IMG/VR virus record: IMGVR_UViG_3300040759_000039
Location: 1 to 25,840 of that record
Length of the DNA: 25,840 bases
Direction: 5' to 3' (one strand)
Source: a virus
Shown piece by piece: positions 1-25,840 of the stretch (positions are counted from its first letter, which is position 1; each line of letters begins with the position of its first letter). Made by a program: the position numbers and the translations under genes. The notes under the pieces were generated by a model that ran no database searches, was not told the DNA's origin, and saw only the letters and a list, made by a program, of their open reading frames with translations.

Positions 1-181
1 TTTCTCCGCTCATTACCTTGTCCACCACATCTGCCATGAGGTGGTGATGCCAATTCACGATGAACTTTAGTGTATGCCGAGCTTGAAAAAAGTGACGTGT
101 AAAATGGAGATGGCTTTGTTCACAAAGCATCTTATCGATAAACTGTTCTTTCGTAAAACAGTTAGAGCTTGTGTTGAGCAT
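1..181 (-). CDS. terL: Terminase large subunit, N-terminal fragment (runs off the left edge)
   Basis: An open frame starts at ATG 181-179 and continues past base 1 without a stop, giving about 60 residues. It overlaps the end of the TerS-like gene by 20 bases, the usual terS-terL coupling. The visible part contains FTRHFFQARHTLKFIVNWHH followed by a helix ending DKVMSGE, which resembles the stretch before the ATPase domain in phage TerL proteins, where the enzyme first contacts the site it binds. The Walker A and nuclease motifs would lie outside the window, so the call rests on this short stretch plus position. TerL is the ATP-driven DNA packaging motor and headful/cos nuclease. An unrelated protein is possible but less likely given the neighbour. 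Confidence 0.7.
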   Translation of the reverse strand, partial: MLNTSSNCFTKEQFIDKMLCEQSHLHFTRHFFQARHTLKFIVNWHHHLMADVVDKVMSGE

Positions 182-563
182 TCTTAATCAATTGTGCTGC
201 TTCTTCTTCGGTCATTCTTTCAACACCAGTTTGAAGATCAACCGTGAGTTTATTCTCCTCTTTTACTTTGCCCACAATTCTATCAAGTAGCACATTGAGC
301 GCCTGAGCATCTCCTTTGTTGATAGCTGTGATTGCAACGGAGCAAATCCATACTTTGAAAACAGAGGACGCCGGATTAGCTTTGACTTCTTTCAAAGACT
401 CTAAATTGTTTTGAAGAATGAATCCACCTACCTCAGCTATCTCCTGTTGCGTGAGCCGCTTTACAGCTCTCAATTCTTTATTGTGGGCACCAGCGCCCAA
501 TGGGTTGTGTACTTCCCCTTTTTTAAACAGTCTGCCTTTTTTTGTAGGATGCGGATTAGCCAC
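162..563 (-). CDS. terS: Terminase small subunit-like protein (DUF5681-like N-terminus)
   Basis: This 133-residue protein starts at a GTG with a purine-rich ribosome site (GAGGAAG) about nine bases upstream. Residues 8-24 (KKGRLFKKGEVHNPLGA) resemble the short basic 'kFkkGqsGNPxGrp' motif found in phage DUF5681 and small-terminase-like proteins. A helical region and a charged C-terminus (EEEAAQLIKNAQ) follow. Small terminases bind the packaging site on phage DNA and recruit TerL. The gene overlaps the upstream 62-residue gene by 8 bases and TerL by 20, so it is probably translated by coupling. The family call is by motif and position; a general DUF5681 protein without a packaging role is the main alternative. 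Confidence 0.65.
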   Translation of the reverse strand: MANPHPTKKGRLFKKGEVHNPLGAGAHNKELRAVKRLTQQEIAEVGGFILQNNLESLKEVKANPASSVFKVWICSVAITAINKGDAQALNVLLDRIVGKVKEENKLTVDLQTGVERMTEEEAAQLIKNAQHKL

Positions 564-744
564 GTTTTTTCTTCCTCATCTGTTTGTCTTTTGAAATGAG
601 TTCAGCCCAAAGAGCAATGGCATTGTCTGCTTGTAGAAAAGCATATTCAGCTTTTTTATTCTCAAAGCTCTGATACACCACCGGGAATGTTTTCAAGGGT
701 TGGGATGCCTTCAAAAGCAGCTTAGTGAAGTTTATCCTAGCCAT
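556..744 (-). CDS. Small hypothetical protein between methyltransferase and TerS
   Basis: This 62-residue protein is not recognised. It has an ATG start with a good ribosome site (AAGGAAG, about five bases upstream). It overlaps the methyltransferase stop by 13 bases and the TerS-like start by 8, so it sits in a coupled chain dam-like, this gene, terS, terL. The sequence is a basic, mostly helical chain (start MARINFTKLLLKASQ, end KDKQMRKKKRG) with no cysteines or membrane segment. A DNA-associated or packaging accessory role is only a guess from context. Confidence 0.65.
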   Translation of the reverse strand: MARINFTKLLLKASQPLKTFPVVYQSFENKKAEYAFLQADNAIALWAELISKDKQMRKKKRG

Positions 745-1421
745 ATTACTTCCTTAATTTTCTTTTTGCCCTTTGGGCCTTCAAGACCTTTTGCTGTGTG
801 AAATTTTTCAAAGGGTAACCAATTAGCTCCGTCCATTTCACACACTATTTTTTGTCCATTTCTTGATTTAGACCATTTAGCTAATGCTGAATAGTCAATA
901 TCATTATATGTGTAAAGACGACCAGCTTCAGCCGAATAAGGCGGGTCTATAAACCATGTAGCATTTAAATTATCAATTTTATCAAACGACTTTTGCTCAC
1001 AAGTCCAGTGTCTTATCCCGTCTAGTTGGCTTGCTATTCTGTTTTTTATAGTCGTACCCCATTGCGAGTTTGGTCTAACCCCAGACTTCATCCAAGTAGA
1101 GGGTTTATTTCGAGGTTCACAAGATCCTTTGTTACACCAATAGCCAATGAGCCATTTAGCTTCCTGACACACCTTTAAATCGCGTACATCCTCGAATAGT
1201 TCAGGCAGTGACATTATTTCACTGGCTTTAGCATTTATCAAAAAATTCCATACACCACACACTCTTTCGTTTAAATCGAATAGTTTAACATTCTTAGCTG
1301 AGTATCTAATTGAGTATCCAGCACTCCCAGCGAACGGCTCTATTATTGTTTCATGCGCAGGTTGCGGATAGCGTTTTGCAATTCTATATTTGCCACCATA
1401 ATAAGTAAAAAACAGTTTCAT
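732..1421 (-). CDS. D12-class DNA N6-adenine methyltransferase (Dam-like)
   Basis: This 229-residue protein carries the marks of the D12/Dam class of adenine methyltransferases. An N-terminal YYGGKYRIAKR (residues 7-17) precedes the S-adenosylmethionine motif EPFAGSAGYS (28-37), and the catalytic motif is DPPY (159-162). It would transfer a methyl group to N6 of adenine in phage DNA. Likely roles are protection from host restriction or marking DNA for replication or packaging, and the latter fits its place just upstream of terS/terL. No restriction enzyme partner is visible, so it looks like an orphan enzyme. The start is supported by GGAG five to six bases upstream of ATG 1421 and by a sigma70-like promoter at 1440-1470. 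The target site cannot be read from sequence. Confidence 0.92.
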   Translation of the reverse strand: MKLFFTYYGGKYRIAKRYPQPAHETIIEPFAGSAGYSIRYSAKNVKLFDLNERVCGVWNFLINAKASEIMSLPELFEDVRDLKVCQEAKWLIGYWCNKGSCEPRNKPSTWMKSGVRPNSQWGTTIKNRIASQLDGIRHWTCEQKSFDKIDNLNATWFIDPPYSAEAGRLYTYNDIDYSALAKWSKSRNGQKIVCEMDGANWLPFEKFHTAKGLEGPKGKKKIKEVIWLG

Positions 1422-1439
1422 AATTTCTCCGATTCAACT

Positions 1440-1470
1440 ATTATAGTATAGATGATGTACTTGTTGTCAA
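1440..1470 (-). promoter_or_regulatory. Sigma70-like promoter for the methyltransferase-terminase genes
   Basis: Read leftward there is a perfect -35 box TTGACA (1470-1465). A TACTAT box follows after 16 bases (1448-1443), overlapping a perfect TATAAT (1445-1440) that lies 19 bases away. The methyltransferase start codon is about 20 bases downstream. This is the clearest promoter in the window and would drive the methyltransferase, the 62-residue gene, TerS and TerL. Confidence 0.7.
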
Positions 1471-1613
1471 GGGATAGTTACCTTTGCTTAATTATTTAAG
1501 CACACCCTTATAATGATAGTGCGGGCCGGGCTTGAGTACCGGCTTCCATCAACTTAAATGCCTCTAAGTTTTTCGAGTTTGCAAAGCTCTGAATGGACTT
1601 GAGTGTTTACACT
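1471..1613. other. Intergenic stretch with several inverted repeats
   Basis: No gene is seen here. Three short inverted repeats are visible: GCCGG/CCGGC (1525-1529 and 1539-1543), AACTTA/TAAGTT followed by TTT (1551-1556 and 1565-1570), and CTTGAGTGT/ACACTTCAAG (1598-1618), which overlaps the end of the upstream membrane protein gene. They could form a terminator for the upstream leftward genes or a small structured RNA. No long T-run supports a standard leftward terminator. Confidence 0.35.
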
Positions 1614-1793
1614 TCAAGACATGTCCTTCTGTGCTGCCGCACGCTTCAATTTGACCATGCTTTCTCTGTATAGTTTTTGACTTTCTTTAAGCCCGGCGGC
1701 TTTACCCCAACAGTACCAGCCAAGAGCCCACAAATATAAAACTAAAAGCCAGAAAGTTGTAGAGAGTATATACCAGCCCGTAGCCTCGCTCAT
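1614..1793 (-). CDS. Small single-pass membrane protein
   Basis: This 59-residue protein is not assigned to a family. The ATG at 1793 is preferred: it forms an ATGA overlap with the stop of the upstream gene and has AGGTGA about six bases before it. An in-frame ATG at 1814 would add seven residues. A hydrophobic, tryptophan-rich segment (ILSTTFWLLVLYLWALGWYC) forms one membrane helix near the N-terminus. It is followed by a basic cytoplasmic-type tail. It belongs to a coupled set with the next upstream membrane protein. Confidence 0.6.
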   Translation of the reverse strand: MSEATGWYILSTTFWLLVLYLWALGWYCWGKAAGLKESQKLYRESMVKLKRAAAQKDMS

Positions 1794-2074
1794 TTCTTCA
1801 CCTGATCCAAACAAACCAGATACTGCTTACGGGATCTCACGTCTTCGACCAAAAGCCGTTCGTTATTTTTACACAATCCCGATTGATAGTTCCGAATGAA
1901 AGAAGTGAGTGCATATACATCAATCACGCCTGAGGTAACGACTTGAGGAACATAGGCCGATTTTCTAGCCATGTGAGAGGACCAGCTATTGGATGCAGCC
2001 ACAAGCACCACAACCATCATGAACAGGCACCAAAGACTGAAACCACTTAGAACACCCAGCACTGCTTGTTTCAT
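1790..2074 (-). CDS. Small membrane-anchored protein of unknown function
   Basis: This 94-residue protein starts with one strongly hydrophobic helix (about residues 5-28, containing LWCLFMMVVVLVAA) and continues with a polar domain holding two cysteines. No standard signal-peptidase site is obvious after the helix, so it is more likely N-anchored in the inner membrane than secreted. Its start overlaps the stop of the upstream HTH gene (ATGA at 2074-2071), and its own stop overlaps the next start in the same way. No family was recognised. Confidence 0.6.
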   Translation of the reverse strand: MKQAVLGVLSGFSLWCLFMMVVVLVAASNSWSSHMARKSAYVPQVVTSGVIDVYALTSFIRNYQSGLCKNNERLLVEDVRSRKQYLVCLDQVKK

Positions 2075-2259
2075 CGTTTACCCTTTGTGCGCTTAAGGCT
2101 TGCTTGAACAGCCCCACGACTAATGCCTAACATACGCGAGATTTGGCATTGATTGTATCCCCCACCAAAAAGCCGCCTGATTTTCGCGTCATCCACTTCG
2201 ATGGGCCTTCCCATCTTGGGCCGCACATAGCCTGACTTGTTACAACTTGGACAAATCAT
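2071..2259 (-). CDS. Small zinc-ribbon plus helix-turn-helix protein
   Basis: The start is ATG 2259, which makes an ATGA overlap with the upstream gene and has GAGG about nine bases upstream. The product is 62 residues. It opens with a zinc knuckle-like CPSC pair. A resolvase-type helix-turn-helix follows (GRPIEVDDAKIRRLFGGG, then the recognition part QCQISRMLGISRGAVQASLK). It probably binds DNA as a small regulator or accessory factor. The target is unknown. Confidence 0.65.
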   Translation of the reverse strand: MICPSCNKSGYVRPKMGRPIEVDDAKIRRLFGGGYNQCQISRMLGISRGAVQASLKRTKGKR

Positions 2260-2495
2260 TTCCAATACCTCGCTTTAGCCTCTGGAATAAACATCGTGCT
2301 GCCACAATTGCAGTTCCAATAGTATCCATTCGTAAGTCCACATTCTTTATCGACGTGGTACTTAGCATGCTCCGGAACAGTGTCAAACACTTTTTCACAG
2401 CATCCACAGCGTTTTACCCGTTCAAGTGCTTTTTGCTCGCAAGCCGGGCACAAAGTGGCACCACCTGAATAAGAGTCACATTTAGCGCATTTCAT
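2256..2495 (-). CDS. Cysteine-rich zinc-finger protein
   Basis: This 79-residue protein contains four cysteine pairs: CAKC and CPAC, then CGCC, and a late CNC after a lone C and two histidines. That is enough for two or three zinc-binding knuckles. The middle part (CGCCEKVFDTVPEHAKYHV) resembles a C2H2/zinc-ribbon fold. Its stop overlaps the start of the next small zinc/HTH gene. The role is unknown; small phage zinc-ribbon proteins often bind nucleic acid or modulate host proteins. Confidence 0.65.
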   Translation of the reverse strand: MKCAKCDSYSGGATLCPACEQKALERVKRCGCCEKVFDTVPEHAKYHVDKECGLTNGYYWNCNCGSTMFIPEAKARYWK

Positions 2496-2533
2496 GCTTA
2501 GCGCATATCTCAGACGCTATAAAATGTCAAGTA

Positions 2534-3361
2534 TTAATAGCAGTCTGTGAATAAGGGCTTTTTGCGTTCACTTCGAGTCTTTGAATCGTGGCACGGCTTA
2601 CATAAAGCTTGAAGCCCTTTTGATGAGCAATAAAGTCTTTCAAAATAACCGCCATCCAAATCACCAACAGGTACAATGTGGTCTACAAAAATCTTCGGAA
2701 CTTTCTTTTTACACTTATTGCAATGAACAAAACCATCCGCTTGAGTAGCTCGCTCAATGCAAAGCTTTTTTGGATAGGACCAACTCCACACCTGTCTGGT
2801 AACTCGTCTTAAGTTGGCAATATCTTTTGCACCCATACCATCCACACGCGCTTTAGGATCGTTCTCTTGCCAAATATTGAAGACTCGTTTTGCAGCCTTA
2901 ACGGCAGCCGGAATCGCATTACACTTCTCAAGATAAGTTTTAAGGTCATCCCAGTTTTTAGGCTCGATGAAATTGTTGTCCCTGAGAGCGTCTTCAACAA
3001 AATCTAAATTGGGGCCGTCTGGAAAAAATCCTTTCTTGCGTTGCTTGTCCATCCACTTTTTAAAGACCCAATTTTTCTTCTTAGCGGCTTCTGGTAAATT
3101 GCGCTCCTTCCATTTTGTGAAATCCATGTTGAAATAGAAATTAATGCTGGAAGAACTGATAGGCTTACTTTTGTAGCCTAATCGCCTGGCCGCTTCAATG
3201 AACGCCTCATTTGAAACATAGGGGCGATCACCCATTTCTGCACCATAGGATTCCACCAAATGCTTCAATTTGTATGACATGAAGCTGTCATTGATCTTTT
3301 TTGCCGGAATCACGAATTTCTTAATCCACTTGGTACAAATTTTAATCTGATTTTCGTCCAT
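2534..3361 (-). CDS. HNH endonuclease with an N-terminal phage DNA-protein domain
   Basis: This 275-residue protein ends in an HNH nuclease domain. It has a zinc pair C214/C217, the catalytic DH of VDHIVPV (residues 226-232), then CKPCH (254-258). The family uses a metal to cut DNA. The first 80 residues contain SYKLKHLVE, YVSNEAFIEAARRLGYK and NFYFNM. This pattern resembles a small phage domain of unknown function, usually found alone, with the form 'SYgLKH..e...yVsN..FI.Aa...Gy...N..FN'. The middle 100 residues are unrecognised. The start has AGGAG six to seven bases before ATG 3361. HNH proteins near terminase genes can help packaging-site cleavage, but this could equally be a mobile endonuclease. 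Confidence 0.8.
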   Translation of the reverse strand: MDENQIKICTKWIKKFVIPAKKINDSFMSYKLKHLVESYGAEMGDRPYVSNEAFIEAARRLGYKSKPISSSSINFYFNMDFTKWKERNLPEAAKKKNWVFKKWMDKQRKKGFFPDGPNLDFVEDALRDNNFIEPKNWDDLKTYLEKCNAIPAAVKAAKRVFNIWQENDPKARVDGMGAKDIANLRRVTRQVWSWSYPKKLCIERATQADGFVHCNKCKKKVPKIFVDHIVPVGDLDGGYFERLYCSSKGLQALCKPCHDSKTRSERKKPLFTDCY

Positions 3362-3675
3362 TTTGTCTCCTGTAACCCATTTTGTGGGGTAACCGTCATC
3401 TTGTAGGTAACCATTTTTTGTCTCATAGTATGAGAAATCGGAATCAAATTACCCCAAAACCCGAATTTCCGCCATTTCCCTATGCGCGCTTACGCGTGCA
3501 CATACGCGTGTGTGTATGCCTCCTCTCTCTAATTATTAAAGACCTATTGTTATAGTAAATTGGGGTAACTTAGGTAATAGCACAAGAAAAACGGTGAAAT
3601 TACCTCGTAAAGTTTTCAGTTTGGTGGCTACCCCAACAGCAGAAAATTGAAGTAACTTTCGGGTAACGGGAGTAA
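3362..3675. promoter_or_regulatory. Motif-rich intergenic region: candidate origin or operator zone
   Basis: This 314-base gap has no supported gene. It contains about ten copies, in both orientations, of a GTAAC or GGTAA(C/T) core, many inside GGGGTAAC/GTTACCCC. Examples lie at 3372, 3386-3393, 3405-3411, 3449-3455 (reverse), 3562-3569, 3573-3578, 3652 and 3661-3667. It also holds a TACGCGTG direct repeat (3491-3498 and 3503-3510). It lies between the primase-helicase gene and the HNH operon, a plausible place for a replication origin with iterons or for regulator binding. This is inference from repeats alone. Confidence 0.45.
3421..3435. promoter_or_regulatory. Perfect palindrome, candidate operator
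   Basis: TCTCATAGTATGAGA is a 15-base palindrome with seven-base arms and a single central base, the size expected for a dimeric HTH repressor. On the leftward strand its centre reads TACTAT, a possible -10 box for the HNH operon. Binding would then block that promoter. The XRE gene at 5802-6083 or the HTH gene at 2071-2259 could bind it. I found no second copy in the window. Confidence 0.45.
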
Positions 3676-5799
3676 CTATCTTCTCCAGCATTTTCCTGCC
3701 ACTCCTTTAATTTTTGCAGTTGTTCTTCTAAATTTAAGCCGATGCATGATGCGCCCAATTCGTCTCATGTCATAGGGTGACGGTTGGCCATTTCCATTGG
3801 TGATATTAATTGCGCGCCACAACTCAAGCGTGGTGAAAATGGATGCCTCTGAATTTTTCACAATGCACTTAATTTCAACCTCCCATTCGTCCACCTCAAA
3901 GCGTTTATTTTGTTGTTCGCGTGCAACGGATTCAAGCTCCTCCGACAGATAGAGGTCCTCACCCAATTCGTATCTCATCATGGCTTCAGCCCATAGTTGA
4001 TCACGATGGGCTCTAATCCATTCCCTATCGGCTTTCTCAATTTTGAGGGGCCAATAGCGGCGGTTTCCTGTTTCGTCCGTAAAATATTCAGACGCATTGG
4101 TTGAGCCAATGAACACCGATTGGCGTGGGTAGTCCTCTGAGCGTCTGCCGTAACTCATGCGCACTCGGTCCACCTGCCGCGAGAGAAAGCTCTTAGTGTG
4201 CTCATTCTCGCTTCCTCGAATTGAGGCTAGCTCCCCCAGCTCAACAATCCACTTACCCGTCATTTGATCTACGACATCCTTATTCTTGATATCGCCCAAC
4301 CCATCGGTGAACCAAGCGCGAGAGGACAAGATACCAAGTGACATGGATTTTCCCTTTCCTTGATCACCCTCAAGCACCATCACGTAATCAAACTTAATTC
4401 CCGGCTCAAATACTCGTGCCACCGCCGCGGTTAGAACCTTACGACCTATAGCGCGTACATAGTCTTTAGGTCCTAATGCTCCAAAAGCTTTCACTAGCCA
4501 CGTATCGAGTCTGGGTGTTTTGTCCCACACGAGAGAACTCAAATAGTTCCTCACAGGATGGTGCGCGTATTTGCGAGCCACAAACGAATGAGCCTCAAAG
4601 CAAAGTGTTTGGCTGGGCTCAAACCGATAGTGGCACGCCACATAGTGTTTAAGTGCCAAGTCATCATGATCCGCAATCTCGCGCCCTTTCTTTCCACCGT
4701 AAGGAGTATCCTTCAGAAAGAAAGCTCTAGCCGAGAATTCATTAAAGCCCACAAGGCCGCCACCCATGAGCTGCTCAAGAATGTGGACCATGTTCCTAAG
4801 TGTGGATTTAGGCCAGCCCCCTTTTCCCAAATCAGGCAAAACCGATTTGTTATCATTTTTAATTTTCGCCTCTTCGACAACCGCTTCTTTCGCCGTCAGC
4901 TTCACGTGCTCGGGTGGATGGGAAAAGAATCTCATCACGTCAGTGGATTCCCGAGCAGGCTTGAGCGCATATTGTCTGAGCCACCGGATAAAGCTCTTAC
5001 GCGATCTCCCGCGAGTCTCCGCTGCACAAAACATCCAATTGCCTGGATCACTGAGCACTGACAGAATTTCATTGTCGGTGAGCCCGTAGCGACACAAGGT
5101 GATGGCAATGGACAAAAGCTCAGCTGACTTATCCACTGAGCCCACCCCATCCTCAAGAAGCCTGATCACATCATCGGGAATTCTTGAAGCTCTCAAATTC
5201 ACTTCTGCAATTTCGAAAGGTGGACCTTCACTCAGCTCCTCTTTGGGTGTGAGGGAAACTGGGTCCGCCCACTGGCTTGGATCAAACACCGGCAGATTCT
5301 TTTCCCAGCTCAGGGGCTTTTTCCACACGTAGGGCTCGCCACTGGGATGAATGGAGGGTGGCAAAACCATCTGACGACCCGTGCTATAGGCACACAGCTC
5401 CCACTGGTCCTTATGCTTTTCAAGGGTGACCATCTTAAAGGGCTCACGGCTCACCCCGTAAAGGTGCCTAGAGCCGTTTCCTGAGCCGGATCTCACCTCA
5501 GGCCAGGTGCTCTCTCCGGTGACTTCCTTGAGCCTTCTGAGCGCGTCTTGTTTGAATGCGGGGTCTTTAATGTCCAGATCCAGGCACATCAAATAGCCTT
5601 GATCAGCAATGTGGCTTGACTCGCCGAGCCGTACACCCACATTGAGACGCGGATTAAACTGGCTTTGAATTTCTTTCCACGTATGACGCGGCCCTTTTGT
5701 CCAACCATTTTCAAGGGGACGCTTCTCACGCTCATGCAAATAGATGAGAGAAAAGCCCGCATCATGCAGGCTTTTCAAATCAGATAATTTTAGACTCAT
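3676..5799 (-). CDS. Primase-polymerase / VapE-like SF3-type helicase replication protein
   Basis: This 707-residue protein joins two replication domains. Residues 1-200 look like the bifunctional primase-polymerase fold: the acidic pair in DLDIKD (74-79), the basic/His element SGSGNGSRHLYG (104-115) and PPSIHPSG (147-154). Residues 330-620 match the virulence-associated E (VapE-like) P-loop ATPase: Walker A GDQGKGKS (478-485), Walker B KWIVELGEL (516-524) and a sensor/arginine region GNRRYW (578-583). The protein should open the origin and prime DNA synthesis for the phage. It starts two bases after the XRE stop with GAGG about nine bases upstream, so the XRE gene and this one form one transcript. 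The motif-rich gap just downstream is a candidate origin. Confidence 0.88.
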   Translation of the reverse strand: MSLKLSDLKSLHDAGFSLIYLHEREKRPLENGWTKGPRHTWKEIQSQFNPRLNVGVRLGESSHIADQGYLMCLDLDIKDPAFKQDALRRLKEVTGESTWPEVRSGSGNGSRHLYGVSREPFKMVTLEKHKDQWELCAYSTGRQMVLPPSIHPSGEPYVWKKPLSWEKNLPVFDPSQWADPVSLTPKEELSEGPPFEIAEVNLRASRIPDDVIRLLEDGVGSVDKSAELLSIAITLCRYGLTDNEILSVLSDPGNWMFCAAETRGRSRKSFIRWLRQYALKPARESTDVMRFFSHPPEHVKLTAKEAVVEEAKIKNDNKSVLPDLGKGGWPKSTLRNMVHILEQLMGGGLVGFNEFSARAFFLKDTPYGGKKGREIADHDDLALKHYVACHYRFEPSQTLCFEAHSFVARKYAHHPVRNYLSSLVWDKTPRLDTWLVKAFGALGPKDYVRAIGRKVLTAAVARVFEPGIKFDYVMVLEGDQGKGKSMSLGILSSRAWFTDGLGDIKNKDVVDQMTGKWIVELGELASIRGSENEHTKSFLSRQVDRVRMSYGRRSEDYPRQSVFIGSTNASEYFTDETGNRRYWPLKIEKADREWIRAHRDQLWAEAMMRYELGEDLYLSEELESVAREQQNKRFEVDEWEVEIKCIVKNSEASIFTTLELWRAINITNGNGQPSPYDMRRIGRIMHRLKFRRTTAKIKGVAGKCWRR

Positions 5800-5801
5800 G
5801 A

Positions 5802-6083
5802 TTAGTTGCCTCGGACGAATTCGATGGAGGTCCCAAAATCTTGGGTGGTGAGATGACCTGCCGCGATCATAAGTTCCAAATAGTCAATTTTCAAAACGCC
5901 AGAGAGAATTCGAAGTACTTGAGGAGTGGGGTTGACGCCATGCTTTTCAGTAAACCCCGTTTCAATTTGGCTCACGTAGCTATTGGCGATTTTTCCTTTT
6001 GATTTCCGCTCAATGTCTCGCAGAGTCATGCCGGAATTTTTACGTGCAGTGCGCACGATGACGCTCAGTTTTCTTTTTCGCAT
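5802..6083 (-). CDS. XRE-family HTH regulator
   Basis: The preferred start is ATG 6083, giving 93 residues; an upstream frame could add 26 unlikely residues. The HTH region runs from IVRTARKNSGMTLRDIERKS (residues about 9-28) through the recognition segment NSYVSQIETG, a typical XRE/Cro pattern. The C-terminal part (TPQVLRILSGVLKIDYLELM) is the usual dimerisation helix region. The gene faces the SNF2 helicase gene head to head and precedes the primase-helicase on the same strand. It is therefore placed to control the early switch, as Cro/CI-type proteins do. The ribosome site is only purine-rich (AAAGAAAGAACGA). Confidence 0.85.
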   Translation of the reverse strand: MRKRKLSVIVRTARKNSGMTLRDIERKSKGKIANSYVSQIETGFTEKHGVNPTPQVLRILSGVLKIDYLELMIAAGHLTTQDFGTSIEFVRGN

Positions 6084-6228
6084 ATTCGTTCTTTCTTTCT
6101 TTCTTTTGGTGCTTAGATATAAAGAGCTAACTTCACTCGTTCTTTCAAGCACTACGCGCAAAAAATTTATTTTGCAAAAAGAAATGTTGACGACATTGCA
6201 AATTCAAATTAGGTTCGCCCTATCAACC
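6084..6228. promoter_or_regulatory. Divergent control region between XRE and helicase genes
   Basis: This gap separates leftward and rightward transcription, so it must hold promoters for both directions. A TTGACG box lies at 6187-6192 on the rightward strand, though the matching -10 (TAGGTT, 17 bases on) is weak. A TATAAA-like element lies near 6118-6123. A short TTTC tandem run lies at about 6089-6106. No clean repeated operator was found here. Confidence 0.4.
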
Positions 6229-7785
6229 ATGGGCACACTGAGTTTTGAAAACGGAAAATTTTATTATTCAGCGAATACACATCGCGATCTTGCTGCGGTG
6301 AACGCTGGATTCAAGATGGATGACGCGGGAGCCTTTCGATGGGTAACGCGATCAGCGGCCAAGGCCGTCAAGCTCAGGCGGTTTGCAGACGAGAGTGGCG
6401 AGAGAAAATTAAAAAATACCTTTATCACCAGTCTCACGCCGCCTGAGTCAATTCAGTATCCCGATCATTTAGAGCCACGTTCCTGGCAAATGACCTCAGC
6501 CTGGCATGCACTCACACGCACACCGTCATTCATCGCAGACGAAGCAGGTTTAGGAAAGACCATTACAGCTTGCCTGTGTATGAATTCAGCGCCAGGGAAG
6601 GCGCTCATCATTTGCCCCCCATTTCTTAAGTACAATTGGGCCAATGAAATAAGTAAATGGGCTACGCCTCACACCACTTGTCCACTGCCTGCCATTGTTG
6701 AGGGGCCAGACGCCGACTTCAATCGGGGTATCGTCATTGTGCCTGATTCACTCATTGCGCGTAAAACTATTCAGGACGAAATTGCGAAACACTCATTCAA
6801 ATGGCTTTTTGTAGATGAATTCCACCGTTTCAAAACTGAGGATGCCCAGCGCACCGTTGCGCTTTTAGGAGATGAGAACCATGAAGGAATTGTTAGCCGA
6901 GCAGAGCGCCTGGTTTTTATGTCCGGAACACCCATACCCAACGGAAGACCTATTGAATTGTTTGGGTTGCTCTCTCGCGTTGCACCTGAGGCGATGGGCT
7001 TCCGATGTCGTCAAACATACGGAAAAGACTTTTGTGCTGCAAAGCCAGTCACTCACTATGAAAGAGGGAAAGCTGTTGTTCACTGGGACTTTTCAGGAGC
7101 TTCGAACCTCAAACAACTCAGGAAAGAACTTAAAGCGAAATTCATGGTGCGGCATCTGAAAAAAGATGTTCTCACCGAGCTTGGCCCAAAGACTAGGCAA
7201 GTGGTGTTTTTGGATCGGCCAAAGCGTTTTGAAAAATTAGATCAGGCTTTGCTTCAGAACCGCACCATTGAAGAGCTTTTAGGCGAGAATTCAAATCTGG
7301 GTGACATTGCTACTTATCGAAAAGAATGCGGGCTAGCAAAGCTTCTACCGGCTGTTGCTTTCATTAAATCGTACCTCGATAATACTGACGAGAAGGTCGT
7401 GGTGTTTGCTCACCACATTTCAGTGGTGAATGAACTCCACCGCTATTTGGGCGAGTATGGTGCACTCAAAGTACAAGGCGGGATGACGGCCAAAGAAAAA
7501 CAAGACGCTGTCACTCAGTTTCAATCCCGTGATGTGAACCGCGTGATTGTTGGAAACATTGATTCCATTGGTGTGGGTAACACTTTGACCAAAGCCCCCC
7601 GCGCCATCTTTGTTGAGGCGTCATGGAGTCCAGGAATTAACGAGCAAGCTGAGGACCGCATTCACCGCATCACACAAGACAAACACGTCTACATTCAATA
7701 CTTGGTTTTAAGAGATAGCCTCGATGAGCGGATATTAAATCGAGTGCTTGAGAAAGAAAAACATATCCACGAAGCTCTGAATTGA
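6229..7785 (+). CDS. SNF2-family DNA helicase/translocase (SMARCAL1-like)
   Basis: The product is about 518 residues from ATG 6229. The open frame extends further upstream but into the control region, and neither candidate start has a good ribosome site. Walker A is DEAGLGKT (104-111), the DExH box is VDEFHRF (195-201), and motif III is MSGTPIPNGRP. The C-terminal RecA lobe carries VVVFAHH and the arginine-finger motif EDRIHRITQ. These define the SNF2 superfamily 2 ATPases, which translocate on duplex DNA. Phage versions are short, lack chromatin domains and occur with recombination or replication genes, as here. It leads the rightward operon and is followed directly by an acidic small protein. 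Confidence 0.92.
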   Translation: MGTLSFENGKFYYSANTHRDLAAVNAGFKMDDAGAFRWVTRSAAKAVKLRRFADESGERKLKNTFITSLTPPESIQYPDHLEPRSWQMTSAWHALTRTPSFIADEAGLGKTITACLCMNSAPGKALIICPPFLKYNWANEISKWATPHTTCPLPAIVEGPDADFNRGIVIVPDSLIARKTIQDEIAKHSFKWLFVDEFHRFKTEDAQRTVALLGDENHEGIVSRAERLVFMSGTPIPNGRPIELFGLLSRVAPEAMGFRCRQTYGKDFCAAKPVTHYERGKAVVHWDFSGASNLKQLRKELKAKFMVRHLKKDVLTELGPKTRQVVFLDRPKRFEKLDQALLQNRTIEELLGENSNLGDIATYRKECGLAKLLPAVAFIKSYLDNTDEKVVVFAHHISVVNELHRYLGEYGALKVQGGMTAKEKQDAVTQFQSRDVNRVIVGNIDSIGVGNTLTKAPRAIFVEASWSPGINEQAEDRIHRITQDKHVYIQYLVLRDSLDERILNRVLEKEKHIHEALN

Positions 7786-7799
7786 AAGGAACGAAGAGT

Positions 7800-8219
7800 A
7801 TGATCAACACACCTACACTATCGGTGACCATTAACGGAATTACAGCGGTTCAATTTGACGCCATTACTAAAATTTTGGACGGCTCGGGTGAACAAAAGAC
7901 GACGCCTGCTGAGACAACTACCAAAACTCGTAAGACCAAAACGCGCACCACTCCTGAGAACACAGTCAGTGAGGATGAAGAAGAGAGCTTTGCAGAGAAA
8001 GAGCTGGATGAAGACGAGCTTGATGACGACGATTTAGAAACGACTGTCAGTTTTGCCACTCTTAAGAGAGCCATCAACACCTATGGTGAAAAAAATCCTG
8101 ATCGCATGAAAGCCATTCTCTTGGGTTTCAATATGAAGACCACCAAGGAACTAGAGAAGCATCCTTCTAAGTGGGACGCAGTCTACACCAAAGTGATGGC
8201 TCGCTTGAACAAGAACTGA
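7800..8219 (+). CDS. Acidic linker protein with a small C-terminal helical domain
   Basis: ATG 7800 is chosen because AAGGA lies about ten bases upstream and the next in-frame upstream start is only a TTG. The 139-residue product has a short N-terminal stretch, a T/K-rich linker and a very acidic run (residues about 60-85, many D and E). Its C-terminal helical domain (TLKRAINTYGEKNPDRMKAIL...) resembles a small domain seen in phage ssDNA-binding and accessory proteins of the form 'alkay.eknG...a..iL..fg....eL....y..v'. The function is unknown. The acidic tract may mimic DNA or recruit replication proteins. Confidence 0.7.
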   Translation: MINTPTLSVTINGITAVQFDAITKILDGSGEQKTTPAETTTKTRKTKTRTTPENTVSEDEEESFAEKELDEDELDDDDLETTVSFATLKRAINTYGEKNPDRMKAILLGFNMKTTKELEKHPSKWDAVYTKVMARLNKN

Positions 8220-8290
8220 TTTTTCCGTTCATAGAAACCACAAGGGCATGCTCCCTTTGTATTTCTGAGAGAGATGAAACGGAAAATGAG

Positions 8291-8334
8291 AGGCGGCTGG
8301 TACGCAACACGCTGTGAGCGCCAGCCGCCTTTTA
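8291..8334 (+). terminator. Rho-independent terminator
   Basis: AGGCGGCTGG (8291-8300) pairs perfectly with CCAGCCGCCT (8321-8330) and is followed by TTT. The loop is 20 bases. It lies between the acidic protein gene and the 84-residue gene, so it would end or attenuate the helicase transcript. A weaker hairpin AAGGG/CCCTT lies just upstream at 8243-8258. Confidence 0.75.
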
Positions 8335-8346
8335 AGAAAGAATAAA

Positions 8347-8601
8347 ATGGAATCTAATAAAGAAGCCCTGCTTCAAAAAGACGAGGCCACCACCTTTATA
8401 CTCGCAAGCTGCATGGTGACGACCTACCACGCTTTGCTTACCAAAGACGCAAAAGGCATTGCCACTATGATGAGACTGGTGGGTGAGATGTTCAAGCAAG
8501 ATCCAGGCTTTCTGAAGCGCTTCAAAGCGGCTGAAAAGATGGTCATGGACACCTACAACGCTCATGCTGAAAGCTCAAACCCCCCGCCCTCACTCCTATG
8601 A
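8347..8601 (+). CDS. Small hypothetical protein
   Basis: This 84-residue protein starts at ATG 8347, just after the terminator hairpin; upstream in-frame starts fall inside that hairpin and are rejected. It is mostly helical (MESNKEALLQKDEATTFILA, then MMRLVGEMFKQDPGFLKRFK) and ends in a proline-rich tail. It overlaps the exonuclease start by ATGA. No family was recognised. Its place among recombination genes suggests a DNA-metabolism accessory role. Confidence 0.65.
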   Translation: MESNKEALLQKDEATTFILASCMVTTYHALLTKDAKGIATMMRLVGEMFKQDPGFLKRFKAAEKMVMDTYNAHAESSNPPPSLL

Positions 8602-9116
8602 TGAATAATATAATGATCGATTTGGAAACATTAGGCTCAACACCCGGGTGTGCAATTCTCTCAATAGGGCTAACAGAATTTGACCCAGAGACTCAAGAGC
8701 TGGGTGCACAGTTTTATGCCAATATTGACCTTCAAAGTTGTCTCGATGTTGGTCTTTTTATCGAAAGCGAAACCTTTTATTGGTGGCTTGCACAGTCGCA
8801 AGAGTCGAAAATGGCACTTACTTTTAATCGTAGCGTCCTGGATTTGGCATTAGCTAATCTGAATTATTATTTTTCTCCCAATACAATTGTTTGGTCACAT
8901 GGCTCATCATTTGATCTAGCCGTTTTATCTGCAGCTTACCGAGCTGTTGGGCGAAAGAAGCCTTGGGCTTTTAGAAATGAAAGGGACACGCGTACTGCTC
9001 TAGATCTAGCGGGTATGAAAATGCCTAAAATTCCTACTGCGCACCAGGCTCTTGAGGATGCGAAAAGCCAGGCTCACACCATTATGGCCGCATTACAAAA
9101 GTTGAAGGGCCTATGA
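8598..9116 (+). CDS. DEDDh 3'-5' exonuclease (Rv2179c-like)
   Basis: This 172-residue protein has the four acidic residues and histidine of the DnaQ/RNase T superfamily: D8 and E10 in MIDLETLG, D106 in SHGSSFDLAVL, and H149 and D154 in HQALEDAKSQ. The close form with ETFYWWL resembles the phage and Mycobacterium Rv2179c-like exoribonuclease group. It removes nucleotides from 3' ends of DNA or RNA using two metals. It sits beside the Cas4-like nuclease and ssDNA-binding protein, which fits recombination or RNA turnover during infection. Both ends overlap the neighbours by ATGA. Confidence 0.9.
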   Translation: MMNNIMIDLETLGSTPGCAILSIGLTEFDPETQELGAQFYANIDLQSCLDVGLFIESETFYWWLAQSQESKMALTFNRSVLDLALANLNYYFSPNTIVWSHGSSFDLAVLSAAYRAVGRKKPWAFRNERDTRTALDLAGMKMPKIPTAHQALEDAKSQAHTIMAALQKLKGL

Positions 9117-9925
9117 CATCCCGAGAACTCAGACACCTTTTTCAGAAGTACATGAAGGAGCCTGATAAGGACAAGGCTCATGCGAAGCTCAGTGCATCAG
9201 GCAGTGAGCGTTGGCTGAGTTGTCCGGGCTCGGTGAAACTAAGTGAGGGCATTCCAAGCGTGGATAATGAGCACTCAGTCAGGGGTACCCGCACCCATAC
9301 GCTGCTTCAGTTCATGCTGGAAAATGAGCACTTCTCAGGCATGCTCACTCATCCAGTAGCTCAAGATTTTAAAGAGCACATTCAATTTGATGAAGCCATG
9401 TTTTATAACGCCCTCTTTGCGGCTCAAGAAGTGATTAAAGAGAAAGTCGCGCTTGAGAAACAAACAGGCCACCCCGTAGAGCTTTTGGTGGAAGAAAAGC
9501 TTGAGCTTGAGGGTGTGGGCTTTGGCACTGCCGACATCATTTTGTATCAACCCTTCGGCACTCTTCACGTGATGGACTATAAGAACGGGCAGAAAGCAGT
9601 TGAGCCCGAGCACAACACCCAAGGACTCTATTATGCGGTAGCGGCTGCCGATCGGTTTGGTTGGGATTTCTCACGCGCTACCATCACCATCATTCAGCCC
9701 AATGCGGTTCATTCAAGCGGGCCTGTAAGGTCATGGCGAACAACGCCTGAGATGCTTGAAAAGAAAAAGACCCTGTTTCAAAAAGGTGCAGCTCTCACCA
9801 AAAAGAAAGACGCGCCTCTTGTGGCCGATCCAAAATGGTGCTGGTTTTGTCAGGCTAGGCAGAAGTGTCCGCTTCAAATGAAAGCAAAAGAGAGCAAAAT
9901 TATGGAGAGGTTTGCACCATGCTAA
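9113..9925 (+). CDS. DUF2800 protein: Cas4/RecB-like PD-(D/E)XK nuclease with an Fe-S cluster
   Basis: This 270-residue protein fits the phage DUF2800 family. It begins with HAKLSASGSERWLSCPGS (residues 23-40). The nuclease core has RGTRTH (57-62), GTADIIL with D141, and MDYKNGQ with D155 and K157, matching the PD-(D/E)XK pattern. C37 together with C243, C246 and C252 gives the four cysteines expected for the Fe-S cluster of Cas4/AddB-type enzymes. It is likely an exonuclease in phage recombination. It overlaps the exonuclease gene by ATGA and the next small gene by seven bases. Confidence 0.9.
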   Translation: MTSRELRHLFQKYMKEPDKDKAHAKLSASGSERWLSCPGSVKLSEGIPSVDNEHSVRGTRTHTLLQFMLENEHFSGMLTHPVAQDFKEHIQFDEAMFYNALFAAQEVIKEKVALEKQTGHPVELLVEEKLELEGVGFGTADIILYQPFGTLHVMDYKNGQKAVEPEHNTQGLYYAVAAADRFGWDFSRATITIIQPNAVHSSGPVRSWRTTPEMLEKKKTLFQKGAALTKKKDAPLVADPKWCWFCQARQKCPLQMKAKESKIMERFAPC

Positions 9926-10140
9926 AGCTCACGCAAAATGAATTGATCACTCTTGAGCGTATTTTGTACCGGCACTACACGCTACTGAATAATGACCCAG
10001 ATTTTCAAAGGCGCTTCACGGTGCCTGAGATCATTGAAACCCGGCAAGTCTATTTGAAAGTGTTTAACGCAACCACAAAACTGAAAGGAACGAAAAATGG
10101 CAAAAGTGAAAGCAAAGAAAAAGAAAAAACCATCCGTTGA
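9919..10140 (+). CDS. Small hypothetical protein
   Basis: The start ATG 9919 has GAGAGG about eight bases upstream and overlaps the DUF2800 stop. The product is 73 residues: a helical N-terminal part (LTQNELITLERILYRHYTLL) followed by a lysine-rich tail. The last 44 bases also encode the start of the ssDNA-binding protein in another frame. No family was recognised. Confidence 0.65.
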   Translation: MLKLTQNELITLERILYRHYTLLNNDPDFQRRFTVPEIIETRQVYLKVFNATTKLKGTKNGKSESKEKEKTIR

Positions 10141-10762
10141 GATGACTCTGTGGGGAGTCATTCTCTCTTATCCGGATCTTCATGATCCAAAGCCCTATAA
10201 AGGAAAAGTGTACTACCGCACCGATATGCTTTTGGAGCGGGATCATCCTCAGCTGAAGGAGCTTAGAAAAGCCATCAAGTCGATTAAGGTGCAAACTTGG
10301 GGTGAGGATGAATCGGAATATCCTGAGGGGCTCAAGAAATTCGTTCAGGATGGTAACGAGCGTGAAGACCAACCCACCTACAAAGACAAGTTCTTTGTGA
10401 CGGCCTCCACTCAGACACCCGTTCCGGTGGTTGATTTGAAGGGTAAAGCCTTTAGCCCCCAAGCGGTGAAGGGCGGCATGTGGGCTAACGTCGCTATCAA
10501 TATCTCGGCTTGGGAATTTGATGGGGATGAGGGAATCTCAATTTATCTCCAAGGTGTTCAAATCGATACTACCAAAGCAAGCCTCAATTTTGGTGGCGGC
10601 AGATCCGTCGCCAAAATGTTTGAGCGCGATAGCGTGGACGCTGACGATTCTGATGACGAGGAGATGGACACGCCTCGCGGCAAAGTGAAAATGAAAGACT
10701 TTGACGACGAAGACGAGGCACCTAAGTCAAAGAAGAAAAAAGCGGCCGATGACGAGGAATAA
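10097..10762 (+). CDS. DUF2815-like single-stranded DNA-binding protein
   Basis: This 221-residue protein starts at ATG 10097 with AAAGGA about eight bases before it. The core (MTLWGVILSYPDLHDPKPYK, later FVTASTQTPVPVV and GMWANVAINISAWE) and the 'GISIYLQGVQI' strand match the DUF2815/Enc34-like OB-fold ssDNA-binding family of phages. The last 50 residues are very acidic and lysine-rich, the usual flexible tail by which SSBs recruit other replication proteins. It lies downstream of the nuclease genes and before the polymerase, as expected for the replication/recombination module. Confidence 0.88.
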   Translation: MAKVKAKKKKKPSVEMTLWGVILSYPDLHDPKPYKGKVYYRTDMLLERDHPQLKELRKAIKSIKVQTWGEDESEYPEGLKKFVQDGNEREDQPTYKDKFFVTASTQTPVPVVDLKGKAFSPQAVKGGMWANVAINISAWEFDGDEGISIYLQGVQIDTTKASLNFGGGRSVAKMFERDSVDADDSDDEEMDTPRGKVKMKDFDDEDEAPKSKKKKAADDEE

Positions 10763-10819
10763 GGCTCTCTAGTATTCGTGCACCCATGCCCATGGACAAG
10801 CATGAAATGGAGAAGACCT

Positions 10820-10857
10820 GTGGCTCTGTAGGCGTTATGAACCTACAGAGCCACTTT
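10820..10857 (+). terminator. Rho-independent terminator after the SSB gene
   Basis: A perfect 13-base-pair stem (GTGGCTCTGTAGG at 10820-10832 with its complement at 10842-10854) with a nine-base loop is followed by TTT. It separates the nuclease/SSB genes from the tRNA and polymerase. Confidence 0.75.
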
Positions 10858-10863
10858 CAATGG

Positions 10864-10939
10864 TGGGGAGTAGCCAAGTTGGTAAGGCTCGGTCCTGTTA
10901 AGACCGCTACCGTAGGTTCGAATCCTACCTCCCCAGCCA
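10864..10939 (+). tRNA. tRNA-Asn (anticodon GTT)
   Basis: All arms fold. The acceptor is TGGGGAG/CTCCCCA, the D stem GCC/GGC, and the anticodon stem CGGTC/GACCG with loop CTGTTAA (anticodon GTT at 10897-10899). The T stem is GTAGG/CCTAC with loop TTCGAAT, and CCA is encoded at 10937-10939. Phage tRNAs often offset codon-usage differences with the host or survive host tRNA cleavage. It lies between the SSB terminator and the polymerase. Confidence 0.93.
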
Positions 10940-11008
10940 TTAAAGGAGATACATTGTGGCACATGAATTTGGTTGTTTAATCTATATTTGCACCTGTAGA
11001 AAGAAAAA

Positions 11009-12085
11009 ATGCTTGAAGCGGTCATCGATTATGAATCTCGTTCAAAAGCTGACCTGAAAGCAGTAGGAGCCATTAATTATGCCCGAGATGAATCCACATC
11101 TATTTTCTGTCTTGGATACCGCGTGGCTTGTGGTCCTTATCGGCTCTGGATTCCTGAGCGTGCTCCTATGCCGGAGGCTCTCTGGGCCGTGTTCAAAGCA
11201 GGTATTTTGGTTGCTCATAATGCTTCTTTCGAGCGTGCTATTACTCGTTACACGCTCACTCGTTATCCCCTCTTAACGAGTGAGCAAAAAGAAGTGCTGA
11301 TCCGTATTCCCCCCTCTCGGTGGAGATGTACTGCTGCAAAGGCGGCGATGTGCCATTTGCCACGTAATCTTGAAGAAGCAGCTCAAGCGCTTGGCCTTCC
11401 CGTACAGAAAAACATGGAAGGAAACAGGCTCATTAAAAAATACTCGAAGCCTAGAAAGCCCTCCAAACATAACCCATCACCGTGGTGGACTGATAGGAGC
11501 GACTTAAGAAAGATCTATCGCTACTGCCTCACTGACGTGAAGGCGGAGTATGAGCTTCATATGGCTCTTCCTGATTTATCAGACAGCGAGCAAAAGATTT
11601 GGGAGCTTGATCAAAAGATTAATGACCGGGGTGTTCTCATTGACATTCCAACGGTGAAAATTATTTTGAATTTAATTCGTGAAGAAATGGAAAACATCAC
11701 CCAAGGAGTGAATGAGTTAACGAATGGTGAGATCACCAGCGTTACCCAGACTGCAAAAGTGCTCCAGTGGGTCAATGAGCGCGGCGCTGATATGGAGAAC
11801 CTACAGGCCGCCACCCTTCGGGACAAGCTCATGGAAGACAATTTAAGTGATGAGGTTCGCCAGATGCTGGAATTCCGGCAAGGCGGTTCCAAAACCTCCA
11901 CGGCCAAATATCAGGCTATGCTTGAGGCAGTAGGAGATGACAATCGGGCGCGTGAGCTACTGCTCTATTGTGGTGCGAGTCCCACCGCTCGGTGGAGTGG
12001 AAAGCGCGTGCAACCTCAAAACATGGTAAGGGGCCATTTAAAATTTGAGGATGTAAAGAAAGTGATTCATGCCATCCAAGCTTGA
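11009..12085 (+). CDS. Family A DNA polymerase, N-terminal part (3'-5' exonuclease half)
   Basis: This 358-residue frame holds the proofreading domain: exo I D7/E9 (IDYESRS), exo II VAHNASFERA (68-77) and exo III YCLTDVKAEYEL (172-183). A linker and the start of the polymerase region follow (SPTARWSGKRVQPQNMVRG). It ends at TGA 12083-12085, just before the palm. The rest of the polymerase continues in another frame that starts at ATG 12069, a 17-base overlap. The start ATG is the first possible, because an in-frame TAG lies 12 bases upstream. The ribosome site is weak (GAAAGAAAAA). Either the polymerase works as two subunits, a frameshift joins the halves, or there is a sequence error. Codons look normal and both halves are well conserved. 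Confidence 0.88.
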   Translation: MLEAVIDYESRSKADLKAVGAINYARDESTSIFCLGYRVACGPYRLWIPERAPMPEALWAVFKAGILVAHNASFERAITRYTLTRYPLLTSEQKEVLIRIPPSRWRCTAAKAAMCHLPRNLEEAAQALGLPVQKNMEGNRLIKKYSKPRKPSKHNPSPWWTDRSDLRKIYRYCLTDVKAEYELHMALPDLSDSEQKIWELDQKINDRGVLIDIPTVKIILNLIREEMENITQGVNELTNGEITSVTQTAKVLQWVNERGADMENLQAATLRDKLMEDNLSDEVRQMLEFRQGGSKTSTAKYQAMLEAVGDDNRARELLLYCGASPTARWSGKRVQPQNMVRGHLKFEDVKKVIHAIQA

Positions 12086-13952
12086 GTGGATTAGAAAAAA
12101 CTATGGCGATCCGATGAAAGTGTTCTCGTCTCTCACACGAGGCATGCTCACCCCCTCACCCGGATATGAACTCTTTTGTGCGGACTTTGCAGCGATTGAA
12201 GCGCGTGTTGCTTTTTGGGTGGCGGAGCATGAAGAGGGCGTGAAAGCGTTTCGAGAGAATAGAAAGCTCTATGAAGAGATGGCGGCTCATACGTTCGGGA
12301 TGAATGCTGAGGACGTAAAAAAAGATAGTCTTGAGCGCTTTGTAGGCAAAAGCGCAACGCTCGGATGCCAATATGGTGTTGGCCCTGCCAAGTTTTTAAA
12401 GATGTGTCACCTCCAAGGAATGAAACAAGTCACCGACGATATTGCTAAAAAGGCAGTCTACACCTACCGAAAAGTACACCATCCCATTCCTACATTTTGG
12501 AAAGAAATTGAGGGTGCGGTTGTCTCGGCTATTCTGAATCCTGGTAGCCGTTATAACGTCACCAAGGTGCAAGTGTACATGCATGAGAACTTTCTCAATA
12601 TCAGGCTACCTAGTGGCAGGCGTCTCAGGTATTTCAAGCCTAGAGTTTCTCAGAAGCAGCTAGCCGGTGGCCGAATGGTGCCACAAATTCACCACTGGGC
12701 AGTTGAGCTTCACCAATGGCAAGAAGTGGTGAGCTGGGGAGGGGTATTTACAAATCACTGTTTTTCAGCAGATACTTTGATATTGACAGAGCGTGGAGCG
12801 GTAGCTATTAAAGATATCAAAATTCAAGACCGGATTTTTGACGGCTTTGAATTTGTCCCCCACAGTGGAATTATATGCCAAGGAAAACAAAAAACCGGAA
12901 ACTGGTTAGATATCCGAGTCACGCAAGACCACTTGATTCACGATGGAAACTCATGGCATCCCGTGATGTATTTGGACGAACGTATCACGCAAAAATGCCT
13001 AGACTACGGGCACGCTTTGGTAAACTCACAGTTATCAAATCCTGCGTTGGCAAGTATGCTAAATCCAAGTGTATTTGCGTCTGCGGAAAACAAGTTTGGG
13101 TACTTAATAGATCCCTTTTTAGGGGAGATTCTCGCGCATGCAGGAGTTGTGGTTTCAAAACAGGTGGGCTATCGCGCTCAAAAGCTAAAGGCTATTACCA
13201 AATTATTCCTGACAAAAGCATTAGGCAGATGTGGCTACTCCGATACACCCGAATGGTGGAGCGCTGTCACAATCCCAAACATCCGGCGTTCCACAACTAT
13301 GGAGCAAGAGGCATACGGGTTTTTCCTGCTTGGAGAAAAGATAAAAAATTATTTCTTAAATACGCAAAAACTCTTGAAGGATGGAAAAATTCAACTCTCG
13401 ACTTGGATAGAAAAAATAATTCAAGGGGATATGAGCCCGGCAATATTAGATGTGTCACTCGAAAACAAAATGCACGCAATCGACGAAATACTCGATGGGT
13501 TACCTATCGCTCAAAAAAAATCACTTTTAGTGAATTTTGGGAAACGTATTGCCCTGGCTGGAAAAGCCAAAATGCTATCCTTTGGCATCTTCAAAAAGGA
13601 AAAACAACTAAGCAAATTGTGGCAGTCTACCGGCGAGGAAGAGCGGGTATATGATATTCTAAACTGTGGTCCGCGTAGCCAATTTATTGTGCTTACTCCA
13701 CATGGACCTGTGGTAGCTCATAATTGCGTGCAAGGTATATCCCGTGACTTAATGGCAAACGCCATGATGAACATTGAGAATGCAGGTTATCGGTTTCTTC
13801 TATCTGTTCATGATGAGGGCTTGTCTGAGCATGTGAAAGGCCGTGGAAGTGTTGAGGAATATGTGGGCCTCATGACCCAATTACCGGCTTGGGCTGAGGG
13901 ATGCCCTGTAGTGGCTGAAGGATGGAAAGATGAGAGATACCGCAAAGGTTAA
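12069..13952 (+). CDS. Family A DNA polymerase, palm half, interrupted by an intein
   Basis: This 627-residue frame encodes polymerase motif A (DFAAIEAR, residues 39-46), motif B (RFVGKSATLGCQYG, 90-103) and motif C (VHDE, 580-583). Between B and C, residues 231-552 are an intein. After splicing, TNH joins CVQGISRDL, recreating the helix that other family A polymerases show as 'xN.tQa.aRDl', just before motif C. The mature palm part would be 305 residues. With the exonuclease half this makes about 660, a normal length for this phage polymerase group. The start at ATG 12069 lies inside the end of the exonuclease frame. Full activity would need splicing plus assembly with, or frameshift fusion to, the first half. 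Confidence 0.88.
   Translation: MPSKLEWIRKNYGDPMKVFSSLTRGMLTPSPGYELFCADFAAIEARVAFWVAEHEEGVKAFRENRKLYEEMAAHTFGMNAEDVKKDSLERFVGKSATLGCQYGVGPAKFLKMCHLQGMKQVTDDIAKKAVYTYRKVHHPIPTFWKEIEGAVVSAILNPGSRYNVTKVQVYMHENFLNIRLPSGRRLRYFKPRVSQKQLAGGRMVPQIHHWAVELHQWQEVVSWGGVFTNHCFSADTLILTERGAVAIKDIKIQDRIFDGFEFVPHSGIICQGKQKTGNWLDIRVTQDHLIHDGNSWHPVMYLDERITQKCLDYGHALVNSQLSNPALASMLNPSVFASAENKFGYLIDPFLGEILAHAGVVVSKQVGYRAQKLKAITKLFLTKALGRCGYSDTPEWWSAVTIPNIRRSTTMEQEAYGFFLLGEKIKNYFLNTQKLLKDGKIQLSTWIEKIIQGDMSPAILDVSLENKMHAIDEILDGLPIAQKKSLLVNFGKRIALAGKAKMLSFGIFKKEKQLSKLWQSTGEEERVYDILNCGPRSQFIVLTPHGPVVAHNCVQGISRDLMANAMMNIENAGYRFLLSVHDEGLSEHVKGRGSVEEYVGLMTQLPAWAEGCPVVAEGWKDERYRKG
12759..13724 (+). other. Intein (322 residues) in the DNA polymerase palm
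   Basis: The intein begins with Cys1 at TGT 12759-12761. Block A is CFSADTLILTERGAV, and block B contains RVTQDHLIHDG with T55 and H58 (TxxH). Block F is VYDILNCGPRSQFIVL (297-312), and block G ends VVAHN with H321-N322 followed by Cys+1 at 13725. All residues needed for class 1 protein splicing are present. It sits in a strongly conserved site of the polymerase, typical of inteins. The 220 residues between blocks B and F have no recognisable endonuclease motif in this frame; another frame of the same DNA encodes an HNH endonuclease. Confidence 0.93.
12995..13654 (+). CDS. HNH homing endonuclease encoded out of frame inside the intein
   Basis: This 219-residue product lies in the -1 frame relative to the intein; an earlier ATG at 12875 would add 40 unlikely residues. 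Residues 6-14 (ARFGKLTVI), two cysteine clusters (CICVCG and CRSCG) and RCHNP (90-94) lead to YGARGIRV (102-109). The catalytic region is LDRKN, then GYEPGN with R152, and NARNRR. The C-terminus (RSKKITFSEFW..., then WHLQKGKTTKQIV) matches the DNA-contacting tail of phage HNH homing enzymes. The usual RW after GN.R is RC here. It would cut intein-free polymerase genes and spread the intein. The stop at 13652-13654 falls exactly at block F. How it is translated is unclear. Confidence 0.85.
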   Translation: MPRLRARFGKLTVIKSCVGKYAKSKCICVCGKQVWVLNRSLFRGDSRACRSCGFKTGGLSRSKAKGYYQIIPDKSIRQMWLLRYTRMVERCHNPKHPAFHNYGARGIRVFPAWRKDKKLFLKYAKTLEGWKNSTLDLDRKNNSRGYEPGNIRCVTRKQNARNRRNTRWVTYRSKKITFSEFWETYCPGWKSQNAILWHLQKGKTTKQIVAVYRRGRAGI

Positions 13953-14009
13953 TATGGCTGCATGCCTGATAAAATCGATGTGTTGCAAGCCCGCGTGAGG
14001 GGGACTAAA

Positions 14010-14522
14010 ATGGATCAGGAGTTATTGAGATGTGCCCAGATTAATTTTGAAAATCTTGAGCAGTCGCGTCCCAACGTTGCCACAGACCCGTACTATCGCA
14101 TTGCCAAAGCCCAGCTCGACGAGGCTTTAGGCGGGATGAAAACGGTTCAGCTCCTGAATGTTGAACGACTTTCGAAGCTGGACAATTATCTCCAACGACA
14201 AGTTAGCAATCATTTGATCACTCAGGCGGCTTCTGCAGTTTATCGGGTAGCGGTTTTCGAGATAAACTCGAACCTTGGTCGCACTCTTGGAATTCCGGAC
14301 GCTCTTCCAGGAGAAGCCGGTGATATGAAATATCACTGGCGAGGAAAAGCCAGTTCGGTTCGGTTGGATATTCAACCAAACGGAGCCGCTGAGCTTTATT
14401 TTTTAAATAAACAGACTAACGAAGATTTCCTTGTCGAGTATCGAGTTGGCAGTCTTTCGGACAAAGTGGCGGGGATGGGCGTTCGCACTGTTATCCAGCA
14501 GATACATGCGTCGGAGGACTGA
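14010..14522 (+). CDS. Hypothetical protein after the polymerase
   Basis: The start ATG 14010 has a strong AGGGGGA five to six bases upstream; an in-frame ATG at 13962 would add 16 residues. The 170-residue product is not recognised. The first half is helical and polar (MDQELLRCAQINFENLEQSR). The second half looks like a beta-rich fold (SSVRLDIQPNGAAELYFLNK, then FLVEYRVGSL). It has no membrane segment. Position suggests a replication-era gene. A structural or regulatory role cannot be told. Confidence 0.7.
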   Translation: MDQELLRCAQINFENLEQSRPNVATDPYYRIAKAQLDEALGGMKTVQLLNVERLSKLDNYLQRQVSNHLITQAASAVYRVAVFEINSNLGRTLGIPDALPGEAGDMKYHWRGKASSVRLDIQPNGAAELYFLNKQTNEDFLVEYRVGSLSDKVAGMGVRTVIQQIHASED

Positions 14523-14547
14523 TGCTTCAAAAGAAAGAGAGAAGTGA

Positions 14548-14757
14548 ATGGATACCAAAGATTTTTTCAAAGATTATCAAACGGAACGTCAAAGAGCGAA
14601 CATGGCGACGGAGATTTTGAAACACTGGCTTGCTGCCACTCCTACTGATGAAAGCGGAAACTATTGTCCGATCAATCAACCCCAAGCCTTCGCCGCGAGT
14701 GAGTTTCTGAAAAAGCATACCCGCACCAATGCCGAGCGTGCAACGGAGGATAAATGA
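14548..14757 (+). CDS. Small hypothetical protein
   Basis: This 69-residue soluble, charged protein is not recognised. It starts at ATG 14548 with a purine-rich site (AAAGAGAGAAGTG). It has a helical N-terminus (MDTKDFFKDYQTERQRANMA) and an alanine-rich middle. Its stop overlaps the start of a 28-residue membrane protein (ATGA). Confidence 0.6.
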   Translation: MDTKDFFKDYQTERQRANMATEILKHWLAATPTDESGNYCPINQPQAFAASEFLKKHTRTNAERATEDK

Positions 14758-14840
14758 ATCCCATTGCCGAAGTATTGCTAACCGGACTCCTGGGTCTGCT
14801 TTGGTGCTATATTTGGATGAAAATCGGAGAACGATTTTAA
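14754..14840 (+). CDS. 28-residue membrane microprotein
   Basis: An ATG at 14754 overlaps the upstream stop and has a near-ideal ribosome site, CGGAGG, five bases before it. The product is 28 residues. Most of it is one hydrophobic helix (LLTGLLGLLWCYIWM) with a short charged tail (KIGERF). The tight overlap and strong ribosome site argue that it is really made. Small phage membrane peptides can act as holin regulators or superinfection factors, but no function is assigned. Confidence 0.6.
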   Translation: MNPIAEVLLTGLLGLLWCYIWMKIGERF

Positions 14841-14860
14841 CGTATGCGTGAGAGGCCAAT

Positions 14861-15160
14861 ATGAAAATACCAAGAACACACTGTGGCAAGGGGCACGAAT
14901 TCACAGAAAAGAACACGCAAATTTGGATGGGCAAACGCTACTGTCGTACTTGCAATGCAGCGAGAGAATTGAAAAGACGAAGAACTAAAGCGGATGGGCC
15001 AGTCAGATGTCTGAACACCAAGTGCCGTCATTCAAAAGGCTGGCATAGACAAGGAATTGGTGCGTGTTTAGAGTGCGCATGTTTAGGCTACGTAGGTGCC
15101 CCCAACCCCACCATCCTTGGTGAGGCCGGGAGCGTCGTTAGTGGATCAAGTGTGTCGTAG
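14861..15160 (+). CDS. Small zinc-finger protein (HNH-like CxxGH motif)
   Basis: This 99-residue protein starts at ATG 14861 with GAGAGG about six bases upstream. It opens with HCGKGHEFTEKNTQIWMGKR and CRTCNAARELKRRR, a pattern seen in small phage and actinobacterial HNH-like zinc proteins ('C..GHp.t.eNt......R.CrtC'). Two more cysteine pairs follow (CLNTKC and CLECAC). It lacks the full HNH catalytic set, so it is more likely a zinc-binding accessory protein than an active nuclease. It is the last rightward gene. Confidence 0.65.
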   Translation: MKIPRTHCGKGHEFTEKNTQIWMGKRYCRTCNAARELKRRRTKADGPVRCLNTKCRHSKGWHRQGIGACLECACLGYVGAPNPTILGEAGSVVSGSSVS

Positions 15161-15237
15161 TAGTTTTATTGCGCGTCGGTTACTTATACTCCTTTTGCCC
15201 ACCCACCATGAGTGGACAAGAAGAGTCTACCAGATCG

Positions 15238-15318
15238 TGCCCGCTGCTGGAATCGAACCAGCTCCCGTCTCGGTTACAGTGATCACGCGACAGCTCTACC
15301 AATGAGCCTTAAGCGGGC
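15238..15318 (-). tRNA. Aberrant tRNA-like gene with an oversized anticodon loop
   Basis: Read leftward, the acceptor stem GCCCGCT/AGCGGGC is perfect, as are the D stem (GCTC/GAGC with loop ATTGGTA) and the T stem (GCTGG/CCAGC with loop TTCGATT). The anticodon arm is not normal. The best stem is TCGCG/CGAGA with one G-A mismatch, leaving a 13-base loop that contains the palindrome TGATCA before CTGTAAC. If CTGTAAC is the working loop the anticodon would be GTA (Tyr). It is 81 bases to the discriminator, longer than usual, and followed by CGA rather than CCA. It is probably a degraded or modified tRNA. Confidence 0.55.
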
Positions 15319-15330
15319 TTAGTCATTGTC

Positions 15331-15408
15331 TCACGCGTTGTGCTTCATCCAATAAAAAATAAGAGCCACGGCCAGAACGAACATGAAAGGGCTAAAAAGG
15401 AAGTCCAT
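15331..15408 (-). CDS. 25-residue membrane microprotein next to the lysis genes
   Basis: An ATG at 15408 overlaps the stop of the lipoprotein gene (TAATG) and encodes 25 residues, MDFLFSPFMFVLAVALIFYW and a short tail ending KHNA. The chain is one membrane helix. The ribosome site is weak, so translation would rely on coupling. The position at the end of a lysis-like cluster suggests a holin-type or accessory role, but this is tentative. Confidence 0.35.
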   Translation of the reverse strand: MDFLFSPFMFVLAVALIFYWMKHNA

Positions 15409-15779
15409 TAGGGCTTTATTTGCCGTGACACAATTTGAACGCGCTCAAGAATTTGGATTATGTTTTGCATCGCTTGAGTGGTTTGCTCATCACAACTTGC
15501 TTTCGAACAGAGCGATTCAATCTCAAGCTTGATATCACCAAAGGATTGTGCACTCATGCACACCATGCCAAATCGCAGAGCGGCCCATTGAGACTCGCTA
15601 ATGTCGGTACTTCCTGGTGTAAATAGATGCACCTCTACTGCACCCAAGGCTCCCTCATCTACATAGAGGGGCTCATCTTTAATTTGGACAGCGCACCCAC
15701 TAACTAGTGACGTTGCCATTATAATTGGCAAGAGCCATAGCAGCTGAGTCCATGTTAGCGCGAGCTTTTGAGATGGCAT
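15408..15779 (-). CDS. Lipoprotein in the lysis-like cluster (possible outer-membrane spanin)
   Basis: The start ATG 15779 has GGGGGGA about six bases upstream. The signal sequence MPSQKLALTWTQLLWLLPII ends in the lipobox SLVSGC with the cysteine at residue 29, predicting a lipid-anchored protein. The 123-residue product has a polar C-terminal region with a helical end (QNIIQILERVQIVSRQI) and three further cysteines. Its first 80 bases overlap the upstream gene in another frame. In Gram-negative phages such lipoproteins near lysis genes often act as outer-membrane spanins. This one is longer than typical o-spanins, so that is inference. Confidence 0.6.
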   Translation of the reverse strand: MPSQKLALTWTQLLWLLPIIMATSLVSGCAVQIKDEPLYVDEGALGAVEVHLFTPGSTDISESQWAALRFGMVCMSAQSFGDIKLEIESLCSKASCDEQTTQAMQNIIQILERVQIVSRQIKP

Positions 15780-16077
15780 CGGTGTTCCCCCCGGCTTGAG
15801 CTTGCGAGAGCATGGCTTTAGCCAAATTGAAATTATTTTCCTCGACGGAAATTTGATCATTGATGACGAAAATTCCGGCTTGAGTGCCTAGAGCTTTTTG
15901 AACATATCCGAAATAAAACCCTAAGATGGATTCCCAGATTTGCTTTATAACAGGAAGACCCAGCCAAGGCTGATCAGTAATGAGAAGATTTTCGGCGAGG
16001 GTAAGTGCACCGCCTAATGCGGTATCTACGGCGTCGTAGGCTTCTTCGGCTGTTGTATCGGTGGGCGTTTGGGCCAT
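15700..16077 (-). CDS. Hypothetical protein upstream of the lipoprotein
   Basis: This 125-residue protein is not recognised. Residues 36-62 (QPWLGLPVIKQIWESILGFY, then FGYVQKAL) form a hydrophobic to amphipathic stretch. The rest is a polar, alanine-rich helical tail (NNFNLAKAMLSQAQAGG). This layout fits a membrane-associated phage protein such as a holin-like or peripheral membrane protein, but no motif proves it. The ribosome site is modest (AGG seven bases upstream). Confidence 0.6.
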   Translation of the reverse strand: MAQTPTDTTAEEAYDAVDTALGGALTLAENLLITDQPWLGLPVIKQIWESILGFYFGYVQKALGTQAGIFVINDQISVEENNFNLAKAMLSQAQAGGNTDAISKARANMDSAAMALANYNGNVTS

Positions 16078-16092
16078 AGGTGCCTATGAAGA

Positions 16093-16144
16093 AACCCTGC
16101 CACGTGTCCGGCAATGTACATGAGCCAATGACAATGGCAGGGTT
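16093..16144. repeat. Intergenic stem-loop
   Basis: AACCCTGCCA (16093-16102) is the exact complement of TGGCAGGGTT (16135-16144), with a 32-base loop. It lies between two leftward genes. Read leftward it is followed by TTTCTTC, so it could be a weak terminator or an mRNA-stability element. Confidence 0.5.
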
Positions 16145-16157
16145 CCTTAAGCAAGGT

Positions 16158-16385
16158 TTAAGCCTGAGCCGGGGCAACCGGAATTTTTGCAAGCAAACCA
16201 GCGAAAGCAGATTGAACAGCAGGTTGCACTGCCGGAAACACAACGGCTTCAATTTCAGAAGCAATTGCGCTTTTTGCAGAAAGTTGCTGAATTTCGGCAA
16301 ACACTGCAGGCACCAAAGCTGATTCTAAAATTGCCAAATCAGCGGCTTCAAGTTTTTGTAGGACGGCTAAAAGTTGAGCATTCAT
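16158..16385 (-). CDS. Small alanine-rich protein
   Basis: This 75-residue protein starts at ATG 16385 with GAGGAG about nine bases upstream. It is very rich in alanine, valine and leucine and looks like one or two amphipathic helices (LLAVLQKLEAADLAILESAL, then FPAVQPAVQSAFAGLLAKI). It has no cysteines. It lies in the lysis-like cluster. A pinholin-like or membrane-active role is possible but unproven. Confidence 0.6.
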   Translation of the reverse strand: MNAQLLAVLQKLEAADLAILESALVPAVFAEIQQLSAKSAIASEIEAVVFPAVQPAVQSAFAGLLAKIPVAPAQA

Positions 16386-16413
16386 TTTAATTTTCTCCTC
16401 GGTTTAAAGCCAA

Positions 16414-16809
16414 TCATGCGACCGTTAATGTGAATTCGTCAACATTTTCTTGGAGGGCCATGAACTTTTCAAAAGCTACACGGCTGTCTAAAATGCAGCC
16501 CGTGCCTCGTTCAGAGCCCAAGAGCACACATCCCTCACTGTCATTGTTCGTGTTCCCGCAGTGAAAAAGGATACCTACATGTCCTGAGACACCTGTAATT
16601 TCAAAGGTGATGAACGGGTTTTTGCCGAGGAGGCAGTGCATTCCTCTCACGCACTTATAGATACCCGACGGGAGTTTAGGGGCGAAGTCTTTAAGCCCAA
16701 CAGGATATGCGTGTTCAAGCGTGACACACACCAGAGTATTCTTTTCGTCTAATAGCTCACCAAAAGCCCCGTAGAGATCGATTCGATTGCGCTTAAGCGT
16801 CAGGTTCAT
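16414..16809 (-). CDS. DUF5675 family protein (putative cell-wall-acting lysis protein)
   Basis: This 131-residue protein matches the DUF5675 pattern seen in many phages. It has an opening strand MNLTLKRNRIDLYGAFGELL, then VTLEHAYP, PSGIYKCVRG, the conserved core HVGILFHCGNTNNDSEGCVL, and a final segment with SRVAFEKFM. The HxGN...D.EGC motif looks like an active-site patch (His, Asp and Cys). The family often lies in lysis cassettes and is suspected to act on peptidoglycan, but its reaction is not established as far as I know. It overlaps the membrane/coiled-coil gene by ATGA. No classical endolysin is seen in this window, so it may take that role. Confidence 0.82.
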   Translation of the reverse strand: MNLTLKRNRIDLYGAFGELLDEKNTLVCVTLEHAYPVGLKDFAPKLPSGIYKCVRGMHCLLGKNPFITFEITGVSGHVGILFHCGNTNNDSEGCVLLGSERGTGCILDSRVAFEKFMALQENVDEFTLTVA

Positions 16810-17036
16810 TGATTCTGCTCCAGCTCAAACCGCAGGCGTTGGGCTTCAATTTCGGTGCGCTTACTGTCTGGAATGGCTAAATAAAGAGCGTGTACTTCCC
16901 AGCTCAGCTTTTTGAGTTTGTCTTCTTTGGCATAGCGGGCATCCGCCCAGCTTGCAAAACTTGCAAGAGCCGTGAGCCCCATAACGACAAGAATCCAGAA
17001 TTGTATGGTGTCTGACTTCATGCCGAACTTGAGCAC
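16806..17036 (-). CDS. Single-TM protein with helical tail (inner-membrane spanin-like)
   Basis: A GTG start at 17036 is supported by GGAGG five bases upstream. The 76-residue product has one membrane helix (FWILVVMGLTALASFASWA) near the N-terminus, then a charged helical tail (KEDKLKKLSWEVHALYLAI...EIEAQRLRFELEQNQ) that could form a coiled coil. This is the layout of inner-membrane spanins and of some holin-associated proteins. With the DUF5675 protein and the downstream lipoprotein it suggests a lysis cassette. Confidence 0.62.
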   Translation of the reverse strand: MLKFGMKSDTIQFWILVVMGLTALASFASWADARYAKEDKLKKLSWEVHALYLAIPDSKRTEIEAQRLRFELEQNQ

Positions 17037-17051
17037 TTTGCCTCCTTCGTC

Positions 17052-18164
17052 TCAGTGGATTTGATGAATCGTGTAATTAAATCCGTTATTGCCACCGAAG
17101 GGACTCCCCACGTTGGTGTATCCTAAATTAAAGGTTCCCGAGGAATTGTTATAGCCCTGCATCTTAATGACCGTCGGGGAAGCCAAACTTGTAATATTGG
17201 TCATTCCGCAAAGATTGATTCCGAAAACTGAATTTGCACCAAACCCTCCCCAAGCGTTTACTGCTAGGACGTTGGTACCATCCGTCATATTCATCTGAGG
17301 AGAAGCAGCAGCACTGTTATACCCGACGGACGAAAAACAAACCTCATAAACACCCGTATTTGTCGGGGTGAAATTGATCCCGGCGTAGCTGTTTGATGTC
17401 GCTACGGTGCCGACATTACTGCTAAACCAGCTCGTAACGCCCGTTGAGCTACCGCTGAAATCTGTCATTGAGCTAGATGAAAGTGTCCAATAACCTGAAG
17501 CATGAACATAGCCTGCACCGTAAGTGTTTCCACCATTAGCAAGCGAGGTAACGGACATACTGGCTAAATTGTATGTCGCCGTTCCACCCCCTAAGGCAGC
17601 CCCATACATTTGAAATGTTTCAGTCGTGGATGCTGCATAATAATTTCCGCATCCACCTAAGGGATAAGTATCGTTAGCCGTTCCAGGACCCCCTCGCTGA
17701 GCGCCAACAATAGTAGTAATTGATCCGTCAACGAGTTGTGCCTGGCAAGCATCCGCGCCCACACTGTTGGAGCAATAGGCGGCGTAGCAGACGTTATAAA
17801 ACCCGGTGGAGGGGAGCGTACAGGTGATACCCATGGCACCCGACGCGGCCGAGCAAGAGATATTTGAGACATTGCTATTGGCTGTGACAGAACCACTTAA
17901 ACCACTGCTGATAACTCCCGCAGTGGTTCCGTTGGTGGCGGTAAGGGTAGAAGTACCACCCCAATTTGCGGGAGACATTCCTGCTGAAAGAGTAGTCCAA
18001 GAGGTAGTAGTGCCCCCCGTTGCAACGGATAGAACTTGCCCAGCGGTTCCAAGAGTACTTTGCCCGGTTCCGCCATTCTGCCATTTGACAGGTGCACCCT
18101 CGAATGTGGCAAAGCAAAGAGAGGAGAACAACAAGCCTGCTGCTAAAACATAAAACCTTTTCAT
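17052..18164 (-). CDS. Secreted fibre-like protein with Sec signal peptide
   Basis: The 370-residue product begins with MKRFYVLAAGLLFSSLCFA, a clear signal peptide with likely cleavage before TFEG. An in-frame ATG at 18173 lies too close to the AGGAG site. The rest is Gly/Ser/Thr-rich beta structure with NGGTGQST near the start of the mature chain, a motif common at the base of tail-fibre stems. Two similar jelly-roll-like halves follow, each with a 'FYNVCYAAY' or 'YEVCFSSV' strand and WT/WF segments. It is likely a trimeric fibre or receptor-binding protein that leaves the cytoplasm. It is the last gene of the fibre cluster before lysis. Confidence 0.72.
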   Translation of the reverse strand: MKRFYVLAAGLLFSSLCFATFEGAPVKWQNGGTGQSTLGTAGQVLSVATGGTTTSWTTLSAGMSPANWGGTSTLTATNGTTAGVISSGLSGSVTANSNVSNISCSAASGAMGITCTLPSTGFYNVCYAAYCSNSVGADACQAQLVDGSITTIVGAQRGGPGTANDTYPLGGCGNYYAASTTETFQMYGAALGGGTATYNLASMSVTSLANGGNTYGAGYVHASGYWTLSSSSMTDFSGSSTGVTSWFSSNVGTVATSNSYAGINFTPTNTGVYEVCFSSVGYNSAAASPQMNMTDGTNVLAVNAWGGFGANSVFGINLCGMTNITSLASPTVIKMQGYNNSSGTFNLGYTNVGSPFGGNNGFNYTIHQIH

Positions 18165-18192
18165 GATTATCATTCTCCTCTCAAGCTTTTAA

Positions 18193-19308
18193 TTATTCAA
18201 CATCCCAAGCGCCGCTGACTGCACAGATTACTGGGAGCGAATCGCCAGGATAAAGTGTGTAGTTTGCGTTGCCATCAATGGTGTCGCTCCCATTTCCGGC
18301 CACAATAATGTTGTAGGAGTTAGAAGCCAGATTTTTCACTTCCACCTTACCCGTAGAAGACGAACTCGCGATATTGGCTCCGCTACAAGCGGGGAGCGTG
18401 TAGGTTTGGTTTGCCGTCAGCGCGGTTGCAGCTCTGACGTGGTAGTTCACACCAGGGATGGAGTAAGAGCCATTACCCCCGTTGACGATGGTGGGACCCA
18501 CAACCGCACTGGTGCAGGAATAAACGCCCGAGCCGTTATCCGCCCAATATTGTCCGCTTGCGCAAACAGCACTGGGTGCTGTGACAGTCCAGTTCGTGGT
18601 GGTGGCACCTGCTTTAATTTGAAGGTTGCCCGAACTCGAACCCATGAGTTCGAGTACTTGGTCAAAAGAAGTTCCAAACGGCAGGGCCGCGGAGCCCACG
18701 TTTGCGCTTCCGGCACTTGCAGGTAGAAGCGACGTATTGATCGCTACAGCCGACAGATTGCTCAGAGCGGCGTTTGCCCCCGAGCTTGAGGGGCTGGTGC
18801 AGGAATAAACGCCCGAGCCGTTATCCGCCCAATATTGGCCGTTTGAGCAGACCGCGCTCGGAGCTGTCATCGTCCAGCTCGTGGTGGTGGCTCCCGCTTG
18901 AATGACAAAATGTCCACTGGACGAGCCCATGAGTTCAAGCCCGTTGGCAAAATCAGTTCCCCAAGGAAGAGCAGCCGAGCCTAAGTTCTCACCACCCGAG
19001 CTTGAAGGAAGCATCGAGGAGTTGATCGAGGTCGTTCCTAAATTGCTCAACGTGGTGTTGGCATAAGTGGGTGTAGTCCATGATCCCAGCGAGCTTGCAC
19101 CGTTGGAGTAATAGAGCTGCCCTGAGGTTCCAGTGCCACCATTCTGAGTGGCAGAGGTTGAGGTAGTGCCGCCGACAATGATGCCATAGGCGGTTTCCGT
19201 ATTGACACCAAGTCCCCCCTTCACTACGGGCAAAGGTTTCGCATCGTAATTTGCAAACGCTGTGGATGCCCACAATGCCGCCCATAAAAGCAAAGATATT
19301 TTCTTCAT
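18193..19308 (-). CDS. Secreted fibre-like protein with duplicated 95-residue module
   Basis: The start ATG 19308 has AGGGA five bases upstream. The signal peptide MKKISLLLWAALWASTAFA ends in a classical AFA cleavage site. The mature protein opens with VVKGGLGVN and NGGTGTSG, phage fibre stem motifs. It then holds two copies of a module of about 95 residues (shared words GSAALP, LELMGSSSG, AGATTT, TAPSAVC, GQYWADNGSGVYSC). The C-terminal 100 residues look like a beta fold ending with a dUTPase/fibre-type loop region. The total is 371 residues. The export signal is unusual for a virion fibre. Confidence 0.75.
   Translation of the reverse strand: MKKISLLLWAALWASTAFANYDAKPLPVVKGGLGVNTETAYGIIVGGTTSTSATQNGGTGTSGQLYYSNGASSLGSWTTPTYANTTLSNLGTTSINSSMLPSSSGGENLGSAALPWGTDFANGLELMGSSSGHFVIQAGATTTSWTMTAPSAVCSNGQYWADNGSGVYSCTSPSSSGANAALSNLSAVAINTSLLPASAGSANVGSAALPFGTSFDQVLELMGSSSGNLQIKAGATTTNWTVTAPSAVCASGQYWADNGSGVYSCTSAVVGPTIVNGGNGSYSIPGVNYHVRAATALTANQTYTLPACSGANIASSSSTGKVEVKNLASNSYNIIVAGNGSDTIDGNANYTLYPGDSLPVICAVSGAWDVE
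18496..19065. repeat. Two tandem 285-base units in the fibre gene
   Basis: The same stretch, starting GGTGCAGGAATAAACGCCCG, occurs at 18511 and 18796, exactly 285 bases (95 codons) apart. The surrounding sequence is similar but has diverged. The unit was duplicated in frame within the fibre gene. Confidence 0.85.
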
Positions 19309-19319
19309 ACATTCCCTTT

Positions 19320-19904
19320 CTAGTAGTTGAACCAATTACCGCCGACAGCACAGTAACGTTTTGAATCAAATTGATCCGCAATGATGTCAGACGACTGACC
19401 ATCAATCGTCTGCATTGAAGTTGTACTGACGGCCACCGAATTGAGTCCAATATTTTTCACATCCACACACCACCCATTAGAGGCGGTCGCATTGGGAAGC
19501 ACAATGGGGATGACACCCACGTTAGTATTCACGTTGATAATATTATCCACCGTCAATGTCGGAATTGAGTAGCCTGTTGAAACGGTGTTGGTAAAGCGCG
19601 GACCGCCGCTACCGCCTGAGATCGCGTTGATCTGAGCTTGGAGATTGGAGGTTGCCCCATGCACGTAAGAAAGCTCAGTTGCAGTTGTCACCGAGCTTGT
19701 GATGGTGCTGCTATTATCAAATGCGCATGCCTGATTTCCGAGCGGAGTCTGAGTCGGGATGTAGAGAATGCCTGGATTCGAGAGGGACAAACTGTTGTTA
19801 TAGATGGACGTGAAAAAAGCAGGTCTAGGCGTATCCTCAGTTGCGAGTGCTCGCCAGGGAGTAAGCGCAAAAAGCAAAGTGAGGAGCAGAGCTTTAGATT
19901 TCAT
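19320..19904 (-). CDS. Secreted fibre-like protein with Sec signal peptide
   Basis: The start ATG 19904 has GAGG about nine bases upstream and overlaps the previous gene by 11 bases. The 194-residue product begins MKSKALLLTLLFALTPWRAL, with cleavage likely after ALA. The mature part is polar and beta-rich with a short helix-like stretch (SSVTTATELSYVHGATSNLQ), resembling fibre stem coiled coils. Its C-terminal domain (SIPTLTVDNIIN..., FDSKRYCAVGGNWFNY) resembles the C-terminus of the neighbouring secreted fibre (YTLPACSG..., AVSGAWDV). The two proteins probably share a C-terminal trimer domain. A role in receptor binding is likely but not proven. Confidence 0.7.
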   Translation of the reverse strand: MKSKALLLTLLFALTPWRALATEDTPRPAFFTSIYNNSLSLSNPGILYIPTQTPLGNQACAFDNSSTITSSVTTATELSYVHGATSNLQAQINAISGGSGGPRFTNTVSTGYSIPTLTVDNIINVNTNVGVIPIVLPNATASNGWCVDVKNIGLNSVAVSTTSMQTIDGQSSDIIADQFDSKRYCAVGGNWFNY

Positions 19905-20277
19905 TTCTGTGATCCTCAATGTAGCGCGAGTTTCCATCCCATTGTAGCCACAGAACCGTGTCGGGATTCATCACAATCTCGCCAGAAAGCTTAATGTTGG
20001 CGGCATTGTTGAGGGTGATGGGATTAGATCCGACATTATAGATACACCAAAGCCAAGGGCCGTTATCGCCGGGATTTGGGATGACGGGCTGGACGAGCGG
20101 TCCAAGAGCCGCGGTGATGAAAGAGCGCTGAAAACGGTTCACAGGTGCCGCGATGGTGCCACCGTCTACCGCCACAGGCGAAAGAATTGTGCCTACATTC
20201 ACCAAAGGTGGACCAGGAGGGCCGGGCACATACACCCGGATGGCACAACCCGTATTTCGATTATAGACGCTTGACAT
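19894..20277 (-). CDS. Collagen-like fibre protein (no signal peptide)
   Basis: This 127-residue protein has a short collagen-like PGPPGPP near residue 18 and then a small beta domain (FQRSFITAALGPLVQPVIPN, then IYNVGSNPITLNNAANIKL). The start ATG 20277 has GGGGGA five bases upstream. The C-terminal part, ending WLQWDGNSRYIEDHRNEI, resembles the small C-terminal domains of the neighbouring fibres. Lack of a signal peptide contrasts with both neighbours. It is likely a virion fibre or spike part. Confidence 0.68.
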   Translation of the reverse strand: MSSVYNRNTGCAIRVYVPGPPGPPLVNVGTILSPVAVDGGTIAAPVNRFQRSFITAALGPLVQPVIPNPGDNGPWLWCIYNVGSNPITLNNAANIKLSGEIVMNPDTVLWLQWDGNSRYIEDHRNEI

Positions 20278-20285
20278 TTTTCCCC

Positions 20286-20492
20286 CTAGCTTGCCGGATA
20301 AAAGTTTGTGCCATCATAAGTGCAGCCAATTTGAATGGGTGATCCGTCGTTGCAGTAAAGATTGCTCACGTCTATCCAGGTGAAGTTGGGATCTATTACG
20401 TCCACGCTCGGATCGATGACTTGCGTGTTCACCACAGTTCCGGTTCCACTGCCTGGATTTGTCATGTCTATTTTCGCGTAGGTGTCGTTCAT
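20286..20492 (-). CDS. Small virion-associated hypothetical protein
   Basis: This 68-residue protein is acidic and beta-rich, with two cysteines and a repeated 'VIDPsvdVIDPNFTWIDVSN' feel. It has no signal peptide. It sits between fibre genes and is probably a small tail or fibre accessory part. No family was recognised. Confidence 0.58.
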   Translation of the reverse strand: MNDTYAKIDMTNPGSGTGTVVNTQVIDPSVDVIDPNFTWIDVSNLYCNDGSPIQIGCTYDGTNFYPAS

Positions 20493-20493
20493 A

Positions 20494-21639
20494 TCAGTTC
20501 CAATACTCTCCCATTACAAGCCCCTGAGTCCCTGAGCCGCCAGTCCATGCCGACGGGGATGTGGCGCTCGCAGTGCCGCCCCCGCCCCCTGCGCCATAGC
20601 CAGTCCCTGTGTTTCCGTTTGAAGATCCGCTTGGGGGATTTGGCACCGACCCTCCGCCGATTCCCATGAAACTATTTCCACCCACTGGGCCAACGCTTGC
20701 CGCGGTGGACACGGGGCACGCGCCTCCGGCCTGGCCTGGAATGCTGAGCGTGAAGTTTGAGCAAGTTCCGCCCGCGCCTCCCGCGGTAGAGTTTGCTTCC
20801 GGCCCAACCGCTCCGCCCCCGCCCCCCGTGGCAGAATAGGTTGTACTGCCAATCGTAATAGATGAGGTTCCGCCCGTGCCGCCGGCAGCTCCGCTTGCGG
20901 TAGTTCCGCCCGACCCAATCGCCATGGCGTAGGCTGTGTTTGCGGATAGTCCAGTGGTTTGCAAAATTCCAGTGCAACCCCCACCGCCTGCTGGAGAGTA
21001 GCCACGAGAGGCGGTTCCACCTCCGCCTCCACCGCCTCCGCCTACAACGGTGAATTTCCAGCGAGTCTGGGGAGTCGTATTGACTGGCGTCGTGAAGCTT
21101 GTCCCGCTCGTGTAAATAACAATTCCAGAGGTCGGAATGGTTTCAGCAAACCAGTTCGTTCCGTTGCTCGTGAGGGTCGTCCCGGCGTAGTTTGAGGCCA
21201 AGACAATTTGAGTCAGTCCGTTGATCGTCTCAGCTGAGTGCTGTTTGATCGTGACGTTGTATGTGCCTGCGGTGCCTGCGGAGTCAAAGAACGTGAGGGT
21301 TCGACCCTTTGTCGGGGCTGGAAGAGTGATCGCGATCGCATTGCTTGCTGAGTTCGTGTAGATGACGTTGTCAGTGGTTGAGCTGTCTACCGTGTAGGTG
21401 GACGACGAAACCGTGTTCGTCATCACGCTCAGACCGCCGTAGATCGTGCTCTGTGCTGTGCTCGTGGTATTGCCAACGGTGATTTGAGACGCGCTTGATT
21501 GGGTAACGTTCAACCCACCGGGTGCGATAATTCGGCCCGCATTCCCACCATCCCAAATGATTGGATCATTTTTCGTGATCGTCGCGCTTGCGAGATTTGC
21601 CCAAATACTAACTGCTACTAGGAATAGTAATTGCTTCAT
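20494..21639 (-). CDS. Secreted adhesin-like fibre with glycine-rich tip
   Basis: The 381-residue product starts with a signal peptide MKQLLFLVAVSIWANLASA (ASA cleavage site). A middle region with fibre stem words (GGLNVTQSSASQITVGNTTS) and a beta domain (residues about 85-170) follows. The C-terminal 180 residues are glycine-rich loops starting FTVVGGGGGGGGGTA. The pattern (AYAMAIGSGGTT, SSITIGSTTYSATGGGGGA) matches phage tail-tip adhesins that bind receptors with poly-glycine loops. The start overlaps the upstream stop (ATGA) and lacks a strong ribosome site. Confidence 0.75.
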   Translation of the reverse strand: MKQLLFLVAVSIWANLASATITKNDPIIWDGGNAGRIIAPGGLNVTQSSASQITVGNTTSTAQSTIYGGLSVMTNTVSSSTYTVDSSTTDNVIYTNSASNAIAITLPAPTKGRTLTFFDSAGTAGTYNVTIKQHSAETINGLTQIVLASNYAGTTLTSNGTNWFAETIPTSGIVIYTSGTSFTTPVNTTPQTRWKFTVVGGGGGGGGGTASRGYSPAGGGGCTGILQTTGLSANTAYAMAIGSGGTTASGAAGGTGGTSSITIGSTTYSATGGGGGAVGPEANSTAGGAGGTCSNFTLSIPGQAGGACPVSTAASVGPVGGNSFMGIGGGSVPNPPSGSSNGNTGTGYGAGGGGGTASATSPSAWTGGSGTQGLVMGEYWN

Positions 21640-23192
21640 TTGTAAAATGTCATGTACGCATTGTTTGAGGTGATAGCAGAGCCGATTGCCTCAAAACCCA
21701 CACAGTTTCCTGATGGGATTTGAAAATCGAAACTACCGCCGCCTGGGTTGATAATGATCGCATTTGAGCTTGTCGAGAGCGACCCGCAAGCGGACGCATA
21801 GGCTAAGTAGTACATGCCTCCTGAGTTGTCAAAAATTCCAATTTCATTGATCGTGGCGCTCGTGCTCGAAATAATTGTCGTAAATGCTGAGGTTGAAAGA
21901 TTTGAACTTGAGTAGCTTTGAATGAACGTGCTCAGCACTCCGCGCCCGGTAGTGTATCCAATTGCACTCGAGCCAGCATTCAAAGCAAACGCAGTATTTC
22001 CAATCGATCCACCCGCCTGGAATGGGCTTCCAAGAGTGGTGTTAATTGTGGTGAGTGTCGAATTTCCAGTAGTTTGATTTGCGGCTGTCGCGGCACCATT
22101 GAGAGTGCCAAGATTCGCGGTGACTGATCCACCGGAATTTTGCATGGGGCTTCCAAGAGTTGAATTGATGGTGACAAGTTCAGAATTGGTGGCCGCACCA
22201 TTCGGAAGAACAGGTGTGTTGTTAGGTGAGATCGCTACCACAAGAGCGGGATCACTTGCCACGGCGGTTGTTGATCCGGCTTTTACTGCCGCAACGTTTG
22301 ACCCGTTATTGATTTCTGTTTGTTGGGTGCCATTGGTTTGATTTGCGGCTGTCGCGGCACCATTGAGTGTGCCTAAATTTGCTGTGACAGAGCCACCGGA
22401 ATTTTGCATCGGACTTCCAAGCGTGGAATTAATCGTCACCAACTCTGCATTCGTAGCTGCGCCGTTTAGTGTTCCAAGATTTGCTGTGACTGATCCACCG
22501 GAGTTTTGCATGGGACTACCGAGGGTGGAATTAATTGTGACAAGCTCCGCGTTCGTCGCAGCACCATTGAGTGTTCCGAGGTTGAAAGTCGGAGTAGAAG
22601 CAAAAGCAGGCAACAGCCCAGATATGCCAAAAGAAGTATTACCAATGGAGCCCCCCGCCTGAAAAGGCGAACCTAAAGTTGAATTGATGGTGACAAGTTC
22701 AGAATTGGTGGCGGCTCCTGTAGGAAGAGGCAAAGACGCTGCACTGATTGCAACCGTGTTTCCCACCGAGATGGTTCCGCTGACAGGCTGAATGGACTGC
22801 CAAAACGTTCCGGTAACTGGATAAGTGGAGGGAAAATTCCCTACGTCAACAGAGTCAGTACCACTTGAAAGAGTCCAAGTACGGCCCACATTCCACACAC
22901 CACTTTGAGCAGAATTGACATTGCCTGAGATAGTCCAAGGCGAGGTGTATTGACTCACGGGAAGCGGATTGGGCACGGTGACGGGAATACCCGCCTCAAG
23001 CTGAGAAAGAATTGAAGCAAGATTTCCACCCGTTTCTTTTGCGATGTTCGAATCAGTATTGATGAACGTGCGAAGCTCTTGAGAGCCCGTTACCTCAGCC
23101 GTATTGCCAGTAGTTCCACCTGTAATGATGGTTTGCGGTGAGTAGGTGGCAAATGCATTTTGAGCCAAAAGTAGAAGAAATAAAAATTTCAT
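21636..23192 (-). CDS. Secreted fibre-like protein with tandem 34-residue repeats
   Basis: The start ATG 23192 forms an ATGA overlap with the upstream gene. The 518-residue product begins MKFLFLLLLAQNAFA (AFA cleavage site). The N-terminal part TYSPQTIITGGTTGNTAEVT, with WTISGNVN and VWNVGRTWTL segments, looks like phage fibre or neck stem repeats. The middle holds several near-identical repeats of 34 residues (ELVTINSTLGSPMQNSGGS, then VTANLGTLNGAAT). The C-terminal 110 residues are a compact beta domain (IIINPGGGSFDFQIPSGNC). It probably forms a long trimeric stalk with a terminal head. Confidence 0.75.
   Translation of the reverse strand: MKFLFLLLLAQNAFATYSPQTIITGGTTGNTAEVTGSQELRTFINTDSNIAKETGGNLASILSQLEAGIPVTVPNPLPVSQYTSPWTISGNVNSAQSGVWNVGRTWTLSSGTDSVDVGNFPSTYPVTGTFWQSIQPVSGTISVGNTVAISAASLPLPTGAATNSELVTINSTLGSPFQAGGSIGNTSFGISGLLPAFASTPTFNLGTLNGAATNAELVTINSTLGSPMQNSGGSVTANLGTLNGAATNAELVTINSTLGSPMQNSGGSVTANLGTLNGAATAANQTNGTQQTEINNGSNVAAVKAGSTTAVASDPALVVAISPNNTPVLPNGAATNSELVTINSTLGSPMQNSGGSVTANLGTLNGAATAANQTTGNSTLTTINTTLGSPFQAGGSIGNTAFALNAGSSAIGYTTGRGVLSTFIQSYSSSNLSTSAFTTIISSTSATINEIGIFDNSGGMYYLAYASACGSLSTSSNAIIINPGGGSFDFQIPSGNCVGFEAIGSAITSNNAYMTFYK
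22025..22735. repeat. Tandem 102-base coding repeats in the fibre gene
   Basis: The repeat unit is 102 bases (34 codons). For example, the shared CCACCGGA sites at 22393 and 22495 are exactly 102 bases apart, and a further copy starts near 22129. Copies differ at third positions and in the linkers between them. This stretch encodes the stalk of the protein and is a likely site of copy-number change. Confidence 0.85.
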
Positions 23193-23656
23193 ATGACTAA
23201 CCACCCTAATGGAGTTGGTAGAAAAGTGACAGACTCATCGTCAAATTTTTCAAAAGCTTCGCTTGATTTTTGAATGAGGTCACTCCCGCTCGGGAGTACC
23301 GTGATCAGAAATCCGCTGTAATTTTGAATGTTGTAAGGCGTCCACATGCTACCCACAATCACGTCTGCAATTAAGGGAAGCTGTTGAGTGGTGGGGCCGG
23401 TCGCATTCACTACAGTAAAAACTTGTGTGACAGGAATGACTGTGGACTCAGTCACCACGTTACCAATTCCACCAAGCCCCGATGGGCCGGGCGGTCCTTG
23501 CTGGCCTTGAATGCCTTGTGGACCTTGAACACCCTGCGGACCTCGAATGTAGGTGGTGATGTCGCAGCCTTCACCATCTGCCCCACCAATCTCAAAAAAA
23601 TCGGGTGATTCAGGCTCCTCACAACTGCAATTTTGATTACAGCCGAATCCGCTCAT
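23189..23656 (-). CDS. Collagen-like virion protein
   Basis: This 155-residue protein has a cysteine-rich acidic N-terminus (CNQNCSCEE) and then a collagen-like run of about nine Gly-X-Y units starting GPQGVQGPQGIQGQQGPPG. A beta domain of about 90 residues follows. There is no signal peptide. Gly-X-Y runs form triple helices in phage fibres. Its start and stop overlap its neighbours by ATGA, so it is part of the fibre transcript. Confidence 0.75.
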   Translation of the reverse strand: MSGFGCNQNCSCEEPESPDFFEIGGADGEGCDITTYIRGPQGVQGPQGIQGQQGPPGPSGLGGIGNVVTESTVIPVTQVFTVVNATGPTTQQLPLIADVIVGSMWTPYNIQNYSGFLITVLPSGSDLIQKSSEAFEKFDDESVTFLPTPLGWLVI

Positions 23657-24045
23657 GAAAAGTTTTCCTGTGTAGCTTGAGGAGACACGTTAGCAATTCC
23701 TTGAAGAATTCGAGTGATGTTGCCGTTGGTGTCTTCCATTTTCACATCAAACACGAAAGGCGTTGTCCGTCTTAAACGCTGAAGCGGGTTTGCAATGGAG
23801 GTGACGATCTCATCAATTGTCGCCGCTGGCAGGCTCATGAGTACTTGGCCTGCGTTCAAAAATTGATCCTGAATGGCAAATGAAAATTCAGCCACCAAAG
23901 GACTTGTTGCCTCCGTCGTTGAGCGCATCTCGCCTAAGAATGAATAGCCTGTGAGATCAGTCGGACCACAATCACCGTCCACTTGAATGAGTAGACTAAA
24001 GTCCGCTCCTTGATCAATCACAAGTCCAAGATTCAATGTGCTCAT
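23653..24045 (-). CDS. BppU-like/baseplate-type N-terminal domain protein
   Basis: This 130-residue protein has the usual pattern of phage baseplate upper or fibre-anchoring proteins: LGLVIDQGADFSLLIQVDG, then DLTGYSFLGEMRST, and a late strand FVFDVKMEDTNGNITRILQG. The family provides an attachment domain that joins fibres to the baseplate. GAGG lies about seven bases before ATG 24045. It lies between the tail-collar fibre and the collagen-like protein. Confidence 0.72.
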   Translation of the reverse strand: MSTLNLGLVIDQGADFSLLIQVDGDCGPTDLTGYSFLGEMRSTTEATSPLVAEFSFAIQDQFLNAGQVLMSLPAATIDEIVTSIANPLQRLRRTTPFVFDVKMEDTNGNITRILQGIANVSPQATQENFS

Positions 24046-24054
24046 GAATACGCC

Positions 24055-24810
24055 TCAGATTTTTATGATAAAATAGACATAGATGTTAATCGGGCGCGTT
24101 TCATCACCCCCCGTATTTTGAATAACTTGGCCGGAAGCGCAGGTTGCGGTGTAGCCGCCAGAAGGTCCTGATTCACCCATCACACCGGCTGCGGAATTTA
24201 AGTTTTGAGAAGTCAGTCCGCTGGATTGAGCCACCTCATGGCTATGCGCCTCAAATGCACTCGCTTGCACAGAGCCCACGTTATTAGCAGAGTTACCCCC
24301 GTTTACAGCAGTACGGCTTGAAGCATCAGGATCATTCGAGCTTGAGCCTGTAACACCGCGTGGAAACATCCCGCGAAAATCAGGAAGATTGAAAGTGCTA
24401 GAACCATCTCCCACACCGTTTGCGGTCCCGATTGCTGCAAATAAAGGGGCATAGGTGGTGCGACTCACAGCAGAGCCGTCACAAATGAGATAACCCGTAG
24501 GTGCGGTTGCCCCTCCACCCCACATAGTGATTGAGCCCGATGGGTTAGCGGAGAACGCAAGAGCCATGGTGGCTAGAAGCTCACTTTGATTTCCATCATC
24601 TAAAACGTTATTGCCGGTTTGGTTAGCCATGTACTGAGCCAGAGCCGCAGCAATAGAGGTGGCTTGACGGATGGCCTTGTTGTTGATTGCGGATCTGGCA
24701 ATACCGGGTTGTTGGCCTGCCGCAGTCTGTGGATCGGTGAGATAGGTTGCTTGAGCTTCAACATTCGCACCAACGCCTGTTGCAAAAGGGACAAAATCAT
24801 TCGTAACCAT
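24055..24810 (-). CDS. Tail fibre with phage tail-collar domain
   Basis: This 251-residue protein has a helical stem (residues 1-85) and then the tail-collar signature: PSGSITMWGGGATAPTGYLI, CDGS, TYAPLFAAIG and FNLPDFRGMFPRGV. An HSHEV metal-binding-type element follows, and the end ETRPINIYVYFIIKI is typical of this family. It forms a trimeric distal fibre. AGGAG lies about eight bases upstream. It is the first gene after the terminator, so it opens the fibre cluster. Confidence 0.9.
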   Translation of the reverse strand: MVTNDFVPFATGVGANVEAQATYLTDPQTAAGQQPGIARSAINNKAIRQATSIAAALAQYMANQTGNNVLDDGNQSELLATMALAFSANPSGSITMWGGGATAPTGYLICDGSAVSRTTYAPLFAAIGTANGVGDGSSTFNLPDFRGMFPRGVTGSSSNDPDASSRTAVNGGNSANNVGSVQASAFEAHSHEVAQSSGLTSQNLNSAAGVMGESGPSGGYTATCASGQVIQNTGGDETRPINIYVYFIIKI

Positions 24811-24861
24811 CTCACACTCTCCTGTTTAAAAATCGTAACACGTTTAAAAAGTTTCTCATCT

Positions 24862-24905
24862 TAAAACCCCGGCGGTTTTCCTTGAACGATAAAGGAAAAC
24901 CGCCG
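24862..24905 (-). terminator. Terminator between baseplate and fibre genes
   Basis: A perfect 14-base-pair stem (24870-24883 with 24892-24905) and eight-base loop is followed, leftward, by GGGTTTTAA. A second inverted repeat, AAACTCTA/TAGAGTTT (24911-24918 and 24931-24938), lies just upstream. This splits the baseplate transcript from the fibre cluster. Confidence 0.78.
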
Positions 24906-24945
24906 AGGCAAAACTCTAGATTAAGGGCCTTAGAGTTTAAATTTT

Positions 24946-25617
24946 TCATGTGGGTAATATCTCCCGCGCCCATGAACTCGTATCCCATCCACCCAAAGAT
25001 GAGCTGTCGCAATCCCACGCAAATAAAGGGTTTGTATCGACAGGCACAAAATATTCGGTGATCTCCACTCCTTCGGGTCTGAGAGGGAGGTAACCTCCCG
25101 TCAAAAGTGCCAGCGTCAAAGAATCAGGTACAGCGCCCTGAATGGCAACTGCAAAAGTCATGTTTTGATAATCCTGGTACATGAGAACGTACTGAGGAAA
25201 GAGCTGTGCAAAAATAGCATAGGCTCCTTCAGTGGTGCCGTCCCAGCTATTGGCCGCAATTTTTGCAAGAATCAAAGTAAGATAGGCACCATCAGGAAGC
25301 GAGATAATATCCGTAGGATTGTTTGGGTCTTGCCAGATGCCAAAATCCCAGCCATCCGACGCTTGATCATCCCAAGAGAAAAAGATGTCCGAAAAAGGGC
25401 TGTTGATGATGCGAGAGATTCCGGCCCATTGGCCTAAGATATCGAGTTGATTTCCAACAGGCGCTTGAGAGAGATCAAAAATAGGAATCATGGAATTTAA
25501 TAAAGACTGAATTTGGACATATACCGCCACCGATGCAGCAATAACGGCCTGAAAATTAGGCTGCTCTTGGTATTCTGAGGTGATGTAGTTTTGATAAGTC
25601 TCTACTGTGTTTTCCAC
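24946..25617 (-). CDS. DUF2612 baseplate protein
   Basis: This 223-residue protein fits the phage DUF2612 family. An opening YQNYITSEYQEQPNFQAVIA is followed by IPIFDLSQAPVGNQLDILGQ, WAGISR, and a repeated WD.G pattern near both ends. The family is a baseplate component in contractile-tail phages, encoded next to baseplate J. It starts at GTG 25617, right after the baseplate J stop, with GGAG about seven bases upstream. Confidence 0.88.
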   Translation of the reverse strand: MENTVETYQNYITSEYQEQPNFQAVIAASVAVYVQIQSLLNSMIPIFDLSQAPVGNQLDILGQWAGISRIINSPFSDIFFSWDDQASDGWDFGIWQDPNNPTDIISLPDGAYLTLILAKIAANSWDGTTEGAYAIFAQLFPQYVLMYQDYQNMTFAVAIQGAVPDSLTLALLTGGYLPLRPEGVEITEYFVPVDTNPLFAWDCDSSSLGGWDTSSWAREILPT

Positions 25618-25840
25618 TTATAGCTCCACAAATGTGACGTTTGCAGTTGGATCACAAACCGCATCCTCGTTAAATAAGAGGTCAATATCTTGAACTGCAA
25701 GACCACCACCGTTATTAGAAAGCTCAATGCTCTCAATAATAAAAGAGCCCGCAGCTGAAGTGCCCGGCACGTAAGCCACAGCAAAAAGCTGAGAATAGCT
25801 GATACCATTAGCTGATCCACTGAGTGTGATACCGCCGATT
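25618..25840 (-). CDS. Baseplate J-like protein, C-terminal fragment (runs off the right edge)
   Basis: An open frame enters from the right edge and ends at TAA 25620-25618, giving 73 visible residues. The end ISYSQLFAVAYVPGTSAAGS, IIESIELS, and the final VQDIDLLFNEDA and TANVTFVEL match the C-terminal domain of baseplate J-like proteins, the wedge component of contractile tails. Its place directly upstream of DUF2612 supports this. Confidence 0.75.
   Translation of the reverse strand, partial: IGGITLSGSANGISYSQLFAVAYVPGTSAAGSFIIESIELSNNGGGLAVQDIDLLFNEDAVCDPTANVTFVEL

Follow-up and report, generated by a model that had tools for sequence, protein, structure and literature searches.

Mobile inteins have been described either as in-frame fusions of a splicing and a homing domain or as split inteins with a separate endonuclease gene. 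A conventional mobile intein such as PI-SceI contains the Hint blocks A, B, F and G, carries its endonuclease in the slot between blocks B and F and uses conserved motifs of replication genes as insertion sites, all of which is shared by the phage locus described here. In the conventional element, however, the HNH or LAGLIDADG domain is in frame, whereas here the endonuclease has an out-of-frame gene to itself, with a start and a stop of its own, and the intein-frame middle is disordered filler. Dassa et al. reportedly described in 2009 fractured genes and split inteins in which a free endonuclease gene lies between the halves. The present locus resembles these in that the endonuclease would be translated apart from the splicing domain, but its intein is a single unbroken chain, encoded by DNA that overlaps the endonuclease gene.

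An out-of-frame HNH gene is also known from the ShiLan domain/Pacc40 insertion of a phage methylase, which is open in the frame of its host gene and, according to the authors, contains no splicing elements of inteins or introns (Arsenault, Gosselin and Gogarten 2025; PMC11855218). The window analysed here, an IMG/VR virus record of 25,840 bases, likewise has an out-of-frame HNH in an insertion that is open in the host frame, but it has canonical Hint blocks where the ShiLan insertion has no splicing domain, and the nests reported below lie in PolA, helicases and a resolvase instead of a methylase. The ShiLan HNH stops at the very end of its insertion (TAAC), resembling 14 nests of our offset +2 class in which the TAA comes from the intein's His-Asn codons.

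The same arrangement as in the window is present in Sodalis phage SO-1 gp38/gp39 (L009, offset +2) and APSE-1 P45/P46 (L010, offset +1), where an HNH ORF overlaps an intein-bearing polA. Both GenBank records annotate the overlapping HNH ORF, but not as nested in an intein, and SO-1 is labelled as a type I intron. The jerseyvirus 'intein-containing DNA polymerase precursor' (for example, that of vB_SenS-Ent2) belongs to the same intein family and has an HNH nested at +2; in the vB_SenS-Ent2 record the splicing domains are annotated and the HNH ORF is not. Free-standing HNH proteins of PHROG 374/3377 (for example, in MET_P1_122_58) are homologous to the nested ones and in one case encoded directly downstream of polA, but they are not nested and their alternate frames contain stops. 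We found no description of out-of-frame nesting inside inteins in the literature searched, which covered few subscription papers. The layout is therefore not wholly unprecedented, given the SO-1 and APSE-1 annotations and the splicing-less ShiLan analogue. An earlier note on this DNA had called it a third layout, perhaps an overlooked one.

Our reading is that the locus is very probably a mobile intein of this third layout: a Hint mini-intein with a complete, separately translated HNH-family homing endonuclease gene nested out of frame in its endonuclease slot.

The polA intein and its nested HNH reading frame

The DNA polymerase A gene of this phage consists of two ORFs, 11009-12085 and 12069-13952, which overlap by 17 nt and jointly match one polymerase family (PHROG 17, positions 674-988 and then from 991; Table 1). 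The C-terminal ORF encodes 627 aa and bears the intein (12759-13724) at a conserved polymerase site, between TNH and CVQGISRD. The intein frame is continuous with this ORF and extends over 322 aa with no stop (CFSADTLILTERG...VVAHN). Blocks A, B, F and G, which the earlier note had read as complete, are all present, and in an alignment of 39 inteins C1, T55, H58, D299, H321 and N322 are invariant and V297 is nearly so. With Cys1, TxxH, the block F sequences VYDILNCGPRSQF and VYDILNCGPRSQFIV, and His-Asn followed by Cys, the insertion has the sequence features of a Class 1 (Hint) intein. AlphaFold models the Hint halves with pLDDT 94-98 around a disordered middle (pLDDT under 50 at residues 107-214 and most of 216-236), and Foldseek places inteins and Hint domains at the top with a probability of about 1, although the best E-values are just 0.003 to 0.02. 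From these splicing-competent-looking blocks we infer a Hint intein that is predicted to splice itself.

Table 1 Features of the polA locus in the window
Feature	Position	Strand	Basis
PolA N-terminal part	11009..12085	+	PHROG 17 DNA polymerase model positions 674-988, E 6e-43
PolA C-terminal part, N-extein (palm motif A DFAAIEARV to ...WGGVFTNH)	12069..12758	+	Pfam DNA_pol_A E 1.9e-12; PHROG 17 from position 991
Predicted Hint intein, 322 codons, in PolA frame	12759..13724	+	PDB intein profile match E 1.7e-4; Foldseek intein matches
Intein block A (CFSADTLILTERG), nucleophile Cys1	12759..12797	+	Cys1 invariant in intein alignment
Degenerate Hint motif FDGFEF	12837..12854	+	WDGxEW in other +2 inteins
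Nested out-of-frame HNH-family ORF	12875..13654	+	PHROG 374 E 4.8e-28; alternative start ATG 12995; stop TGA 13652-13654
Intein block B (GNWLDIRVTQDHLIHD; T55xxH58)	12897..12944	+	T55, H58 invariant
Conserved HNH-family core (FGKLTVI, zinc ribbon, RCHNP, NYGARGI, LDR, GYEPGN, NARN)	12995..13489	+	Profile match 12986-13489; alignments
Intein-frame linker over HNH gene, residues about 96-288	13044..13622	+	Low pLDDT; unconserved between inteins
Zinc-ribbon cysteines CxC...CxxC of HNH protein (C68, C70, C89, C92)	13076..13150	+	Invariant in 46 sequences
Intein block F (VYDILNCGPRSQFIVLT; V297-Y298-D299)	13647..13697	+	Tyr-Asp codons contain HNH stop TGA
Intein block G (HGPVVAHN) and the +1 Cys	13701..13727	+	H321, N322 invariant
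PolA C-extein (CVQGISRDLM...RYRKG) with stop	13725..13952	+	PHROG 7766 E 5.1e-33

The Sodalis phage SO-1 record ('type I self-splicing intron') points to another reading of such insertions, a group I intron with an HNH gene, and HNH genes are indeed common in phage polymerase introns. The insert is open through 322 codons, however, and its Hint blocks model as a Hint fold. Rfam returned no group I intron match in the window or in SO-1 polA, and lacking Rfam support we rejected this reading, whose probability we put as very remote.

The HNH frame is at offset +2 (= -1) from the intein frame. It is open over 12851-13651, with ATGs at 12875, 12953 and 12995; the third frame over the intein has 27 stops. 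Every HNH motif listed in the earlier note is present, and the gene lies where the note had placed it: its core starts right after block B, and its stop arises at block F from the Tyr-Asp codons TAT-GAT. The proposed span of 12995-13654 stands only in part, as the core does extend from 12995 but the HNH reading frame probably begins upstream of it, inside the block-B region. The protein belongs to the PHROG 374 'HNH endonuclease' family (E = 4.8e-28), which bears LDR...GYEPGN...N and in which the His of RCHNP is not invariant; in Pfam, HNH_3 scored E 0.34, below the cut-off. AlphaFold assigns pLDDT above 90 to most of residues 41-200. Searched against BFVD, this model gave 108 fold matches at E <= 0.001, several of them named HNH or homing endonuclease, and the best being an uncharacterised protein of jerseyvirus LPSE1. 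Foldseek of the model against the PDB gave no useful match to a solved structure, and an HNH profile search against PDB sequences returned a chance zinc-ribbon match and nothing else. The HNH protein is probably a homing endonuclease that spreads the intein.

Out-of-frame nests in other phages and selection on the two frames

When the intein and HNH proteins were used as tblastn queries against phage genomes, their matches coincided at the same places. The HNH was at offset +2 in EBPR siphovirus 2, Pseudomonas phage MR14, Vibrio phage 97.13, jerseyviruses and dhillonviruses, and at offset +1 in Shewanella SFCi1, APSE-1, Caulobacter RLK, Gardnerella AB1 and Streptococcus Javan255. On its own, the intein query hit 186 phage records, and scans of IMG/VR added 240 further loci. 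A window-specific single-protein scan of IMG/VR gave no match for the HNH and one partial copy for the intein. The wide intein alignment was too variable for use as a scan profile.

Profiles classified 125 inteins, with the HNH at offset +2 in 82, at +1 in 38, absent in 5 and in frame in none. They include no conventional large intein with the endonuclease in the intein frame. Phage genomes and IMG/VR contigs together hold 100 distinct nests (69 at the window's offset of +2, 31 at +1, 0 in frame), and eight bacterial contigs (Paenibacillus, Lachnospiraceae and MAGs) yielded seven further out-of-frame nests, one intein without an HNH and again no in-frame case; these counts come from queries that were themselves nested inteins or their HNH, and the relatives are statistically non-independent. 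Host genes include PolA, which is used at several sites, helicases of the SNF2-like and ResIII-like kinds, and a Holliday junction resolvase; some PolA genes bear two nests, one per class (L113, L120). The layout of an out-of-frame HNH within an intein recurs in hundreds of phages, and an in-frame HNH never occurs in this sample. The earlier note had suspected recurrence in phage PolA, and the 100 distinct inteins and seven bacterial-contig cases bear this out.

These relatives also bear on a frame artefact, in which two compensating assembly indels moved an in-frame endonuclease out of frame. The HNH occupies the exact slot usual for an in-frame endonuclease, as such an artefact would have it, but about 107 distinct relatives from many sequencing projects, at two offsets, are all out of frame, and conservation, present in the HNH frame, is missing from the intein-frame middle. 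The window itself is matched up to 12876 with 99.98% identity by an independent contig (L007), which ends before the HNH core. Compensating indels are already refuted by the relatives, and we give them practically no chance. The earlier note had named resequencing that places the HNH in the intein frame, or homologues with one frame regularly broken by stops, as evidence against the nest; the relatives hold no in-frame HNH, and neither frame is regularly broken.

Shuffled synonymous codons and 118 free-standing controls led us to reject a chance overlap. When the HNH protein was kept constant (20,000 shuffles), the intein frame was stop-free in 0.11% of shuffles from 12995 and in 0.01% from 12875, with 4.4 and 5.5 stops expected, respectively; the earlier estimate of (61/64)^218 for both frames staying open approximates this result. 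Across the 100 distinct nests there are 0 intein-frame stops against 3.15 (+2) and 5.96 (+1) expected per gene, a comparison to be read knowing that nest recognition itself demanded both Hint halves in one open frame; in the third frame, stop numbers match expectation. Hint N-halves without a C-half numbered only four, each either inside a long open frame or running off a contig end. Among the free-standing HNH relatives, the matching frame was open in 1 of 118 for each offset. The open alternate frames of two free-standing HNH genes (L055 and L082) are shorter, have no recognised Hint blocks and look like chance. The out-of-frame HNH nest is neither chance nor sequencing error.

The two frames differ in what is conserved. 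In the intein-frame alignment, blocks A, B, F and G are conserved and the middle is not, whereas the HNH-frame alignment of the same DNA has 17 invariant columns. Because the nearest relative of the window's HNH is only about 44% identical, we ran the codon-position test on relatives instead of the window, using 32 pairs. In the overlap, substitutions per intein codon position numbered 466/1549/688 (+2) and 821/466/384 (+1), piling up at the HNH wobble base, which is intein position 2 in the +2 class and position 1 in the +1 class. By contrast, the Hint N-block shows the usual third-position pattern (170/132/326 for +2 and 128/84/228 for +1). Uncorrected for multiple hits, dN/dS was 0.23 (+2) and 0.41 (+1) for the HNH and 0.73 (+2) and 1.12 (+1) for the intein-frame middle.

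Within the overlap, the HNH frame is the real protein and the intein frame a near-neutral, stop-free linker. The AlphaFold models agree, with a confident HNH core on the one hand and confident Hint halves around a disordered middle on the other. As the HNH frame is conserved and under selection and the middle is open but disordered and unconserved, the intein-frame overlay is a tolerated linker, selected to avoid stops. The idea of two overlapping proteins is therefore correct for the constrained HNH but not for the intein-frame middle, which is not a second functional protein.

Probable translation of the nested gene

The opening of the HNH frame in the +2 class typically lies just 5' of intein nt 93; of 67 distinct inteins, 54 have ATG at nt 93-95 and 12 have GTG there. 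The ATG derives from the Glu-Trp codons (GAA-TGG) of the Hint motif WDGxEW, and the Trp-Asp-Gly codons of the same motif yield an SD-like GGGAYGG about ten bases 5' of it. Of 65 +2 inteins, 62 (13.3 expected) leave the HNH frame open over block B of the Hint domain, compared with 1 of 29 +1 controls. Codon choice points the same way: Glu31 is encoded by GAA, which gives the ATG, in 46 of 55 cases (24.8 expected), compared with 8 of 24 controls (9.9 expected). The SD-like energy of the +2 class is no better than that of the region's remaining frames, the SD-like sequence being part of the Hint motif itself. In the +1 class, starts at nt 203, 188 or 146 have SD-like sites, with 27 of 30 at <= -5 kcal/mol compared with 4 of 23 in other frames. 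Indirectly, these patterns point to internal initiation of the HNH inside the intein; as the sequences are related, all of these counts are non-independent.

The window is an exception within its class. Its motif reads FDGFEF, nt 93-95 are ATT (12851-12853) and the class's usual ATG is lost; the start that follows, ATG 12875, is preceded by a weak SD-like site (-3.3 kcal/mol). On sequence grounds, the likely HNH start in the window is ATG 12875 or 12995, and HNH expression is the least certain step of our reading.

Translation as a -1 frameshift fusion from the PolA-Hint frame would suit the window, whose HNH lies in the -1 frame, and an in-register slippery heptamer precedes the HNH core in 12 of 69 +2 inteins. 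Control registers, however, give 5 of 69 and 8 of 69, which is little or no enrichment, and the +1 class gives 1 of 31; moreover, the +2 HNH frame typically opens just 5' of the conserved ATG, and codon choice favours that ATG. With slippery heptamers lacking convincing enrichment, we rejected programmed -1 frameshifting and regard it as highly unlikely. Somewhat less improbable, but still unlikely, is that the nested HNH is a decaying or silent relic here, its frame unused and the intein now a vertically inherited mini-intein. The missing start codon and weak SD of the window would fit such a relic, as would the dispensability seen in HNH-less relatives and in a natural HNH deletion (below), but the window's HNH frame is stop-free and keeps its invariant motifs and cysteines, and across relatives the HNH frame is under purifying selection.

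According to the reading we prefer, a mobile intein with a separately translated HNH gene, PolA, Hint and the disordered linker would be translated as a single precursor, from which the Hint domain, folding from its two halves, would excise itself and restore PolA. For the HNH protein, ribosomes would restart on that mRNA within the intein, from the ATG inside WDGxEW in the +2 class and, with this ATG lost, probably from 12875 or 12995 in the window. The HNH protein would then cut intein-less polA alleles, and repair would copy the entire intein.

Origin, probable mobility and meaning of the layout

A quick tree of 192 HNH cores joins the +2 nests in a single group (support 80) whose deepest branch is the window, and puts the +1 nests in three places. 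The trees suggest, with moderate support, three or four origins or frame changes. As a type of source for the nested gene, a free-standing HNH gene beside polA is plausible, such as the homologous one directly 3' of an intein-less polA in Salmonella phage MET_P1_122_58 (L018).

At the jerseyvirus site, polA is uninterrupted in 399 phage records, compared with the 186 records matched by the intein query, so that among these relatives the element is both present and absent at a conserved site. A degenerate search found no empty site for the window's own intein. Between two near-identical phage contigs (L150 and L152), the one difference of note is a gap of 531 bp (177 codons) that takes away the HNH and does not break the intein frame; the gap is flanked by the four-base repeat ACCG. 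Ruminococcus and Streptococcus phages also have HNH-less relatives. The empty sites and the natural frame-preserving deletion fit a mobile element. The pair of contigs also indicates that the HNH is dispensable for the intein, which survives its loss, against the earlier claim that both proteins are needed for intein persistence. Overall, what the earlier note observed is confirmed and its interpretation supported, with the refinement that both shifted frames are used and that the trees suggest several origins.

We consider it likely that out-of-frame nesting is a general, repeatedly evolved architecture of phage mobile inteins, in which intact HNH genes entered Hint mini-inteins on at least three or four occasions, using both shifted frames and the several host genes named above. 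In-frame cases may be absent because an intact gene brings its stop codon and so fits the host frame only when out of frame. In the +2 class, WDGxEW would double as SD-like sequence and ATG, making a splicing motif a translation start.

If so, the third layout would be common in phages, recorded until now under 'mini-inteins' or a group I intron, or entered as one or the other of the overlapping ORFs. Gene callers pick one frame, and the polymerase or the endonuclease is then lost. The nests would amount to a large natural collection of long overlapping genes that share a strand and use two frames, and they would make the dual use of a protein-splicing motif as a start site testable. Inteins could gain an endonuclease by a simple route, the capture of an entire free-standing gene, and many 'endonuclease-less' inteins may still be mobile.

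Ends, loss and co-occurrence of nested HNH frames

At the Gardnerella phage AB1 locus (L012 3146-3949), the nested HNH gene has a canonical Shine-Dalgarno sequence, AAAGGAGGT, within the Hint coding sequence, and its frame extends 22 nt beyond the intein, into the C-extein. In 14 nests of class +2, the frame class of the window, the HNH stop codon TAA is made by the terminal His-Asn codons of the intein. The ShiLan element, an out-of-frame HNH insertion in phage methylases that lacks splicing domains, likewise terminates in TAAC with Asn (PMC11855218); because this end resembles that of the 14 nests, the element might be a related or degenerate form.

Comparison of two near-identical phages (L150 and L152) revealed that a deletion of 531 bp had removed the nested HNH gene from L150 while preserving the intein frame. 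Single polA genes at two loci, L113 (3001 and 4333) and L120 (3001 and 4246), each carry two nested inteins, one per frame class.

Features of the window and of the deletion pair
Feature	Sequence	Position	Strand	Remark
HNH endonuclease-like gene	window	2534-3361	-	additional, unrelated
HNH endonuclease-like gene	window	14861-15160	+	additional, unrelated
PolA ORF pair	window	11009-12085 and 12069-13952		17-nt overlap directly upstream of palm motif A
Deletion site	L150 versus L152	4182-4185 versus 4182-4716		four-base repeat ACCG at bounds

PolA in two ORFs

Sequencing error is an unlikely cause of the two-ORF state of PolA in the window, as an independent contig of 99.98% identity (L007) spans the same overlap. 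The pair could represent either a split gene or a programmed frameshift.

Database annotation and a free-standing relative

Sequence records describe this one arrangement inconsistently. The overlapping HNH ORF is annotated in SO-1 (gp38/gp39), with the label 'type I intron', and in APSE-1 (P45/P46); the Ent2 gp37 record gives splicing domains only. The PHROG 93 'endonuclease' model matches the middle of the window's intein frame (12759-13724, residues 171-220), suggesting that the model may contain wrong-frame translations of nested HNH genes.

In Salmonella phage MET_P1_122_58, a free-standing gene related to the nested HNH (L018 3046-3573) is located immediately 3' of an intein-less polA and may represent an ancestor type.
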